From contig CALUJE010000001.1 in NCBI GenBank assembly GCA_944320885.1, positions 1 through 64,000 on the forward strand: 64,000 nucleotides of DNA, in the 5' to 3' direction. The DNA comes from an uncultured Phocaeicola sp. Lineage in GTDB: Bacteria > Bacteroidota > Bacteroidia > Bacteroidales > Bacteroidaceae. Positions 1-64,000 of the stretch are shown piece by piece. The first letter of the stretch is position 1, and each line of letters starts with the position of its first letter. The notes beneath the pieces are model-generated. The model was not told the DNA's origin. It was given only the letters and a program-made list of their open reading frames with translations, and ran no database searches. A program made the translations under genes and the position numbers.

Positions 1-132
1 AGACCGATATGATTCAAGTGAACCGAATTTATTTAATTTTTAACCTTGTCCATTTTTAGTGGACAGTAGTGAAAAAACCCAAATAATCAAGAGTTTTCTA
101 ACGTAAGTTCCTTTAAATATTGCAATAATATA
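1..132. other. Leader region upstream of pnp
   Basis: No coding region is seen. A small inverted repeat (TGTCCA...TGGACA, about 48-65) may be the terminator or operator of a gene outside the window. The rest is A+T-rich. Confidence 0.4.
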
Positions 133-140
133 TATCTTTG
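133..140 (+). promoter_or_regulatory. Bacteroides -7 promoter box for pnp
   Basis: TATCTTTG is an exact match to the Bacteroidetes -7 element TAnnTTTG. It lies 38 bp before the pnp start codon. No clear -33 TTTG is seen; the best candidate is TTTA at 112-115. Confidence 0.6.
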
Positions 141-178
141 TACGATTTTATAAAGACACAGATTTTTAAAAATTTTAT

Positions 179-2401
179 ATGATTAACCCAATTGTTAAGA
201 CTATCGAGCTTGGTGATGGAAGAACAATCACCCTCGAAACGGGAAAGCTTGCAAAGCAGGCTGACGGTGCGGTAATGCTCCGCATGGGAAATACGATGTT
301 GTTAGCTACTGTTTGTGCAGCAAAAGATGCAGTTCCCGGAACAGATTTTATGCCTCTTCAGGTAGAGTACAAAGAAAAATATTCAGCGTTCGGACGCTTC
401 CCTGGTGGTTTCACCAAAAGAGAAGGAAAAGCTTCCGATTATGAAATTCTGACATGCCGATTGGTAGACCGTGCTCTCCGTCCATTATTCCCGGACAACT
501 ATCACGCAGAGGTATATGTCAATATCATTCTTTTCTCAGCAGATGGTGTAGATATGCCCGATGCTTTGGCTGGTCTGGCCGCATCTGCAGCTCTTGCCGT
601 TTCGGATATACCTTTTGGAGGCCCAATCTCAGAAGTACGTGTATCACGCATTAATGGAGAATACATTATCAACCCGACTTTCGAACAGCTCAAACATGCA
701 GACATGGACATCATGGTAGCTGCTACTTACGACAACATCATGATGGTAGAAGGCGAAATGAACGAAGTTTCTGAAGCAGAACTTCTGGAAGCCATGCGTG
801 TTGCTCATGAAGCTATCAAAGTTCATTGTAAGGCACAAATGGAATTGATGGAAGAAGTTGGTTCTACCGTAAAACGTGAATATTGCCACGAAGAAAACGA
901 TGAAGATCTTCGCAAGGCCGTACACGACGCATGCTACGACAAGGCTTATGCCGTTGCAGCCAGCGGAAATACCAACAAGCACGCACGTCAAGATGCATTT
1001 GATGCTATTTGTGAAGAATTTAAGGCACAATATACAGAAGAAGAACTGGAAGAAAAGGCTCCGCTTATCGACCGCTACTACCACGATGTAGAAAAAGAAG
1101 CTATGCGCCGCTGTATTCTTGATGAAGGTAAGCGTCTTGACGGACGTAAGACCAACGAAATTCGTCCTATCTGGTGCGAAGTAAGTCCTCTGCCCGGTCC
1201 TCACGGTTCATCTATCTTCACCCGTGGAGAAACCCAGTCTTTAAGTACTGTTACCTTAGGAACCAAAGCCGATGAAAAGATTGTGGATGATGTATTGAAC
1301 CAAAGCAAAGAACGCTTCCTATTACATTACAACTTCCCTCCTTTCTCTACCGGTGAAGCAAAAGCACAACGCGGCGTAGGACGTCGTGAAATCGGTCACG
1401 GCCATCTGGCATGGCGTGCACTCAAAGGCATGATTCCAGAAGACTATCCATATTGCGTACGAGTTGTTTCTGATATTCTAGAATCAAACGGTTCTTCATC
1501 AATGGCTACTGTATGTGCAGGAACTTTGGCATTGATGGATGCCGGAGTAAAAATAAAGAAACCTGTTTCTGGTATCGCTATGGGTCTTATCAAAAATGCT
1601 GGAGAAGACAAATATGCAGTCCTTTCTGATATTTTAGGTGACGAAGACCATCTGGGAGATATGGACTTTAAAGTAACAGGAACAAGAGACGGTATCACTG
1701 CTACTCAAATGGATATCAAAGTTGACGGTCTTTCATTCGATATTTTGGAAAAAGCCTTGAATCAGGCTAAGGAAGGCCGTATGTATATCCTCGACAAAAT
1801 AACAGAATGCATTGCTGAACCACGTGCTGACCTGAAGCCTCATGCACCGCGCATTGAAACAATGGTTATTCCTAAAGAATTTATCGGTGCTGTAATAGGC
1901 CCGGGTGGAAAAATCATTCAAGGAATGCAAGAAGAAACTGGAGCAGTTATCAGCATTGAAGAAATTGACGGAGTTGGTCGCATAGAAATTGCCGGAAACA
2001 ACAAGGAATGCATTGATTCTGCAATCGCAAAAATCAAAGCAATTGTTGCCATACCTGAAATAGGCGAAGTATATAAAGGAAAAGTTCGCTCTATCATGCC
2101 TTATGGCGCATTCGTAGAATTCCTCCCTGGAAAAGACGGATTGCTCCATATCTCAGAAATGGATTGGAAACGCCTTGAGACCATTGAAGAAACCGGCCTG
2201 AAAGAAGGTGACGATATCGATGTCAAGTTATTGGATATCGACCAGAAAACAGGCAAGTTCAAATTATCTCACAAAGTGCTTATCCCCAAACCAGAAGGCT
2301 ATGTAGAACGTCCGGAACGCCCTGCCCGCCAACCCAAAGGAGAGCACAATGAACGTCGTCCACGTGAACATCGTGAAGATAAGAAAGCCAACAAAGAATA
2401 A
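179..2401 (+). CDS. pnp: Polyribonucleotide nucleotidyltransferase (PNPase)
   Basis: This is the phosphorolytic 3'-5' exoribonuclease that degrades mRNA and can add 3' tails using nucleoside diphosphates; it works as a cytoplasmic trimer. The 740-residue product has the usual order: a first RNase PH-like core (about 10-140), a helical linker, a second RNase PH core (about 330-545), a KH domain with the GxxG loop in IGPGGKII (about 575), and an S1 domain containing YGAFVEF (about 640-705). It ends in an Arg/Lys/Glu-rich tail of about 35 residues, which is an RNA-binding-like extension. Length is at the long end for the family because of this tail. It stands alone, with its own promoter and terminator. 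Confidence 0.97.
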
Positions 2402-2410
2402 ATAAAAACA

Positions 2411-2446
2411 AAGGCTGCCTCATTACTGACTGAGACAGCCTTTTTC
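2411..2446 (+). terminator. Rho-independent terminator after pnp
   Basis: AAGGCTGcCTCA pairs with TGAGaCAGCCTT across a short loop and is followed by a T-run, 10 bp after the pnp stop codon. Confidence 0.8.
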
Positions 2447-2452
2447 TTATAT

Positions 2453-2498
2453 AAGTCCTCTTGTTTTTGATTATTACAAAGAAAAAACAAGAGGACTT
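2453..2498. terminator. Second, symmetric hairpin downstream of pnp
   Basis: A perfect 16-bp inverted repeat (arms 2453-2468 and 2483-2498, 14-nt spacer) carries T/A tracts at the loop side of both arms. It lies just beyond the pnp terminator and looks like a back-up or bidirectional terminator. Other roles cannot be excluded. Confidence 0.5.
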
Positions 2499-2609
2499 GT
2501 TATATACAGATCACATTTTCCCTTCTATCACAACAAACACTTCATATACCTTATATATACTATAACAAGAAAAAGCCTTCATACATAAAGGCAATACAAA
2601 ATATTATGC

Positions 2610-2617
2610 TAAATTTG
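2610..2617 (+). promoter_or_regulatory. -7 promoter box for the PspC gene
   Basis: TAAATTTG matches TAnnTTTG and sits 25 bp before the ATG at 2642. Confidence 0.5.
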
Positions 2618-2641
2618 AAGCAATAAAGAAAAATCAAACAA

Positions 2642-2836
2642 ATGGAGAATAGAAAATTAACCCTATCAAATGACCGCATGATAGCCGGTGTATGTGGTGG
2701 AATAGCCGAGTATTTCGGATGGGAGCCTACTCTGGTTCGCATTTTTTATGCATTAGCTACGGTCTTTACCGCTTTTTCCGGCACATTTGTTTACCTGGTT
2801 TTATGGATTATCATGCCAAGGGGTGAAAGATATTAG
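2642..2836 (+). CDS. Small PspC-domain membrane protein
   Basis: A 64-residue PspC-family protein. PspC-type domains occur in phage-shock and envelope-stress proteins and anchor in the inner membrane. The N-terminal half has the signature R-x-IAGVCGGIAEYFG, and the C-terminal half is one hydrophobic helix (FYALATVFTAFSGTFVYLVL, about 36-55) ending in the typical IMPRG motif. It is a stand-alone single-domain form without further partners, which is common in Bacteroidetes. No Psp regulator lies nearby, so the stress role is inferred from the family only. Confidence 0.85.
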   Translation: MENRKLTLSNDRMIAGVCGGIAEYFGWEPTLVRIFYALATVFTAFSGTFVYLVLWIIMPRGERY

Positions 2837-2858
2837 CCTTTTAAGCAGGATATAAAAA

Positions 2859-2888
2859 ATCAAAGCCAAAGGATTCTTTGGCTTTGAT
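2859..2888 (-). terminator. Terminator of miaB (possibly shared with the PspC gene)
   Basis: Perfect 13-bp arms (ATCAAAGCCAAAG and CTTTGGCTTTGAT) flank a 4-nt loop. On the - strand the stem is followed by TTTTTTA, which fits termination of miaB. The convergent PspC gene ends 23 bp before the stem. Confidence 0.75.
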
Positions 2889-2899
2889 GATGATATAAT

Positions 2900-4258
2900 T
2901 CAAATGACGATTCCTTTTAAGGTTGCCGAACTGGATTCTGTAATCTTTACTTGAACAAAATCTCCGATATGATGGTCTCCACGATCAAAAACTACCACTT
3001 TATTCTGTTCCGTACGCCCGAACAACTGATCTTTTGAACGTTTCGATACACCCTCAACCAATACTTCATAGGTCTTTCCTATACAACGCTGATTACTCTC
3101 GGCCGACAATTGATTTTGTAATTCTATAATTTCATTCAATCGTCTGATTTTTACATCCTCCGGTACATCATCCTTCAAATGTTTGGCCGCATAAGTACCC
3201 GGACGTTCAGAATACTTAAACATAAAGGCCGCATCATATGCACAAATTCTCATTAATGACAAGGATTCCTGATGATCTTCCTCCGTTTCGGAATGATATC
3301 CGCAGAAAATATCTGTACTCAATCCGCAATCCGGAACAATACGACGAATAGCAGCAACACGATCAAGATACCATTCACGGGTATATTTTCTGTTCATAAG
3401 ATGCAATATACGCGAGCTACCGCTTTGTACAGGCAGATGAATATGCTTGCATACATTAGGCACTTCTGCAATCACCCGTAATGTTTCATCACTCATATCT
3501 TTAGGATGTGACGTCGTAAAACGTATACGTACTCCCGGAGCAGCCTCTGCTACTCTGCGAAGCAATACAGGGAAGCTGATAACCTCTCCGTCACGTTCAA
3601 AATGATAAGAGTTCACATTCTGCCCCAACAAGGTGATTTCCTTATATCCTTTTGATACCAAATCAGTAACTTCATTAAGAATACTTTCTATATCGCGGCT
3701 ACGCTCTCGGCCACGTGTATAAGGCACAATACAATAATGGCAAAAATTATTGCAGCCGCGCATTATAGATACAAAGCCGGAGATATGAGTACCACAAATA
3801 CGTGTAGGAATCACATCACGATATGTCTCGGTAGTAGACAATTCTACATTAATAGCCTTCTCACCAGCCTCAACCGAAGCAATCAAATCGGGAAGCGACA
3901 AATATGCATCCGGTCCCACAACCAAATCCACATGATGATTGGTTATCAAGTCATCTTTGACACGCTCTGCCATACAGCCCAATACACCAACAATCAATCC
4001 ACGCTTTTTCTTACGCATGGAATGGAAAAACTCCAAACGGTTAAATATCTTCTGTTCGGCATTATCGCGTACCGAACAGGTATTCAAGAATACCGCATCT
4101 GCATCATCCAATGAATCACAAACATCATAACCTGCCATTTTCATAATTGATGCAATAACCTCGCTGTCGGCCACATTCATCTGACAGCCATACGTTTCAA
4201 TAAACAAACGCTTGTTCTGAGTCGCAGATTTTAAGTCTGCTCCTTGTTCTTTTGTCAT
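2900..4258 (-). CDS. miaB: tRNA-2-methylthio-N6-dimethylallyladenosine synthase MiaB
   Basis: A radical-SAM methylthiotransferase that converts i6A37 to ms2i6A37 in tRNAs reading UNN codons. The 452-residue protein has an N-terminal methylthiotransferase domain (TYGCQMNVADSE near residue 20, with the conserved Cys set), the radical-SAM CxxxCxxC in CNNFCHYC (about 170), and a C-terminal TRAM domain (about 385-450). The order and length match MiaB rather than RimO or MtaB, and the pattern CNNFCHYCIVPYTRGRERSR is MiaB-typical. It is a single gene with its own -7 box at 4287-4294 on the - strand. Confidence 0.96.
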   Translation of the reverse strand: MTKEQGADLKSATQNKRLFIETYGCQMNVADSEVIASIMKMAGYDVCDSLDDADAVFLNTCSVRDNAEQKIFNRLEFFHSMRKKKRGLIVGVLGCMAERVKDDLITNHHVDLVVGPDAYLSLPDLIASVEAGEKAINVELSTTETYRDVIPTRICGTHISGFVSIMRGCNNFCHYCIVPYTRGRERSRDIESILNEVTDLVSKGYKEITLLGQNVNSYHFERDGEVISFPVLLRRVAEAAPGVRIRFTTSHPKDMSDETLRVIAEVPNVCKHIHLPVQSGSSRILHLMNRKYTREWYLDRVAAIRRIVPDCGLSTDIFCGYHSETEEDHQESLSLMRICAYDAAFMFKYSERPGTYAAKHLKDDVPEDVKIRRLNEIIELQNQLSAESNQRCIGKTYEVLVEGVSKRSKDQLFGRTEQNKVVVFDRGDHHIGDFVQVKITESSSATLKGIVI

Positions 4259-4286
4259 AAAATCATATTTAAATTAAAAACCGTTG

Positions 4287-4294
4287 CAAAGATA
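4287..4294 (-). promoter_or_regulatory. -7 promoter box for miaB
   Basis: Read on the - strand this is TATCTTTG, an exact TAnnTTTG match, about 28 bp before the miaB ATG. Confidence 0.6.
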
Positions 4295-4688
4295 CAGAGT
4301 ATAAGTCAAATCTCAAGTTCTTAAGACGTTATAAAAATGTGCGAAAAAGGCTTTTATAACAAAATGCAACTCAAAAGACAGATATACCTGGTTATAATAG
4401 ACACTCTTCTTAACAGTAAAGCATAAAAATAGATAATAAAAACCAAAAAGAAAGTTTATCAATACAGCATCAAATTAAGAACAAGTACAAATAGCAGCAC
4501 TATCGTTATAATTTGATAGCAAAAGAAGAAAATCTATTTAGAATTGATATTTGCTCAATATTAATTATTGTTAACAAGCTGTTTTTTTAGCCTCAAATAT
4601 TTGACATAATCAACTCAATTTTGCATTTTTGACAAGTGAAAAAACATTAGATTTTTTCATAGTTAAGGTTTAGGTTAAAGATTAAAGG
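4295..4688. other. Gene-free A+T-rich spacer
   Basis: No reading frame with coding character was found. Near the right end, TTTG (4628-4631) and TAGATTTT (4648-4655) form a weak promoter-like pair reading right, upstream of the terminator at 4689-4718. This raises the possibility of a short RNA of about 50-60 nt; the pair is poor (16-bp spacing and imperfect -7 box). Confidence 0.3.
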
Positions 4689-4718
4689 ACAGGGAACTGT
4701 GAAGCTCCCTGTTTTTTA
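4689..4718 (+). terminator. Rho-independent terminator, possibly of a small RNA
   Basis: ACAGGGA and TCCCTGT (10-nt loop) are followed by TTTTTT. No protein gene reads into it on the + strand, so it may end a small transcript that starts near 4660. Confidence 0.55.
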
Positions 4719-4741
4719 TTTATGCCTACACGTATATACAA

Positions 4742-4773
4742 AAAAAGAAGCCGTATAAATTACGACTTCTTTT
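4742..4773 (-). terminator. Terminator next to the tRNA 3' fragment (probably the original tRNA terminator)
   Basis: On the - strand AAAGAAGtCGT pairs with ACGgCTTCTTT and is followed by a long T-run. It lies immediately downstream of the 3' tRNA fragment, exactly where the terminator of the undisrupted tRNA gene would have been before the islet inserted. Confidence 0.65.
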
Positions 4774-4776
4774 AGG

Positions 4777-4824
4777 TGGGCCATCTAGGGCTTGAACCTA
4801 GGACCTCTAGATTATGAGTCTGTT
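4777..4824 (-). repeat. 3' fragment of tRNA(CAT), distal attachment site
   Basis: These 48 nt equal the 3' two-thirds of the tRNA at 9600-9673, from the anticodon stem to the discriminator base, with one difference at tRNA position 43. The 5' half (acceptor 5' strand and D-arm) is absent, so this is an att duplication and not a second tRNA gene. Confidence 0.9.
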
Positions 4825-4966
4825 TTATATGATACATCAAGACCGTACGTTATATTGTATATATTCTGATTATCAGTAATTTATTGTCAAACATATTTTT
4901 ATTGATACTTATAGGATATCCTTAACTGAAATAGTTTGTTTACGCATTGTTTACGCAAAGAATAAG

Positions 4967-5758
4967 CTATACATGTGAGATAAAAATATTATTTTCTTCA
5001 AATTTCTTTATATTACCACTATGTTTCTGAGCAATAGAATAACTTGTTCTATATTGTGTTGAAACCCTATGAAGATTATAAAATTCAGGAAATTCATATC
5101 TAACAATAAAGTCCATAAACAAAAATGGTGATATTATTTTATTTAATGGTAATCTAATATTATTTATACTACTATATTGTATTTCTGTTTTATGATGACT
5201 TTCAACTTTATCATCATAATCAATTCTAATATGTGAAGAATTTGTCAATTCATATTTTTTCTCAAAAGCATCTAAAAGAATCTGATACTCATCAAACTCT
5301 AGATTAAATTTTTCACAAAAGTTTTTCACTTCTGTTAGCTCCTCATCAGATATTCTTTTCCCTAATTTTGTTTCTGTTAGCTTATATAGGTCAAAATAAT
5401 ATTCACCTAACACTGTATCATCTGTAGTGTCATAATATTCTTCTACATTTTCCATAGACTCTTTTAGAACCACAGGATAAGGATAATATGCTAATTTTGC
5501 CTTGTTTAATTTCCCATTTCTAAAGTCATAGTAGAATTGAATAAAACCTTTATTTTTTAGAAGAAAACTATATTGACGATTATTCTTCAAATCTTCAAAT
5601 TCTCTAGCATACATTTTCTTTGAAACACCTGGTGAATAATTTTTCCACGATATAACATCATTTTCACTATTCACTAAAGTATCCAATATAAGATCTTTAT
5701 AACATTCTTTTATTAAACTGATATCACTATTGATATTGATAAAAGTCATTTGTTTCAT
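4967..5758 (-). CDS. DUF2290-family protein, partner of the islet helicase
   Basis: A 263-residue soluble protein without signal peptide or membrane segment. I assign it to DUF2290 from its C-terminal pattern: SSHIRIDYDD (about 174) then ESHH...EIQY, then RLPL-x-KIISPFLFMDFI-x-RYEFPEFY (about 201-226). It is rich in Lys, Asn, Tyr and Ile, in line with the A+T-rich islet. Its ATG overlaps the helicase stop by 4 nt (ATGA), so the two are translationally coupled and very likely act together. The reaction it carries out is not known to me. The pairing with a helicase suggests a nucleic-acid transaction, perhaps phage defence; that is inference. Confidence 0.75.
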   Translation of the reverse strand: MKQMTFININSDISLIKECYKDLILDTLVNSENDVISWKNYSPGVSKKMYAREFEDLKNNRQYSFLLKNKGFIQFYYDFRNGKLNKAKLAYYPYPVVLKESMENVEEYYDTTDDTVLGEYYFDLYKLTETKLGKRISDEELTEVKNFCEKFNLEFDEYQILLDAFEKKYELTNSSHIRIDYDDKVESHHKTEIQYSSINNIRLPLNKIISPFLFMDFIVRYEFPEFYNLHRVSTQYRTSYSIAQKHSGNIKKFEENNIFISHV

Positions 5759-7980
5759 ATACCCATTAATTTCTTGAGTCTTTCAAATGTTTCAGGATCT
5801 CCTTTAGCTTTTTCAATTAATAAAGCTAAAGTTACATCTTCACTTAAAATATCATCTATTGTCTTCTCCTTATTACTTAAAGATTTATCAGATTCACTTA
5901 TTATTTGAAGCCTTCTTGTATAATCCGATTCAGAAGGAAAATCAAACTCAAACTTTGGGTAATCATTGTCTATAGCATCTATTTCCTTTTTAAGTTTTAC
6001 AGCATCAGGACCATTACCAGTTATGTAGCACCAACCTCTTGATCTTGTTATTGAAACAAACAATGCATTACGTTGACGTAAAGTTGAGTCTGAGATTGCT
6101 TTTTGTGAATTTATTACAAAAACAATATTTGCTTCATTTCCCTTTGCTCTAAATGCTGTTGTTAGTGTAACTCTTCCTTTCTCTTTAAATAAATCAGAAC
6201 TTTCCACGAATCCTGGCGTAATACATAAAACGCCATAAGAATTTAAGTTAGTCCTAATGTAATTAAAATGACTATTAGCAGAACTTTTATCTAAAGAGAT
6301 TACAACAATCTCTTCTGGTTCTATTTTATCATTATTAATCAGATACCTAATCGTTTTAATTACTGAATCTAACTCTTGCTTTATCGTATCAAAATTTTTA
6401 AACTTTATAATATCATTGCTTGAAAATTTAGAGTGTTCATCTACTAATTTTTCAAGTATATTTTTACTATATTTTTCTGGTCTTTCTACAACTATATGAT
6501 CATTTTCCTCAAATTTATTCTTATCCCTAGGTTGAATTATCTCATAACCTCTAGCTTCCCAAGAATATTTATCTTGCATAGGAACTTTTGCTCTTTCTGA
6601 ATATAGACCTAATCCTAATCCATGAGCATATAATAATACTTTGCGAGGATTTCTATATGAATTTGGAAGCATATAATCCTTATCTATTCCATCCTCATAT
6701 TGCCCTTTTATGCTATCATTACTCATATTTGGATTACCATCTTTATCAGTTCCGAATAGGGTTTCAGGATCAGATATTTTTAATTCATTTAACGATTGAA
6801 ACTCGTCATATGCCCATATAATTCTTTTTGGTTCTTTTGTTATATAATATATGGTTTCAAAAAAAGCAGGTGGAAAATCTTGAGCTTCATCTATTAAAAC
6901 CATATCAAAAATAGGTTGTATTTCATCTTTCTTCTTAGAAAGAAAATCTGAAAATATGTACTGATATGGATCAGACATATTTCTAGTTTCATATAACGTT
7001 TTAGGTGATAAACCATACTGTGAACACAAAAAAGAATATAGTCCTTCTTTTTTTCTTCCTCCCCAAGCATGTAGAACCAGTAATCTGTCCCAATCAGGAG
7101 CTTTACTAGCCTCTTCTATTGTATATTTTTCTATATTACTCTTTATTTGATTATACATACTTTGGGTGTTAAAAACAAAAAGAATCTTAAAGCCCTCATT
7201 TGAAATATGAGTCAAAGCCGCTTTCATGCTAAGTATTATAGTCTTACCAGTTCCTGCTAACCCTCTTATTCTTTGGGGACCATTGGGAACTTGTAATGCA
7301 ACACTTCTTTGTGTAGAGTCTAATTTAAAAGTCTGTAACAACGAACTTTTTATTAAATCATTTCTAGTCTTCTTTTCTTCTGATATACGCTCTCTTTTCT
7401 TGTTGAAAACGGAAGTTCCTTCAAGTATAGAGTCTATATCATCTATCTGTTCCTGATTTATATCATTCGTTTTGCAGGATTTTATAAATTCTTTTATCGT
7501 TACTGGGTAATTCTTATCTAAATACTTACTAATAAATTCACATTTCACAAAATCACCACTTCCATTATCTGGAAATATTATAAGTGATTTTACAGGTTTA
7601 TCATCTTTGCAAAACAAGAAGTTTCCTGTTTTTTTATTATATAGCTTTATAGATTTGCTTAACTTATTTGTAATATCATTACAATAATTATTGATTATGT
7701 AATCTCTGGAATAAATTTCATCTCCGTCTGCTTTTACCCAATACTCATAATCGTCTTCAAATTTTATAATTTTTGAAGGTACTATGTCAATAACAATAAT
7801 ACCATATTGCTTTGATCTATATATAAATGATGGAATTTCTGTACTATCATTCAAACCTAGTGATGGTATTTTATACCCTAAAATACCATCATCTTCTTTT
7901 AATTCAGTTCTTAATTTATTCCATATCACTTTCTCAAAAGGATTTTGGCTTAATTCTATATTTCCAGGTAACAGCTGCAT
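5755..7980 (-). CDS. UvrD/SF1-type helicase-like ATPase, first gene of the islet operon
   Basis: A 741-residue cytoplasmic protein. The helicase core starts near residue 225: Walker A in GLAGTGKT (about 240), Walker B in VLIDEAQDF (about 362), a QFxR-region-like WAYDEFQSL (about 390), LTTAFRAKGNEANIV (motif V region, about 625) and the C-terminal VSITRSRGWCYITG (motif VI, about 655). The N-terminal 200 residues resemble a NERD or PD-(D/E)XK nuclease-like module (E-I-P-S-F-x8-GIIVIDI), but the usual catalytic Asp/Glu/Lys set is not clear. Proteins of this design belong to the COG3972-like SF1 helicases. A strong -7 box (8003-8010) sits just upstream. The function is inferred. Confidence 0.82.
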   Translation of the reverse strand: MQLLPGNIELSQNPFEKVIWNKLRTELKEDDGILGYKIPSLGLNDSTEIPSFIYRSKQYGIIVIDIVPSKIIKFEDDYEYWVKADGDEIYSRDYIINNYCNDITNKLSKSIKLYNKKTGNFLFCKDDKPVKSLIIFPDNGSGDFVKCEFISKYLDKNYPVTIKEFIKSCKTNDINQEQIDDIDSILEGTSVFNKKRERISEEKKTRNDLIKSSLLQTFKLDSTQRSVALQVPNGPQRIRGLAGTGKTIILSMKAALTHISNEGFKILFVFNTQSMYNQIKSNIEKYTIEEASKAPDWDRLLVLHAWGGRKKEGLYSFLCSQYGLSPKTLYETRNMSDPYQYIFSDFLSKKKDEIQPIFDMVLIDEAQDFPPAFFETIYYITKEPKRIIWAYDEFQSLNELKISDPETLFGTDKDGNPNMSNDSIKGQYEDGIDKDYMLPNSYRNPRKVLLYAHGLGLGLYSERAKVPMQDKYSWEARGYEIIQPRDKNKFEENDHIVVERPEKYSKNILEKLVDEHSKFSSNDIIKFKNFDTIKQELDSVIKTIRYLINNDKIEPEEIVVISLDKSSANSHFNYIRTNLNSYGVLCITPGFVESSDLFKEKGRVTLTTAFRAKGNEANIVFVINSQKAISDSTLRQRNALFVSITRSRGWCYITGNGPDAVKLKKEIDAIDNDYPKFEFDFPSESDYTRRLQIISESDKSLSNKEKTIDDILSEDVTLALLIEKAKGDPETFERLKKLMGI

Positions 7981-8002
7981 AATTCAATAAATTAGTAATA
8001 TA

Positions 8003-8010
8003 CAAACATA
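8003..8010 (-). promoter_or_regulatory. -7 promoter box for the helicase-DUF2290 operon
   Basis: On the - strand this reads TATGTTTG, an exact TAnnTTTG match, 22 bp before the ATG at 7980. Confidence 0.6.
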
Positions 8011-8179
8011 CTAAAAAATCTTTTCTTTGTAAACAATAAAAGCAATATTATTTTATATATAGATGTAAATGTTACCTAACTATATTGATTTTATTGATAT
8101 AACTTTAATTCTAATAAATCTCAAAAGAATCCATTGAATATTTTATTATATTTTAAAAAAATCTATATTTGCAAAGCGA

Positions 8180-8475
8180 TTATGACATGCCATAGCCAAG
8201 ATATTCTTCCCTGCATAAGGAAAAGTGAGCCTGTCAAACCTTCGTGGGAGGGTTATCCCATTTCGATGGATCGAAATATAAAGGGAGTGTTAGTCGAAAT
8301 TCACTCTATTCAAACTTTATGTGAGAGTCACTTCAGGGGTTGAGACCGATTAGCAGAAGCCCGGTTACCAGTCAGCGACAGAAGAGGACGAGATTGCACC
8401 GCTGCATATAACTACGTATTTGTTCTTGGTTAGACACTAAGAATATATGGTGGTTATATGCAGCGTTTTGTGTAT
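8180..8475 (+). ncRNA. Candidate structured RNA in the islet
   Basis: This gene-free stretch is more G+C-rich than the rest of the islet and full of nested inverted repeats. The strongest is a perfect 13-bp pair, CGCTGCATATAAC (8400-8412) with GTTATATGCAGCG (8453-8465). Its 40-nt loop holds a second stem, TTCTTGGT with ACTAAGAA. Upstream are TTTCGAT/ATCGAAA, GAGTG/CACTC and GTGA/TCAC hairpins. The segment 8341-8390 (GACCGATTAGCAG through CAGCGACAGAAGAGG) is purine-rich and looks conserved in style, but I could not match it to the cobalamin, SAM, TPP or RNase P consensus. The strand is inferred from the T-rich tail after 8465. Confidence 0.35.
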
Positions 8476-8530
8476 GTATACCTCTCATCATAAAACGTCT
8501 GTATTCAGAGGCTATGTTTCATGCATAAAT

Positions 8531-8665
8531 AATGAATATTATGACCAAACTAACAAAATCATTACTTGTTATCAAAGAACGGAATTGTACAGCATCATCA
8601 GTTCTTGACACCCGTACCAATCGTCGTAACATTACAGAAAACCTTTGGCTATGCGTTTTACTATA
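8531..8665 (+). CDS. Doubtful 44-codon ORF
   Basis: An open frame starting ATG AAT ATT ATG ACC and ending at TAG encodes 44 residues with a Lys/Thr-rich start and a hydrophobic end (LWLCVLL). It follows the candidate structured RNA and could be its controlled gene, or a leftover of a larger gene. There is no clear ribosome-binding site, and I recognise no family. It may not be real. Confidence 0.2.
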
Positions 8666-8690
8666 GAGACTGTCTCAAAATATTAAGGAA

Positions 8691-9311
8691 TTAATCCATA
8701 TAGTTTTTATTACTTATCACTAAATCTATAGTACAGTTAATAACATCCTTATATATATACTTTTCTTGTGTACTGCCTTCAAACCATTCAGGATTCTCTA
8801 TAATTTTCTTTTCGCTGGAAAGACTTGAAGGTCTTCTAACAAAAGATGTAGTTCCTATAATCCATTTTTCTTTCTTGTCGTCTTTACTTAATCCATATTT
8901 ACTTGTCAAAAACTCAACAAATGCCCCTGTCTCATAAATATCATTAGGTTCATATAACTCGTATACACCTGGGGTTACAACTTTTATCTGATATAGTTCT
9001 CCTTTCTTATTAAATTCTGGATATATTCCATAAAACTTAGTATTTCCTATATAATAATCATCAAGAGGTCCCCTTACAGAATCCATAAATGCCTGTTTAG
9101 CTCTTTTAAATTGTTTACTATTCATACCAAATTTAATATTTCCTAAAGCTTCATTGCCAATAATAAATTTTAGACTGTCTTTCAGAATGGAATCAGCCTT
9201 TAAAAGAGAATCTTTATACATCTTATACTCAACTTCCCAAGGTATATTTTTTCTATTACCAGTACAAGAAAATAAAAACATGCACAAAACCAAATATACG
9301 ATATTTCTCAT
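8691..9311 (-). CDS. Small putative lipoprotein of unknown function
   Basis: A 206-residue protein. Residues 1-16 form a lipoprotein signal: MRNIVYLVLCMFLFSC, with the lipobox LFSC and Cys16 as the acylation site. It is therefore expected on the periplasmic or outer-membrane face. The mature part has a Lys/Asp-rich helical segment (about 25-50), then an Ile/Tyr-rich region with IGNEALGNIKFGMN and a second half with RRPSSLSSEKK. I recognise no catalytic motif. It lies inside the islet, is A+T-rich like its neighbours and has a -7-like TATCTTTA at 9366-9373. It may be cargo; the role is unknown. Confidence 0.7.
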   Translation of the reverse strand: MRNIVYLVLCMFLFSCTGNRKNIPWEVEYKMYKDSLLKADSILKDSLKFIIGNEALGNIKFGMNSKQFKRAKQAFMDSVRGPLDDYYIGNTKFYGIYPEFNKKGELYQIKVVTPGVYELYEPNDIYETGAFVEFLTSKYGLSKDDKKEKWIIGTTSFVRRPSSLSSEKKIIENPEWFEGSTQEKYIYKDVINCTIDLVISNKNYMD

Positions 9312-9561
9312 AAAATTAGTTATTTATTCAATCAGATCTTTTATTATATAAATTATAATTCGTAGTAAAGATAAGTAAAAAAATCGAGAATGTTTTAACC
9401 ACCATCGGTTTATAAGTAAAAATCAAGATAATACAATATAATAAATTATATTATTGTTGAAGAAAGATTTTATAAATGTTATATCAATCCTTGAAAATCT
9501 ATGAGACTCTAGAATTTTTACGTTGAGCCCCAATTTCAATAATCAAAAGAAATGGTACAAT
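9312..9561. other. Non-coding right end of the islet
   Basis: Very A+T-rich sequence. It contains a -7-like box (TATCTTTA on the - strand, 9366-9373) for the lipoprotein gene. No integrase gene or remnant is visible. Confidence 0.5.
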
Positions 9562-9593
9562 AAAACCCCATAAACTTCTGTTTATGGGGTTTT
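9562..9593 (-). terminator. Terminator of the intact tRNA, supplied by the islet
   Basis: Perfect 14-bp arms (AAAACCCCATAAAC and GTTTATGGGGTTTT) flank a TTCT loop, 7 bp beyond the tRNA 3' end. The A and T tracts at both ends let it work in either direction. Confidence 0.8.
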
Positions 9594-9599
9594 TATCAG

Positions 9600-9673
9600 T
9601 GGGCCATCTAGGGCTTGAACCTAGGACCTCCAGATTATGAGTCTGTTGCTCTAACCAACTGAGCTAAAAGCCC
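9600..9673 (-). tRNA. tRNA-Met (anticodon CAT)
   Basis: A 74-nt cloverleaf on the - strand: D-arm GCTC/GAGC, anticodon loop CTCATAA, T-arm CTAGG-TTCAAGC-CCTAG, discriminator A, and no encoded CCA. The CAT anticodon fits elongator tRNA-Met; a lysidine-modified tRNA-Ile cannot be excluded without identity-element comparison. A T-T mismatch in the acceptor stem (6-67) and an unpaired A27-G43 are noted. The 3' two-thirds is duplicated at 4777-4824, so this gene is the insertion target of the islet. Confidence 0.9.
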
Positions 9674-9779
9674 GAACGAACCCTTTCGAATTCTGTTGCA
9701 AAGGTATGCAATTTAAATGAAATATGCAATACTTTGAACTAAAAAAGTGTAGTTTGTCATTACATCGAATGTTTTTTCA

Positions 9780-9787
9780 TAACTTTG
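9780..9787 (+). promoter_or_regulatory. -7 promoter box for the HAD-ribF operon
   Basis: TAACTTTG matches TAnnTTTG 36 bp before the ATG at 9823. It lies inside the longer open frame that begins at 9724, which argues for the downstream start. Confidence 0.6.
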
Positions 9788-9822
9788 CAGCCGAATTACA
9801 AAAGAGTACAATCATACATTTC

Positions 9823-10431
9823 ATGAACAATAACATTAAGAATCTGGTATTCGACTTTGGAAGAGTATTAATTGATGTCGACAGAGAACGTAGCATCAAA
9901 GCCTTCCACGATATAGAATTCACACAGGCAGATAATCTGATAAGCTACTGCTACCAAAAAGGAATATTCCGTGAACTGGAACTCGGAAATATATCGTCAG
10001 AAGTGTTTTACCAGTCAATACACAACGAAGCTAAACGAGGAATTACTGACGAACAAATCAAAAATGCGTGGAACAGCATGCTGGTTGGCATAAAACCGCA
10101 CAAACTGGAAAAGCTTATCGAACTCAGAAAACAATACAAAATCTATCTGCTAAGCAATACCAATATCATTCACTGGGATGCAGCCAAAGAGATGTTTTCA
10201 TGGGGAGAATACAAACGCGAAGATTACTTTGATGACATTTTCCTCTCCTTTGAAATGCATCTGTGCAAACCAGATCCAAACATATTCAGAGCACTGACCA
10301 ACAGAGTAAGTATTCTTCCTTACAATACGCTTTTGCTTGACGATTCCGAAGAGAACTGTCAGGCTGCGCGTTCCATAGGATGGCAGGCACATTGCGTAAG
10401 ACAAGATGAAGAATGGCTGACTTTGTTCTAA
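9823..10431 (+). CDS. HAD-superfamily (subfamily IA) hydrolase
   Basis: A 202-residue cytoplasmic phosphatase-like protein. Motif I is VFDFGRVLIDVD near the N-terminus, motif II LLSNTN (about 113), the motif III Lys is in CKPDPNIF (about 148), and motif IV is LLLDDSEENCQAA (about 172). The FDFGxVL form of motif I is common in Bacteroidetes HAD-IA enzymes; the substrate cannot be told. The start at 9823 is preferred over the in-frame ATG at 9724 because a -7 box lies between them and the family begins here. ribF follows after 13 bp, so the two are probably co-transcribed; an FMN- or nucleotide-phosphatase role would fit but is a guess. Confidence 0.88.
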   Translation: MNNNIKNLVFDFGRVLIDVDRERSIKAFHDIEFTQADNLISYCYQKGIFRELELGNISSEVFYQSIHNEAKRGITDEQIKNAWNSMLVGIKPHKLEKLIELRKQYKIYLLSNTNIIHWDAAKEMFSWGEYKREDYFDDIFLSFEMHLCKPDPNIFRALTNRVSILPYNTLLLDDSEENCQAARSIGWQAHCVRQDEEWLTLF

Positions 10432-10444
10432 ATACACAAAAGAA

Positions 10445-11356
10445 ATGAACATTAAACCGTGTGTAGCAACCATAGGATATTTTGACGGGGTTCATAAAGG
10501 ACATCAGTTCCTGCTTGAACACGTCAAACAAATGGCCAAAGAGAAAGGGCTTGAATCGGCTGTAATCACTTTTACGGAACATCCCAGAAAGGTGATGCAA
10601 CCGGACTATCACCTCGATTTGCTGTCGACTCCGGAAGAAAAACGGCAAATGCTGAAGGCCACCGGTATTGAACACATTATTGAGTTTCCTTTCACCATTG
10701 AGCTCTCTCAACTTACTGCACGGGAGTTCATGACAGAAGTCCTGCAAAAACAATTGCACGTACAGACTTTGTTTATCGGATATGACCACCGCTTCGGACA
10801 CAACCGGAGCGAAGGGTTTGAAGACTATCAGCGTTACGGAGCAGAAATTGGAATGGACATCATACATGCTCCCGTATGCGAAATAGACAATGTAAACGTA
10901 AGTTCATCTGCCATCCGCCGGTTTCTTTGTGGAGGAGAAATAACCATTGCCACACATTGCTTAGGATATGAATATTTCCTTGCCGGAAAGATTGTTGACG
11001 GTTTCAAACTGGGACGCAAACTTGGATTCCCTACAGCCAATATACAGATAAATGAACCGGGAAAGCTGATTCCGGCCGACGGAGTATATGCCGTACGCGT
11101 ATTTCTGGAGGGAACAGAATATGCCGGCATGCTGAACATCGGTGTGCGCCCTACTGTAAACAATGGCAAACAGCGTTCAGTAGAAGTTCATATTCTGCAT
11201 TTCAACGGCAATATCTACGGTCATGACATACGTATCAGCTTCGTACAAAGAATCAGAAACGAACAGAAGTTTGACAACCTGGATTCACTGATAGCGCAAC
11301 TGAAACGCGATGCTCATGAAGTAGAACGCTTACTCCTTCACAATCATAAACTCTGA
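10445..11356 (+). CDS. ribF: Bifunctional riboflavin kinase / FAD synthetase
   Basis: Converts riboflavin to FMN and then FAD in the cytoplasm. The 303-residue protein has the N-terminal nucleotidyltransferase domain with GYFDGVHKGHQ (about 12-22) and SSSAIRRFL (about 155), and the C-terminal riboflavin kinase domain with GRKLGFPTANI (about 188-198) and the later DGVYAVRV strand. Length and order are those of bacterial RibF. It is second in an operon with the HAD hydrolase (13-bp gap) and the CPBP protein (28-bp gap). Confidence 0.96.
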   Translation: MNIKPCVATIGYFDGVHKGHQFLLEHVKQMAKEKGLESAVITFTEHPRKVMQPDYHLDLLSTPEEKRQMLKATGIEHIIEFPFTIELSQLTAREFMTEVLQKQLHVQTLFIGYDHRFGHNRSEGFEDYQRYGAEIGMDIIHAPVCEIDNVNVSSSAIRRFLCGGEITIATHCLGYEYFLAGKIVDGFKLGRKLGFPTANIQINEPGKLIPADGVYAVRVFLEGTEYAGMLNIGVRPTVNNGKQRSVEVHILHFNGNIYGHDIRISFVQRIRNEQKFDNLDSLIAQLKRDAHEVERLLLHNHKL

Positions 11357-11384
11357 TTATATATTACAAAAAGACAGATTAGCC

Positions 11385-12167
11385 ATGAAAAAAGCCATAT
11401 TCCTGATACTCATATATTTTGTATGCCAATTTGCTGCCACACTTCCCTTTATTGCCTGGCATCTCATACAAGGCACCCCCTCGCCCCTTGAAATGACCGA
11501 TACTACGGAATTAAGTCTTTCGGTTATTCTGGCAGACATTATGATGATAGCTCACTTGCTGTTCTGGAAAGACGTATCTTTCAAGACACGCTCTTTTACA
11601 GAAGTTCCGGGAAAAATGCTTCTGCTCTGCATTCCGCTGGTTCTGTCGGCCATGTATATATTGAATGTTATCAACGAATGGCTTGCACTGCCCAATTGGG
11701 GAGAAAGCACCTTTACAGGAATGAGCCGCAATCTGTGGGGAGTTATCGCCATAGCCATCGGTGCGCCGCTGGTTGAGGAAATGCTTTTCAGAGGAGCAGT
11801 CATGAATCATCTGCACAAAGCCGGATATTCGTCACGGTTTATAATCGTTATCTCGGCTGTGCTGTTCGGGCTGGTACATATCAATCCGGCACAGATACCA
11901 TTTGCCTTTGCGCTAGGCTTGCTGCTTGCATGGCTTTACTATCGCACAGGGAGCCTTGTTCCCGGCATTCTTTGCCATTTTATCAATAACGGGTTAGGAG
12001 CACTCACACTCCAGTCAGACTATTATTCAGAGGCTACCTACACAGAGTTATTGGGCGGCCCCACCAATCTTGCAATCAGCATGGTAGCAGCTTTTGCCGT
12101 TTTCGTAACCGCATTTATTTACGCATACCGCAATCTGCACCGGATAAACAAGCAGTTTGCTGAATAA
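11385..12167 (+). CDS. CPBP-family intramembrane metalloprotease
   Basis: A 260-residue inner-membrane protein with about seven to eight hydrophobic segments. The CPBP/ABI (CAAX-protease-like) motifs are present: EEMLFRG (about 129, the double Glu plus Arg), FGLVHI (about 163, first His) and the C-terminal HFINNG (about 204). Members act as intramembrane proteases or as immunity or processing factors; the substrate here is unknown. The first TM segment starts right after Met-Lys-Lys and could pass for a signal peptide. It is third in the ribF operon and convergent with the SprT-like gene 6 bp away, with no obvious terminator between. Confidence 0.9.
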   Translation: MKKAIFLILIYFVCQFAATLPFIAWHLIQGTPSPLEMTDTTELSLSVILADIMMIAHLLFWKDVSFKTRSFTEVPGKMLLLCIPLVLSAMYILNVINEWLALPNWGESTFTGMSRNLWGVIAIAIGAPLVEEMLFRGAVMNHLHKAGYSSRFIIVISAVLFGLVHINPAQIPFAFALGLLLAWLYYRTGSLVPGILCHFINNGLGALTLQSDYYSEATYTELLGGPTNLAISMVAAFAVFVTAFIYAYRNLHRINKQFAE

Positions 12168-12173
12168 CAGCTT

Positions 12174-12881
12174 TCAGAAAGTATTATACTTCCTCAATTC
12201 TTCACGCTGTTTCTTTGCACATCCGTGGGTAAACCTATCCAGTAAGCTCCAGAAACGCTCACTATGATTCATTTCCACCGTATGGCAAAGCTCGTGCAGA
12301 ATCACATAGTCTATCAGATGTCCAGGCAAAAGCATCAGCGAACATGAAAGATTGATATCCTTACGTGTAGAGCAACTTCCCCATCGCCCTTTACTGACAT
12401 TAATCTTCACACTCTTATAACCAAGTCCTGACAGCTCTGAAAGAAATGCTATACGCTGAGGAAGCACCTTTTTGGCCCGCTCACGCAAAGCCTCCTGTAC
12501 CACATTATGAAGCCACGCCTGTATGCCTTCACGTGTGAAGTCCGTTTCAGGCGGGCATAGCAGTGTTATCTCACGTCCTTTCGTACGGAGCTGGAAACCA
12601 GCCTTTCCACCTTCAGAGAGAGTAAAACGAAAATGAGGAGCATCTATCACATAATTCCAGTCAATACCTTCCGGCGCTCCACACTGTTGTCTTTTCTTGC
12701 GGATAGCCTCACGATACGTATCAATAAAATCACGGATTTTCTTTTCCGGAACTCCCGGAGGAACGGTCATGAGAATAGAGCCATCCGGCTGAATCTTCAT
12801 AATCAGATTACGGGCACGCGTATTGATTCGAATATGGATATCACCAAATTCAGAATCGGTAAGTAAAAAGATTTCTGCCAT
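12174..12881 (-). CDS. YgjP/SprT-like zinc metallopeptidase (DUF45)
   Basis: A 235-residue cytoplasmic protein of the DUF45/YgjP family. The zinc site is HELCHTVEMNHSERFW near the C-terminus: HExxH plus a downstream His, as in the gluzincin-like members. Upstream, KGRWGSCS (about 155) is a family signature. The biological substrate is not established. I place the start at 12881 (Met-Ala-Glu) and not at 12917, because a perfect -7 box TATCTTTG lies on the - strand at 12890-12897, only 8 nt before this ATG. The mRNA would then have a leader of only about 5 nt. Confidence 0.85.
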   Translation of the reverse strand: MAEIFLLTDSEFGDIHIRINTRARNLIMKIQPDGSILMTVPPGVPEKKIRDFIDTYREAIRKKRQQCGAPEGIDWNYVIDAPHFRFTLSEGGKAGFQLRTKGREITLLCPPETDFTREGIQAWLHNVVQEALRERAKKVLPQRIAFLSELSGLGYKSVKINVSKGRWGSCSTRKDINLSCSLMLLPGHLIDYVILHELCHTVEMNHSERFWSLLDRFTHGCAKKQREELRKYNTF

Positions 12882-12889
12882 AACAGTCG

Positions 12890-12897
12890 CAAAGATA
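12890..12897 (-). promoter_or_regulatory. -7 promoter box, very close to its start codon
   Basis: TATCTTTG on the - strand ends 8 nt before the ATG of the metallopeptidase, implying a near-leaderless transcript. It also rules out the upstream alternative ATG at 12917 for transcripts made from it. Confidence 0.55.
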
Positions 12898-13076
12898 ATA
12901 AAAAAGTAACGGACCACTGCTCACGCGGTAGTCCGTCGCTTGTTAGTTCTTTATGTCTTTTTTTGAGAGAATTGAAACTTCACAGCCTCTTGTTTTTGTT
13001 TTTATAAGCACTAACTTGTTTTATATTTTTTATAAGCAAATGAATTGTTTTTAATATATTAAAGCAAATAAAATTC

Positions 13077-13586
13077 CTAACTTTCTTCACCTTTCATAGG
13101 CTTCAGAATCATTGTATGTTTCAGTTCCTCAATGAATCCTCTGTCCATGTTTCCGGTAAAGTTTATCACCGTAAACCGTCTTCCTTCCTGCTTGAGAAGA
13201 ACCAGTTCTACAATCTGCTCTTCCTGTTCGCGAACGAAAATCCGACAGTGGTCTTTTTCCTTGTCATACGAAGCCAACTTCCTGAAACGTGCAGAATTCC
13301 GTTCGGCCATTTCCTCAGCTTTTTCGAAATATCCTTTGCCGCGTTTCTCTGCGTATACTATCTGCATGCTTTTCAACTTCGATATTATCTCGGTTATACC
13401 TATCGTATCTTTCTCTTGTATGCCCTTTTCCAGAATTTCTTCCATCATTCGGGGGCTTACGCTGATACATACAAGCGTAGTATCGCCGGCATTTTCTGAC
13501 ATATATCTGGATGCAAAATCCTGTGCCCGCATCATTGCGGTAACAACTGTTACCATCAAGACAGTTAACAGAACACGCATTCTCAT
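13077..13586 (-). CDS. DUF4252 protein of an ECF-sigma cassette
   Basis: A 169-residue exported protein. Residues 1-21 are a signal peptide (MRMRVLLTVLMVTVVTAMMRA), with no lipobox Cys. The mature domain matches DUF4252: a polar alpha/beta domain with YAEKRGKGYFEKAEEMA and a final FTGNMDRGFIEELKH segment. DUF4252 genes typically sit beside ECF sigma/anti-sigma pairs in Bacteroidetes. Its ATG overlaps the anti-sigma stop by 4 nt. Its molecular function is unknown; a role in envelope sensing is inferred from the cassette. Confidence 0.8.
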   Translation of the reverse strand: MRMRVLLTVLMVTVVTAMMRAQDFASRYMSENAGDTTLVCISVSPRMMEEILEKGIQEKDTIGITEIISKLKSMQIVYAEKRGKGYFEKAEEMAERNSARFRKLASYDKEKDHCRIFVREQEEQIVELVLLKQEGRRFTVINFTGNMDRGFIEELKHTMILKPMKGEES

Positions 13587-14089
13587 TCGGTTATAACTTT
13601 TTGTTCAGGTACCAATGCCGTATCACCATTCTGTACCTGTGATTCCTGAATACTTTCCGATACAATCTGCAAAGCTTCCGAAACGGTTCCATAAGCAGCT
13701 TGTGGGTCGGTATATGTATCCTTATAAGCGTCATAGTTGTAATCTACCTGTTCGCCACGGTTAAAAGAATACTGTGCCACCGTACTTAACGACAATACTA
13801 CTGCGATAACGGCAGCCGCCTTATAAAGCGGTGCAAACTGACGGCGCAGTGACATGTGTCTTACTTTTACTTTCTGAGGCTCTACCTTTGCCAGTATGCG
13901 CTGGTCGAAATCATCGTCCAATGCCACGTGCTTTGCGTTTTCCTCATAAGCAAACAGGCTTTTGTAAGGAAGTAAATGAGCAGGTATCTCTTCCTGACGG
14001 AAGAAGGTGCGCAATATCTGCTCTTCCTCCAGCGAGGTTTCGCATTTCCAATAACGCTCCAGTAACTGTTCAATGTACTTATAATCCAT
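13583..14089 (-). CDS. Probable membrane anti-sigma factor
   Basis: A 168-residue single-pass protein. The cytoplasmic N-terminus (1-85) contains ERYWKCETSLEEEQILRTFF, typical of Bacteroidetes anti-sigma-like proteins. A hydrophobic segment AAAVIAVVLSLSTVA follows (about 92-106), and the remaining 60 residues are acidic and polar and would be periplasmic. It overlaps the sigma gene by 11 nt and the DUF4252 gene by 4 nt. The anti-sigma role is inferred from position and topology; no zinc-binding anti-sigma motif (HxxxCxxC) is visible. Confidence 0.72.
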   Translation of the reverse strand: MDYKYIEQLLERYWKCETSLEEEQILRTFFRQEEIPAHLLPYKSLFAYEENAKHVALDDDFDQRILAKVEPQKVKVRHMSLRRQFAPLYKAAAVIAVVLSLSTVAQYSFNRGEQVDYNYDAYKDTYTDPQAAYGTVSEALQIVSESIQESQVQNGDTALVPEQKVITE

Positions 14090-14588
14090 AATTATTTATC
14101 TCTGTAAATTGTTGTTTTATCTTTTGTCTTGCCCGAAACAGGTTTACTTTTACCTGCTCCTCACTCAACTGTAATACTTCTGCTATCTCCTTATAACTTT
14201 TTCCTTCCACATCCCTCAGCTGTACGATGGTACGCTGTTTTTCAGGCAGTGCATTGATAAGCCGGTGAATGATTTGCATCTGCTCATTCTGCACAAAACG
14301 TGAATAGGGGTCCGATGCATCGGGCTGGGCTGTGTTCTGCTCCGTCAGTTCTTCTGTCTGAGCTCCTTTCAGCTGGCTCCGGTCGATAGCCAGATTGCGA
14401 CATATCGCAAGACAATAAGCTTCAACCGATTCCAGTTCCGTCAGTTCTTCACGGTGGCTCCAAACCTTGATCATCGTATCCTGCACAATATCCTCAGCCT
14501 CCGCACTGTCCATCGTGATGCGGAGTGCCAGCCTGAAAAGTTTATTTTTCAGCGGCAATATATCGTGTCGGAAATTGATCTCTTGCAT
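14079..14588 (-). CDS. ECF-family RNA polymerase sigma factor
   Basis: A 169-residue sigma-70-family protein with regions 2 and 4 only. Region 2 contains AEDIVQDTMIKVW (about 31-43), and region 4 contains LPEKQRTIVQLRDVEGKSYK then EIAEVLQLSEEQVKVNLFRA (about 116-155) with the helix-turn-helix. It is the first gene of the sigma/anti-sigma/DUF4252 cassette. The upstream sequence holds GTAAC (14624-14628) and CGTC (14604-14607) on the - strand, 16 bp apart, which resembles an ECF-type autoregulated promoter rather than the housekeeping -7 box. The stimulus is unknown. Confidence 0.92.
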   Translation of the reverse strand: MQEINFRHDILPLKNKLFRLALRITMDSAEAEDIVQDTMIKVWSHREELTELESVEAYCLAICRNLAIDRSQLKGAQTEELTEQNTAQPDASDPYSRFVQNEQMQIIHRLINALPEKQRTIVQLRDVEGKSYKEIAEVLQLSEEQVKVNLFRARQKIKQQFTEINNYGL

Positions 14589-14603
14589 CGTTTCTATAGA
14601 GAT

Positions 14604-14628
14604 GACGGCTAAGTAACGGAAAAGTTAC
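14604..14628 (-). promoter_or_regulatory. Candidate ECF-type promoter of the sigma cassette
   Basis: On the - strand GTAACTT (-35-like) and CGTC (-10-like) are 16 bp apart and end 15 bp before the sigma ATG. GTAAC also forms an inverted pair with GTTAC (GTAAC-6-GTTAC). The match to the general ECF pattern (AAC at -35, CGTC at -10) suggests autoregulation. Confidence 0.45.
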
Positions 14629-14775
14629 ACCTGCACTGCATTTTTTTCGAAAAAAATATCCTTTTTTCTTTTCGCTTGCTGAAACATGCAGAAGTAATTC
14701 TTTATAACTATTTGATAATCCAAAAATTACACTTATTCTACAGAGAAGAGAAAAAGCAATTCAAGTCATAAAAAA

Positions 14776-14807
14776 GATGGAAGCATTTACGTATACATGC
14801 TTCCATC
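14776..14807 (-). terminator. Terminator downstream of argB
   Basis: Perfect 11-bp arms GATGGAAGCAT and ATGCTTCCATC flank a 10-nt loop and are followed by TTTTTT on the - strand. It sits about 185 bp past the argB stop, with a GTGCAC repeat array between, so the array is probably in the argB 3' UTR. Confidence 0.65.
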
Positions 14808-14888
14808 TTGCTGAAGTAAATTATTATTTTCAAGAGTAGTCTTGACTTTAACAGGCAAACTAGCCGGTATTGACCGATATCTTTTCTT

Positions 14889-14976
14889 TGTGCACCCAGC
14901 CGTGCACAAAATTGCATCGCCCTGTGCACACTTGTGCACCGCCCGATGCACTACGCTGCATCCCTGCGTGCACAAA
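14889..14976. repeat. GTGCAC-rich tandem array, about 22/44-bp period
   Basis: About 88 bp made of four sub-units of 20-24 bp, which pair up into two copies of a 44-bp unit. Each sub-unit starts with TGTGCAC or TGCATC and carries a second GTGCAC or ATGCAC further on. The palindrome GTGCAC recurs about five times, so many alternative hairpins are possible. It lies between the sigma cassette and argB. Confidence 0.75.
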
Positions 14977-14991
14977 AAGAGAGCCTTACTT

Positions 14992-15762
14992 TTACTCTAT
15001 TACCGTGCCCGAGTTACCGTCGATGGCCGAAGCCAATGTGATGATAACGCGGCTCACACCAGCCTCTACGGCCGAGAGCGAGTTTTCTATCTTGGGTATC
15101 ATACCGCCCTGAATGGTTCCGTCGGCCACGAGAGCTTCAAAACGTTTGCGGTCTATATGGGGTATTACGCTGTCATCATCGTTCTCATCGCTCAATACAC
15201 CTTTCTTTTCAAAACAGTACATCAGTGTTACGTCAAACTGTGCGGCCAAAGCTTTGGCTGTTTCACCGGCTATGGTATCGGCATTGGTATTAAGCATATG
15301 TCCGTCACCGTCGTGCGTGAGAGGAGCCATTACCGGCACTATTCCGCGCGCTATCAGGTCGCCCAGCAGTGCAGCGTCTACTTTCTCCACATCGCCCACA
15401 AATCCGTAGTCTACATCCTTCACGGGGCGTTTTACCGAACGGATTACATTCATGTCGGCGCCGGTCAGTCCGAGCGCGTTCACTCCTTTGGCTTGCAGTC
15501 CGGCCACAATCGACTTGTTTACCAGTCCGCCATAAACCATGGTTACCACTTTCAGCATCTCGGCATCGGTAATGCGCCGTCCGTTCACCATCTGGCTTTC
15601 AATACCCAGTTGGGCAGCAATCCTGGTGGCCGAACGTCCGCCTCCATGCACCAACAGCTTATGTCCGTCAATAGCCGCAAAGTCGGCCAGCAGGCGTGCG
15701 AGGCTTTCTTCCTCCTCTACTATCTTTCCGCCTACCTTCACAATAGTCAGTTTTTCTTTCAT
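14992..15762 (-). CDS. argB: Acetylglutamate kinase
   Basis: Phosphorylates N-acetylglutamate (in this phylum N-succinyl- or N-acetyl-glutamate) in arginine biosynthesis, in the cytoplasm. The 256-residue amino-acid-kinase fold begins with the phosphate-binding KVGGKIVEEEE, then VHGGGRSATRIAAQ (about 39-52, substrate loop), NTNADTIAGETAKAL (about 158-172) and GTIQGGMIPKIENSL (about 213-227, conserved Lys). It lacks the N-terminal helix of arginine-inhibited kinases, so feedback control is not expected from sequence. It stands between the sigma cassette and speA with its own hairpin terminator. speA shares the arginine theme but is separated from it by a terminator. Confidence 0.93.
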   Translation of the reverse strand: MKEKLTIVKVGGKIVEEEESLARLLADFAAIDGHKLLVHGGGRSATRIAAQLGIESQMVNGRRITDAEMLKVVTMVYGGLVNKSIVAGLQAKGVNALGLTGADMNVIRSVKRPVKDVDYGFVGDVEKVDAALLGDLIARGIVPVMAPLTHDGDGHMLNTNADTIAGETAKALAAQFDVTLMYCFEKKGVLSDENDDDSVIPHIDRKRFEALVADGTIQGGMIPKIENSLSAVEAGVSRVIITLASAIDGNSGTVIE

Positions 15763-15799
15763 CTCTGTATATAGTTAAAGGGTTGTTATGAAACAAAAA

Positions 15800-15837
15800 G
15801 AGTTCTGCAGAGCATGTCTGTGCCGTCTGCAGAACTC
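15800..15837 (-). terminator. Terminator of the topA-aroK-speA operon
   Basis: Perfect 12-bp arms GAGTTCTGCAGA and TCTGCAGAACTC (14-nt loop), followed on the - strand by CTTTTTG. It lies 25 bp after the speA stop. Confidence 0.8.
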
Positions 15838-15862
15838 CCCGTTGTATTATGATATTGTATTC

Positions 15863-17755
15863 TTATTCAAGATAAGTGTATCCGTAAAGTCCCGAACGGT
15901 AGTTTGAAAGGAACTCTTTTCCTTCTTCGAGTGAAATCTTTCCTTCCTTGACCGACTTGGTTACCCATGTTTCGAGCGTACGAACCAGTTTCTTCGGATT
16001 ATACTGCACGTAATCGAGTACTTCGGCCACCGTTTCACCGTCGATAAGCTGGTCGATAGAATATCCCTTGTCCGTCACACTGATATGTACGGCATTTGTG
16101 TCACCGAACAGATTGTGCATATCGCCCAGAATCTCCTGATAAGCTCCTACCAGGAATACGCCTATATAATAAGGTTCCTTACCTTTCAGCGAGTGAACGG
16201 GAAGATAGTTTGATATATTGCGGGTAGATATGAAGTTGGCTATCTTTCCGTCAGAATCGCAGGTAATGTCCTGCAACGTAGCCGAACGGTCGGGACGCTC
16301 ATCCAGACGCTGGATAGGCATGATAGGGAACAACTGGTCAATGGCCCACGAATCAGGCAGTGACTGGAAGAGCGAGAAATTACAGAAATACTTGTCGGCA
16401 AGCAGTTTGCTCAGCGAGCGCAACTCTTCGGGCGCATGCTTCAGACGCAAAGCCATCTGGTTGATTTCACGCGTAACCGACCAGTACAGACGTTCTATCT
16501 GCGCACGTGTCTTCAGGTCTACAATACCGTGGCTGAAGAGGTCGAGAGCCTCCTCACGTATCTGCTGGGCATCGTGCCAGGCCTCAAGCATGCGGCTCTG
16601 GTTCAGATTGTCCCATATCTCATAAAGTTCCTGTACCAGTTCATGGTCATCCGGACCTACTTCCCATTCGTCGTCCATCTCGGGCAGGCTTGCAGTTTCA
16701 AGCACTTCGAAAATGAGCACCGAGTGATGTGCCGTAAGCGAACGTCCGCTTTCGGTAATGATATTCGGATGAGGGATATTGTTCTTGTCGGCCACATCGA
16801 CAAAGGTAGAGATAGAGTCGTTCACATACTCCTGAATGGAATAGTTTACGCTGCTCTCGCTGTTTGCCGAACGGGTACCGTCATAGTCAACTCCCAGTCC
16901 GCCGCCTATATCCACGAATTCTACATTGAATCCCATGGCATGGAGTTGCACATAGAACTGTGAACCTTCACGCAAGGCAGTCTTTATATGGCGTATTTTG
17001 GTAATCTGGCTTCCAATGTGGAAATGAATCAGCTTCAGGCAGTCTTTCATTTCTTTCTGCTCCAGGAAATCAAGCGCTTCGAGCAGTTCGCTTGAAGTAA
17101 GTCCGAACTTGCTCACATCACCTCCACTCTCTTCCCATTTACCGCTTCCGGTAGATGCCAGCTTGATGCGGATACCTATGTTGGGGCGCACGTTCAACTG
17201 CTTGGCCAGTCTTGCAATCAGCTTCAGCTCATTGATTTTCTCTACGACCAGGAAGATGCGCTTACCCATTTTCTGTGCGAGCAGAGCCAGTTCAATGTAA
17301 CTTTCGTCCTTGTATCCGTTACAGATAATGAGAGAATCGCTGTCAGTATTCATGGCAATGACAGCATGCAGTTCGGGTTTCGAACCTGCCTCAAGCCCAA
17401 GATTGAACTTCTTTCCATGTCCGATAATTTCTTCAACTACCGGTCTCATCTGATTCACCTTAATGGGATAAATGATGAAGTTCTGAGCCTTGTAACCATA
17501 TTCTTCAGAAGCTATATGGAAACAGTTCGCAATCTTTTCAATCCGGTTATCCAGGATATCCGGGAAACGAACGAGTACGGGAGCCGACATGTCGCGTAAC
17601 TGCAGTTCGTTCATCAACTCCTTCAAGTCGACACCTACTCCATCCTTGCGGGGAGTAACCACCACATGTCCTTTCTCATTGATTCCAAAGTAAGAAGTTC
17701 CCCAACCTGTAATGTTGTAGAGTTCTTCAGAATCCTCAATACGCCATTTTCTCAT
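15863..17755 (-). CDS. speA: Biosynthetic arginine decarboxylase
   Basis: PLP enzyme that makes agmatine from arginine, the first step of the agmatine route to putrescine and spermidine. The 630-residue product is typical of SpeA. The PLP-Lys lies in YPIKVNQ (about 96-102), with HFHIGSQI (about 245) and the glycine-rich VDIGGGLGVDYDG (about 280) of the alanine-racemase-like barrel. The C-terminal beta domain carries the GAYQEILGDMHNLFGD motif (about 538). It follows aroK by 16 bp in the topA-aroK-speA operon and ends at a strong terminator. Confidence 0.96.
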   Translation of the reverse strand: MRKWRIEDSEELYNITGWGTSYFGINEKGHVVVTPRKDGVGVDLKELMNELQLRDMSAPVLVRFPDILDNRIEKIANCFHIASEEYGYKAQNFIIYPIKVNQMRPVVEEIIGHGKKFNLGLEAGSKPELHAVIAMNTDSDSLIICNGYKDESYIELALLAQKMGKRIFLVVEKINELKLIARLAKQLNVRPNIGIRIKLASTGSGKWEESGGDVSKFGLTSSELLEALDFLEQKEMKDCLKLIHFHIGSQITKIRHIKTALREGSQFYVQLHAMGFNVEFVDIGGGLGVDYDGTRSANSESSVNYSIQEYVNDSISTFVDVADKNNIPHPNIITESGRSLTAHHSVLIFEVLETASLPEMDDEWEVGPDDHELVQELYEIWDNLNQSRMLEAWHDAQQIREEALDLFSHGIVDLKTRAQIERLYWSVTREINQMALRLKHAPEELRSLSKLLADKYFCNFSLFQSLPDSWAIDQLFPIMPIQRLDERPDRSATLQDITCDSDGKIANFISTRNISNYLPVHSLKGKEPYYIGVFLVGAYQEILGDMHNLFGDTNAVHISVTDKGYSIDQLIDGETVAEVLDYVQYNPKKLVRTLETWVTKSVKEGKISLEEGKEFLSNYRSGLYGYTYLE

Positions 17756-17771
17756 TTCTTAAAATAAAGTG

Positions 17772-18299
17772 TTATAGGTTTAATAAATTACGTAATTGAA
17801 CTATCGTTTTCTGTATTTGCTTGTGAGTGTCAAGCAATTCTGTATTTAATATATAATTAGCTTTCTCATAAAAGGGTGCACGATGAGCCAGTGACTCAAC
17901 GATGTATGCCCGCATCTCCTCATCGGTTTTTCCGCTCAGCAGAGGTCTTTTCTGCTTTCCCATGTGAAGATGCTTAAACAAGACTTCGGGGGTAGTCTTC
18001 AGATATACGGTCTGTGCCTGACGGTTCATGTAGTCTATGTTGTCAAAGAAACAGGGAGTACCTCCTCCGGCAGCAATAACTACGTTCTCAAACTCGGCAA
18101 CCTCATGCAGCATGGCACGCTCCAGCTGACGGAAACCGTCTTCTCCCCGCTCGGCAAACAGCTGTGATACCGTGCGGCAAAAACGGTTCTCGATATACCA
18201 GTCGAGGTCGAAAAAGGGTAAGCCCAAGTCTTTTGACAAGGCTTTTCCCAACGTTGTCTTTCCAGACCCCATATAACCTATCAGTATGATACGCGTCAT
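17772..18299 (-). CDS. aroK: Shikimate kinase
   Basis: Phosphorylates shikimate at O3 in the chorismate pathway. 175 residues, P-loop GYMGSGKTTLG at 7-17, the DxD of substrate binding in FFDLDWYIE (about 32-40), and the glycine-rich AAGGGTPCF (about 77-85). An upstream ATG at 18383 is in frame but would lie inside topA. The ATG at 18299 follows the topA stop by one base, starts directly with the family's MTRIILIGYMGSG and is clearly the right one. Central gene of the topA-aroK-speA operon. Confidence 0.94.
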   Translation of the reverse strand: MTRIILIGYMGSGKTTLGKALSKDLGLPFFDLDWYIENRFCRTVSQLFAERGEDGFRQLERAMLHEVAEFENVVIAAGGGTPCFFDNIDYMNRQAQTVYLKTTPEVLFKHLHMGKQKRPLLSGKTDEEMRAYIVESLAHRAPFYEKANYILNTELLDTHKQIQKTIVQLRNLLNL

Positions 18300-18300
18300 T

Positions 18301-20649
18301 CTATTTCTTTTTGGCAGTTCTTTTACCTTTTCCTGAAGTAGCCTTTTCGTCCTGCTCTTTGATGATTTCCATACATTCGGCAAGCTGCATGTCTTTCGGA
18401 TCGACCTTCAATGTCTTCGGCAGACGATAGTTGCTGCCCTTATACGAAATATAAGGACCGTATCGGCCGTTCAGTATCTCCAGTTCCGGTTCTTCTTCGA
18501 AAGATTTGATGTGTTTCTGTGCTTCGGCTTCACGCTTGCTGATAATCAGTTTTACGGCGTCCTCAAATGTAATAGTCATCGGGTCTTCACCTTTAGGCAA
18601 AGAATAGAACTTGTTGTTATGACGTACATAAGGACCGAACTTTCCGGTACCGATAGTCACCATGCTGCCTTCAAACTCGCGAAGCGAACGCGGAAGCTTG
18701 AACAGCTCAAGTGCCTCTTCGAGCGTAATGGTTTCAATAGACTGCCCTTTGTTCATCTGCGCAAAGCGGGGTTTTTCCTCATCTTCGGCCTTTCCAATCT
18801 GCACTACCGGACCAAAACGTCCTATCTTTACAAATACGGGCTTTCCGCTGGCCGGGTCTGTTCCCAGCTCACGCTCTCCCACCTTATGCTCGGTCTTTAC
18901 GGCCAGTGTCTTTTCCACCATCGGCTCAAAATCCTCGTAGAACTTCTTGATGAGAGTAGTCCATTCAATGTCTCCTTCGGCCACTTCGTCAAACTCTTTC
19001 TCTACATTTGCCGTAAAGTTATAATCCATAATCTCCGGGAAATACTGCATCAGGAAGTCGTTGACCACCGTACCGGTATCCGTAGGCAAGAGTTTGCCCT
19101 TTTCGTTTCCGGTAAGCTCTGTCTTGACGGTAGACTTGATATTTCCACCTTCAAGCACCAGTGTCTTGTACTCACGCTCCACACCGCTCTTGTCTCCTTT
19201 CTCAACATATTCACGCTGCTGAATGGTAGATATGGTAGGTGCATACGTTGACGGACGGCCTATGCCCAGCTCCTCGAGCTTGCGCACGAGGCTGGCTTCG
19301 GTATATCTTGGCGGATGCTGTGTAAAACGCTCTTGTGCCACAATCTGTTTCCGTTCGAGCTGTTCACCCTTCTTCAACGGAGGCAACAGGCGGCTTTCAT
19401 CGTCTTTCGATTCGTTGTCGTCATCGTTCGACTCTTTGTATACACGCAAGAATCCGTCGAAGGTTATCACTTCACCCGTAGCAACAAACATCTCGCTTGC
19501 ACCGCTGACTGAAATGTTGACCGTAGTCTTTTCCAGTTCGGCGTCGGCCATCTGCGACGCAATGGTACGTTTCCAAATCAGGTCATAAAGACGTTTCTCC
19601 TGCTGGGTTCCCTCAATGCTCTGCTGATCCATGTATGTCGGACGGATGGCCTCATGCGCTTCCTGAGCTCCCTTGCTCTTGGTAGCAAACTGACGGGTCT
19701 GTACATACTTCTCTCCCATCATCTGCAATACGGCTTCACGACTGGTATGAATGGCCAAGTCTGACAAGTGAACAGAATCGGTACGCATGTAAGTAATGAA
19801 TCCCGACTCATACAGCTTCTGAGCCAGCATCATGGTCTGTGCCACGGTAAATCCAAGCTTACGGGCAGCTTCCTGCTGCAAGGTAGACGTGGTAAATGGC
19901 GCAGCCGGCGATTTCTTTATCGGTCGGGTGGCTATATCTTCTATTTTAAATCCGGCAGTCTTGCACTTCTCAAGAAAGGCATTAGCCTCAGCTTCAGTCT
20001 TGAAACGTGTATTCAGCTCGGCACGAATCTCCGTAGCCTTGCCATCGGTATCCGGTCCGGTAAAGACAGCGGTCACTCTGTACGAGGCTTCGCTCTTGAA
20101 CGCCTGAATTTCACGTTCACGCTCTACGATAAGACGTACGGCAACAGACTGCACACGTCCGGCAGAAAGGGCAGGCTTCACCTTGCGCCACAAAACGGGC
20201 GAAAGCTTGAAACCCACAATACGGTCGAGTACACGGCGGGCCTGCTGTGCGTTGACCAGATTAATATCTATATCGCGCGGATTCTCAATAGCCTTGAGAA
20301 TTGCGGTCTTGGTGATTTCATGAAAAACAATTCGCTTGGTATTCTCCGGTTTCAATCCCAGCACTTCATAGAGATGCCATGAGATAGCTTCTCCCTCGCG
20401 GTCCTCATCGGATGCGAGCCATACGGTTTCGGCTTCCTTTGCTTCCTGTTTCAGCTCACTTACCAACTTCTTCTTCTCCGAAGGAATTTCATAATCAGGC
20501 TTGAATGTCTTTGTATCAATACTGAATTCTTTCTTCTTCAGGTCACGGATATGTCCGTAGCTGGAGAGCACCTTATAGTCTTTTCCTAAAAATTTCTCTA
20601 TCGTCTTTGCCTTTGCCGGAGACTCTACAATTACCAGATTCTTTTGCAT
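18301..20649 (-). CDS. topA: DNA topoisomerase I
   Basis: Type IA topoisomerase that relaxes negative supercoils. The 782-residue protein has an N-terminal Toprim domain (VESPAKAKTIEKFLG, then DEDREGEAISWHL near 80) and the active-site Tyr in FITYMRTDS (about 287). The C-terminus carries several Topo_C-type repeats of the form GRFGPVVQ / GKFGPYVRH / GRYGPYIS (about 610, 690 and 745). No Cys4 zinc fingers are present, as in other Bacteroidetes TopA, and it ends in a Lys-rich tail. It leads the operon with aroK and speA. The -7 box TACTTTTG lies at 20681-20688 (- strand), directly after the terminator of the preceding barrel gene. Confidence 0.97.
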   Translation of the reverse strand: MQKNLVIVESPAKAKTIEKFLGKDYKVLSSYGHIRDLKKKEFSIDTKTFKPDYEIPSEKKKLVSELKQEAKEAETVWLASDEDREGEAISWHLYEVLGLKPENTKRIVFHEITKTAILKAIENPRDIDINLVNAQQARRVLDRIVGFKLSPVLWRKVKPALSAGRVQSVAVRLIVEREREIQAFKSEASYRVTAVFTGPDTDGKATEIRAELNTRFKTEAEANAFLEKCKTAGFKIEDIATRPIKKSPAAPFTTSTLQQEAARKLGFTVAQTMMLAQKLYESGFITYMRTDSVHLSDLAIHTSREAVLQMMGEKYVQTRQFATKSKGAQEAHEAIRPTYMDQQSIEGTQQEKRLYDLIWKRTIASQMADAELEKTTVNISVSGASEMFVATGEVITFDGFLRVYKESNDDDNESKDDESRLLPPLKKGEQLERKQIVAQERFTQHPPRYTEASLVRKLEELGIGRPSTYAPTISTIQQREYVEKGDKSGVEREYKTLVLEGGNIKSTVKTELTGNEKGKLLPTDTGTVVNDFLMQYFPEIMDYNFTANVEKEFDEVAEGDIEWTTLIKKFYEDFEPMVEKTLAVKTEHKVGERELGTDPASGKPVFVKIGRFGPVVQIGKAEDEEKPRFAQMNKGQSIETITLEEALELFKLPRSLREFEGSMVTIGTGKFGPYVRHNNKFYSLPKGEDPMTITFEDAVKLIISKREAEAQKHIKSFEEEPELEILNGRYGPYISYKGSNYRLPKTLKVDPKDMQLAECMEIIKEQDEKATSGKGKRTAKKK

Positions 20650-20680
20650 GTGTATGAATTAAGCTGTTCAAATATGGGGG

Positions 20681-20688
20681 CAAAAGTA
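20681..20688 (-). promoter_or_regulatory. -7 promoter box for topA
   Basis: TACTTTTG on the - strand matches TAnnTTTG. It immediately follows the T-run of the upstream terminator, so terminator and promoter are fused back to back. Confidence 0.55.
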
Positions 20689-20690
20689 GA

Positions 20691-20737
20691 AAAAAAGTAG
20701 ATTTATACCATATAATAAGGTACAAATCTACTTTTTT
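20691..20737 (-). terminator. Terminator of the Nudix-TPR-barrel operon
   Basis: Perfect 14-bp arms AAAAAAGTAGATTT and AAATCTACTTTTTT, with extra pairing (ACC/GGT) closer to the loop, 25 bp after the barrel stop codon. The A and T tracts on both sides allow use in both directions. Confidence 0.8.
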
Positions 20738-20761
20738 CTATCAATTCTGTTTCATTTTTGT

Positions 20762-22402
20762 TTAGAAACGGAAGGAAGCACCTGCCATTACGTGAATTTT
20801 CTGTGCCGGGTAACCGTAATAATACTGATAGTCGGCATTGGTCAGATTGGCAGCCTTTACCCACAGTGAGAAGAAGTCAAGGAAGCGGTAATCTACTCCG
20901 GCATAGAGATTCGATACGGCATCCATCTCTCCCTTACTGTATGAACGATGCTGATAGCCCAGATTAACGGTAAGACGAGAAACGGGATGAAGATTCATAT
21001 CCAGTTTCAAATCGAGCGCGGGCTTGTTATAAAGCAGAGGTTCCAGATTGTCATCGGTCGACCATCCGCGATAGACAGCATCGAGCGAAACATCGAGCAG
21101 GTCTTTGTACTGGTAAGATGCGGCAGCACCTACCTTGATATTGTTTCCTTTTCCCTGCAAGAACGAATAAGGCAACGGCTCCGCATCGCCGGTAACGAAC
21201 GGGAAGAATCCTATTTCGTTGTTACGGAGTTCATAACCCAGGAACACGTTCAGCCAGAAGTTATCGGCTACATTGGCTTTCAATCCGGCCAATGCATCGA
21301 GCTGCACATGCGTATTTTCCATCTGGTCATAACCGGCATATCCGCCCCAGTAAGGAGTCATGGAGTTGAAACGGTAGAAATCGTTCAAAAGAGTTCCACC
21401 GGTAGCCTGTACGTAGAACAGATAACGGTCGGCCACAGGAAATTCGGCTGTCACGTCGGGAGCTATCTTCACTCCGCTCTCGTAACCGGTATTGATATCT
21501 ACCTTCACACCCAGATGCAGACGCATGTAATCGGTAAGATATTCATAATACGGCGTAAATCCTATAAAGCCGTTTCCTTCAAGACCTTCATAAGAATAAG
21601 ACGCATTCTCGATATCGAGTGCCAGACCGAAACGGTTGTCCTGTCCGTATGAGAGATTTCCTTTCAGGCGGAGATTGGTTTCGGAATTGCTTTCGTCAGC
21701 CCCGTAAAGATAGCCGCGGCCGAAATAACGGATACCGGCCTCAACGGCATACTGCCATTTCTGTTTGCCTACCGAACGGAAAGCTGCTTCCAGACCTCCC
21801 ATCATATTGGTCTGCTTGTCGGTTGCTGCATAAATGGGTAAATAATTGAAAGCCTGCGTTCCGAAGTTTCCATTCACGGTAAGTTCAGACGCGGTGAACT
21901 TATGCGCATAGTCGGCCGCAAAGCGTGACTGATAGAAACGGGATTTCCAGCCTTCGCTATTGTCGGGCTCAAAGTTGAATCCGTCGAAGGCTGCATTGAT
22001 GTTCAGCTTGTCGGCAGCAGACATATCGAACAGATAATTCAGTTCTCCCGTCACATTGCCGTTATTGCCGTAACCCAGATTCAGGAAACTGCGCGGCGCA
22101 TTCTTCTGTACCGGCTGAGGTCCGTAAGCCGGCATGGCACCGTAGACAAACGAGCCTAAAGGACGCGGTGTAGCGGCATATTCAATCTGTTTCTTGGTTG
22201 CCTTAGGCTCTTCCACATCGGGCAGCAGATTAATCTTGTCGGCATCCATAATCTGCGGATTATACTGGTTTTCCACCACTACCGTACGGTTCAGTGTGGT
22301 ATCGTTTTTATGGTTCTGTGCCTGCAGGCCGGTAGCGCATAACCACACAGCCACCGGCAGCACACTCATTCGGGTGATATTCTTTTTCATATACTGTATC
22401 AT
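20762..22402 (-). CDS. Outer-membrane beta-barrel protein
   Basis: A 546-residue (or 542, if the second Met is used) exported protein. A signal peptide ending near LQAQ is followed by an N-terminal segment with VVVENQYNPQIMDADKINLLPDV. Many alternating aromatic strands of porin type follow (for example SFLNLGYGNNGNVTGELNYLF), and it ends in the outer-membrane C-terminal signature ...GASFRF. There is no plug domain or TonB box, so it is not a full TonB-dependent receptor. The ATG at 22402 overlaps the TPR gene stop (ATGA), so the two are coupled. Its substrate is unknown; a complex with the TPR protein is inferred. Confidence 0.8.
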   Translation of the reverse strand: MIQYMKKNITRMSVLPVAVWLCATGLQAQNHKNDTTLNRTVVVENQYNPQIMDADKINLLPDVEEPKATKKQIEYAATPRPLGSFVYGAMPAYGPQPVQKNAPRSFLNLGYGNNGNVTGELNYLFDMSAADKLNINAAFDGFNFEPDNSEGWKSRFYQSRFAADYAHKFTASELTVNGNFGTQAFNYLPIYAATDKQTNMMGGLEAAFRSVGKQKWQYAVEAGIRYFGRGYLYGADESNSETNLRLKGNLSYGQDNRFGLALDIENASYSYEGLEGNGFIGFTPYYEYLTDYMRLHLGVKVDINTGYESGVKIAPDVTAEFPVADRYLFYVQATGGTLLNDFYRFNSMTPYWGGYAGYDQMENTHVQLDALAGLKANVADNFWLNVFLGYELRNNEIGFFPFVTGDAEPLPYSFLQGKGNNIKVGAAASYQYKDLLDVSLDAVYRGWSTDDNLEPLLYNKPALDLKLDMNLHPVSRLTVNLGYQHRSYSKGEMDAVSNLYAGVDYRFLDFFSLWVKAANLTNADYQYYYGYPAQKIHVMAGASFRF

Positions 22403-25400
22403 TTCAAAGTCTCTAATCTTGATTCAATCATTGACGCAATGTCATCGTCGGCCTGATAGTTCTGCTTCAGTGAGAGCAGATACTGACGGGCCTCGAGCGT
22501 GCGTCCCAGTTTGGCATATACATCCGAAAGAAGCACGAAGCTGCGTGCCAGCCAATAAGCGTGCGGCGTACTTACATCAATGTAGTTAAGCAGTTCCTTT
22601 TCGGCAGCTTCGGTGTTTCCTGAATCAAAATAATACTGTGCCAGGCGGTATTTGGCTTCGGCACCATATACGTTGCGTGTGTCCTGACTCAATACCTGCA
22701 GGTCCTTGACTGCCTGCGAGGGCGATACGTTCAAGGCAATCTTTGCGCGGTAATAGCGTGCCTCGTTGGCCAACTCGGGGTTCAGCTTGCTGTCGGCCAG
22801 CATTTCGTTGGCTATGAGCACCACCTCTTCCTGGTTGTTGGTGAGGTAAGCACATCGCAAGATTCCGGTCTGTGCCATCTGTCGGCGTTCTGTCGAAGCC
22901 GTTTTCTCTTTCAGCATCTTGAAGAGTGCAAGTGCCTTGCTGTATTCCTTGGCCTCAAATGCCATTTCCGAACTCATGACCATAGCCTCTTCCGAATATT
23001 CGTTGTTCGGATACTCTATTACCTTGTCAAGATGCTGGCGTGCCGTAGTATAATCTTTCTGGTTGTAGGCAATCAGTCCCAGATAATAATGCGCATTCAG
23101 TGCGAAGGCTCCCTGCGGGAACTGTTGCAGATAGCGTGCAAAGCTGGTCTTGGCTCCGGCCAGGTCATTGCGCATGTAAACCTTCTCGGCTGCGACATAT
23201 GTCAGAGAGTCGCGCTCTCCGCTGTCGAACGAGATACCTCCCTTGATAGTAGAAGCATACTGTGCATACTCATCCACACGGTTCATGTCAATGTAAACCG
23301 AACGCAAGTCACGCTGAGCCTGATGCGCCTCCTCACTTCCCGGATAATTCTCGATAACCCGCTTATAGGCCTTAATGGCTTCATTATAGTTGTCGCCCTG
23401 ATAGTATAACAGACCGATTTCTCCGGCAGCCTTGCGCGCCACGTTGCTCTGCGGATACTTGTTCACCAGTTCGCTGAACGAAGCGATGGCCTGCGCATTG
23501 TTCTGCATCTCCACATAAGCACGTCCGCGTTCGTAAAGCGCCTCATCTACATACTGCGATTCGGGATAAGTTGCAATGAGCTTGTTCAAATCGGCCACCT
23601 TTCCGGCATAGTCTTTTTGCAATCCCTTGACAAATCCTTGCTGATAAAGGGCATATTCGGCCGAAGAAGCGTCGAGCGACGAAGCTTTAGCATAACAGGT
23701 TTGTGCCGAAGCAAACTGACGGTTATGGAAACGGCAGTCGCCCAGACGGTTGTAGGCGTCGGCAAGCATCTGTCTGTTCGAAGCCGACTGTGAGGAGCTT
23801 ACAAAACGTTCAAACCATGTTCCGGCCGAAGCATACTGTTTCTGCTTGAAATACGAATAGGCCAGATTATACATGGCCAGTCCGTAAGTACCGTCGTTAC
23901 GCACCTGCGTCTGTGAAAGGTAGCTGGTATAGTCGTTTCCTGCCTGTTTGTAATATCCCAGACGATAGTTCGACTCTCCGCGCCAGTAGCAGGCATCTGC
24001 CTTGGTCTGAAGATTGTATCCGCCCAACTGAATGGACTGGTTCAGGTAGTCGATTGCCTTGTTGAAGTCAGCATTGGCAAAGGCCTGTGTTCCCAGACGG
24101 AACAGAATCTTCTGCTTGGCCTCGAGGATGCGCGGTCCCGGCTGACTGATTTTGGAAATGGAGCGGAGAGCCGCTTCATAGCTGCGGGTATTCATGTAAA
24201 CCTCAATGAGGTAATCGTTCACTTTCTCGCTGTAGGTTGAGTGTGGGAACTCGTTCAGGAAACGTTCAAATACGGTTACCGACTCGGCAAAGGGCGAATA
24301 AGAGGTTTCGTGAATGCAAAGCGCGTAATTGTAAAGAGCCTCTTCCTTTACGGCCTTGTCGAAGTCCATGGTCGAAGCCTGCTCGAATGCCATTTGTGCC
24401 TGACGCTTGTCTGAAAGCTTCAGGAAGGCCAGACCCATGTGCAGATAGGCGTTCTGCGCCAATGCGTCGCACTGTACGGTGACACGGCCAAGTGTTTCAC
24501 CGGCACGCATCCATGCCTGTGCACGGAAATAACAGAAGCCCAACTGATAAAGTGCGTTGCGTTCGGGATTGGCGGTACCATTGACGTATGTTTCCAGAGC
24601 AGTCTGTGCCTTATCAAACTGCCACTTTCCGTAATAGGCTCCACCTAGAATACGTTGCATTTCGAGTGCATGACTGCCATTGTTATTGGTTCTGAGGTAC
24701 TCCGATGCCTTTCTCAAAGCCAGGTCATACTCTCCCTGTATGAGGTAGATATCGGCTGCATAAACACCGGCCTCTTCACCATATTTCCGGTCGCCTTCCA
24801 GACTTACAAACAACGGAAGCGCCTGTGTGTAACGCTTCTGCGCGTAGTCTATGTAAGCCTTGTAGAAAGTCACATCACTCCGGTATTTGGGTGTACAGGC
24901 CTCTACCACACTCAGCAGGGCATATGCCTCATCCATGTTTCCGATATTGATGTATGCCATGGCCAGATGCAGTGTCATCTCGTCACGCTCCTCGTTGCCC
25001 AGCAAATCAAGGTCGCAGAGCCGGAAGCGGCTGATGGCATTCTTATAATCGTTCTGATAGAAATAAGCGTTTGCAATGAGTGCGTTTACCCGGTTCTTGT
25101 AAGGCGAGTCAGTATGCTCTTCAAGGTAAGCTTCGAGCACCTCTATGCGGTTCTGCTCTTTCAGTTCATAAGCCGCACAGGCCAGCATGTAATCCGTTTC
25201 ACATTCCATCAGATAAGAATGATGTCCTGTTTTCAGATAATCGGATAAAGCACGCAAAGCAGCGGGATAGTCTTTTTTGATAAACAGCTGCTTGCCTTCT
25301 TCAAACAACTTTTCGGGGGCAGTAACGGGCACATGCCGTTGTGCCATTCCGGCTACGGGCATGGCGCCCAGCAAAGTCATCAGAATGGTTTGTCGTAGTT

Positions 25401-25404
25401 TCAT
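22399..25404 (-). CDS. Large tetratricopeptide-repeat protein
   Basis: A 1001-residue exported protein with an N-terminal signal peptide (MKLRQTILMTLLGAMPVAGMA) and about 20 TPR-like helix pairs across the rest of the length. They are recognisable by recurrent Y-x-N/D-A-I/L-x-x-Y/F and A-x-Y-x-L-A patterns, for instance YLNQSIQLGGYNLQTKADAC and YNEAIKAYKRVIENYPGSEE. It has no enzymatic motif and is probably a periplasmic scaffold. It begins 2 bp after the Nudix stop and ends overlapping the barrel gene, so the three form one operon. The last pair resembles TPR/OMP couples used in Bacteroidetes envelope transport or secretion, but a specific function cannot be given. Confidence 0.85.
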   Translation of the reverse strand: MKLRQTILMTLLGAMPVAGMAQRHVPVTAPEKLFEEGKQLFIKKDYPAALRALSDYLKTGHHSYLMECETDYMLACAAYELKEQNRIEVLEAYLEEHTDSPYKNRVNALIANAYFYQNDYKNAISRFRLCDLDLLGNEERDEMTLHLAMAYINIGNMDEAYALLSVVEACTPKYRSDVTFYKAYIDYAQKRYTQALPLFVSLEGDRKYGEEAGVYAADIYLIQGEYDLALRKASEYLRTNNNGSHALEMQRILGGAYYGKWQFDKAQTALETYVNGTANPERNALYQLGFCYFRAQAWMRAGETLGRVTVQCDALAQNAYLHMGLAFLKLSDKRQAQMAFEQASTMDFDKAVKEEALYNYALCIHETSYSPFAESVTVFERFLNEFPHSTYSEKVNDYLIEVYMNTRSYEAALRSISKISQPGPRILEAKQKILFRLGTQAFANADFNKAIDYLNQSIQLGGYNLQTKADACYWRGESNYRLGYYKQAGNDYTSYLSQTQVRNDGTYGLAMYNLAYSYFKQKQYASAGTWFERFVSSSQSASNRQMLADAYNRLGDCRFHNRQFASAQTCYAKASSLDASSAEYALYQQGFVKGLQKDYAGKVADLNKLIATYPESQYVDEALYERGRAYVEMQNNAQAIASFSELVNKYPQSNVARKAAGEIGLLYYQGDNYNEAIKAYKRVIENYPGSEEAHQAQRDLRSVYIDMNRVDEYAQYASTIKGGISFDSGERDSLTYVAAEKVYMRNDLAGAKTSFARYLQQFPQGAFALNAHYYLGLIAYNQKDYTTARQHLDKVIEYPNNEYSEEAMVMSSEMAFEAKEYSKALALFKMLKEKTASTERRQMAQTGILRCAYLTNNQEEVVLIANEMLADSKLNPELANEARYYRAKIALNVSPSQAVKDLQVLSQDTRNVYGAEAKYRLAQYYFDSGNTEAAEKELLNYIDVSTPHAYWLARSFVLLSDVYAKLGRTLEARQYLLSLKQNYQADDDIASMIESRLETLK

Positions 25405-25406
25405 AA

Positions 25407-25937
25407 TTATTCGGGTTTATTTGTTTCTTCTAAAAATCGGGTTATGCCTTGACGGATTGACATGAGTCCGAACTCTTCGGGCTTGATTTCGCTAAGGGGC
25501 ATCCAGAACGAGTCGGCTACGTCGTCCTGCGCGGCAATGTGCGAACAGTCGGCCACCGTGCAGCGGAAAAACATGTCGAGCGTATGCACCATGAATCCGG
25601 AATACTCATACAGATTGGGTATGGAGAAAAGATATTCCGCCCTGAGCGTTTCCAGCCCTGTTTCCTCACGCACTTCGCGTGCCACTCCCTCTTCGCCGGT
25701 CTCATACATATCGATGAATCCTCCGGGCAGATCGAGCGTTCCCTTTGCAGGATTCTTTCCGCGCCTGCATACCAGCAGTTCGTTTTTCGGATTCATGATA
25801 AGCGCCACCGTAGCCGAACTGGGATTGAAATAATAGGTGAATCCGCAGTCGGTGCAATGCTTTGATTTGGCATTATGTTCCTCGAAATGCGGCGAACCGC
25901 AAACGGGACAATATTTGAATTTATCTAACGGGTGCAT
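25407..25937 (-). CDS. Nudix hydrolase with N-terminal zinc ribbon
   Basis: A 176-residue cytoplasmic hydrolase. The N-terminal zinc ribbon is CPVCGSPHF...CTDCGF (about 9-34). The Nudix box follows in a shape close to GX5EX7REUXEEXGU: GGFIDMYETGEEGVAREVRE then ETGL (about 71-94). The zinc ribbon plus Nudix order recalls NADH pyrophosphatase NudC-like proteins, but the protein is shorter and the NudC SQPWPFPxS motif is absent, so the substrate is undefined. It is the first gene of the operon with the TPR and barrel genes. A -7 box TATCTTTG lies at 25961-25968 on the - strand. Confidence 0.9.
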   Translation of the reverse strand: MHPLDKFKYCPVCGSPHFEEHNAKSKHCTDCGFTYYFNPSSATVALIMNPKNELLVCRRGKNPAKGTLDLPGGFIDMYETGEEGVAREVREETGLETLRAEYLFSIPNLYEYSGFMVHTLDMFFRCTVADCSHIAAQDDVADSFWMPLSEIKPEEFGLMSIRQGITRFLEETNKPE

Positions 25938-25960
25938 TTTACCAAAGTTAAGTTAATGCA

Positions 25961-25968
25961 CAAAGATA
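25961..25968 (-). promoter_or_regulatory. -7 promoter box for the Nudix-TPR-barrel operon
   Basis: TATCTTTG on the - strand, 23 bp before the Nudix ATG. Confidence 0.6.
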
Positions 25969-26041
25969 CTATTTTTTAAGCGTTTATAGGATACCGGACT
26001 GCTTTTTGATGGGATTTTATTTATTTTAATTCCCCTGTCTG

Positions 26042-26129
26042 CTGGCGGCAAAGGCTCAGCAGATTGGCGACCAAGGCCCAGCATGCTGGCAACCAAGGCT
26101 CAGCGCGCTGGCAGTCAAGGCTCAGCAAA
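26042..26129 (+). repeat. Dispersed 22-bp tandem repeat, locus 1 (4 units)
   Basis: Four consecutive units of exactly 22 bp (starting at 26042, 26064, 26086 and 26108), each of the form yTGGCrrcmAAGGCyCAGCrnn. The same unit recurs in reverse at 47148-47257 and in mixed orientation at 61992-62063. It lies in the intergenic space between two divergently transcribed genes. Confidence 0.85.
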
Positions 26130-26241
26130 CAGTTCTGCAAGGGAAGGTTCATCAACTACGTAACCTACTGATAATGCTAGTCTTACAAAGATTACAAAAA
26201 ACTCCTCTATTCAAAAAACGGCATTCATTTCGCGAACATTC

Positions 26242-26355
26242 AAAATCACCGGTTATGAAAAATCAAAACATAACTATCTTTTCTGAAAACATCAGTTATA
26301 ACTCTCCGAAATCACCGTTATGAAAATAAGAATCAAGGCTATGATTTTATTTTTT
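26242..26355 (+). repeat. A+T-rich degenerate tandem array, about 22-bp period
   Basis: Five imperfect units of 21-23 bp, starting AAAATCACCGG, AAAACATAACT, AAAACATCAGT, AAATCACCGTT and AATCAAGGCTA. Units share the A-rich start, while central TTATG/CATAA parts alternate in complement, so neighbouring units can pair. It is distinct in sequence from the array 110 bp upstream. Confidence 0.6.
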
Positions 26356-26457
26356 CAGGCTGTAAACCGGTTTTATTCTCACATGCTTGCTTAGTTAAAA
26401 ATTCCTTTAGCGTTCAAATACTGTATGTTTTATACAAATTGCTCCCTGAAATAGTAG

Positions 26458-26465
26458 TATCTTTG
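26458..26465 (+). promoter_or_regulatory. -7 promoter box for the DEAD-box helicase gene
   Basis: TATCTTTG, 23 bp before the ATG at 26489. Confidence 0.6.
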
Positions 26466-26488
26466 CAGCCGTAATTAAAATTTTTTAA

Positions 26489-28411
26489 ATGAAGACATTT
26501 CAAGAGTTAGGTGTTTCCGACGAAATACTTAAAGCCATACAGGAAATGGGATACGAGAATCCCATGCCGGTACAGGAAGAAGTAATCCCCTATTTGCTCG
26601 GAAACGGGAACGATGTAGTAGCCCTAGCCCAGACAGGAACTGGTAAAACAGCCGCATTTGGTTTGCCGCTAATCCAGAAAGTAAAAGTAGAAGATAGAGT
26701 GCCTCAGGCGCTCATATTGTGTCCAACCCGTGAACTTTGTTTGCAGATTGCCGGTGACCTGACCGACTATTCGAAATACATTGACGGACTGAGAGTGCAG
26801 CCGGTCTACGGCGGTTCGTCCATCGAAAGTCAGATACGCAGTCTGAAAAAAGGAGTACACATCATTGTGGCTACACCCGGCCGACTCATCGACCTGATGG
26901 AACGCGGAACGGTGAGCCTGCAAACGGTGAGCGACGTGGTGCTCGACGAAGCCGACGAGATGCTGAACATGGGATTTACCGACAGTATCAACGCTATCCT
27001 GGCCGATGTGCCCAAAGACCGGAACACACTGCTGTTCTCGGCTACCATGAGCCCGGAAATTGCCAAAATAGCAAAAAACTATCTGAACAACCCGAAAGAG
27101 ATTACCATCGGTACCAAGAACGAGGGAAACAAGAACGTGAACCACGTGTATTACATGGTGCACGCCAAAGACAAATACCTCGCACTGAAGCGTATCGTAG
27201 ACTATTATCCGCAGATTTACGGTATCATCTTCTGCCGTACCCGAAAGGAAACGCAGGAAATTGCCGACAAACTGATACAGGACGGTTATAATGCCGACTC
27301 ACTGCACGGAGAACTCTCGCAGCAACAGCGTGACCTGGTGATGCAGAAGTTCCGCCAGCGCCATCTGCAACTGCTGGTTGCCACCGACGTGGCTGCACGC
27401 GGACTGGACGTAGACGACCTGACACACGTCATCAACTACGGACTGCCCGACGATACCGAGAGCTACACACACCGTAGCGGACGTACGGGAAGAGCCGGAA
27501 AGACGGGTACATCCATCGCCATCATCAACCTGCGTGAGAAGGGAAAGATGCGCGAAATCGAAAAGATTATCAACAAGAAATTCGTGGCAGGAGAAATACC
27601 TACCGGAAAGCAGGTATGCGAAAAGCAACTTATCAAGGTAATTGACGACATTGAGAAAGTAAAGGTGAATGAGGAGGAAATAGCCGACTTCCTGCCCGAC
27701 ATCTACCGCAAGCTGGAATGGCTGGAAAAAGAAGACATCATCAAGCGCATGGTATCGCTCGAATTCAACCGTTTCCTCGACTATTACCGTAACGCTCCCG
27801 AAATAGAAGCCGTAACGGAAAGCCGTACGCAGAAGGAAAAGAAAGAAAAAGGCAGCGACCGCAAAGGTGCGCGCAAGGCTGAACCGGGATATGCCCGTCT
27901 GTTCCTCAATCTGGGAAAGATGGACAACTTCTATGCCGCACAAATCATCGAACTGGTCAACAAAAACGTGCACGGAAAGAAGATAAACATCGGACGCATA
28001 GACCTGATGAAAAACTTCTCATTCTTCGAAGTGGAAGAAAAGCAGGCACGCTCCGTAATACAGGCACTGAACAAAGTGAAGGTAGAAGGCCGTAAGGTAA
28101 TCGTAGAAATAGCCGGTGATGACAACGGCGACGGTAAAGACTCACGCAAAGGCTCTGCTCCAAGAAAACAGGGAGAACACAAAGAAAAGACTACCAGTCG
28201 TGAAAACCGTACGGAAAAGAAGGGCGCAGGCAAGGAAAACAAGGAAAACGCCCGTAAAAAGCCCAGCCGTGAAGAACGGGGATATACTGCAGCACGCGGT
28301 CCGAAAAAGAAAGACGACTGGAAAAAGTTCTTTAACCACGACGAACCTTTCCGAGACGAGGAACCCGACTTCAGCGAAGAAGGATGGGCATGGCGCAAAA
28401 AGAAACAATAA
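26489..28411 (+). CDS. DEAD-box ATP-dependent RNA helicase (DeaD/CsdA-like)
   Basis: A 640-residue RNA helicase, probably acting in ribosome assembly or mRNA remodelling. Q motif at the N-terminus (MKTFQELGVSDEILKAIQE), motif I AQTGTGKT (about 51), motif II DEAD (about 153), SAT (about 184), and motif VI HRSGRTGRAGKTG (about 327). A DbpA-type RNA-binding domain follows at about 470-545 (ARLFLNLGKMDNFYA...RIDLMKNFSFFEV). The last 95 residues are highly charged (Lys, Arg, Glu, Gly) and end with a Trp-rich EEGWAWRKKKQ. Length and layout fit DeaD/CsdA rather than the shorter RhlE types. Single gene with its own promoter and terminator. Confidence 0.94.
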   Translation: MKTFQELGVSDEILKAIQEMGYENPMPVQEEVIPYLLGNGNDVVALAQTGTGKTAAFGLPLIQKVKVEDRVPQALILCPTRELCLQIAGDLTDYSKYIDGLRVQPVYGGSSIESQIRSLKKGVHIIVATPGRLIDLMERGTVSLQTVSDVVLDEADEMLNMGFTDSINAILADVPKDRNTLLFSATMSPEIAKIAKNYLNNPKEITIGTKNEGNKNVNHVYYMVHAKDKYLALKRIVDYYPQIYGIIFCRTRKETQEIADKLIQDGYNADSLHGELSQQQRDLVMQKFRQRHLQLLVATDVAARGLDVDDLTHVINYGLPDDTESYTHRSGRTGRAGKTGTSIAIINLREKGKMREIEKIINKKFVAGEIPTGKQVCEKQLIKVIDDIEKVKVNEEEIADFLPDIYRKLEWLEKEDIIKRMVSLEFNRFLDYYRNAPEIEAVTESRTQKEKKEKGSDRKGARKAEPGYARLFLNLGKMDNFYAAQIIELVNKNVHGKKINIGRIDLMKNFSFFEVEEKQARSVIQALNKVKVEGRKVIVEIAGDDNGDGKDSRKGSAPRKQGEHKEKTTSRENRTEKKGAGKENKENARKKPSREERGYTAARGPKKKDDWKKFFNHDEPFRDEEPDFSEEGWAWRKKKQ

Positions 28412-28486
28412 CCCATCTGCCGTGAAGAGAATACCGTAAGCTGTTCTCTACACACAAACATAAAGATTTATCTAAAACAAGAGTAA

Positions 28487-28517
28487 AAAAGGGGATGCGT
28501 ACAGACGCATCCCCTTT
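28487..28517 (+). terminator. Terminator after the DEAD-box gene (convergent)
   Basis: AAAAGGGGATGCGT and ACGCATCCCCTTT with an ACAG loop, about 75 bp after the helicase stop. The A-rich flank makes it usable by the convergent redoxin gene that ends at 28551. Confidence 0.8.
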
Positions 28518-28550
28518 CCTTTTCATATTCCATTTGACGACATTCTTCTT

Positions 28551-29684
28551 TTATTTCAAAAGTTCAGTCAGCTTCTTGGTCAGTTCTTCGCCGCGCAAGT
28601 CTTTTGCTACAATGGTTCCGTCCTGAGCAATCAATACTGTAGCCGGAATAGCATGTATATTGTAAAGTCTTGCTCCTTCAGATTCCCATCCTTTCAAATC
28701 AGACATCTGTTCCCACTCGATGCCCAAATCCTTGATGGCTTGTTTCCATTTCTCTGCGTCATTGTCCAAAGAAACTCCCACGATTCCTAACCCTTTATCC
28801 TTGAATGCCTTATAATCCTTAACCACATTCGGCATTTCAGCACGGCAAGGACCGCACCAGCTAGCCCAGAAATCGACCAGAGTAAGTCTGTTCTTAGCAA
28901 CTACAACAGACAGTTTAAGCTCTTCTCCTTCGGGAGTTTTCATAGTAAAGTCTGTAAACTTCTGGCCAACGGCTGTCTTCTTCTCAATTTCCAGTCTTGA
29001 CTTGATTTCCAGAATCTCCTCACTATTGGCATATTCAGCCGGAATCTTGGCAATCAAAGCTTCCTGTTCTTCAACATTGAACAATGAAGGACCGTGCATA
29101 ACAAAGTATGTATATCCAAAAGAATTGCCTATATTATCCTGAATAAGGCTCTTGTAAAGGTTTTCTCTTTCCTGGAAGCATTTCTCTTCAGTAGCAAGCA
29201 GTTCCTTTTCTTTCAATTCACGTTCTTCCTTACTCAATGTAGAATCTACTGCAGCCTTATAAGCGGTTTTCAGAACAGAGTTAAGACTATCGGTCTGAAC
29301 TGTCAATTTGTTTTGCAGGTCATTGCTTAAAGTTCCTCCAATGACAATCTTCTCATCACCCTGACATTTAACGGTAATGTTTCCGTTTTCAAGCATCAGG
29401 CAGGTTCCGGTAGTATAAGGTCTTCCCTCTCCTTCATTGAAAAAGCGAAGATAAACCAACTGCGCAGTATCGGCTTTTCCCTCAAAAGCAAACTGTTTGT
29501 TTTCAATCTTTGCAGTGTCAAGGAACACAATGTTACGTCCTTCATACTTCAGCAATATAGCCAAAGTGTTGTCCTGTACGGGTGAACCTTCTTCAATAGT
29601 ACCTGCAATCTTATAAGAATCAGGTTGTGACTGGCAAGCAGCAAACAATGCCGCACCTGCCAAAAGATAAGCAAATCGTTTCAT
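28551..29684 (-). CDS. DUF4369/thioredoxin-fold lipoprotein (TlpA-like)
   Basis: A 377-residue lipoprotein: signal MKRFAYLLAGAALFAAC with lipobox FAAC and Cys17. The N-terminal DUF4369 beta domain (about 25-130) binds unknown ligands. A helical linker follows, then the C-terminal AhpC/TSA-like thioredoxin domain (about 240-377) with the redox motif WASWCGPCRAEMP (about 274) and the cis-Pro IHAIPAT (about 347). Such proteins are periplasmic or outer-membrane thiol-disulfide oxidoreductases. A -7 box TATATTTG lies at 29766-29773 (- strand), with a leader hairpin CCGCC/GGCGG below it. The shorter DUF4369 protein at 62604 lacks the redoxin half. Confidence 0.9.
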   Translation of the reverse strand: MKRFAYLLAGAALFAACQSQPDSYKIAGTIEEGSPVQDNTLAILLKYEGRNIVFLDTAKIENKQFAFEGKADTAQLVYLRFFNEGEGRPYTTGTCLMLENGNITVKCQGDEKIVIGGTLSNDLQNKLTVQTDSLNSVLKTAYKAAVDSTLSKEERELKEKELLATEEKCFQERENLYKSLIQDNIGNSFGYTYFVMHGPSLFNVEEQEALIAKIPAEYANSEEILEIKSRLEIEKKTAVGQKFTDFTMKTPEGEELKLSVVVAKNRLTLVDFWASWCGPCRAEMPNVVKDYKAFKDKGLGIVGVSLDNDAEKWKQAIKDLGIEWEQMSDLKGWESEGARLYNIHAIPATVLIAQDGTIVAKDLRGEELTKKLTELLK

Positions 29685-29765
29685 GTAAAAATATTAAGTT
29701 AAATAATACAATACTAATGCACATTGTTTCACCGCCTACATTATTGGCGGTCAAGAAATGCGCCC

Positions 29766-29773
29766 CAAATATA
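29766..29773 (-). promoter_or_regulatory. -7 promoter box for the redoxin lipoprotein
   Basis: TATATTTG on the - strand, about 80 bp before the ATG, so the leader is long. It contains a CCGCC-9-GGCGG hairpin. Confidence 0.5.
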
Positions 29774-29928
29774 AGTATTAATACTTCCCGAAACAAATAT
29801 TTTTCCATGGCTTTCATGCAACCTGTCTGACATGGAAATAAAAAGACAAACGCGACAAAATGCAATTCAGACAGCACTTCACCGCGTTTCATGATTTAAT
29901 ATCCAAGTATGAGAGAGAGAAAGAGTCT

Positions 29929-31566
29929 TTACTTTATTATTTCCGTAATCGGTTGTCCGATACATCCGTTAGGCATCTGTATTTTCAACAGGGCTGCCAG
30001 TGTGGCACTGATATCGGTGAGATGCGTTTCACGGAATGTTTTTCCCCGGTTTACACCCCATCCCATAAAAATCAAGGGAACGTGTGCATCATACGGACAC
30101 CAAACTCCGTGAGTAGTTCCCCGCTCATCGCCTTCATACCAACCGGGATTAAGCACTATCTGAATGGCACCGCTGCGTTCACGGTTGTATCCGTTTATCA
30201 CACGCTCACGTATAGGTTCGGGTACTGCTGCCATAGCAGCCTTCTCCTGGTCAATGACATAGGCCACTCCGCGCTGTTCTTTCAGAAAATCAATCACCGC
30301 ATCTTTTACCTGCTGGTAATCAGCCTTTGCACTTTCCAGATTCTGACGGTTCAGATTTACCTGATAGTTCATGATGGCACGCACACCGTCTTTTACATTA
30401 AACCGGGCCTCAACCAACGAATCGAGTGAAGCCTCAAGCGCCTCAACCTTCCATGCCTCACCTCCAATCTTATGATCGGCAAGGAAACGCACGTTGTGAG
30501 CAGCCGCATGGTCGGCAGTAAGGAACAATGTGTAATTTTCGCTTCCTACGTTTTCGTCCAAGAAGTTGAAGAAATCAGCCAAGTCTTTATCCAGACGGAT
30601 GTATGTATCTTCCGTTTCTACGGCATTCGCTCCAAACTGATGACCGATATAATCGGTAGATGAAAGGCTTACGGCCAGAAAATCGGTATACTCACCCTGC
30701 CCCATCTTTTCGTTTTTCAATGCTTCCTCAGCCATCTGCAAGGTCATGGTATTGCCATAAGGTGTATTGCGGATAACTCCATAACCTTCGGTTTTCAACA
30801 GCTCTGCTGTCTTAACAGGCATGACCGGAGCCTGTCCCTTCACAAAAGGTTTTTCATAACGCGTATCATCGTCTGTACTCTGCGTGTATTGTTCTATCGG
30901 ATACATCGTATTCCAACCTTGTGAGAGTAATCTGGCTACAGGATTGGTCTTATTATAAGCTTCTACCCACCCGGGAAGTTCTTTCATGTAATAAGTACTG
31001 GAAATCCACCGTCCGGTAGCCGCATCAAACCAATATGCCGCATTGGCCGTATGTCCTGCCGGAAGAATGGCTGCACGGTCTTTCAACGAAATGCCTATTG
31101 TCTTCGAGCGCATATTGGTGGCAAGTCTCAATTCATCGGTAATGGTAGTTACCATCAGATTGCGCGGCGACATTTTTCCGGCAGCGTTGTCGCTTCCTAC
31201 TCCGCGTACCGTAGCATCGTCCGTACAATACATTTTCTTACCCGTACGCTCTATGATGAAATCATTTCCGGCGATGCCGTGTATGGAAGGTACAGAGCCG
31301 GTATATATACAGGTATGTCCGATAGCCGTTACCGTGGGCACATAATCGAGCATCATATTCTCGCAGCTGAATCCGTTTGCGAGCAGTCTTTTGAAACCGC
31401 CTTCGCCATACATATCATAATAACGGTACAGGTAATCCCAGCGCATCTGGTCGACAACAATACCTACAACCAGTTTCGGACGTTCTACTTTTTCTTTTTC
31501 AACCGCATTGGCACCGTTAGCAAACAAGGCCAATGCCATACATAATGTAAGAAATACTTTTTTCAT
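29929..31566 (-). CDS. pafA: PafA-type alkaline phosphatase
   Basis: A 545-residue periplasmic phosphomonoesterase of the alkaline-phosphatase superfamily. Signal peptide MKKVFLTLCMALALFANGANA. Features agree with the phosphate-insensitive PafA group: metal site VGIVVDQMRWDYL, nucleophile Thr in VPTVTAIGHTCIYTG, the Asn in GIAGNDF, and the Lys/Arg pair in SLKDRAAILPAGH; then TADHAAAHN and the C-terminal THGVWCPYDAHVPL metal ligands. The start is taken at 31566, not at 31605, since the signal peptide begins there and AGAGGAT lies just upstream. PafA-like enzymes are active at high phosphate, so scavenging of organic phosphate in the gut is the expected role. Confidence 0.88.
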   Translation of the reverse strand: MKKVFLTLCMALALFANGANAVEKEKVERPKLVVGIVVDQMRWDYLYRYYDMYGEGGFKRLLANGFSCENMMLDYVPTVTAIGHTCIYTGSVPSIHGIAGNDFIIERTGKKMYCTDDATVRGVGSDNAAGKMSPRNLMVTTITDELRLATNMRSKTIGISLKDRAAILPAGHTANAAYWFDAATGRWISSTYYMKELPGWVEAYNKTNPVARLLSQGWNTMYPIEQYTQSTDDDTRYEKPFVKGQAPVMPVKTAELLKTEGYGVIRNTPYGNTMTLQMAEEALKNEKMGQGEYTDFLAVSLSSTDYIGHQFGANAVETEDTYIRLDKDLADFFNFLDENVGSENYTLFLTADHAAAHNVRFLADHKIGGEAWKVEALEASLDSLVEARFNVKDGVRAIMNYQVNLNRQNLESAKADYQQVKDAVIDFLKEQRGVAYVIDQEKAAMAAVPEPIRERVINGYNRERSGAIQIVLNPGWYEGDERGTTHGVWCPYDAHVPLIFMGWGVNRGKTFRETHLTDISATLAALLKIQMPNGCIGQPITEIIK

Positions 31567-31640
31567 CTGCTTATCCTCTAAAAATTCACTGCAAAAGAAG
31601 AGCAAGGAAATGACATTTTTGTGACAACGGGATAAAAAAA

Positions 31641-31666
31641 GTGTGCCAAAACCAAGTTTGGCACAC
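31641..31666 (-). terminator. Terminator of the DUF5723 gene
   Basis: GTGTGCCAAA and TTTGGCACAC with a 6-nt loop, followed by TTTTTTTATC on the - strand, 35 bp after the stop codon. Confidence 0.8.
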
Positions 31667-31700
31667 GACTAAATCTATTAAGAAAACGGACTAAACGCTT

Positions 31701-33152
31701 TTAGTCCCGACAACAAACTTTCTTCTTTGTCAAAGGAATAGATACACCGAAGAATACATTGAAACATTTTGTGCTACCTCCAAAGAACATATAGTCTGTT
31801 CCAACAAAGGCACTACCTAGTTTCAATGCCAATCCCAATGACTTTCCTGCACTCTGTATGGCAGAATAGCTCACAGCAAAATTAAATGCATTGCTGGGAC
31901 GTACGTTTGCCGACAAGGTAAGCTCAGTCATTGTTTTCGGCTGGGTAAAACGGGTAGTTGAAAGAAGTCCCAACACCAGCCACTGGTTCAGCAACTCATA
32001 TTCCGCACCGAATACCAACGTAGAGTTAAGCCATTTGGTACGGCTCTTCGAAGAACCTTCATCTACCTCCATGTTCAACATGTCATAGTTGAGAACCTCT
32101 CCACTACTGATTATATCAGCAAAACGTTGTATATCACCTTCGTTATTGCTGTCAAAGCTCAATCCGTCGGTTTTTGCCGTGGCAATCTTGGTACTTCCTT
32201 TTGACCATGAGATAAATCCCAAATCGAGCACAGCTGCCGACAAAGTCAACTTGTCGAGCAATTTGTAAGAAGCACCCAGATCGATGGCACCACCATATCC
32301 GGCAAAACCCAAATCATCACTGTTATACGATATATCATCAATATATCCATTCTCATTTTCTTTCAGTTCCAAGCCTTTTACAGAACTCTCCAAAGAAGCT
32401 TCTACCTTTATGTCTGCAGTTCCGTGAATATTTTCTATCTGCTCCGGAGTCAGACTACTCCAGTCAGTATTACTGTCTATCCCCTGCAATGAAGTATTAA
32501 CAGAAATGGTTTTGATATCGAGCGAAAGATTGCTCATTCCCAAGAGAGCCTTTACTCTACCACCTACGGTCAAACGGTCATTGATCTGACGGGCATATCC
32601 TACACCAACCTCGGCATAAGCATTGATATTCAAACGTTCGCGACCAAGTTCGCGGCTGTAATTGCTCCAATCTATATTGTCCAAGTCAAATCCGTTTGTC
32701 TCACGCATGAACGAAAAGATTGATTTAGGTATAGAAGCGCCCAAATCCATACGCAATCCTACATTGAACGACCAGAAATTACGCCCTTTATACCATCCGG
32801 CAGACAACACATCTGTATTAAAGTTCAGATTCAAGTCATTACTTGACTTCAGCTTATTAATAAACTTGTCGGAAGTAAAATAGTCACTCCCCTGCTTATT
32901 GTCCAAAATATCTCCAACATCTTCAAATCCCAGCGAATTGGAAGTTATTGACATATTCAATGAACCTATTACCGGCAAGTTGATATATCCTCTTCCGGGA
33001 GTAAGCGCCGGATTCAACTGCTGACGATAATGTGAACCTTCCATGAAATAAGAAGTCCTGAGAAACTGAGCATGTAACGGAAAAACAAAAACCAGCATTA
33101 AAAGAGCTAACGTCAAAGATCTAACGAAAGCAAGTCTTTCACCTTTCATCAT
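31701..33152 (-). CDS. DUF5723-family outer-membrane protein
   Basis: A 483-residue exported protein with a signal peptide ending in FPLHAQ (about 28). The mature part starts with the family signature FLRTSYFMEGSHYRQQLNPA (about 30-49) and GRGYINLPVIGSLNMS. It continues with long amphipathic strands and a regular pattern of porin-like pairs, as in DUF5723 and the related PorV/FadL-like beta barrels. No enzymatic motif is present. It is likely an outer-membrane barrel with unknown cargo. A -7 box TATCTTTG lies on the - strand at 33201-33208, about 50 bp upstream. Confidence 0.78.
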   Translation of the reverse strand: MMKGERLAFVRSLTLALLMLVFVFPLHAQFLRTSYFMEGSHYRQQLNPALTPGRGYINLPVIGSLNMSITSNSLGFEDVGDILDNKQGSDYFTSDKFINKLKSSNDLNLNFNTDVLSAGWYKGRNFWSFNVGLRMDLGASIPKSIFSFMRETNGFDLDNIDWSNYSRELGRERLNINAYAEVGVGYARQINDRLTVGGRVKALLGMSNLSLDIKTISVNTSLQGIDSNTDWSSLTPEQIENIHGTADIKVEASLESSVKGLELKENENGYIDDISYNSDDLGFAGYGGAIDLGASYKLLDKLTLSAAVLDLGFISWSKGSTKIATAKTDGLSFDSNNEGDIQRFADIISSGEVLNYDMLNMEVDEGSSKSRTKWLNSTLVFGAEYELLNQWLVLGLLSTTRFTQPKTMTELTLSANVRPSNAFNFAVSYSAIQSAGKSLGLALKLGSAFVGTDYMFFGGSTKCFNVFFGVSIPLTKKKVCCRD

Positions 33153-33200
33153 AGTGTTTTTAGTTATTTATTTAATATATCTAAAATAATATTTCCACCG

Positions 33201-33208
33201 CAAAGATA
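33201..33208 (-). promoter_or_regulatory. -7 promoter box for the DUF5723 gene
   Basis: TATCTTTG on the - strand. Confidence 0.55.
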
Positions 33209-33425
33209 AGCACATTATCTTAATGGAGGAAATTTATTTGATAGATATTAGTCTACTAACATAAAAATAAAACACTTATCATTACAATTCATATACAAAC
33301 TGTCCGATTCAAACAATACTCCGATTTTATGTTTCATTATTATTATATAAATTGTGTACGTAAATCATAACAGGAAAAGAAGAAATATTATACAGATAAA
33401 AACTAAAAATGTCATGCTTTAGTAG

Positions 33426-33433
33426 TATATTTG
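33426..33433 (+). promoter_or_regulatory. -7 promoter box for the GDPD gene
   Basis: TATATTTG, 60 bp before the ATG at 33494. Confidence 0.5.
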
Positions 33434-33493
33434 AAACATTACTTGTGTTTTTTTGCACACGGATTAGAGTTATTACATTAACATTAAACCAAT

Positions 33494-34255
33494 ATGAAGA
33501 AAACTGCAATCACAATGTTGCTGGCTGCCGGAATGAGTTGCGCGGCCATAGCACAGACTAAAGTCATCGCCCATCGTGGATATTGGGACTGCGAAGGCTC
33601 TGCACAAAACTCCATCACTGCCCTGGTAAAGGCCAACGAGGCCGGAGCATACGGTTCTGAATTTGACGTGTCTATCACTGCCGACGGAATACCGGTAGTC
33701 AACCATGACGACGACATCCAGGGATACGTCATTGAAACTACCGAATACAGTAAAATAAAAAATCTGAAACTGAAAAACGGAGAAACCCTCCCCACTCTTG
33801 AACAGTATCTCCAAAAAGGAAAACAATTACAGAATACACAGCTTATACTGGAAATCAAGCCTCACAAGAAAACGGAAAACGAAAACCGGGCCGTGAAGGA
33901 AATTGTGGCGCTGGTAAGGAAATACGGAATGGAAAAACGAGTGGACTATATTTCCTTCAGCATGAACATCTGCAAGGAACTGGTACGCGAGGCTCCCGAT
34001 GCTCCGGTATATTATCTTGAGGGAGACGTTACCCCAAAAGAACTGAAAGAACTGGGTATGGCAGGATTTGACTATCATTATAAAGTATTGCAGAAACATC
34101 CTGAATGGATAAAGGAAGCCCACGAACTGGGCATGAAGACAAACTCATGGACAGTAGACGATGAAAAGGTAATGCGATGGCTCATTGACCAGAAGATTGA
34201 TTTCATCACTACCGACAAACCCATAGAGCTGAAACAGATTCTACTCGAAAAATGA
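33494..34255 (+). CDS. Periplasmic glycerophosphodiester phosphodiesterase
   Basis: Hydrolyses glycerophosphodiesters to glycerol-3-phosphate and an alcohol. The 253-residue precursor has a signal peptide (MKKTAITMLLAAGMSCAAIAQ), then the GDPD signature KVIAHRGYW (catalytic His-Arg), the metal-binding EFDVSITADGIPVVNHDDD, and EIKPH (about 117). The C-terminal NSWTVDDEKVMRWLIDQKID is the usual last GDPD strand-helix pair. Length is normal for periplasmic forms. Monocistronic, with its own -7 box and a strong terminator. Confidence 0.93.
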   Translation: MKKTAITMLLAAGMSCAAIAQTKVIAHRGYWDCEGSAQNSITALVKANEAGAYGSEFDVSITADGIPVVNHDDDIQGYVIETTEYSKIKNLKLKNGETLPTLEQYLQKGKQLQNTQLILEIKPHKKTENENRAVKEIVALVRKYGMEKRVDYISFSMNICKELVREAPDAPVYYLEGDVTPKELKELGMAGFDYHYKVLQKHPEWIKEAHELGMKTNSWTVDDEKVMRWLIDQKIDFITTDKPIELKQILLEK

Positions 34256-34275
34256 CCTTTTTTTGTTTGACAAAT

Positions 34276-34317
34276 AAAAGCGTCGGAATCCGGATATTTC
34301 CGGAACCGGCGCTTTTT
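34276..34317 (+). terminator. Terminator after the GDPD gene
   Basis: An extended stem, AAAAGCGtCGGaATCCGG with the matching CCGGAaCCGgCGCTTTTT, directly after the GDPD stop. Confidence 0.8.
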
Positions 34318-34394
34318 ATTATGCCTCTCCCCTTTTGCATCAACCGCTCCTCACAAAAGACAGAACAGGCAGCCAAACTGCTTTGCACCCGATA

Positions 34395-34491
34395 AAAAGT
34401 TTATCTTCAGGTTAAGTATATGTATCTCTAGCCTAAGTATACGTATCTTTAACCTGAGTATATGTATCTTTAGGCTAGAGATAAACTTTTT
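34395..34491. repeat. Palindromic tandem array with 21-bp period
   Basis: Three 21-bp units (34409-34429, 34430-34450, 34451-34471) share the core AGTATAyGTATCTyT but begin alternately AGGTTA, AGCCTA and AACCTG; a partial fourth starts AGGCTA. The array is enclosed by a perfect 13-bp inverted repeat, AAAAAGTTTATCT (34395-34407) and AGATAAACTTTTT (34479-34491). AGGTTAA can pair with TTAACCT, and CTAGCCTAA with TTAGGCTAG, in a crossing manner. It lies in the gap between the convergent GDPD and DPP7 genes. Confidence 0.75.
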
Positions 34492-34639
34492 ATTGAGAAT
34501 AAATCATTTACAGAAAGCCTTGTGACAAAACTTTTCCCTGGCTTACTATACAATATAGCCCGGTTGCCGAAAATCAGCAGCCGGGCTATTGCTTTCTGCC
34601 GTCACCACAAAGTGTCAAGACGGCTATATACAAACAATT

Positions 34640-36784
34640 TTATTTCAGCTTGAGTTCGTTAATCAGTCGGTCAGCATGTCCGTAGTTCTCAATAACATAC
34701 AATACGTAACGGATATCCACACCGATGCAACGCTGCAATTTGGGCGAGAACACGAGGTCACCGCTCATGGCCTCCCAGTTTCCGTCGAACGCCAGACCGA
34801 TAAGCTCACCCTTTCCGTTGAACATACCACTTCCTGAATTACCTCCGGTAATATCGTTGGTAGAAAGGAAACAGGTATTCATATCACCTTTCTTGTTACC
34901 GTAACGGCCGTAATTGCCGTTGAATATCTTCAATACTTCCGGCTCAATAAGGTAATCACTGTTTTCAGCACCTTTCTTGGCTTTCTCAAGGATACCCTTT
35001 GTGGTGGTATAATAATTATAATGCACAGCATCCAGCGGGTCATAGCTGCTTATCACACCGTAACTCATACGCAAGGTAGAGTTTGCATCCGGATAGAAAT
35101 CCTTGTCAATCTCCATTTCACGCAGGGCATCGCAAAGCTTGCGCTCATTGAGCGAAATTACATCATTCTCTTTCTCTATCTTTGCTCCAATCCTGTTGTA
35201 TGAGTTGGCCAGATCGAGTGTCAATGCAAACATCGGGTCTTTCACAACATGGAAAGAAGTATCATTCTTAAGGATGCGCTCCATTCCCTGTGTAGTGACA
35301 AACTGAGAATTGTCATACACACTGTCGACAAAAGCACGGTAGTTACCGTTGAATTTCTTGTCGATAATCTGATAGAAAGACGGACGGTATTCAGGTTCCG
35401 GCACGATTTCGATATACTTCTCAAGCATGGTTGCAAACACATGCTTGTCAATGTTCACATCCATATCGGCATACTTGCCAATCGTAGCTTCAACGGCTTC
35501 CTTCATTTCCGGAGTCAGCTTTTTCGGATTTACACGGAAAAGTGTCATCATGAAACGGGGAAGTTCGGCCGAGCCAAAGAAACATTCATAGAAGAAGCTT
35601 GAAGCACGTGCGGCATTGAAACGTGTTCCGTAAGCCTTCTCCAGGTCAGGAAGCATGGTTCCGTATTTCTTCTGCATATCAGGATGCTGTCCTATCCAGG
35701 TCTGCAGTCTGCGTTCCAAATCCTGTTTCTGGGCAATGACTCCCAAATCGTTTATGCTCTGGTTCATTCCGATACTGTTCTTCCAGTAGTTTGAACTCTG
35801 CGCAAACTTCGAAGCATACTTGATGCGTGTAGCGGCATCTTTCTCCATATAAGAAGTCCAGATATCCTGCTTGATACCACGAATCTGAATCATGGCTGCA
35901 TTCTGAGTCTTCATACGCTCGTCTACTCCGAACGAAGAAAGATAACGGTTGGTAGAACCGGGATATCCCATCGTCATGCAATAGTCACCTTCTTTATAGC
36001 CTTTCAATGAAACCGGTGCATAAGCCGAAGCCTTGTAAGGCTGGTTTTCGGGTGAATATTCGGCCGGTTCATTGTTTTTGTCGGCATAAATACGGAATAC
36101 GGAGAAGTCGCACGTATGACGCGGCCACATCCAGTTGTCTGTATCTCCACCCAGCTTACCCAATGACGAAGGCGGAGCATATACCAGACGCACATCCTTA
36201 TAATCTTTATAGAGTGACAGGTAATATTCGTTTCCCTGATAGTAAGAAGCAACTTCGGCACGAAGCTGTTTGTTTTCTGCCTCAGCCTCTTTTTCAAGTA
36301 CATGTGAAATAGAGTCTACCTTCTGACGACGCTCCATCTCGCTCATGCCGTCGTTGAGTACCGCATTTACCTTATCGGTAACATCAACGGTCTTGATAAG
36401 GAAACTCACATGCAAATCAGGATTAGGCAACTCTTCTTTAAAGCTGTTTGCCACAAATCCGTTCTTCAGATAGTCATGTTCAGGGGTACTGTGTTCCTGG
36501 ATGGAACCGTATCCGCAGTGATGATTGGTAAACACCAGTCCGTCGGGCGATACCACTACTCCGGAACAGTATCCGCCAAAGCTGACGATAGCATCCTTGA
36601 ACGATGGTCCGTCTGGATTATAAAGTTCCTTGGCCGACAACTTCAGTCCCAACTCTTTCATTTGTTTCTGCGAACGCTTGTTAAGCATACTGAGCACCCA
36701 CATACCTTCATCGGCATACACATTGGATGCAAATGCTACGGAGCACAAAACTCCGGCAAGCAGTTTGGTCATTGTTCTTTTCAT
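34640..36784 (-). CDS. dpp7: S46-family dipeptidyl-peptidase, DPP7 type
   Basis: A 714-residue periplasmic serine exopeptidase that removes N-terminal dipeptides, part of peptide utilisation in Bacteroidetes. Signal peptide to about residue 24 (SNVYA). The trypsin-like triad is spread over the chain: His in TNHHCGYGSIQ (about 92), Asp in GGDTDNWMWPRHTCDFSVFR (about 217-236), and Ser in ITGGNSGSGMF (about 655). The S1-pocket segment reads AFDGNWEAMSGD. As I recall the family, Gly at this place marks DPP7 (hydrophobic preference), whereas DPP11 has Arg (FDRNWE) and prefers Asp or Glu. Monocistronic. Confidence 0.9.
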   Translation of the reverse strand: MKRTMTKLLAGVLCSVAFASNVYADEGMWVLSMLNKRSQKQMKELGLKLSAKELYNPDGPSFKDAIVSFGGYCSGVVVSPDGLVFTNHHCGYGSIQEHSTPEHDYLKNGFVANSFKEELPNPDLHVSFLIKTVDVTDKVNAVLNDGMSEMERRQKVDSISHVLEKEAEAENKQLRAEVASYYQGNEYYLSLYKDYKDVRLVYAPPSSLGKLGGDTDNWMWPRHTCDFSVFRIYADKNNEPAEYSPENQPYKASAYAPVSLKGYKEGDYCMTMGYPGSTNRYLSSFGVDERMKTQNAAMIQIRGIKQDIWTSYMEKDAATRIKYASKFAQSSNYWKNSIGMNQSINDLGVIAQKQDLERRLQTWIGQHPDMQKKYGTMLPDLEKAYGTRFNAARASSFFYECFFGSAELPRFMMTLFRVNPKKLTPEMKEAVEATIGKYADMDVNIDKHVFATMLEKYIEIVPEPEYRPSFYQIIDKKFNGNYRAFVDSVYDNSQFVTTQGMERILKNDTSFHVVKDPMFALTLDLANSYNRIGAKIEKENDVISLNERKLCDALREMEIDKDFYPDANSTLRMSYGVISSYDPLDAVHYNYYTTTKGILEKAKKGAENSDYLIEPEVLKIFNGNYGRYGNKKGDMNTCFLSTNDITGGNSGSGMFNGKGELIGLAFDGNWEAMSGDLVFSPKLQRCIGVDIRYVLYVIENYGHADRLINELKLK

Positions 36785-36834
36785 TTGGTTTTAGTTTATG
36801 GATTAGAGATTTATTTTCGTAGTTAAAGTCTTTC

Positions 36835-38331
36835 TCAACGGAAAAAGCGTCCTATTACCGGCAACTGCTTTACAGGCAAATCGCGTTTCAGTATGTAGGC
36901 AACAAAAAGAACCAGCAGCACCGTATTCAGCGGCAGACGTACCCATACCGACAGTCCCAGATGCTGTAAGCCTACCGAAACAGCATAAAGCACTGCCGCA
37001 AACAATACATATACAGCCATATGCCTGATGTCATAATTTATAGGATACTTGCGCTGCCCTATCCAGTACGACAGCAAGGTAATAACAGCATATCCGGCCA
37101 CCGAAGCCCATGCCGAAGCCACATATCCGTAGAGAGGAACCAGCCAGACGTTCAGTCCTACGATGATGACACAGCCTATAATGGAGAAATAGGCTCCCCA
37201 GCGGGTCTCATCAATCAGCTTATACCAGAACGACAGGTTCATATAGATACCCTTGAATATTTCAGCTCCCATCACAATAGCCACCACACTCAGGCCTTCC
37301 CAGTAACTGGAATCGACCAGATAACGCAGGATGTCCATGTAAAACATGACGGCAAGAAAAGCCAGGAGGGCAAATATAAGGAAATATTTCATGGCAGCGG
37401 CATATGTCTGCTTGTTGTCTTTATCCTTTGTCTTTCCAAAAACAAAAGGTTCATACGCATATCGGAAAGCCTGGGTAAACATGGCCATTATCATGGCTAT
37501 CTTACTGGTAGCACTGTAAATACCCAGCTGTACCAGTCCTTCGTGACGGTCTTCATACAGGAAAGGATAAATCATCTTGTCGACCGTCATATTCAGAATG
37601 CCCACTAATCCCAGTATGAGTATCGGAAACGAATAGCTTATCATCCGCTTCATCAGCGCGCGGTCTATCCGGTATGACAGACCTCTCAGCTCAGGGATAA
37701 AAAAGAACATCTGCACAGCCGAACACACCAGATTGCTCACAAAGATATATCCTACCAGATAGCCGGGGTCATAAAACCAGTCGACCGCCTGCGGAGCCAC
37801 CTTCATCAGCCACGGGCACAGCAACAGGAAGAACAGGTTCAGCGCAATGTTTCCCGCAATGGAAAACAGCTTGATGGCGGCAAACTTTATCGGGCGTTTC
37901 TTATAACGCAGGTATGCAAAAGGTATGCACTGAAACGAGTCGAGCGCAACCACCACAACCATCATTCCCACGAACTCAGGATGACTTCCGTAGCCCAGGA
38001 CTCCTGCCAGCGGATGCAGGAAAGTAAGACAAACAATGATAAACAGGAGTGAAAGTCCTCCTACAAACAAGAGTGAATTAGCATATACGTTCTGCGGATT
38101 TTCGTCCTGCTTGTTGGCAAAACGGAAAAAGCCCGTTTCCATACCAAACGTAAGCAACACAAGCATCAATGCCGTAAATGAGTAGACATTTGAAACAATA
38201 CCATAACCTCCGGTTTCCGCCGGCAATACAATGGTATACAAAGGCACAAGCAAGTAATTCAGGAATCGTCCGATAATACTGCTCAGCCCGTATATGGCCG
38301 TATCTTTGGCCAATGATTTAAGTTCTGCCAT
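36835..38331 (-). CDS. Polysaccharide/lipid-linked sugar flippase (MATE-like, Wzx type)
   Basis: A 498-residue inner-membrane protein with about 14 predicted hydrophobic segments. The N-terminus, ELKSLAKDTAIYGLSSIIGRFLNYLLVPLY..., is typical of the polysaccharide biosynthesis protein/oligosaccharide flippase group, and GIVSNVYSFTALMLVLLTFGMETGFFRFANK is a strong family signature. Such proteins move lipid-linked saccharides across the membrane. No sugar genes lie nearby. It follows ruvB after 15 bp and is probably co-transcribed. The sugar substrate cannot be told. Confidence 0.88.
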   Translation of the reverse strand: MAELKSLAKDTAIYGLSSIIGRFLNYLLVPLYTIVLPAETGGYGIVSNVYSFTALMLVLLTFGMETGFFRFANKQDENPQNVYANSLLFVGGLSLLFIIVCLTFLHPLAGVLGYGSHPEFVGMMVVVVALDSFQCIPFAYLRYKKRPIKFAAIKLFSIAGNIALNLFFLLLCPWLMKVAPQAVDWFYDPGYLVGYIFVSNLVCSAVQMFFFIPELRGLSYRIDRALMKRMISYSFPILILGLVGILNMTVDKMIYPFLYEDRHEGLVQLGIYSATSKIAMIMAMFTQAFRYAYEPFVFGKTKDKDNKQTYAAAMKYFLIFALLAFLAVMFYMDILRYLVDSSYWEGLSVVAIVMGAEIFKGIYMNLSFWYKLIDETRWGAYFSIIGCVIIVGLNVWLVPLYGYVASAWASVAGYAVITLLSYWIGQRKYPINYDIRHMAVYVLFAAVLYAVSVGLQHLGLSVWVRLPLNTVLLVLFVAYILKRDLPVKQLPVIGRFFR

Positions 38332-38346
38332 AATTCAGTTTAGCAA

Positions 38347-39372
38347 CTAATCAAACAATGTTCGTTCATTTGTATACCTGTTACGTCCCAGATGCTTGTA
38401 GGCCAGTTCGGTAACCTCACGCCCGCGCGGAGTTCTCTTTATGAATCCTTCCTTTATGAGGAACGGCTCATATACCTCTTCCAGTGTTCCGGCATCTTCT
38501 CCCAAGGCCGTAGCTATGGTGGTAAGCCCCACAGGTCCTCCCTTAAACTTATCGATAATGGTTCCGAGAATCTTGTTGTCTATTTCATCCAGCCCGTAAC
38601 GGTCGATATTCAAGGCTTCAAGGGCATAACGCGCAATCTCGATGTCAATCTTTCCGGAACCTTTCACCTGTGCAAAGTCACGCACTCTGCGCAACAAGGC
38701 ATTGGCAATACGGGGGGTTCCCCTACTCCTCGACGCTATCTCTCCGGCCGCCTCCACATCACAAGGCACATTCAGTATCTTGGCCGAACGCAAAATAATG
38801 CGGCTGATAACCTCGTCATCGTAATATTCAAGATGCAGATTGATACCAAAGCGTGCCCGCAAAGGAGCGGTAAGCAGTCCGCTACGGGTAGTTGCTCCCA
38901 CCAGAGTAAAGGGGTTCAGTTCCAACTGTATGCTTCGTGCCGAAGGTCCCTTGTCAATCATGATATCTATGCGATAATCTTCCATCGCCGAATAAAGATA
39001 CTCTTCCACTACCGGCGACAGACGATGAATCTCATCAATAAAAAGCACATCATTCGGCTCCAGAGAAGTAAGCAGTCCGGCCAAATCACCCGGTTTGTCA
39101 AGTACCGGTCCGGAAGTAATCTTAAATCCTACCCCCAATTCATTGGCAATAATATTGCTTAACGTTGTTTTTCCCAGTCCGGGAGGTCCGTGCAAGAGCG
39201 TATGGTCTAAAGGTTCTCCCCTCAGACGCGCAGCCTTTACAAACACCTGCAAATTATCGACTACCTTATCCTGACCGCTGAAGTCAGAAAACTGCAAAGG
39301 GCGTAAAGCATTCTCAAATTCCCGCTCCTTGCTATCTATTTGCTGGTTACGTATATCAAAATAATCTTCCAT
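38347..39372 (-). CDS. ruvB: Holliday junction branch-migration ATPase RuvB
   Basis: Hexameric AAA+ motor that drives branch migration with RuvA. 341 residues: N-terminal [13 protein letters not shown], Walker [13 protein letters not shown] (about 58-69), Walker [11 protein letters not shown] (about 109), sensor 1 [10 protein letters not shown], and the C-terminal winged helix with [16 protein letters not shown] and [10 protein letters not shown]. Full length and standard. It heads a two-gene unit with the flippase. Confidence 0.97.
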
Positions 39373-39458
39373 TCAAAACAATTAAAAACGTAGCAAAGTT
39401 ATAAAAAGTAAATTGATTCTGTTATTTAGTGTTCATATAAACGTTAATATCGCCCAAA

Positions 39459-39472
39459 TTTGTTGTAACAAA
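39459..39472. promoter_or_regulatory. Palindrome upstream of the recombinase gene
   Basis: TTTGTT-GT-AACAAA, a 6-bp-arm palindrome 55 bp before the recombinase ATG. It is a possible operator; no factor can be assigned. Confidence 0.3.
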
Positions 39473-39525
39473 CAATAAACAAGATTTTCTTAGTATGACA
39501 AATCACATTATTAAAAATTTTAATC

Positions 39526-40611
39526 ATGGGCATAACAATTGAAAAGAAGAAATTAGCAGGTGGACGCATGGCACTCTACCTGAATTACAGTTTTCAAAAG
39601 AAACGTTGGCGCGAATCTCTGAATCTGATTCTGGAAGCCCCCGTCAGTCCGGATATTCGCAAGAAAAACAAAGAAAAGCTTCAACTTGCTTCCACTATCC
39701 GCAGCAAACGTGAAATTGAGATAGTTGAAAACTGCTACAGTGTTCGCAATCCATACCAGGAACGTTACATAGACTGGTTTGAGCTCTATCACACATTCAT
39801 ACAGAACTATAGAGGACGGGATATAAGAATGGTCAAGGCATCGCTGTCTTACCTGAAAAACTATGTCGGTGACCGCCATCTCCCGTCCAGCCAACTGAAC
39901 AAACAGTTCTGCCAGGGATTTTATGAATATCTGAAAGACCACCTTTCGGGTAATACCCCCACCGGATATTTCAAGAAGTTCAAACAATGTCTGGAATATG
40001 GCGTAGACAATCAGCTACTTCCTACCAATCCGGCATCAGGCATCCGTCTGCAACAACAAAACGAAATCACCAAATCCATACTCAACTCAAAAGAGCTTTC
40101 TCTACTGGCATCCACTCCATGTGTGCACAAAGAGGTAAAACGTGCCTTTCTCTTTTCCTGCTATACCGGATTGCGCTGGTGTGATATCATTACATTAAAC
40201 ATTTCTGCCATTGATTTTCCGAACCGCATGCTTCATCTTGAACAAAACAAGGTAAAGCGTCATTCCAGCAAATCGATTCTTCACCTGGCATTAAACAATA
40301 CAGCAATCCGATTGCTTAAAGCTAAAAAGCACTTGCCAGACGGACGCATTTTTGACCTGCCCTCCTACTCCTATTCCAACCGTTCACTTAAAGGATGGGT
40401 CATAACCGCCGGTATCCCTAAAAAGATTACTTTTCACTGTGCACGTCACTCATTCGTCACCAACCTGATGCTAAACGGAGCCAACATAAAAACCGCCTCC
40501 GAATTGGCAGGACATTCTACAATAAGACATACCGAGAAATACGTACACATCGTCGATGAAATCAAACGAGAAGCCGTAAACAGTCTACCCGACATAAAGA
40601 TTATTTTATAA
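39526..40611 (+). CDS. Tyrosine site-specific recombinase (Tsr/integrase type)
   Basis: A 361-residue tyrosine recombinase. The N-terminal arm-binding and SAM-like core-binding domains (about 1-200) are typical of Bacteroidetes integrases, with SLSYLKNYVGDRHLPSSQLN and FKKFKQCLEYGVDNQL. The catalytic domain has Arg in TGLRWCDI (about 218), HCARHSFVTNLM (His-x-x-Arg, about 304-316), the later His in AGHSTIRHT (about 327) and the nucleophile Tyr in KYVHIV (about 337). Length (~360) is that of chromosomal Tsr proteins which invert promoters of surface genes in Bacteroides. It is next to the inverted repeats at 40773 and 43994, so I take it as the recombinase of that switch. Confidence 0.88.
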   Translation: MGITIEKKKLAGGRMALYLNYSFQKKRWRESLNLILEAPVSPDIRKKNKEKLQLASTIRSKREIEIVENCYSVRNPYQERYIDWFELYHTFIQNYRGRDIRMVKASLSYLKNYVGDRHLPSSQLNKQFCQGFYEYLKDHLSGNTPTGYFKKFKQCLEYGVDNQLLPTNPASGIRLQQQNEITKSILNSKELSLLASTPCVHKEVKRAFLFSCYTGLRWCDIITLNISAIDFPNRMLHLEQNKVKRHSSKSILHLALNNTAIRLLKAKKHLPDGRIFDLPSYSYSNRSLKGWVITAGIPKKITFHCARHSFVTNLMLNGANIKTASELAGHSTIRHTEKYVHIVDEIKREAVNSLPDIKIIL

Positions 40612-40689
40612 GATATCTACACGAACCCAGGAACTACATTAGAGTTAAAAAGCTATCTATTTTTGGTTCTTTTCCTTAGAAAGGACACA

Positions 40690-40735
40690 TTTCCCTATAT
40701 AATAGCAGTCACCCACCAGTGACTAATATTATAGA
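40690..40735 (+). terminator. Hairpin after the recombinase gene
   Basis: AGTCAC-CCACCA-GTGACT (40707-40724) is a perfect stem, extended outward by imperfect A+T pairing (CTATAATA.. with ..TATTATAG). It follows the recombinase stop by about 95 bp and could insulate the switch from read-through. Confidence 0.45.
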
Positions 40736-40772
40736 TAAACAGTTTATATACAGAAATATACAAACAGTATAT

Positions 40773-40791
40773 AGTATTCGGCACGAATACT
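40773..40791 (+). repeat. Left inverted repeat: recombination site of the switch
   Basis: AGTATTC-GGCAC-GAATACT: two 7-bp arms in perfect inverted symmetry around a 5-bp asymmetric spacer (the symmetry extends one more base on each side). This is the layout of a tyrosine-recombinase core site. The right site at 43994-44012, read on the - strand, matches 17 of 19 positions, with 12 consecutive identical bases (TCGGCACGAATA). Confidence 0.8.
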
Positions 40792-41049
40792 ACTTACCTG
40801 TCTAATGCCGTTAATCAGGTGTTTCATTGCAATGTAAAAACGCTGATTAACTGGTATAGGGTGCAATATGCCAAAACGGTATTGTCTAAAAGAATGTATA
40901 ATCTAAAAGACATTCCTTTTGTATGCGGCTTCTCATCCAAAAGTACCTTCTATTCAGCCTTTAGAAAGTATGAAGGCATTACACCTTATCAATATATACA
41001 TAAAAGCAAAGACGAATATGAAACGAAAGATGACAAAGATATAGCCTGA
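40774..41049 (+). pseudogene. C-terminal half of a split AraC-type regulator
   Basis: Open in frame from 40735, but AraC homology begins exactly at the repeat: GTNTTYLSNAVNQVFHCNVK (end of the first HTH), then LINWYRVQYAKTVL (linker helix) and the second HTH with FVCGFSSKSTFYSAFRKYEG then ITPYQYI. The first half of HTH 1 is missing. Upstream codons (INSLYTEIYKQYIVF) do not look AraC-like. A GTG at 40819 could start a 76-residue product, which could not bind DNA normally. The missing half lies at 43967-44173 on the other strand; together they make a complete 145-residue HTH_18 domain. It is therefore better seen as a gene in its OFF configuration than as a dead pseudogene. Confidence 0.8.
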
Positions 41050-41131
41050 AAGGGCTTCATAAAAAACGAGAGAATTTGAAATCAATATTAATCATTAGTT
41101 TTAAATCTTTAAATTTAAAGTTTTAGTTATT
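41050..41131 (+). promoter_or_regulatory. Leader and possible promoter of the surface lipoprotein
   Basis: Contains TTTG (about 41075) and TAGTTTTA (7 of 8 matches to TAnnTTTG) 17 bp apart, followed by an A+T-rich leader to the ATG at 41132. Because it lies inside the invertible segment it would move with the gene. The match is imperfect, so a promoter outside the segment may be the real control. Confidence 0.3.
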
Positions 41132-43804
41132 ATGAACAAAAAGTTTATTAATGCTCTCCTGTTTAGTGCAGCATTGCTCTCTTCAGGAGCTATCGTAACA
41201 TCTTGCGATGACTACGATGATGACATTAACAGCCTTAATGATCGTGTAACAGCCATTGAAACAACAATTGCTGATATTCAAGCAAAAATTGGCGAAGGTT
41301 ACTTCATTAAGAGCTGTAACTATTCTAGTGGTGTATTGACATTGGAATTATCTAATGGACAAACTTACACAATTAAAGATGGTGCAAAAGGAGATACTGG
41401 TGCAACTGGAACTCCGGGAACTCCGGGTTCTGCTGGTAAGAATGGTACAATCTGGCAAATCAACGAAACTACCAAGAATTGGGAGTATAAAAACGATGGT
41501 GACACCGATTGGACTGATACCGGAATCAATGCTCAAGGTTTGCCGGGAACACAAGGCGCTCAAGGTGTTCACGCTGAATCTCCTTACATTGGAGAAGATG
41601 GTAACTGGGTTATCTGGGAATGGGATGCCGAACAGAATAAATTTGTAGAAAAAGCAACAAACATTACAGCTTCTGGTACTACTTCTTATGTAGTTGACAA
41701 AGGTTTGTATTACGAACTGCATATGGCTTTGGGTACAATAGATACTGAAGGTAACTTTACTGCCACAGATAAAGATTTCAGTGAAATCCGTTTGCCTAAG
41801 ACTCATGCACTTACTGATTTAAAAGCATATTCTGTAACAAACGAAGTATTAGGTGCTCCTGTAGTTAATGTTACTTATCATACAATTGGCAATAAAGATG
41901 TAACATTTAATAATAACACTTATACAAAAAATACTGTCCAAGTAAGTGAAAATTCAAAATTGACAGTTAAAGTTAATCCTACAGAAGCTGATGTGAAGTT
42001 GTATAACTTCTCATTAATAGACTCTAAAGGTAAGAGCATTTTCTCTATCAATTCTGAAAATATTGTTGCTAATACATCTGAGAACCCGTTGAAAACTCGC
42101 ACAGCAACTGTTAACAATGGTTTCTATGATATGCCGTTGGTAGTAAATGCTGGACTAAAATCAGCAGACATCACTTCTACTGCAAATGTTGCTTATGCAT
42201 TGGCTACAACTAATTACAATGATGATCAGATTACTACTGATTATGAAATAGAAATCAAAGCAGTAGAATCAAGTAATGTTGCAGAAAAAACAACTTGGTC
42301 AGGTATAGCATTGACTAAGACTACAGAAAAGGATACTTGGACATTTGCTGAAATTTGGGAAATGGTAAAAGCTGCAAATACTAATACTCCAGATGTAATA
42401 GATTACTATTTTGTATTGCCTGAAAATCAAACAGCAGCTGCAGAGGGATGTCTTACAGTAGATCAAGATGCAAAAACCATTACTGTTTTGAAAAATTCTA
42501 CTACTCCTATCAAACTGTATGTTAACTATGTTACATTGAATGGTACAGCAGTAGAAAGTAATGCCGAGGGCAAGGCTGTTAATGACAATAAACAGGCTAA
42601 AGAGATTGCAGTAACTCTTAAGTCTAGTTCAGAAGCTACTATTGGAGATGTTAACTGGACGATCCAGGCCGATAATGCTTCAACAACTAATGATGAAACT
42701 AAGTTAACTGTAGAAGTTACAGGATTGGATCAGTTCTGGACTGCTGATAAAACTCTTACTGCTTCTGATGTAGTACTTGAATTTGTAAATGACAAGATTA
42801 TTGTTAATGGTGAGGAAGACAAGAATGCTACAGTTGAAGGTATCACACTTGTCCAACGCATTAAGACAGACAATAAGGGATATAAAAGATATTATCTGGA
42901 GGTAGACTTTAATGAAACTAAAGTTTATGCAGAACCGGTTATTGCTACATTGAAACTGTCTAATGGTAATGAAGATAAAGAAGTATCATTCAATATCAAT
43001 GTAACTAACCCTGCAGAAGCTTACTTCGAGTTCCAAAGAGTTGATGCTTACTTCAATGAAAGTGGTGAAGCTAGTGTTTATGACAAAGGTGATTCTTGGG
43101 ATAATGCTTCTAATATAATATTCAACCTCAGCAAATTGTTTAAGAATGTAAATGCTACCGATAATAAGTTTACATTTGAGGAAGTTGTTCCTGAATTGAA
43201 AGCTGGTAATGCTACAGCATGGTTACAGAGTGGCGATAAGATCTCTATCGGTCAATACAAACTTCAAGAAAACAAAGATGGTGTAAACATTAATACCGGT
43301 ATTGGTAGTACACGTACATTCAAGATTGGTTACCGTCCATTTGGAAATGTACACTTGAACAGCGTTGTAGAAGAGTTCCAATTCACCGGGCGTTCTGTAG
43401 TAAACGAAGGCAAATTCTATTGGGGTACTGCAACTGCTGCCGGAAAAGCTATTGAGTTGACAAACAGTGCAACAGAAGTTCGTATTGATGCTGATGGCTT
43501 CTATGGAATAGAGCATGGATCATCTGAAGCTTATAAATTCTATGATAACAGCAGTAGTAAGATTAAATCATACAAATTAGTCGGTGACGAAAATGCCAAG
43601 ACATTCTTTGATATAGAAAATGCTTTAACAACAGTTTCCACTGAAGGCACAGGAGATAAAGCTAAACATTTCTTCTCTATCAATAGAAAAAGTAATGCCA
43701 ATGTTGAAAAACAAGTTAACTGTGTATTCACTTTGACATTAACCGATCGTTGTGGTATGCCAAAAGTTGCTACAGTAACTGTTACGTTATTACCTAACGA
43801 ATAA
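41132..43804 (+). CDS. Large surface lipoprotein with collagen-like Gly-X-Y stretch
   Basis: An 890-residue protein. Lipoprotein signal MNKKFINALLFSAALLSSGAIVTSC (Cys25) and an acidic start (DDYDDD), which in Bacteroidetes favours surface export. A short coiled-coil follows (SLNDRVTAIETTIADIQAKI), then two collagen-like runs: GAKGDTGATGTPGTPGSAGK (7 triplets, about 84-105) and GLPGTQGAQG (about 130-140). The remaining 700 residues are Thr/Asn/Val-rich and repetitive, probably a string of Ig-like beta domains, ending DRCGMPKVATVTVT. N-terminus and end resemble phase-variable S-layer-type lipoproteins of Bacteroides (BT1927-like); that link is from memory. It lies inside the predicted invertible segment. 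Confidence 0.8.
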   Translation: MNKKFINALLFSAALLSSGAIVTSCDDYDDDINSLNDRVTAIETTIADIQAKIGEGYFIKSCNYSSGVLTLELSNGQTYTIKDGAKGDTGATGTPGTPGSAGKNGTIWQINETTKNWEYKNDGDTDWTDTGINAQGLPGTQGAQGVHAESPYIGEDGNWVIWEWDAEQNKFVEKATNITASGTTSYVVDKGLYYELHMALGTIDTEGNFTATDKDFSEIRLPKTHALTDLKAYSVTNEVLGAPVVNVTYHTIGNKDVTFNNNTYTKNTVQVSENSKLTVKVNPTEADVKLYNFSLIDSKGKSIFSINSENIVANTSENPLKTRTATVNNGFYDMPLVVNAGLKSADITSTANVAYALATTNYNDDQITTDYEIEIKAVESSNVAEKTTWSGIALTKTTEKDTWTFAEIWEMVKAANTNTPDVIDYYFVLPENQTAAAEGCLTVDQDAKTITVLKNSTTPIKLYVNYVTLNGTAVESNAEGKAVNDNKQAKEIAVTLKSSSEATIGDVNWTIQADNASTTNDETKLTVEVTGLDQFWTADKTLTASDVVLEFVNDKIIVNGEEDKNATVEGITLVQRIKTDNKGYKRYYLEVDFNETKVYAEPVIATLKLSNGNEDKEVSFNINVTNPAEAYFEFQRVDAYFNESGEASVYDKGDSWDNASNIIFNLSKLFKNVNATDNKFTFEEVVPELKAGNATAWLQSGDKISIGQYKLQENKDGVNINTGIGSTRTFKIGYRPFGNVHLNSVVEEFQFTGRSVVNEGKFYWGTATAAGKAIELTNSATEVRIDADGFYGIEHGSSEAYKFYDNSSSKIKSYKLVGDENAKTFFDIENALTTVSTEGTGDKAKHFFSINRKSNANVEKQVNCVFTLTLTDRCGMPKVATVTVTLLPNE

Positions 43805-43853
43805 ATCTCTCAAATAAAAGAGTCTATACTCTTTATTGAATATATAATAAATA

Positions 43854-43883
43854 AAAAAGGGCGGCCCAGCGGTTGCCCTTTTT
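43854..43883. terminator. Bidirectional terminator after the lipoprotein gene
   Basis: AAAAAGGGC and GCCCTTTTT with a 12-nt loop, 50 bp after the lipoprotein stop. Symmetric A/T tracts suggest it can also stop transcripts of the truncated AraC N-half coming from the right. Confidence 0.75.
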
Positions 43884-43892
43884 CTGTATAAC

Positions 43893-43918
43893 ATACAGTA
43901 TTTATATGAATACTGTAT
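43893..43918. repeat. Second palindrome with the same arms as the recombination sites
   Basis: ATACAGTATT-TATATG-AATACTGTAT is a perfect 10-bp-arm palindrome. The inner arm AGTATT/AATACT is the same as the arms of the left recombination site, but the spacer differs (TATATG rather than GGCAC). It lies inside the segment, about 75 bp from the right site. It may be an accessory recombinase-binding site, or a terminator-like hairpin. Confidence 0.5.
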
Positions 43919-43966
43919 AATCACTACATATCATTGGTTAACAAATAATTATCACAACAAGACCCT

Positions 43967-44173
43967 TTATAAGTGACGAACTTCAACTTGGAAAATATTC
44001 GTGCCGACTACTGAACTAAATTTGGCCAGAGAAAGTCTCTTGTCTAAATAGATTTTATTACTGCCCAAATATTGCAAAATCTTTTTGCACAGTTCTCCAC
44101 TCCGCCCTTCCGGCAGGAGAGAGGGCGATGCCATCAGTTCTTTCATTGCAAATTCAGGTCTTATTGTATCCAT
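43967..44173 (-). pseudogene. N-terminal half of the split AraC-type regulator
   Basis: A 68-residue ORF whose first 59 residues are the start of an AraC-type DNA-binding domain: ELCKKILQYLGSNKIYLDKR then LSLAKFSSVVGTN, which is the leader helix and first half of HTH 1. At GTN the sequence enters the inverted repeat and continues into nine unrelated residues (IFQVEVRHL) and a stop. The continuation TTYLSNAVNQ... is found across the segment at 40789. Its 5' end and any promoter lie outside the invertible segment; on the - strand TACTTTCG (about 44217) resembles a -7 box with one mismatch. The current product would be inactive as a DNA-binding protein. Confidence 0.8.
43994..44012 (-). repeat. 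Right inverted repeat: recombination site of the switch
   Basis: On the - strand AGTAGTC-GGCAC-GAATATT. The spacer GGCAC and the inner arm bases equal those of the left site; two positions differ (T/G and C/T). The codons GGC ACG AAT here are in the same frame as in the left site. Confidence 0.8.
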
Positions 44174-44517
44174 ACTTTAGGTCTTTATGACGTAAATTCA
44201 GTTTTATGAAGCGAAAGTAGGAATTATGATTTCATCAGACAACATTTTTCATAGAAAATAGGACTGCTAACATCGTTTTTTTTAAGATGTTGGAAAAAAC
44301 ACACCTTTTACCTTTTCATTAAGCTTACAACGGCAAAAAATTCCAGAAACGTAAATATAATAGAAGAGATTATCTGATTGTATATACCTATATATATCAC
44401 TTCTGAAGTTATGCTACTAAAATACTTTTTAAGGAATCACCGGTAAAACCTTTCGGCCGATTGTTGTATCTTTGCCCTATAATTATAGATGTACACCTTA
44501 TTAAAATTATATAATTT
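44174..44517. other. Divergent control region between the AraC N-half and mutS
   Basis: A 344-bp gene-free region. It contains the mutS -7 box (44467-44474, TATCTTTG) on the + strand and an imperfect -7 box for the AraC N-half on the - strand near 44210-44220. No strong repeats. Confidence 0.5.
44467..44474 (+). promoter_or_regulatory. -7 promoter box for mutS
   Basis: TATCTTTG, 43 bp before the ATG at 44518. Confidence 0.6.
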
Positions 44518-47130
44518 ATGGCAAACGATGTGGTTCTTACTCCCATGATGAAGCAGTATTTTGAATTCAAGGCTCAGCATCCTGATGCCGTACTGCTTTT
44601 CAGATGCGGAGACTTCTATGAAACCTACTCGGAAGATGCTATCGTAGCATCGGAAATTTTAGGAATTACTTTGACAAGAAGGGCCAACGGACAGGCAAAA
44701 ACCGTAGAGATGGCAGGATTTCCGCACCATGCACTCGACACGTATCTGCCCAAACTGATAAGAGCGGGGAGGAGAGTGGCCATCTGCGACCAGCTTGAAG
44801 ACCCCAAACTGACCAAGAAACTCGTAAAAAGAGGCATCACCGAACTTGTCACTCCCGGAGTATCCATCAACGACAACGTCCTTAATTATAAAGAAAACAA
44901 TTTCCTGGCTGCCGTACACTTCGGCAAGTCGGCATGCGGAGTAGCGTTCCTGGACATATCTACCGGAGAATTCCTCACCGCCGAAGGACCTGCCGACCAC
45001 ATCGACAAGCTTCTAAACAACTTCGCACCCAAGGAAATACTTTTTGAACGCGGCAAACGGGCCATGTTTGAAGGGAATTTCGGAACAAAGAGCGTTACCT
45101 TTGAGCTCGACGACTGGGTGTTTACCGAACAGACAGCCATGCAGAAACTGCTGCGCCATTTTGAAACCAAGAACCTGAAAGGATTCGGAGTAGAGCATCT
45201 GAAAAACGGAATCATAGCTTCCGGAGCCATTCTGGTATATCTGGAAATGACGCAACACACGCAGATAGGCCATATCACATCACTGGTACGCATTGAGGAA
45301 GAACGTTTCGTGCGGCTCGACAAGTTTACCATCCGAAGCCTGGAACTGATTAACAGCATGAACGAGGAGGGGACAAGCCTGCTCGATGTCATAGACCATA
45401 CCATATCGCCTATGGGAGCCCGCCTGCTGAAAAGGTGGATGGTGTTTCCGCTCACCAGCGAGGCACAGATTAACGAACGCCTCGACGTAGTGGAGTATTT
45501 CTTCCGCGAGCCGGAATTCAAACAGCTCATGGAGGAGCAGCTTCACCTGATGGGCGACCTGGAACGCATCATATCGAAAGTGGCCGTAGGACGCGTAAAT
45601 CCACGCGAACTTGTACAGCTGAAAACCGCCCTTCAGGCTATCGGGCCCATCAAAACGGCCTGCATGAAGGCAAAGAACGACAGTCTGCGCCGCATAGGAG
45701 AGCAGCTGAACGAATGCGAGGTAATGCGCGACCGCATTGCGCGTGAAATAAAGAATGACCCTCCCGTACTGCTCAACAAAGGGGGAGTGATTGCCGACGG
45801 AGTGAACGCCGAACTCGACGAACTGCGGCACATTGCTTTCTCCGGTAAGGATTACCTGTTGCAGATACAGCAGCGTGAAAGCGAAGAAACAGGCATTCCC
45901 AGCCTGAAAATAGGCTATAACAACGTGTTCGGATACTATATAGAGGTGCGCAACGCACACAAAGACAAGGTCCCTGCCGAGTGGATACGCAAGCAGACAC
46001 TGGCCAATGCCGAACGCTACATCACGCAGGAACTGAAAGAATACGAGGAGAAGATACTGGGAGCGGAGGACAAGATACTCGTACTGGAAAACAAGCTCTA
46101 CGCCGAGCTTGTGGCCGCACTTACCGAATACATCCCCACCATTCAGGTCAATGCCAACCAGATAGCACGGCTCGACTGCCTGCTCTCTTTTGCCAGTGTA
46201 GCCGCAGCCAACCGTTACGTGCGTCCGGTCATTGACGACAGCAATGTGATTGACATCCGTCAGGGACGGCATCCCGTGATAGAAAGACAGATGCCGATGG
46301 GAGAGAACTACATTGCCAATGACGTAATGCTCGATTCTGACTCACAGCAGATTATCATCATTACCGGTCCGAACATGGCCGGAAAGTCGGCACTGCTCCG
46401 CCAGACGGCCCTTATCACCATCATGGCACAGATAGGAAGCTTCGTACCGGCCGACAGCGCCCGCATCGGAATGGTAGACAAGGTGTTCACCCGTGTGGGA
46501 GCCAGTGACAATATCTCGGTGGGAGAGTCTACCTTCATGGTTGAGATGAACGAAGCCGCCAACATACTGAACAATCTCTCGCCGCGAAGCCTCGTGCTCT
46601 TTGACGAGCTGGGACGAGGCACATCGACCTACGACGGAATCTCCATAGCATGGGCCATCGTGGAATATATCCACGAGCATCCCAAAGCACATGCACGTAC
46701 GCTCTTTGCCACGCACTACCATGAGCTGAACGAGATGGAGAAGAGTTTTCCACGCATCAAGAACTACAACGTATCGGTCAGAGAAGTGGGAAACAAGGTG
46801 GTATTCCTGCGTAAGCTCGAAAGGGGCGGAAGCGAACACTCCTTCGGTATCCACGTAGCCAAGATGGCCGGTATGCCGCGCACCATCGTAGAACGGGCCA
46901 ACGACATACTGAAGCAGCTGGAAGGCGAAAACCGCGGAAAGGGAGCCGGACGCATTGAAGCTCATCATGAAACCGGAAAGAGCGGCATGCAGCTCAGCTT
47001 TTTCCAGCTCGACGACCCCGTACTGAGCCAGATACGCGATGAGATTCTGCATCTCGACGTAAACAACCTTACGCCTATCGAAGCACTGAACAAGCTCAAC
47101 GATATAAAGAAAATTCTTAAGGGAAAGTAG
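44518..47130 (+). CDS. mutS: DNA mismatch repair protein MutS
   Basis: Mismatch-recognition ATPase. The 870-residue protein has the mismatch-binding domain I with [12 protein letters not shown] (Phe-x-Glu, here FYE at about 32), connector and lever domains, and the ABC ATPase with Walker [14 protein letters not shown] (about 617-629), Walker [17 protein letters not shown] (about 693) and FATHYHEL (about 731). The C-terminal tail ([17 protein letters not shown]) is the normal MutS end and separates it from MutS2. Single gene. It is next to, but outside, the invertible segment. Confidence 0.97.
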
Positions 47131-47147
47131 GGGAGAGGAGCCCTCCG

Positions 47148-47257
47148 TTTGCTGAGCCTTGACTGCCACCGTGCTGAGCCTTGGTCGCCACCACGCTGGG
47201 GCTTGGTTGCCAGCACACTGAGCCTTTGCCGCCAGCATGCTAAGTCTTAAGGGTCAG
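47148..47257 (-). repeat. Dispersed 22-bp tandem repeat, locus 2 (5 units, reverse orientation)
   Basis: Five contiguous 22-bp units (starting 47148, 47170, 47192, 47214 and 47236); the last has diverged. Each is the reverse complement of the unit at 26042-26129: core GCTGAGCCTTGrynGCCAs. It lies directly after mutS, in its 3' flank. Confidence 0.85.
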
Positions 47258-47380
47258 CAGCATTCTGATTTACAACAGGTTATTTCGGCTTCCCCAAGCA
47301 CATTTTCGGCAAATTCGCAGAAAAAGGGGTCCAGACCACATTCGCTTACATTCAACATTTATTACTATTACCTCAATAAA

Positions 47381-47414
47381 CATCCCCCGATACCATGATG
47401 TGACATCGGGGGAT
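47381..47414 (-). terminator. Terminator of the hmu operon
   Basis: Perfect 11-bp arms CATCCCCCGAT and ATCGGGGGATG, 42 bp past the end of the last hmu gene. The T-run on the - strand is short (TTTATT). Confidence 0.6.
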
Positions 47415-47455
47415 GCATGGCATTCAGATACCAACCGGTACCTGCACCTCATACA

Positions 47456-47794
47456 CTACTCTTCGGGCACGTAAATGATTTCGCCATTCTCCAGCTCATA
47501 GGCTATGCCTACCTTTTTACCGCGTTTTCCGCTCTTTTCATCCTGATTTTCCGAAGGAGTGTAACGGTTTATCTTTTCACCTTCTTTCGTAATGATTTCC
47601 ATGTTTTCCTTGCCCGGATTCTTCACCATCGTGAAGTCTTCCTGACTGAACATCTCGGTCATGTTATAGCGGGTTACCAACGCTACCATCAGAGCTACGG
47701 CAAACACCATAGCCACATCAAACAGGTTGCTAACCACGCTCATCGGGTCGGCATCATCGTTGCCGCCTATCAGTCTGCGTCTTTTCTTTCTCAT
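47456..47794 (-). CDS. hmuV: DUF2149-family protein, last gene of the heme operon
   Basis: A 112-residue single-pass inner-membrane protein: basic N-terminus MRKKRRRLIGG, a TM helix (VVSNLFDVAMVFAVALMVAL, about 19-38), then a periplasmic part ending in GKKVGIAYELENGEIIYVPE. This is DUF2149, small ExbD-like partners of ExbB-type channels found near CobN-like genes. The start at 47794 overlaps the hmuU stop by 4 nt (ATGA); the longer frame from 47866 lies inside hmuU and is rejected. An energy-transducing role with HmuU for HmuR is inferred. The symbol follows the order of the Porphyromonas hmuYRSTUV operon. Confidence 0.8.
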   Translation of the reverse strand: MRKKRRRLIGGNDDADPMSVVSNLFDVAMVFAVALMVALVTRYNMTEMFSQEDFTMVKNPGKENMEIITKEGEKINRYTPSENQDEKSGKRGKKVGIAYELENGEIIYVPEE

Positions 47795-48396
47795 GGCCTT
47801 ACGGGAGTTTTCTCGTTCAACAAATCGGCCAAAAACTCCAGATTGGCCATGTCGCGCACATACCACCGTTGCTTTATCTGAAGGGTAATGACTCCTATGG
47901 CACTGGCAAACAAGCCCACTACGGTAGTGGCAAAGGCCACCTGCATGTTATAAGCCATTGACGAGATATCGCCCGTAGAAAGACCCACAAGGGCAGGTCC
48001 CATGGGAATAAGCGTTCCCATCAGTCCAAGCATCGGCCCCATCTTGGTAAGGGTTTTCGAGGTAGCAAGATCCTTGTCGGCTGCAATCTCAAAATCGGAA
48101 AGCAGCAGCTGCACACGTGCCGGGCTTTCACGTGCCCGGAGCACGCGGCGAATATAGGTCACCACCAGCGAAGGGTTCTTTTTTGGCAGGCGGCTGTCCA
48201 GTCCGTCAATGCCTGCCGCATCGAGCACGTCAAACTCGGCACGCAGTAAGGCCTCCGTTTTCCGGATGGCCAGATACTGGCCGAAGAAACTGCCGATAAG
48301 CAGCAAGGCACGGACGAACAGCACAATCAACAATATTACTACGGGCACCAGCAGCCCGGTGGAAATCCAGAACAATATGTCGGAAATGTAATTCAT
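47791..48396 (-). CDS. hmuU: MotA/TolQ/ExbB-type proton channel protein
   Basis: A 201-residue inner-membrane protein with an N-terminal TM (about 5-32) and two further TM helices separated by the TolQ/ExbB signature (TLTKMGPMLGLMGTLIPMGP, about 117-136, and MQVAFATTVVGLFASAIGVI, about 152-171). It probably works with the DUF2149 protein as a proton channel that energises outer-membrane heme transport by HmuR. It follows hmuT by 25 bp and is coupled to the next gene. Confidence 0.85.
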   Translation of the reverse strand: MNYISDILFWISTGLLVPVVILLIVLFVRALLLIGSFFGQYLAIRKTEALLRAEFDVLDAAGIDGLDSRLPKKNPSLVVTYIRRVLRARESPARVQLLLSDFEIAADKDLATSKTLTKMGPMLGLMGTLIPMGPALVGLSTGDISSMAYNMQVAFATTVVGLFASAIGVITLQIKQRWYVRDMANLEFLADLLNEKTPVRP

Positions 48397-48421
48397 AATC
48401 TTTTTCGTTTTTCAATACAGG

Positions 48422-49120
48422 TTAATAATGTTTCTTTGCTTTCTTCTTGAGTTTTATACGGTAAGCCACAAAGCCTGCAAGGGCTCCCAGCACAATGATG
48501 ACTACCAATGCGGCCAGTGCCGACCAGTCTGCTCCGCTGATTCCGGCCACTGCCGTACGTCCGTTGACCGTAGCCACCACTCCGAGCACGGCAATCAGTG
48601 CATTGACCAGAAAGAGCAGTTCCAGACGTACGTCCTTTTCGGGCATCGCGCACCGCAGGAGCCACGTGCCAGCCGGAATGAGTATCAGTACCCCCGCTGC
48701 CATGCTCCATGAAAGCAGGGAGAACGAAACACCCGGGAAGGCGAAAATAAGCGCCACCAGCGCACTGAACAGCACCGGAAATATCAGTATGCCCGGAAAC
48801 CAGCGCAGGGCACGATACATCCACAGCGTGCGCTTGCGGAGCGGGCCCGATGTCTGTACATGAGCAGCCAGCATACAGAAGGTCATCTGCAGAATCACTT
48901 CGAGCGTGAGCAGTACGGCCGTATCGAGCATCAGTGCCGTATCGGCCAGCCAGTCGGCTATCTGCGTTTTCGACTGTTCGATGGCATACGGCCACATCAG
49001 TCCCGTAAACAGGGCACATACCACTGCAATAACCGCCACCGAACGGTTCTTGCGATAGGTCTGCTTCAGCATGAAACTGAAGCAGACCAGTATCATAAGT
49101 ACAAATACCACCGTTTCCAT
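48422..49120 (-). CDS. hmuT: Polytopic inner-membrane protein of the heme operon
   Basis: A 232-residue protein with about seven hydrophobic helices (roughly 3-18, 28-46, 65-87, 108-130, 133-153, 168-188 and 203-224) and a basic C-terminus (KLKKKAKKHY). I recognise no transporter superfamily. It is defined by position: the gene after the CobN-like hmuS. Its ATG overlaps the stop of hmuS (TAATG). It could anchor HmuS or form a membrane channel. The role is unknown. Confidence 0.75.
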   Translation of the reverse strand: METVVFVLMILVCFSFMLKQTYRKNRSVAVIAVVCALFTGLMWPYAIEQSKTQIADWLADTALMLDTAVLLTLEVILQMTFCMLAAHVQTSGPLRKRTLWMYRALRWFPGILIFPVLFSALVALIFAFPGVSFSLLSWSMAAGVLILIPAGTWLLRCAMPEKDVRLELLFLVNALIAVLGVVATVNGRTAVAGISGADWSALAALVVIIVLGALAGFVAYRIKLKKKAKKHY

Positions 49121-52100
49121 TATTCCTCCAGTCTGTTACGACGCCTGCGCACCACAATAATCAGAATGATGACGGCTATCACCACGCCCACCATCACGAT
49201 GGTGTTGCTCAGACGGTTGGTCTGTTCTTCGGTTTCGGCAGCGTTCATTTCTTCTTTCTTCAGCACAGTTGCCTTGCTGTTGTCGGCCGAAGCTGCCGCC
49301 TCACGGATGGTCCGGATATTTTCCTTATACTGTGCAGCTGTCTCGCCGCTCACTTTTGAAGCTATGAAATCGCGCAGCTTGGCATTGTCGCACACAAATC
49401 CCGAACATGAAGGCTTGTACTTGTTCACCAGTTCGGTGTGCAGACGGGCAATGTCGGCCACCTGCTGCTCTCCGGCCTTCCAGAGTCCCTTGCGGGCACT
49501 TTCAAGCATCACGGCAGTCATCTCTTCCAGAGCTGCGGGATTCTTGCCTTCAAAGAACTCCTGTATGCCCAGTCCGAACTTGTCTTTCACGTATACGTTG
49601 TATATCTCATCCCACATTTCCTTGTCGATGGCTTTCGGTTTCATCACGTTCCAGCCGTATGTGTTCTGCACAATCTCGGCAAAGGTTCCGGCCGAGCTTG
49701 CCCCGCCTTTCATTTTCTCTTTGATATAAGCAGGATTGAAGATGGTAGTACGGCTTTCTACTCCGATAGCCTCCTTCACTTCCTGCATGCGGGCATTGTT
49801 ACGGTTGCGGTAATCACTGAGATAAGCATCGGGGTCCTTACCCGTCACGTTGCGCACGGCCAGATTCAGTCCGCCCATAAATTCATACACGTGGTCAAGG
49901 CTCAGTGCTCCCCACGTATTGCTCTGGCGCGGCTGTATCACGGCATCGGTACGTGTCAGCGCCGCCTCGAAGGCAAACTGGCGGAATGCCTCCCAGTTCT
50001 TCTCGCTGCCATAATATGCTCCCATGTTGTTGAGATAGGTGTTGGCAATCTCCTTTTCGCTTTCCCAACGGTCTCCGCTCATCACCATGCCCTGAATGCC
50101 GGTTCCGTATCCGCCGTTGACTCCGCCGAATACGCGGAAAGTAGATACCTCGCGGGCATCTTTCGGAGTAAGTCCTTTTTCAATCAGCGTGCGTTCGGCC
50201 TCAACCACTCCGGCTGCCACCTGGTTTTCAAACACATCGTCTTTGGCTGCGGCAGCCATCTCTACGGCCCGGTTGATAAGGAACAGGCGTGAGGCTGCAA
50301 TATCGCGCAGCTGTCCGCTGGTCTGCACCACCACGTCAATACGCGGACGGCCCAACTCTGCCGAAGGGATAAGCTTCAAGTCGGTTACTCTTCCGAACGA
50401 ATCACGTATGGGCTCCACACCAAGCATATAAAGCACCTGTGCGATAGTGGCCCCACCGGTTTCGATAAATTCGCCGCTCCACAGCGTATAGCTCACCTTG
50501 CGGGGGATGCTGTCGTTATGACGGCGCCTGTACATTTCAATCGTACGGTTAGCCAGCTGGATACCTTTCTCCCAGGCCGATTCGGTAGGAGTCTCCTCAG
50601 CATTGATGCTGTAAAGGTTTCGTCCCGTAGGAAGGGTATTGGGGTTGGCTATGGGGTCACCGCCCGGCGAAGGCTGCGTATAGCCTCCGTTCAGTGCGTT
50701 CATCATGGAACCCAGCTCTTTTTCGGGACTGCCAAGCAAGGCTTCCCGGTAATAGCCTACGTTGCGGATGGTATTCTCCACCTCTGTCACGGCCAACGCA
50801 AAGTTTATCTCTTCTTTTGAATAGTCTTTCCTGCTGCCCTTCATGGCTTTCATGGCAGTCATGGAGCTGTCGGCAGAAGCCGGTGCGGCATTCTTCTGTC
50901 CCGACATGGCGGCCTGCATCTTGCGGAGTGCTTCTTCACTGGCTCCCATCTTACGTGCCATTTCCATCGCCTCTTTCGGGCTCATGCCTTTTGCAGCCTC
51001 TTTCATTTTTTCATGCATAGACTGCACCATACCGCCGCTCTTGCTTTCTTCTGCCTTCTTTTCGGGTTTTCCTCCCATTGCAGGCATCTCGCCTGAGGCC
51101 GCCGCCATCATCATGGCCATCATCCCCGACGGTGCATTACGCTGTTTCTCAATGGCACGGGCCTTTGCCAGCTCTTCGGCTGTAATACCGGCCGTGCGGC
51201 AAATCAGCTCATCGGTAGCCAGAGCCGGATTGGCCAACAGACGGGTTACCAGTTCACGTGCCGGATTCAGATAACGCTGCGTAAACAGGGCCTTGTGCTT
51301 CAACGTCCCGGCATCGGCACGTCCGCGCAACTTGTCGAGCGCCAGCAGGCTGTAGGCAATGGGTTCAGTAGACATGGCATACACGCTGCTGGTTATGCGT
51401 GCGCTCTCATAGGGAACGCCCATCGTATACAGCTGTCCGGTAATCTTCTCGGTGGCCAGCTCTTCGGCAAAGTTCTCTACACGCAGAATGTCTTCTTCGG
51501 TATAAGGCTTGTCGGGCAGACTGTCGAGCTCCAGCTCACGGTGTATGCCCATCTTCACGGTCAGTGCCTTCACGGCCAGCGAAGCTTTCTTCAAATCGTC
51601 CTGCACGCGTGAAGAAGCATCGGGCTTTCCTTCGGCATTGTTCGAGTAAGCAGCCACTTTATTGTTGTAAATCTTGATTTTCTCCATCAGTTCACGATAG
51701 ATTCCGCGCACGCTGCTCTCCATGAAAGGTGGTGTGAGATACGATTGCAGTCCGGCATACGAACGGCGCTTGGCTATCACTCCTTCGCCCACGTTTCCAA
51801 TCGAATAGATATAGAAGTGGGGCAGGGCACCTACCAGACGGTCGGGCCAGTCATTACTGCACAGGGCTACCTGCTTGCGCGGAGTGAACTCCAGACTGCC
51901 GTGTGTGCCGAAGTGTACCAGCGCATCGGCCTTGAAGCCATATTGTGTCCACAGATAAGAGGCTATATAAGTATGTGAGGGCGCGGCATCGGTACCATGC
52001 ACTATCTTGAATGCGTTGTCTCCCTTTCCTGCTGAGTTCTGGGGCAGGAGCACCACGTTTCCGAAATCAAGGCGTGCCACACCCAGACGACCGTCGGAGG

Positions 52101-53520
52101 TGGTCATGTACTCGCCGGGAAACTCTCCGAAATTGGCTACCACATCGGCATACTGCTCCGGACGAATAGCCTTGTTCACCCAACTTTCATACTGCTCTTT
52201 TGTTATCAGTTCGGGTTTTCCGGTCTTCATAAAGCTGTCGAAGGCACCTTCGGCATAGGTTCCAAATACGGCTCCCTGTGCCTGAATCATCTGCCCCAGC
52301 TCATCGGCCGAAGCCGGCAGATTATCAACCTTGTATCCTTCACGTTTCATACGTACCAGCAGGTTATAGAGCGAGGGAACCACTTCCATTCCGGCTGCGG
52401 CCAGTGCATTCTGTCCCGGCCCCTTGTAATAGTAGATGGCAACCCGCTTCTCACTGTTGGGCTTCCGTTGCAGACTGATGTAATTGTTGACTGTCTGTAC
52501 AAAGGTTTCAAGCCGTTCGGGGATGGCAAAGGCATGCTGCAGCCCTTCTTCGTCCTTATAATGTCCGAAGAGCGCGAACGGACGGATGGCACCGTCAATC
52601 TCGGGAGTAACTACACTCTGCGAGAGGAATCCTCCGCTCATTCCCATCTTGTCGGCCTCCCATTCTTCTACCAGACGGTTTACGTTCAGCGGAGCAAAGA
52701 GCGGAATATTCCGACGGGTGAGGTAATCTACCACATAATCGCCCATGCGTCCGTGAGCCATGTTGATAACAGCCGAAGGAGAGATGGAGTCAATCATCTG
52801 TGTGCGTATGAGCGTTCCCATCGCCCGTACCGGATAAACCCTGTTTCCGGTTTCTTCGAGCTTCTTAATCAGGTCGGCCGGTTCGCCCATCTGCCCTGTG
52901 ATGATAATTGCCGGAGCGCTGTCGGGGTAGAGCCCGTTCGCCTTCAGAAAGGCATCATACTCTGCCACGGTATTGAAGCCCAGCTCCTCATCGTCGGGCT
53001 TTGCCGGATTGGCATGATAAAACAGGTCATTCGATCGTTCGGCCACCGGTTCCGGCTCGGCCAGTGATATCAGTTTCCGGTCAATGTCCTTGCGCACATA
53101 GTTAAGCATGCTGCGGTAGTTGCGGCGTCCGCCGTTGCCCAGATACTGCATCAGACTGTCACGTTGCAGGGAATCGAGCGAATTGATATTGTTGGCCGGG
53201 TTCGTTACGGCCGAACTCAGTATGGGCAGTCCGCCGTCGGCTGCCTTCTGGATAACCTCACGCTGTGCCTCGGTAATGCGCAGGCCCATGCCGTTAATGA
53301 AAACCATATCGAAATCGGTTATCCGGTCAATGTCATCGGTATTCAGCTCGCTGATTCTGATGAACGAATTGTCGTTGGCTTTGGATATCTGTCCCAGACT
53401 GATAACCTGATAGTTTACAAATGCGATTCTGGTAGGACTGAACCACAGGGTCCAGCCTACCATTACTGCCAACAGGATGACGATGCAACCGCCACCATAT
53501 AACATATATCTTCTTTTCAT
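49120..53520 (-). CDS. hmuS: CobN-like chelatase HmuS, heme-iron removal
   Basis: A 1466-residue protein of the CobN/magnesium-chelatase H subunit family. N-terminal TM anchor (YMLYGGGCIVILLAVMVGWT) and C-terminal TM (about 1435-1455, SNTIVMVGVVIAVIILIIVV), so the large domain faces the periplasm. CobN signatures include YHANPAKPDDEELGFNTVAE (about 167-186), THGSLEFTPRKQ and FRVFGGVNGGYGTGIQG. HmuS of heme-utilising Bacteroidetes is reported to take iron out of heme without breaking the ring (established work, from memory). A Met/Ala/Lys-rich low-complexity insert of about 105 residues lies at roughly 790-895. It belongs to the same operon as HmuY and HmuR, so a heme function is preferred over cobalamin synthesis. 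Confidence 0.9.
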   Translation of the reverse strand: MKRRYMLYGGGCIVILLAVMVGWTLWFSPTRIAFVNYQVISLGQISKANDNSFIRISELNTDDIDRITDFDMVFINGMGLRITEAQREVIQKAADGGLPILSSAVTNPANNINSLDSLQRDSLMQYLGNGGRRNYRSMLNYVRKDIDRKLISLAEPEPVAERSNDLFYHANPAKPDDEELGFNTVAEYDAFLKANGLYPDSAPAIIITGQMGEPADLIKKLEETGNRVYPVRAMGTLIRTQMIDSISPSAVINMAHGRMGDYVVDYLTRRNIPLFAPLNVNRLVEEWEADKMGMSGGFLSQSVVTPEIDGAIRPFALFGHYKDEEGLQHAFAIPERLETFVQTVNNYISLQRKPNSEKRVAIYYYKGPGQNALAAAGMEVVPSLYNLLVRMKREGYKVDNLPASADELGQMIQAQGAVFGTYAEGAFDSFMKTGKPELITKEQYESWVNKAIRPEQYADVVANFGEFPGEYMTTSDGRLGVARLDFGNVVLLPQNSAGKGDNAFKIVHGTDAAPSHTYIASYLWTQYGFKADALVHFGTHGSLEFTPRKQVALCSNDWPDRLVGALPHFYIYSIGNVGEGVIAKRRSYAGLQSYLTPPFMESSVRGIYRELMEKIKIYNNKVAAYSNNAEGKPDASSRVQDDLKKASLAVKALTVKMGIHRELELDSLPDKPYTEEDILRVENFAEELATEKITGQLYTMGVPYESARITSSVYAMSTEPIAYSLLALDKLRGRADAGTLKHKALFTQRYLNPARELVTRLLANPALATDELICRTAGITAEELAKARAIEKQRNAPSGMMAMMMAAASGEMPAMGGKPEKKAEESKSGGMVQSMHEKMKEAAKGMSPKEAMEMARKMGASEEALRKMQAAMSGQKNAAPASADSSMTAMKAMKGSRKDYSKEEINFALAVTEVENTIRNVGYYREALLGSPEKELGSMMNALNGGYTQPSPGGDPIANPNTLPTGRNLYSINAEETPTESAWEKGIQLANRTIEMYRRRHNDSIPRKVSYTLWSGEFIETGGATIAQVLYMLGVEPIRDSFGRVTDLKLIPSAELGRPRIDVVVQTSGQLRDIAASRLFLINRAVEMAAAAKDDVFENQVAAGVVEAERTLIEKGLTPKDAREVSTFRVFGGVNGGYGTGIQGMVMSGDRWESEKEIANTYLNNMGAYYGSEKNWEAFRQFAFEAALTRTDAVIQPRQSNTWGALSLDHVYEFMGGLNLAVRNVTGKDPDAYLSDYRNRNNARMQEVKEAIGVESRTTIFNPAYIKEKMKGGASSAGTFAEIVQNTYGWNVMKPKAIDKEMWDEIYNVYVKDKFGLGIQEFFEGKNPAALEEMTAVMLESARKGLWKAGEQQVADIARLHTELVNKYKPSCSGFVCDNAKLRDFIASKVSGETAAQYKENIRTIREAAASADNSKATVLKKEEMNAAETEEQTNRLSNTIVMVGVVIAVIILIIVVRRRRNRLEE

Positions 53521-53540
53521 TGTCTGTTCTGTTTCCTCCT

Positions 53541-55784
53541 TTACAGTTTAAACATATCGGCCAGATTGATGCTTACGCTACCCACCCAGCTAAGTCCCTT
53601 CTGCGGAAGCTGGAGCGAACTGTCGGCCGCCTTGTCCTTATAGTTCAGCAAATTGTCTATTCCCACATTGAGTGCTATTCCGCGCGGCAGGGTCACACCG
53701 GCATTGAGCGAACACAGCGTACGGGCATCATACGAATTCATGGTATATTCGTTCGTATCGAGGTCTACATTATAAATGTCTATATGCGAAGCCCATTGTC
53801 CGTTGAGCGAACAGTTCACGCCAATCTTTCCGAACTTGCGGGCATACATGGCATTGAAGGTGACACTGTGCGGACGCACGTAAGATGTATTCAGTCCGTT
53901 CAGCTCCGTATGGTCGTCTACATAAGCATATGAGCCGGTAAGCACCAGTCCGAAACCAAACGTATAGCGCAGAATAGCCTCCACTCCGGTAGTCTTGGCC
54001 TTGTCGGCATTGAAATATTTCCTGTCACTGGTACCGTCATTGAGCGCCATCAGCGCAATCTTGTCCTTGAAACGGTTATGATAGGCCGATACCGATACAT
54101 TGAGGGGACCTTTGGTCATTTCGGCCGATACCGACCACTGGTTGCTCGTCTCGGGATTGAGATCTTCATTACCGTAAAGCATGAACATACCCAGTCCGCC
54201 CATATCATAAGCCTGATAAAGCTCCTTGAGCGAAGGCGAACGGAATCCCTGCGAATATCCGGCACGGAGTGTCACATAGTCACACATGCGCCACAAGGCA
54301 GAAATCTTGGGAGTAACATGCAGATGATATTTCTTATGATAGTCACTGCGTATGCCGGCCACCAGGTTCAGTCTGTCGGTAATTTTCCAGTCCTCCTGCA
54401 GATACAGGGCATACGTCTGATTGCTTACATGCGCACTGTCTTTGAGCATATAATGCTTCAGGTATTCCAGATTGGCCTCGAATCCGGCGCTGACGGTATG
54501 CTGTCCGAACGTAGCTGTATAGTCTACACGCGGCGTCTGCGTGATGTTGCGGTAATCGGTACGTGTATTTCCTGACTCAAAGAAATCCTTGTCTTTCTTG
54601 TAGTTGTCATAAACATACGAAACGATGAGCTGCTGTTTTTCTCCGGGCAGATACTTAACCTTTCCGCTCAGCGTATAGTCTATAAAATAGTCCTGATAGA
54701 GATGGCCGGCAATAATGTCCCGCTTGTTGCGGTAGAACGACCCTTTCACCTCCGTACTCAGTCTCTCGTTACAGGTATACCCCAGTTTCTGCGAGAAATC
54801 CCACACGTTATATCCGTAAATGGTAGTAGTTCGCGGGGTTCCCTGTTCTTCGGTCGTAGAGCCGTCGGCATTGCCTGTTACCGTAGTCTTCCCCTCTTCA
54901 TCACCAATGGTGTAGGTATCCTTTTGCCTCCACGTCAGACTGGTATACGAGGTAAGACGGTTTTTCTTCATTCCTACCGAAGCCGTATATTTCTGCCCGT
55001 TGATACCTGCATAACGGGCATTCAGGTTCCCGGTAAAAGGACGGTCGGCATTCTTGGTTATGATGTTTACCACACCACCCAGCGCATTGGAACCGTAGAT
55101 GGTAGACTGTGAGCCTTTGATGACTTCTATGCGCTCTATGTCGTCTACATTGAAACGGGTAAAGTCTACATTATGGTCGGCTCCCTCTCCGCTTACACGT
55201 TCACCGTCGACCAGAAAAAGCAGATATTCTCCGTCCATTCCCTGATAGGTAATTTCGGGCAACTGGCTCATGCTGTTATAGCTTATCTGCAAACCGGGCA
55301 GTTCATACTGCAACAGCGTCTCAATGCTCTGCGGGTTAAGGGCCTTGATTTCTTTCTGCGAGATGACACGGGTAAGCACTGGTACGTCTTTCAGCGGTTT
55401 CTCTACAAAAGAGCCCGTCACAACCACTTCGTTGAGCTGATTCTTGGCAGGCTCCAGTTTTATATTGACAACTTTCGAGGGATTCTCGGCAGGCACTGCC
55501 TTGACAGTGGCAGGCTCGTAGCCCATAAACGATATGCGCAGGGTGCGTTCTTCCGTATCTTCCAGTTTGATGACAAACTCGCCACTGGTGTTGGTTCCTG
55601 CTCCGAATGTAGAGCCCAATACCCGGATTGCCGCACCCGGCATGGGCTGGCCGTTTTCATCGACCACCACTCCTCTGATAAGGTAGCGGTAGTCTTTTTC
55701 CGTATCATTGTCGGTAACGGTATCGGCCCAGACCATACCCGTTATCACAAACAGCAGACACAAGGTACTAATCAGTTTCTTCAT
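53541..55784 (-). CDS. hmuR: TonB-dependent heme receptor
   Basis: A 747-residue outer-membrane receptor. Signal peptide to about 21 (MVWA), a carboxypeptidase-regulatory-like N-domain (about 32-115, VVVDENGQPMPGAAIRVLGS), a plug (about 120-230, with YGSNALGGVVNIITK) and a 22-strand-type barrel ending in ADMFKL. Heme-receptor-like motifs FRSPSLKELY and NEDLNPE, which resemble the FRAP/NPNL box, are seen near 500-530. Uptake is driven by TonB and probably by the HmuU/HmuV channel. It starts 10 bp after the HmuY stop. Confidence 0.92.
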   Translation of the reverse strand: MKKLISTLCLLFVITGMVWADTVTDNDTEKDYRYLIRGVVVDENGQPMPGAAIRVLGSTFGAGTNTSGEFVIKLEDTEERTLRISFMGYEPATVKAVPAENPSKVVNIKLEPAKNQLNEVVVTGSFVEKPLKDVPVLTRVISQKEIKALNPQSIETLLQYELPGLQISYNSMSQLPEITYQGMDGEYLLFLVDGERVSGEGADHNVDFTRFNVDDIERIEVIKGSQSTIYGSNALGGVVNIITKNADRPFTGNLNARYAGINGQKYTASVGMKKNRLTSYTSLTWRQKDTYTIGDEEGKTTVTGNADGSTTEEQGTPRTTTIYGYNVWDFSQKLGYTCNERLSTEVKGSFYRNKRDIIAGHLYQDYFIDYTLSGKVKYLPGEKQQLIVSYVYDNYKKDKDFFESGNTRTDYRNITQTPRVDYTATFGQHTVSAGFEANLEYLKHYMLKDSAHVSNQTYALYLQEDWKITDRLNLVAGIRSDYHKKYHLHVTPKISALWRMCDYVTLRAGYSQGFRSPSLKELYQAYDMGGLGMFMLYGNEDLNPETSNQWSVSAEMTKGPLNVSVSAYHNRFKDKIALMALNDGTSDRKYFNADKAKTTGVEAILRYTFGFGLVLTGSYAYVDDHTELNGLNTSYVRPHSVTFNAMYARKFGKIGVNCSLNGQWASHIDIYNVDLDTNEYTMNSYDARTLCSLNAGVTLPRGIALNVGIDNLLNYKDKAADSSLQLPQKGLSWVGSVSINLADMFKL

Positions 55785-55794
55785 GGCTCACATT

Positions 55795-56463
55795 TCATTT
55801 GCCTTCATAAAACTGATAGTTGAAAGAAACATAGCCACTCTTGCCGTCTGTAGTATTACCGGCTGTGGTGCACTGTATCTTGGCCCAACTTCCATCTTTA
55901 CACTTCAATACAATCACATTCTTTGTAGGAGTGTAAACATAGGGCGGCATACTTCCTGTTTCAGTCTTAACTATCCACCCGCACAGCACACGGTTGATAG
56001 TGGCACTCTTTGCATAGCCAACATTTCCTTGCATCATGCCCGACGTATCTGTTGTAATCTTATATTCATCCTCAGAGTCTATTACCTCATCAGCCTTGTA
56101 GTCTCCTTCGGGCAATGAATTGAAAGCTGCCATGTCTGTACTTTTGGTATCGAGTACAGAACCTCCGTTTGTTTTCACTTCATAACGGTGCACAGCGATA
56201 TGCCAGTCAATGCTCACCTCTTCAGGTGTCTGTGCCGGACGGGTAGTGCCATCCGTATAAATCCATTCACTTGCATCGGGATGAGTCTCCGTTTCACCGG
56301 TTCTCAGATTTACATAAGTCCACTGGTCATACGCGCTTACATTAAGGTCGGTAAACTTCTTGGTATCAGGAGTTTCTTCTTTTCCTCCATCGTTATCACT
56401 ACATGCCATTACCGACAAACCCATACAGGCCATTGCCATTACATTCTTTAAGTTCAATTTCAT
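55795..56463 (-). CDS. hmuY: HmuY-family heme-binding lipoprotein
   Basis: A 222-residue lipoprotein: signal MKLNLKNVMAMACMGLSVMAC with lipobox (Cys21). The mature domain matches the HmuY family: KFTDLNVSAYDQWTYVNLRT (about 36-55), IDWHIAVHRYEVKTNGG (about 84-100), and the C-terminal YVSFNYQFY. HmuY is a hemophore that takes heme from host proteins and passes it to HmuR. The Porphyromonas protein uses two His to bind heme; here two His sit in the IDWHIAVHRYE stretch, so ligation may differ. First gene of the operon; promoter at 56504-56511. Confidence 0.9.
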   Translation of the reverse strand: MKLNLKNVMAMACMGLSVMACSDNDGGKEETPDTKKFTDLNVSAYDQWTYVNLRTGETETHPDASEWIYTDGTTRPAQTPEEVSIDWHIAVHRYEVKTNGGSVLDTKSTDMAAFNSLPEGDYKADEVIDSEDEYKITTDTSGMMQGNVGYAKSATINRVLCGWIVKTETGSMPPYVYTPTKNVIVLKCKDGSWAKIQCTTAGNTTDGKSGYVSFNYQFYEGK

Positions 56464-56503
56464 ATTGCTTCGTATTTTTAGTTATTATTAAATTTCACGA
56501 ATG

Positions 56504-56511
56504 CAAAATTA
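56504..56511 (-). promoter_or_regulatory. -7 promoter box of the hmu operon
   Basis: TAATTTTG on the - strand matches TAnnTTTG, 41 bp before the hmuY ATG. Upstream is an inverted pair TACCTA (56535-56540) and TAGGTA (56588-56593) that could bind a regulator; no Fur box consensus was recognised. Confidence 0.5.
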
Positions 56512-56642
56512 TTGAAGCCACAAGGGCAGGGCAATACCTAAAAATAACGAAATAAAAGAGCTACAAAAGGGTGTTAATAAGTACTTCTAGGTATGTTTGC
56601 AACAGAAGCTACAACTCTCCGCTGCATAACGACACAAAAAAA

Positions 56643-56686
56643 GCACGCAGGAGGAACAAGAACAGAGTCTTATTCCTCCTGCGTGC
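56643..56686 (-). terminator. Terminator of the ychF-lgt operon
   Basis: Perfect 14-bp arms GCACGCAGGAGGAA and TTCCTCCTGCGTGC, followed by TTTTTTTG on the - strand, 27 bp after the lgt stop. Confidence 0.85.
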
Positions 56687-56712
56687 CCACAGTGTATAAA
56701 AACCTTTTCTGC

Positions 56713-57552
56713 CTATTTCTTTTCAGCAAAACGCTGCAGCCATTTTCCTCCCACCATGCAGGCAATACCCAGAATGACAAAAGGAATGCTCAGCCACTGG
56801 CCCATATTGAGCGTCATGCCCTGCTCAAAACCTACCTGATCTTCCTTGATAAACTCCACAAAGAAGCGGAATACGAAGATGGTGGTAAGGCAGAATCCGA
56901 AGAAGAAACCGGTTCCTACCTTCGCACTGTATTTCTTATACAGCCACCAGCCTATAACGAATATCACCAGATAGGCCAATGCCTCGTACAGCTGTGCCGG
57001 ATGGCGTGCAAAGTCTTCTCCGTTGCGCACAAAGACAAATCCCCACGGCATATCGGTAGGCAAGCCTACGATTTCAGAGTTCATCAGGTTTCCCAAGCGG
57101 ATAAAGCAAGCCGTAATAGGCGTAGCAATGGCAATATTGTCGAGCACACGCACGATATTCACCTTTGTCTTGCGCACATACAGCCAAAGGGCAATTATCA
57201 GTCCCAATGTACCACCGTGACTGGCCAGTCCCTCATAGCCCGTAAAAATCCATCCTGAGGCCGTATGCCGCATGGGCAGTATCATCTCAAGCGGATGTGA
57301 CAGGAAATATTCCGGCTGATAAAACAGACAGTGTCCCAGACGGGCACCGATAAGAATACCGAAGAAACAGTAAAGAAACAGCGGCTCGAACAGCTTGCTG
57401 TCAATACGCTGCTGTTTGTACAGACGCTGCACAATGAGGTAGGCGAGAAGAAGGCCTATCATCCAGCACAGCGAATAATAACGGATATGCAGCGAACCTA
57501 TCGAAAACAGTTCGATATTCGGATTCCAGGTGATAAATGCAAGTGTGTCCAT
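56713..57552 (-). CDS. lgt: Prolipoprotein diacylglyceryl transferase
   Basis: Adds diacylglycerol to the lipobox Cys of prolipoproteins in the inner membrane. The 279-residue protein has seven hydrophobic segments. Typical motifs are [16 protein letters not shown] (about 71-86), [12 protein letters not shown] (about 109-120, the Lgt signature) and [17 protein letters not shown] (about 151-167). It follows ychF by 5 bp in one operon and is relevant to the many lipoproteins in the window. Confidence 0.95.
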
Positions 57553-57557
57553 ATTGT

Positions 57558-58661
57558 TTATACGTTAAAGCGGAAGTGCATGATGTCACCGTCCTGCACC
57601 ACATAATCCTTTCCTTCCACATTGAGTTTTCCGGCTTCGCGCACGGCAGCTTCCGAACCGTATTTCAGGTAATCTTCATACTTGATAACCTCTGCACGGA
57701 TAAAGCCTTTCTCAAAGTCGGTATGAATCACACCGGCACACTGCGGAGCTTTCCATCCCTTCTGATAGGTCCATGCCTTGACTTCCATCTCACCGGCGGT
57801 GATGAATGTCTCAAGGTTCAGCAATTTATAGGCAGCCTTGATAAGGCGGTTCACACCCGACTCTTCCAGTCCGATTTCCTCCAGGAACATCTGGCGCTCG
57901 TCGTATGTTTCCAGTTCGGCAATCTCCGATTCAATCTTGGCAGCTACCACCAGCAGGTCGGCACCTTCTTCCTTAATAGCCTCACGCACCTGCTCTACAT
58001 ACTTGTTTCCGTTTACGGCACTGGCCTCATCCACGTTGCACACATAAAGCACCGGTTTGGAAGTAAGAAGAAACAGTTCCTTGGCAGCCTTCTGCTCGTC
58101 CTTGCTCTCAAACTGTACGGTACGTGCCGATTTGCCCTGTTCGAGCGCTTCCTTATAGCGGATAAGCACATCATAAAGCAGCTTGGCCTGCTTGTCACCG
58201 CCGGTCTGTGCCTGTTTCTGCACTTTCTGTATGCGGCTTTCTATGGTTTCAAGGTCTTTCAGCTGAAGCTCCGCATCAATGATTTCCTTATCGCGTACAG
58301 GGTTCACGCTACCGTCTACGTGAGTCACATTGTCGTCGTCGAAGCAACGCAACACATGCAGAATGGCGTCTGTCTCACGGATATTCGCAAGGAACTTGTT
58401 ACCCAAGCCTTCACCCTTGCTGGCACCCTTTACCAGTCCGGCTATATCCACAATCTCTACCGTAGTAGGAACAATACGGCCCGGATGCACCAGTTCGGCC
58501 AGCTTGTTCAGACGTTCGTCGGGAACGGTAATAACTCCCACATTGGGCTCAATCGTACAGAAAGGAAAATTGGCTGCCTGTGCCTTCGCGTTCGACAGGC
58601 AGTTGAACAGGGTAGATTTCCCTACATTGGGAAGCCCCACAATACCACATTGTAATGCCAT
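57558..58661 (-). CDS. ychF: Redox-regulated GTPase/ATPase YchF
   Basis: Obg-family P-loop protein (OLA1/YchF) which binds ATP better than GTP and interacts with ribosomes. 367 residues. G1 [11 protein letters not shown] (near residue 9), G3 [10 protein letters not shown], the G4-like NVDE (NxxE instead of NKxD, the basis of ATP use), a helical coiled coil (about 130-165) and the C-terminal TGS domain (about 285-360) with [20 protein letters not shown] and [10 protein letters not shown]. The start at 58661 is used, because [14 protein letters not shown] is the family start; 58718 adds 19 non-homologous residues. A -7 box TACTTTTG lies at 58735-58742 on the - strand. Confidence 0.96.
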
Positions 58662-58734
58662 AATATATAAATCGTTTGTTTTAAATTTCTTCTTATATCG
58701 TGCATCCGTCCTTTCCATCAGACGAAACGCGCGA

Positions 58735-58742
58735 CAAAAGTA
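58735..58742 (-). promoter_or_regulatory. -7 promoter box for ychF-lgt
   Basis: TACTTTTG on the - strand, 73 bp before the ychF ATG. Confidence 0.5.
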
Positions 58743-58949
58743 CTCATTTATTACGGTTTATACAAAATAAATATAACACCAAACATGTCTGCCGTCCGCA
58801 TCATTCCAACAGAAAAAGACAGGTTGTCAGACTTGTTCTACCGACAACTGCCGATGGTTTCACGTGAGTCAGCAACCATTTCACACGCTTTCTGCAAGAA
58901 AAAGCCGAATGAAGTGCATACGGGCGATGCACCGTCGGCAAAATTTTCC

Positions 58950-58957
58950 TAACTTTG
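58950..58957 (+). promoter_or_regulatory. -7 promoter box for the xylanase gene
   Basis: TAACTTTG, 52 bp before the ATG at 59010. Confidence 0.55.
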
Positions 58958-59009
58958 TGAACAGGAACAGCTAGAAATAAAAGAAACAACCCAAGTTCTT
59001 AAAAACATT

Positions 59010-60128
59010 ATGAAGTTTACACAAATAACAGGGGCAGCCGCTATGCTCATGCTAGCAGGAGCCTGCACCCTGACCAGACACAACGTTCCGTCAACGGGAC
59101 TGAAAGATGCCGTATCCGGTGAGTTTCTCATGGGTGCAGCCCTGAATACCGCACAGTCGTCAGGCCGTGACACCACTGCCGTACGAATCATAAAACAGCA
59201 TTTCAATTCCATTGTAGCCGAAAACTGCATGAAAAGTGCCGAAATCCAGCCCGAAGAAGGGAAGTTCCGCTTTGAACAAGCCGATGAGTTCGTTGACTTC
59301 GGCACACGCAACGGGATGACCGTAATAGGCCACTGCCTGGTATGGCATTCACAACTTCCCTACTGGTTCTGCACAGACAGGAACGGACAGAACGTATCGG
59401 CCGATGTACTGAAACAGCGCATGAAGAACCACATATACACGGTAGTGAAACGTTACAAGGGCAAAGTGAAAGGATGGGATGTGGTAAACGAGGCCATTAT
59501 GGAAGACGGTTCATACCGGAAAAGCAAGTTCTACGAAATATTGGGCGAAGAGTTCATTCCGCTAGCTTTCCAGTATGCCCACGAGGCTGACAGCGAAGCC
59601 GAACTGTATTACAACGACTACAACATGCACGAAAAGGGAAAACGCGAAGCGGTGATAAAGCTGATAAAGAAGCTTCGTGCACGCGGACTGCGCATTGACG
59701 CCGTAGGCATGCAGGGACACATGGGACTGGACTATCCGTGCCTCGACGAGTTTGAACAAAGTATCCGGGCTTTTGGCAATGCCGGCGTCAAGGTAATGAT
59801 TACCGAATGGGACATGAGCGCGCTGCCCAGTGCAAACCGGAGTGCCAACATTGCCGATACGGTGGCTTACCGGAAGATGCTGAATCCCTATCCGCAGGCG
59901 TTACCCGACTCTGTTTCAGAACGCTGGAATGCACGCATGAACGAATTCTTCACGCTTTTCCGCAAACATGCCGATGTGATAAGCCGCGTCACCGTATGGG
60001 GTGTAACCGACGGAGCATCCTGGCGCAACTATTTCCCCGTAAAGGGCCGTACCGACTATCCGCTGCTTTTCGACCGTAACGGACAGCCCAAGTCCTTTGT
60101 CCGGACTCTTACCGAAAGAAAAGAATAA
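59010..60128 (+). CDS. GH10 endo-1,4-beta-xylanase lipoprotein
   Basis: A 372-residue glycoside hydrolase of family 10 that cuts beta-1,4-xylan. Lipoprotein signal [19 protein letters not shown] (Cys19). Catalytic residues of the retaining mechanism are seen: acid/base Glu in [12 protein letters not shown] (about 150) and nucleophile Glu in [11 protein letters not shown] (about 263). Also [13 protein letters not shown] (about 107-119) and [17 protein letters not shown] (about 327-343). It is a single catalytic domain without carbohydrate-binding module. There is no SusC/D pair nearby, so it is not part of a full utilisation locus here. A remnant of another gene follows directly. Confidence 0.95.
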
Positions 60129-60275
60129 GAAAACCGCCTTGAAACCGGAAAGATAACTCCTCTTGCCATCGGTCTGGACAAGGCTCTTATCGGCCCGGCC
60201 GACATTACGGTAAAAGACGGGAAAATATACATCCCCGACCTTCCGAACAGCCGCGTAGTTATCATCAACGAATAA
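60129..60275 (+). pseudogene. Remnant of an SMP-30/NHL-like gene fused behind the xylanase stop
   Basis: Immediately after the xylanase TAA, in the same frame, 48 codons stay open to a second TAA. They read ENRLETGKITPLAIG... then LIGPADITVKDGKIYIPDLP, NSRVVIINE. This looks like the C-terminal blade of a beta-propeller of SMP-30/gluconolactonase or NHL type. There is no start codon and no upstream part, so it seems to be the end of a gene whose front was deleted. Read-through of the stop would give a 421-residue fusion, but nothing suggests it is used. Confidence 0.5.
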
Positions 60276-60329
60276 ATCACACCGTATCCATGCACTTGCC
60301 TGTCCTTCATACAGGCCATGCATGGATAT

Positions 60330-61118
60330 TCACACATCCGTCTGTGACCTGTTTTTCCATTTCCTTTCCAACACTTTCAGCAGTTCCTCATCAGTCTTTT
60401 CATTGATACCCTGCAACACAGACGGACTTCCATGCACATCGGCCAACTGACAGAACGGAATCTCACCGCAAATATCCACACCTATCACCTTTTCGTGACG
60501 TAAAATAACCTGCAGAAGCGATTCAAGCTGCGACAGCGAAAGAGAACCCTGATCCCAGTTGGTAGTGGCATAACGGGGAACCAGCACATCCTTGTCGACA
60601 GAAACATAAACCGGCGTATTGAGATAGAACTGCGAAAACAGATGCCATGCCTCCCGATACTTCAAGGTCTGCTCGCTGAAATAAAGCAGACGACGGTCAT
60701 ATCCTTCGGTTTCTTTTTTCAGCTTTTCGGAAGCGCCCACAATACATACCTTCTGCAGATAAGGATTATTGTCGAGCATATCGCGTACCCAGCTTCCGCA
60801 CGACAGCAGACTGTCGAACAGGGGAGGCTGCATATCGGGATGATGGTCGAAGAGCACCAGCGAAAACGGACAATGAATCTTATCGGTCCACAGACGGGTG
60901 ACGTAATGGTAGTCGCCCGAGTCAATCAGATGAATACCTTCGGGCGGGTAGGGGGCCAGCAGTTCACGCAGACGCGCCTCACCTTCCGAATCGCAATAAC
61001 ACTCCGTTCCGGCAAGATGCGTACAGTCTATCCAGCGGTAGCGGTCGCCGTGCAGAAAGTCCATATTCTCATACGCATGCGTAAAATTCAATACAATAAC
61101 CTGATTATCCATAGCCAA
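60330..61118 (-). CDS. Arginase/ureohydrolase-fold protein
   Basis: A 262-residue cytoplasmic protein. The metal motifs of the arginase fold appear in order but in variant form: SGDYHYVTRLW (in place of GGDHS, about 67), VLFDHHPDMQPP (DxHxD-like, about 88) and VYVSVDKDVLVP (SxDxDxxDP-like, about 172). Arginase, agmatinase or formiminoglutamase would have DAHxD and DPxxxP, so the substrate is open. It lies downstream of hsp20 on the same strand, but a strong terminator separates the two. No N-terminal signal. Confidence 0.8.
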   Translation of the reverse strand: MAMDNQVIVLNFTHAYENMDFLHGDRYRWIDCTHLAGTECYCDSEGEARLRELLAPYPPEGIHLIDSGDYHYVTRLWTDKIHCPFSLVLFDHHPDMQPPLFDSLLSCGSWVRDMLDNNPYLQKVCIVGASEKLKKETEGYDRRLLYFSEQTLKYREAWHLFSQFYLNTPVYVSVDKDVLVPRYATTNWDQGSLSLSQLESLLQVILRHEKVIGVDICGEIPFCQLADVHGSPSVLQGINEKTDEELLKVLERKWKNRSQTDV

Positions 61119-61149
61119 CAGATGAAATGCAGAAACAAAAACAAAAAAA

Positions 61150-61180
61150 GGCCGCCGTCCTCTTACGAGGGCAGCGGCCC
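61150..61180 (-). terminator. Terminator of hsp20
   Basis: GGCCGCcGTCCTC and GAGGGCaGCGGCC form a G+C-rich stem, followed by TTTTTTTGT on the - strand, 15 bp past the hsp20 stop. Confidence 0.8.
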
Positions 61181-61194
61181 AATACCTTTACAAG

Positions 61195-61623
61195 TTATTT
61201 GACTTCAATGTTCTTCACATTACAGTGGCATTCTTGTTGCGGTAATTTAGGAAGTTCGACCGACAGAACACCATGCTCAACATGGGCATTGATGTGCTCT
61301 TTGTCCACATCGTCGGGCAATGTCAATGTCTGCTGGAACTTAGAATAAGAGAATTCGCGACGCAAGTAGCGTTCGTTCTTCTTTTCTTCCTTGTTCTCCG
61401 ATTTCTTTTCCATCGAGATAACCAGGTTGTTGTCATCGTCTACATGTACTTGAAAATCGTCTTTTGTCATACCCGGAGCGGCTACTTCCACACAATAGTC
61501 GTGTTCGTGTTCCACTACATTGATGGCAGGTGCCGTAGCGTTAGCTTTTTCCATCCAGTCGTTATCGAAGAAGTCATTAAAAAGACTCGGTAACCAATTC
61601 TGATAATTTCTTATTGGTAGCAT
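61195..61623 (-). CDS. Hsp20/alpha-crystallin small heat-shock protein
   Basis: An ATP-independent holdase chaperone of 142 residues. A short N-terminal arm (LPSLFNDFFDNDWMEK) is followed by the alpha-crystallin domain (about 35-130) with VEVAAPGMTKDDFQVHVDDD and the conserved REFSYSKFQQTLTLP-DDVD; then AHVEHGVLSVELPK (AxxxNGVL-like) closes the domain. Oligomers form through the C-terminal tail. The promoter is unusual for this genome: instead of the -7 box there is a sigma-54 site at 61706-61721, about 83-98 bp upstream. An RpoN-dependent stress response is therefore inferred. Confidence 0.95.
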   Translation of the reverse strand: MLPIRNYQNWLPSLFNDFFDNDWMEKANATAPAINVVEHEHDYCVEVAAPGMTKDDFQVHVDDDNNLVISMEKKSENKEEKKNERYLRREFSYSKFQQTLTLPDDVDKEHINAHVEHGVLSVELPKLPQQECHCNVKNIEVK

Positions 61624-61705
61624 AGTTGTAATCTCCTATTTTAAAGTCCTTAAATCATATCTCCGGGCTCCGGCTCCTTTCTGTTCCGAAGCTCACCCTA
61701 TATAT

Positions 61706-61721
61706 TGCAAAAGGTGTGCCA
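61706..61721 (-). promoter_or_regulatory. Sigma-54 (RpoN) promoter of hsp20
   Basis: On the - strand TGGCACACCTTTTGCA fits the -24/-12 consensus TGGCAC-N5-TTGC, with GG and GC exactly 10 bp apart. It lies 83 bp before the ATG. No TAnnTTTG box was found in the same region. Confidence 0.75.
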
Positions 61722-61853
61722 ACGTAAAAGCAGAAATACCTTATGACATATTGTCGCTTATATTTTACTATTGACAACAAATAATAATTAAAATATACTT
61801 TTTACTAACACGCTTCAAAAAGAATACGTTCAATCTGGAGAGATTCCGGCTCT

Positions 61854-61963
61854 GAAAACGGTGATTTCAGAAAAAGAACACGTACTTTTTGCATAACGAA
61901 CACGTACTTTTCACAAAAAGCACGTGTGGATTTTGAAAAAGATGGCACACTTTTTTAAAATCT
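61854..61963. repeat. 22-bp periodic array upstream of hsp20
   Basis: Five 22-bp units starting at 61854, 61876, 61898, 61920 and 61942. Units 2 and 3 share GAACACGTACTTTT; unit 4 contains GCACGTGT and unit 5 GCACACTTTTTT; unit 1 is the most divergent. It lies 130-260 bp upstream of the sigma-54 promoter, a normal distance for an enhancer-binding-protein site, but it also resembles the other intergenic arrays in this window. Confidence 0.6.
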
Positions 61964-61991
61964 ACACGATAAAAAGGGAGTTTCACTGCGG

Positions 61992-62063
61992 TGAGAAGGG
62001 AAGCTCAGCACGGTGGCGACCAAGGCCCAGCGTGCTGAGTGCCCGTCTCTACCGTGCCGAGCC
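61992..62063. repeat. Dispersed 22-bp repeat, locus 3 (mixed orientation)
   Basis: Contains GTGGCGACCAAGGCCCAGCG, a forward unit almost identical to the second unit at 26064. It is followed by CCGTGCCGAGCCTTAACAG, a reverse unit related to 47170. The two face each other and can pair. Confidence 0.75.
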
Positions 62064-62603
62064 TTAACAGACACCGCAGAGAAGCTTTTTCACACGCCAG
62101 ATGACAAGGAAATGCGAATAATCTAAAAATATCCTATTGTCTTATATTTTCCTGATAAACAAACACAAAGAAACAAATGCAGTATATATTCGCACAAAAG
62201 CACATCAAAAGCAGCATCAATCTATCATATACAACCTATCAACCTCCCTAAAATTCGCATCTTTATCATCAGCCTGTACATCGGAGCGAACGGCGTGAAT
62301 TTTGAAGGGGTAGAAATGTCATTTTGACAATGTGTCATAATGGTTACCGGAAGAAAGGACATGCTGCCTATACCTCCCCCAAAAGCCAGAACAGCACTCA
62401 GTCCACAACCGGATTGTCAGGATGAGTTGTGTCTGCATATTTATTGAATCGCTCATAGTTAATTATTGTAAAAGTGGGGGGGGTAAAAATATTTGCTATC
62501 TTTATACATCAAAACTTCCACCTCATACAGATAACGCTCTTTGCCATTTGGGGAAGGAGGGAAACTTGAATTGATAAAACGTATATCAATTAAAAATACA
62601 ATT
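62064..62603. other. Gene-free region upstream of the DUF4369 gene
   Basis: No gene was found. Two details are noted: TGTCATTTTGACA (about 62319-62331), a short palindrome, and a run of eight G (about 62478) just before TATCTTTA (about 62495-62503), a -7-like box 100 bp before the ATG at 62604. A G-run is a slippage-prone tract. Confidence 0.35.
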
Positions 62604-63290
62604 ATGAAAAGACTTTTATTCCTTATGCTTTTCGTATCAATAGCCCAGCTATTCTACGGACAAGAGAAGTACACCATCACCGGAGAACTTCCCGACCACT
62701 CATTGGATAACACTTATTTACGTCTAATGGACGTGTCAGCGCTTGGTGAGGAACGTGAGAGAGTAAGCCACGCGTTCAGTGACAGCATATTGGTGAAGGA
62801 TGGAAAGTTCTTTTATGAAGGTGTTCTTTCTAGAAAACCATTTTTGGCATGGATAAGCAGTCCTAAAAAAGGAAAAATGTTGAATGTAAATTTTGTAATC
62901 GAAGCCGGTGACATTCATATCCGTGTAGCCAATTGGTATGACAAGGCTGTATTGTCGGGTACTCCTATCAATGAAGATTACAATACCTATATGATATCCG
63001 GAAAAAATCTAGAAAATCAATTACGTTTCTTCGAAAAGTACGCTTCCTGTCCGGATGTAATACGGATGCCCTTGTCTTTCCATATAAAAGGAAAGAAAGC
63101 ATCGAAAAATCCTTATTTCGCAAAATACATGCAGGTTATCGACAAGATGCCGGAACCTGACCGGAGCATTCTTTTGTCATGGCGTGACTACACCATCCAA
63201 AGGGATGAATACAGAGAAAAGACCAAACCTCTATTGGACAGTATCCGTAAGAATGCACCCCGCTTTGTTGAAACTGTTCCAGCAAAATAG
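62604..63290 (+). CDS. DUF4369-type exported protein lacking a redoxin domain
   Basis: A 228-residue exported protein. Signal peptide MKRLLFLMLFVSIAQLFYGQ, without lipobox Cys. The mature N-terminus is a DUF4369-like beta domain: YTITGELPDHSLDNTYLRLM (about 24-43) and DSILVKDGKFFYEGVLSRKP, then a helical linker ending KPLLDSIRKNAPRFVETVP. In most members a thioredoxin domain follows; here a stop ends the frame. The start at 62604 is chosen over 62541 because the signal peptide begins there. It may be a natural short form or a truncated gene. The beta-propeller gene follows after 88 bp. Confidence 0.75.
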   Translation: MKRLLFLMLFVSIAQLFYGQEKYTITGELPDHSLDNTYLRLMDVSALGEERERVSHAFSDSILVKDGKFFYEGVLSRKPFLAWISSPKKGKMLNVNFVIEAGDIHIRVANWYDKAVLSGTPINEDYNTYMISGKNLENQLRFFEKYASCPDVIRMPLSFHIKGKKASKNPYFAKYMQVIDKMPEPDRSILLSWRDYTIQRDEYREKTKPLLDSIRKNAPRFVETVPAK

Positions 63291-63378
63291 TGGGTACGTT
63301 GGCGGTAAAATGTGACACTTTTTACTTGTGCTGTTACAGGCATTGTGCATACTTACAATAACTGATTAACTTGTAACT

Positions 63379-64000
63379 ATGAAACTGACCAACAGGGTAA
63401 TCCATTTGCCGGGAGTGCTGCTTATATTGGCAAGCATCCTCTTACATGCCTGCCAAACCATAGCCGAAACAACCGTATTGCACTCCGGCAAAAAGTTACA
63501 TCTCTCTGACAACGAACAAACGCTTGAAACAAGACAATGGGGAAAACCCTGCGTAGTGCCTTTGGAAACCAATGACCAATGCCTGATCAAGGACATTGAC
63601 CGCATTTGCGTGGACGACAGTCTGATTTTCGTATTTGACCACCGAATGAATCAAGTGGGCATTTTCGACAGACAGGGACGTCTGCAGTCCTGCATCCGAG
63701 ACATTGGACAGGGAAGTGCTGAATACGTGCAAATAAAAGACATGACCCTGAACAGAGAGAAGAAACAGGTTATCATCCTGTGCGGGCGCCCGGAGAAAAT
63801 CATGTTGTATCGTTACGACGGCAAGTTCATTAAAAACATCGCGATACAAAAAGGATATGCCGAAATTGCCCACGCAAACCAACGCACGTATGCCTGGACA
63901 GACGCGTATGCAGACTCAACAACGATTGACTGTCTGGACGAAAACGGCACGCTGCTGTCTGTCTTAACCCTACCTCATGCCCGTTTTCTTCCCATTGAAA
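63379..64000 (+). CDS. 6-bladed beta-propeller lipoprotein (partial, runs off the window)
   Basis: Starts at 63379 (MKLTNRVIHLPGVLL...) with lipobox LLHAC (Cys25), so it is an exported lipoprotein. The start is followed by VVPLETNDQCLIKDIDRI, DDSLIFVFDHRMNQVGIFDR and GRLQSCIRDIGQGSAEYV. This VPLET...IFDRQG...G-x-G-x-x-EY pattern is the start of the 6-bladed beta-propeller (BF2992-like) family common in Bacteroidetes. At least 207 codons remain open to the window end; the C-terminus is outside. The function is unknown. Confidence 0.82.
   Translation, partial: MKLTNRVIHLPGVLLILASILLHACQTIAETTVLHSGKKLHLSDNEQTLETRQWGKPCVVPLETNDQCLIKDIDRICVDDSLIFVFDHRMNQVGIFDRQGRLQSCIRDIGQGSAEYVQIKDMTLNREKKQVIILCGRPEKIMLYRYDGKFIKNIAIQKGYAEIAHANQRTYAWTDAYADSTTIDCLDENGTLLSVLTLPHARFLPIE

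Follow-up and report, generated by a model that had tools for sequence, protein, structure and literature searches.

The locus described here is very probably a phase-variation switch that works by site-specific DNA inversion, with the crossover inside the gene for an AraC-type regulator. It lies in a 64,000-nucleotide stretch of DNA (the window) from an uncultured Phocaeicola sp. The regulator gene is broken into two halves on opposite strands, and inversion of the DNA between them rebuilds it in frame. The features are listed in Table 1.

Table 1. Features of the split-regulator locus, with positions in the window
Feature	Position	Strand	Basis
Presumed invertase of the site, a tyrosine recombinase of 361 aa	39526..40611	+	Pfam
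Left recombination site AGTATTCGGCACGAATACT, perfect 8+3+8 palindrome	40772..40790	+	
Regulator C-half (HTH1 recognition helix to HTH2), lacking its own start codon at the break	40780..41049	+	HTH_18
Large S-layer-like surface lipoprotein, 890 aa, inside the invertible segment	41132..43804	+	
Hairpin with A/T tails at both sides, presumed bidirectional terminator, within the segment	43855..43882		
Regulator N-half, 59 residues to Gly-Thr-Asn plus unconserved 9-residue tail	43967..44173	-	
Right recombination site AGTAGTCGGCACGAATATT	43995..44013	-	
Fixed Bacteroides-type promoter before the N-half (-33 TTGTC, -7 TACTTTCG)	44212..44243	-	
Conserved candidate activator box TTCC-N5-CTTAAAA, upstream of the promoter	44280..44295	-	

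Organisation of the probable invertible segment

Like other invertons, the segment is flanked by short inverted repeats. Its two arms (the right one read as reverse complement) are identical at 17 of 19 bp, as a sequence-only reading of the window had reported, and GGC-ACG-AAT is read across them in one common frame by both regulator halves. The exact 12-mer that they share, TCGGCACGAATA, occurs three times in the 2.99-Mb genome, in both arms and once elsewhere; no AraC-like frame was found in the surroundings of the third copy. Many chance pairs as long as this repeat appeared in a repeat listing of the window, and it is convincing because of its position, frame and conservation, not because of its length. 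When positions 40780-44005 were inverted in silico, a single 145-aa ORF of 59 + 86 residues resulted, in agreement with the reconstruction by a 3.2-kb inversion that had been predicted. Apart from its 9-residue tail, the N-half lies outside the segment. The hairpin had a folding energy of -17.8 kcal/mol (z -3.5) on the + strand and -13.0 kcal/mol (z -1.8) on the - strand.

Directly behind the C-half and in the same direction lies the surface lipoprotein gene, whose product has a lipobox (TSCDDYDDDI), a collagen-like stretch and a weak DUF4988 match. The sequence-only reading did not mention this gene. In almost every relative examined, a homologue of the lipoprotein (MNKKF...SCKDYDDDI) comes after the C-half or, where the regulator is intact, after the whole regulator. 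A PDB sequence search with the surface protein gave no meaningful match, and an AlphaFold model with a mean pLDDT of 37 was set aside. The cassette of G014 also encodes an OmpA + OMP_b-brl protein, and similar ORFs were found at the G013 and G008 loci.

The split regulator

The two halves proved to be real parts of one AraC-type regulator, encoded on opposite strands and broken at Gly-Thr-Asn, as had been claimed. The fused protein has an AraC/XylS-type two-HTH domain, matching Pfam HTH_18 at residues 55-129 with 58.9 bits (cut-off 33.6). The single in-frame match that the sequence-only reading expected was thus obtained, although it says little about the fusion: the C-half alone already scored 58.2 bits (model 6-78), so joining the halves adds almost nothing to the Pfam score. 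No HTH_18 match was returned when the N-half alone was searched against Pfam. Alignment offers stronger evidence than the Pfam match, as the fused sequence aligns over its length with unsplit orthologues (LSLIKLSSVVGTNTTYLSN) and likewise with ON copies from other species.

When compared with other loci, the C-half gave pN/pS values of 0.22-0.50 and the faster-evolving N-half values of 0.44-0.66. Both were below 1, also in pairs in which both members were OFF as assembled. The C-half contains an internal GTG start (76 aa).

The adjoining recombinase

About 160 bp separate the end of the recombinase gene from the left arm, as had been noted. Its product matched Phage_integrase (70 bits), Phage_int_SAM_5 and Arm-DNA-bind_5, and the catalytic residues are readable as R (GLRW), HxxR (HCARH), GH and Y (KYVHI); a recombinase of this kind beside the site is typical of invertons. 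An orthologue (about 50% identity or more) was present in all ten genus genomes that carry the locus and in none of the five that lack it. Two observations weigh the other way: at two of the loci of G011, those at 1.02 and 1.14 Mb, no recombinase adjoins, and in G090 the recombinase at the locus is reduced to a remnant. This neighbouring enzyme would be the one that performs the flip.

The promoter and the proposed switch

Across ten genus loci the aligned promoter showed nearly invariant TTG and TA-nn-TT-G elements, and the motif was also present in the split loci of g13 genomes. A scan for consensus sigma-70 sites found fewer than in shuffled sequences and was given no weight. The TTCC-N5-CTTAAAA blocks were invariant in 10/10 aligned loci; in paralogous promoter-inversion loci the box was absent except for one match with two mismatches.

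From this anatomy we propose the following switch. The recombinase would act on two short sites that double as codons (V-G-T-N) of a small AraC-type protein consisting of the DNA-binding domain only. Outside the flip would remain the fixed promoter and the N-half, with helices 1-2 of the first HTH; the 3.2 kb that turns would hold the C-half (the HTH1 recognition helix and HTH2), the S-layer-like lipoprotein gene and the terminator. The assembled state would be OFF, with the promoter yielding a 68-aa stub that runs into the hairpin, and the C-half and surface gene having no recognised promoter. Flipping, which we expect to take place in the window strain, would turn the locus ON by placing the promoter, the whole regulator and the surface lipoprotein in one operon, driven throughout by the promoter before the N-half. 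Because the promoter is fixed outside and the lipoprotein gene lies inside the segment, OFF means promoter and stub, and ON means promoter, regulator and surface protein. Once rebuilt, the regulator probably controls its own promoter through the candidate box; other envelope genes may also be among its targets. The sequence-only reading is supported as to the splitting and rebuilding of the regulator and was incomplete in omitting the moved lipoprotein gene, the outside promoter and the shufflon found in relatives.

Distribution in the genus and relatives

Among 15 genomes of the genus, the locus is present in ten, precisely those with the recombinase. It had been asked whether the halves might exist elsewhere as independent short genes; instead, the loci of G001, G011 (three loci), G012 and G013 again have both halves, split and one on each strand. 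Nor are related genomes limited to the present orientation. The rebuilt gene was seen in two other species (G014 and G008) and on contig C189 of a third, G007, and these, together with unsplit orthologues, supply the homologous loci with an intact gene that had been sought. For G014, G008 and four g13 genomes, the surface gene comes immediately after an intact regulator. In G014, whose ON protein scored 46.8 bits with HTH_18, the reciprocal site lies beside the recombinase (L038 1031). ON and OFF states were both found in comparisons between species, the window strain being seen OFF. The G011 locus at 1.02 Mb (L034) was considered as an intact ON copy because of a long tblastn match; unrelated sequence precedes its crossover, and it was classed as OFF.

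Two G007 contigs share 141 identical terminal nt. Exactly at the crossover they part, one continuing with the N-half and the other with the recombinase flank. The assembly therefore saw both junctions, although two cassettes of nearly identical sequence, and not two orientations, could also lie behind the contig ends.

The site cores agree within a locus while loci differ (AGTGGGTACG, AGTGGGTACA, AGTGGGCACG, GTCGGCACGAATA). In split loci the crossover codons for G-T-N-T are almost constant (GGC 10/11, ACG 11/11, AAT 11/11, ACT 10/11), compared with about 0.6 typical of other conserved codons, and unsplit orthologues encode the same residues by GGG-ACT-AAT or GGA-ACC-AAT. Judged by these alignments, the crossover codons are frozen in split loci and not in unsplit orthologues.

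Multi-cassette shufflons in relatives

In relatives with larger genomes a multi-cassette shufflon occupies the same site, with four cassettes in G248, two in G292 and six in G090. The window genome, having one locus copy and one cassette, does not form a shufflon. The N-halves of G292 and G248 are 98.7% identical and their joined C-halves 58%, while the joined C-half of G292 is 94% identical (DNA), and its joined surface gene 95.6% identical (protein), to those of a silent cassette of G248. The comparison shows cassette exchange between these closely related genomes. As each cassette brings its own HTH2, a swap may change the coat and also retune the promoters bound by the rebuilt regulator, an idea that we hold tentatively, at somewhat short of an even chance. 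If true, cassette switching would use DNA inversion to rewire a regulon in a programmed and reversible way.

Alternative explanations

The regulator might be a passenger that does little when rebuilt, the flip mattering solely because the fixed promoter then precedes the surface gene. In every ON locus regulator and surface gene point the same way, with the surface gene second, so that capture of the promoter would by itself be enough to switch it, and regulator-free lipoprotein shufflons with a fixed promoter are known (Mycoplasma Vpma, cited in PMC11868660). However, both halves have pN/pS below 1, the regulator is kept in the unsplit orthologues of g3, and it heads paralogous S-layer-like operons, examined in g13 genomes, that appear to be switched by promoter inversion. 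We consider such a passenger role rather unlikely, though by no means remote. Homologous recombination between the repeats, with the recombinase uninvolved, might be suggested by two G248 cassettes with 61 identical nt after the core; given that the window repeats match at just 17/19 bp and that recombinase and locus co-occur perfectly in the genus, we think it very improbable.

Two further readings take the halves as they stand. There is only a slight chance that the halves are decaying remnants of an old, fixed rearrangement: the identical codon split is found in several other species and loci, relatives hold rebuilt ON copies, the recombinase is retained in 10/10 genomes, and the site codons are frozen with variants that match within loci, all against the single state and single locus copy in this genome and the faster evolution of the N-half. 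As for two independent short genes with separate roles, the internal GTG start of the C-half and the proper start and promoter of the N-half would suit them. Yet neither half amounts to a whole HTH domain, internal starts are unconserved, beyond Gly-Thr the N-half tail shows no conservation and mostly stops within a few codons, and GTNTTYLSNAVN before the internal start is conserved though it would be untranslated. We give this last possibility hardly any credence.

Relation to known systems

In gut Bacteroidales, phase variation of S-layers and lipoproteins affects phage and complement resistance, and the usual description is of a flipping promoter. At the window locus the recombination site lies in regulator codons; therefore one DNA event would set both the coat and the presence of a transcription factor, and possibly also the specificity of that factor. 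The sigK skin element and the Listeria comK prophage likewise have a transcription regulator gene that is split and then rebuilt through site-specific recombination. Those are excisions, whereas the window locus would invert reversibly and also move a neighbouring surface gene.

The S-layer locus BT1926-BT1927 of Bacteroides thetaiotaomicron is phase-variable by site-specific inversion (PMC12548429, PMC12578637). By description it resembles the window locus in its large surface lipoprotein, its nearby integrase and phase variation by inversion, which is proposed for the window locus. It also has an outer-membrane beta-barrel partner; relatives of the window locus encode an OmpA-type barrel within the cassette, and in the window genome such a gene lies on another contig, not beside the lipoprotein gene. 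At BT1926-BT1927 the promoter inverts, while the window promoter lies outside the segment and it is a coding segment that would invert, with the crossover within the regulator gene. The loci of G248, G292 and G090 resemble fixed-expression-site shufflons such as Mycoplasma agalactiae Vpma, B. fragilis SusC/SusD and R64 pilV (covered in part by PMC11868660, PMC10939037 and PMC12632263) in having a single expression site and a site-specific recombinase, with silent cassettes in either orientation. They differ in that the constant part is a promoter with half a regulator, and each cassette has its own C-half and surface gene. Intragenic and other gene-altering inversions, including type I R-M hsdS (Chanin 2024 and Milman 2023, as cited in PMC11892184), also alter coding sequence, but the window locus would be an ON/OFF switch of a regulator heading the flipped operon. 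Among the papers that a literature search covered, none was found to describe a split AraC-type inversion. As far as could be found, surface-gene inversion is known and a crossover within the regulator that heads the operon is undescribed.

Promoter-inverton finders, or ORF annotation of a single orientation, would label the halves fragments or pseudogenes. Related genomes carry the same type of operon either with apparently ordinary invertible promoters or in synteny without inversion, and at the paralogous loci of g13 genomes the flanking palindromes are about 200 bp apart. Since both types of switch and a non-inverting operon occur in relatives, the evolution of promoter and gene-splitting switches is directly testable.

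A probable inversion switch that rebuilds an AraC-type regulator

The locus lies in a genome of 2.99 Mb (57 contigs), and its features are listed in the table. Sequence comparison confirmed the inverted repeats proposed in the sequence-only reading, which are identical at 17 of 19 positions, contain an exact 12-mer and have a common frame. When positions 40780-44005 were flipped in silico, the two halves of the regulator were rebuilt, as that reading had predicted, into a single 145-residue protein, and this fusion gave one match to HTH_18 (residues 55-129). Of the three genomic copies of the exact 12-mer, two lie at this locus; the third has no AraC-like frame around it. The HTH architecture of the AraC family is well established, and alignment with the family places the crossover immediately N-terminal to the HTH1 recognition helix, with helices 1-2 supplied by the N-half and the remainder by the C-half. 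Directly past mutS, tandem 22-bp units (GCTGAGCCTTGACTGCCACCGT-like) were observed at 47151-47260.

Features of the window locus
Feature	Position	Strand	Remark
ruvB	38347-39372	-	name from reading of translation
Tyrosine recombinase	39526-40611	+	
First 19-bp recombination site	40772-40790		
C-half of AraC-type regulator	40780-41049	+	
890-aa surface lipoprotein gene	41132-43804	+	
Strong hairpin	43855-43882		
Second recombination site	43995-44013		
Regulator N-half	start 44173	-	
Promoter	44212-44243	-	
mutS	from 44518	+	name from reading of translation

Split and joined copies in the genus

The fused protein was searched against 15 genomes of the genus and matching regions were inspected. 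All comparisons of the split (OFF) and joined (ON) states are between species. Split pairs on opposite strands were found in G001, G012, G013 and at three loci of G011. Homologous loci with an intact regulator, which the earlier reading had suggested seeking, are present in G014 and G008, with the surface gene directly behind. In the ON locus of G014, the reciprocal site adjoins the recombinase (L038, position 1031). The C-half adjoins the recombinase in G003, G006 and contig C91 of G007, and is joined to the N-half on contig C189 of G007. These two contigs have exactly 141 terminal nt in common, a common assembler k-mer size, and diverge at the crossover. Such ends fit an assembler that met both junctions, but two near-identical cassettes (C-half plus surface gene), rather than two orientations, could have produced an identical picture; the shared ends therefore support the two-junction reading without proving it.

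An orthologue of the recombinase (~50-60% identity) was present in exactly the 10 genus genomes with the locus, adjoining one locus in each, and among the five without it a match at the cut-off was found in one, at 32%. The chance of this distribution (10/10 against 0/5) is 1 in 3003 assuming independent genomes, which they are not. Two of the OFF loci of G011 (L034 and L035, contig C1, 1.02 and 1.14 Mb) have their own site variants and no adjoining recombinase; the G011 recombinase at 0.54 Mb may serve them in trans.

Codon constraint at the crossover

Crossover codons of the split loci were nearly invariant (GGC 10/11, ACG 11/11, AAT 11/11, ACT 10/11), and the N side was mostly AGT-TCA-ATA-GTS. 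At the remaining conserved C-half codons the commonest codon had a mean frequency of about 0.6, and synonymous sites were near saturation. Unsplit orthologues, from three genomes of group g3 and from G066, kept V-G-T-N-T-T-Y-L-S with different codons. Core variants among split loci were GGGTACG, GGGTACA, GGGCACG and CGGCACG, and both partners of a locus varied together. Judged from these sequences, the frozen codons and partner-matched cores mark a working recombination site within the coding sequence.

Shufflons in a related genus

In g13, another genus of the family with larger genomes, the locus is a shufflon: a single N-half is accompanied by several C-half cassettes (two in G292, four in G248, six in G090), which lie in both orientations with a surface gene behind each or nearly each. 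In G248 and G292 the recombinase adjoins ruvB, and the N-halves are 98.7% identical, yet different cassettes are joined, the joined C-halves being just 58% identical. The joined C-half of G292 matches a silent G248 cassette at 94% identity (DNA), and the corresponding surface proteins are 95.6% identical (protein). HTH2 varies between cassettes. The six-cassette shufflon (L073-L076, G090:C4) also contains other, mobile-element-like genes; its local recombinase is a C-terminal remnant only, and two other integrase-like ORFs adjoin.

Promoter and possible targets

Ten loci have in common a TTCC-N5-CTTAAA box and a Bacteroides-type promoter (TTG...TAnnTTTG) ~40-70 bp 5' of the N-half start. The promoter lies outside the invertible segment and is therefore fixed; from its sequence, we infer that it is used. 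Because the C-half and surface gene are co-directional (82 bp apart), inversion would place the rebuilt regulator behind the promoter, with the surface gene and then the hairpin following. As assembled, a transcript of the N-half would reach the hairpin shortly past the stop codon. The regulator has no ligand-binding domain, and its target is likely its own promoter box. Genome-wide, one further place fits box and promoter: L116 (G000:C4:34703-34767, -; TTCC-N5-CTTAAAA), upstream of a small lipoprotein-like ORF; the rebuilt regulator may target this place as well.

Relation to known systems

The surface protein belongs to a large lipoprotein family (SCKDYDDDI). Several cassettes contain OmpA-type barrel ORFs; that of the window genome is on another contig. 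In general description, lipoprotein and barrel resemble BT1927/BT1926, the S-layer pair from B. thetaiotaomicron that an invertible promoter switches and that influences resistance to phage and complement (PMC12548429, PMC12578637). In Bacteroidales, invertible promoters, shufflons and inversions that alter genes are all established (PMC12632263, PMC11892184). In the literature covered, we found no description of a recombination site within the regulator heading a switched operon. With the site so placed, OFF cells would be without the regulator, and cassettes could bring their own regulator halves.

Unsplit and paralogous operons

In the three g3 genomes, the unsplit regulator lies between an MVLNYIWIAF gene and ruvB without a recombinase, accompanied in two of the three by a surface gene and an OmpA-like gene. 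The G013 and G014 loci have this same neighbourhood. An unsplit orthologue at the syntenic place in G279 (L084) has no surface gene behind it.

The larger g13 genomes also hold paralogous regulator/surface-gene operons in which ETNQT or DTNQT replaces GTNTT. Nearly all those examined have ATCTCTTAnTAAGAGAT palindrome pairs spanning 193-206 bp directly 5' of the regulator, the layout of a putative classical invertible promoter. Paralogous regulators with S-layer-like operons were observed at L097, L098, L099, L100, L101, L102 and L103 (G248, G073, G292), and in G073 three stand side by side.
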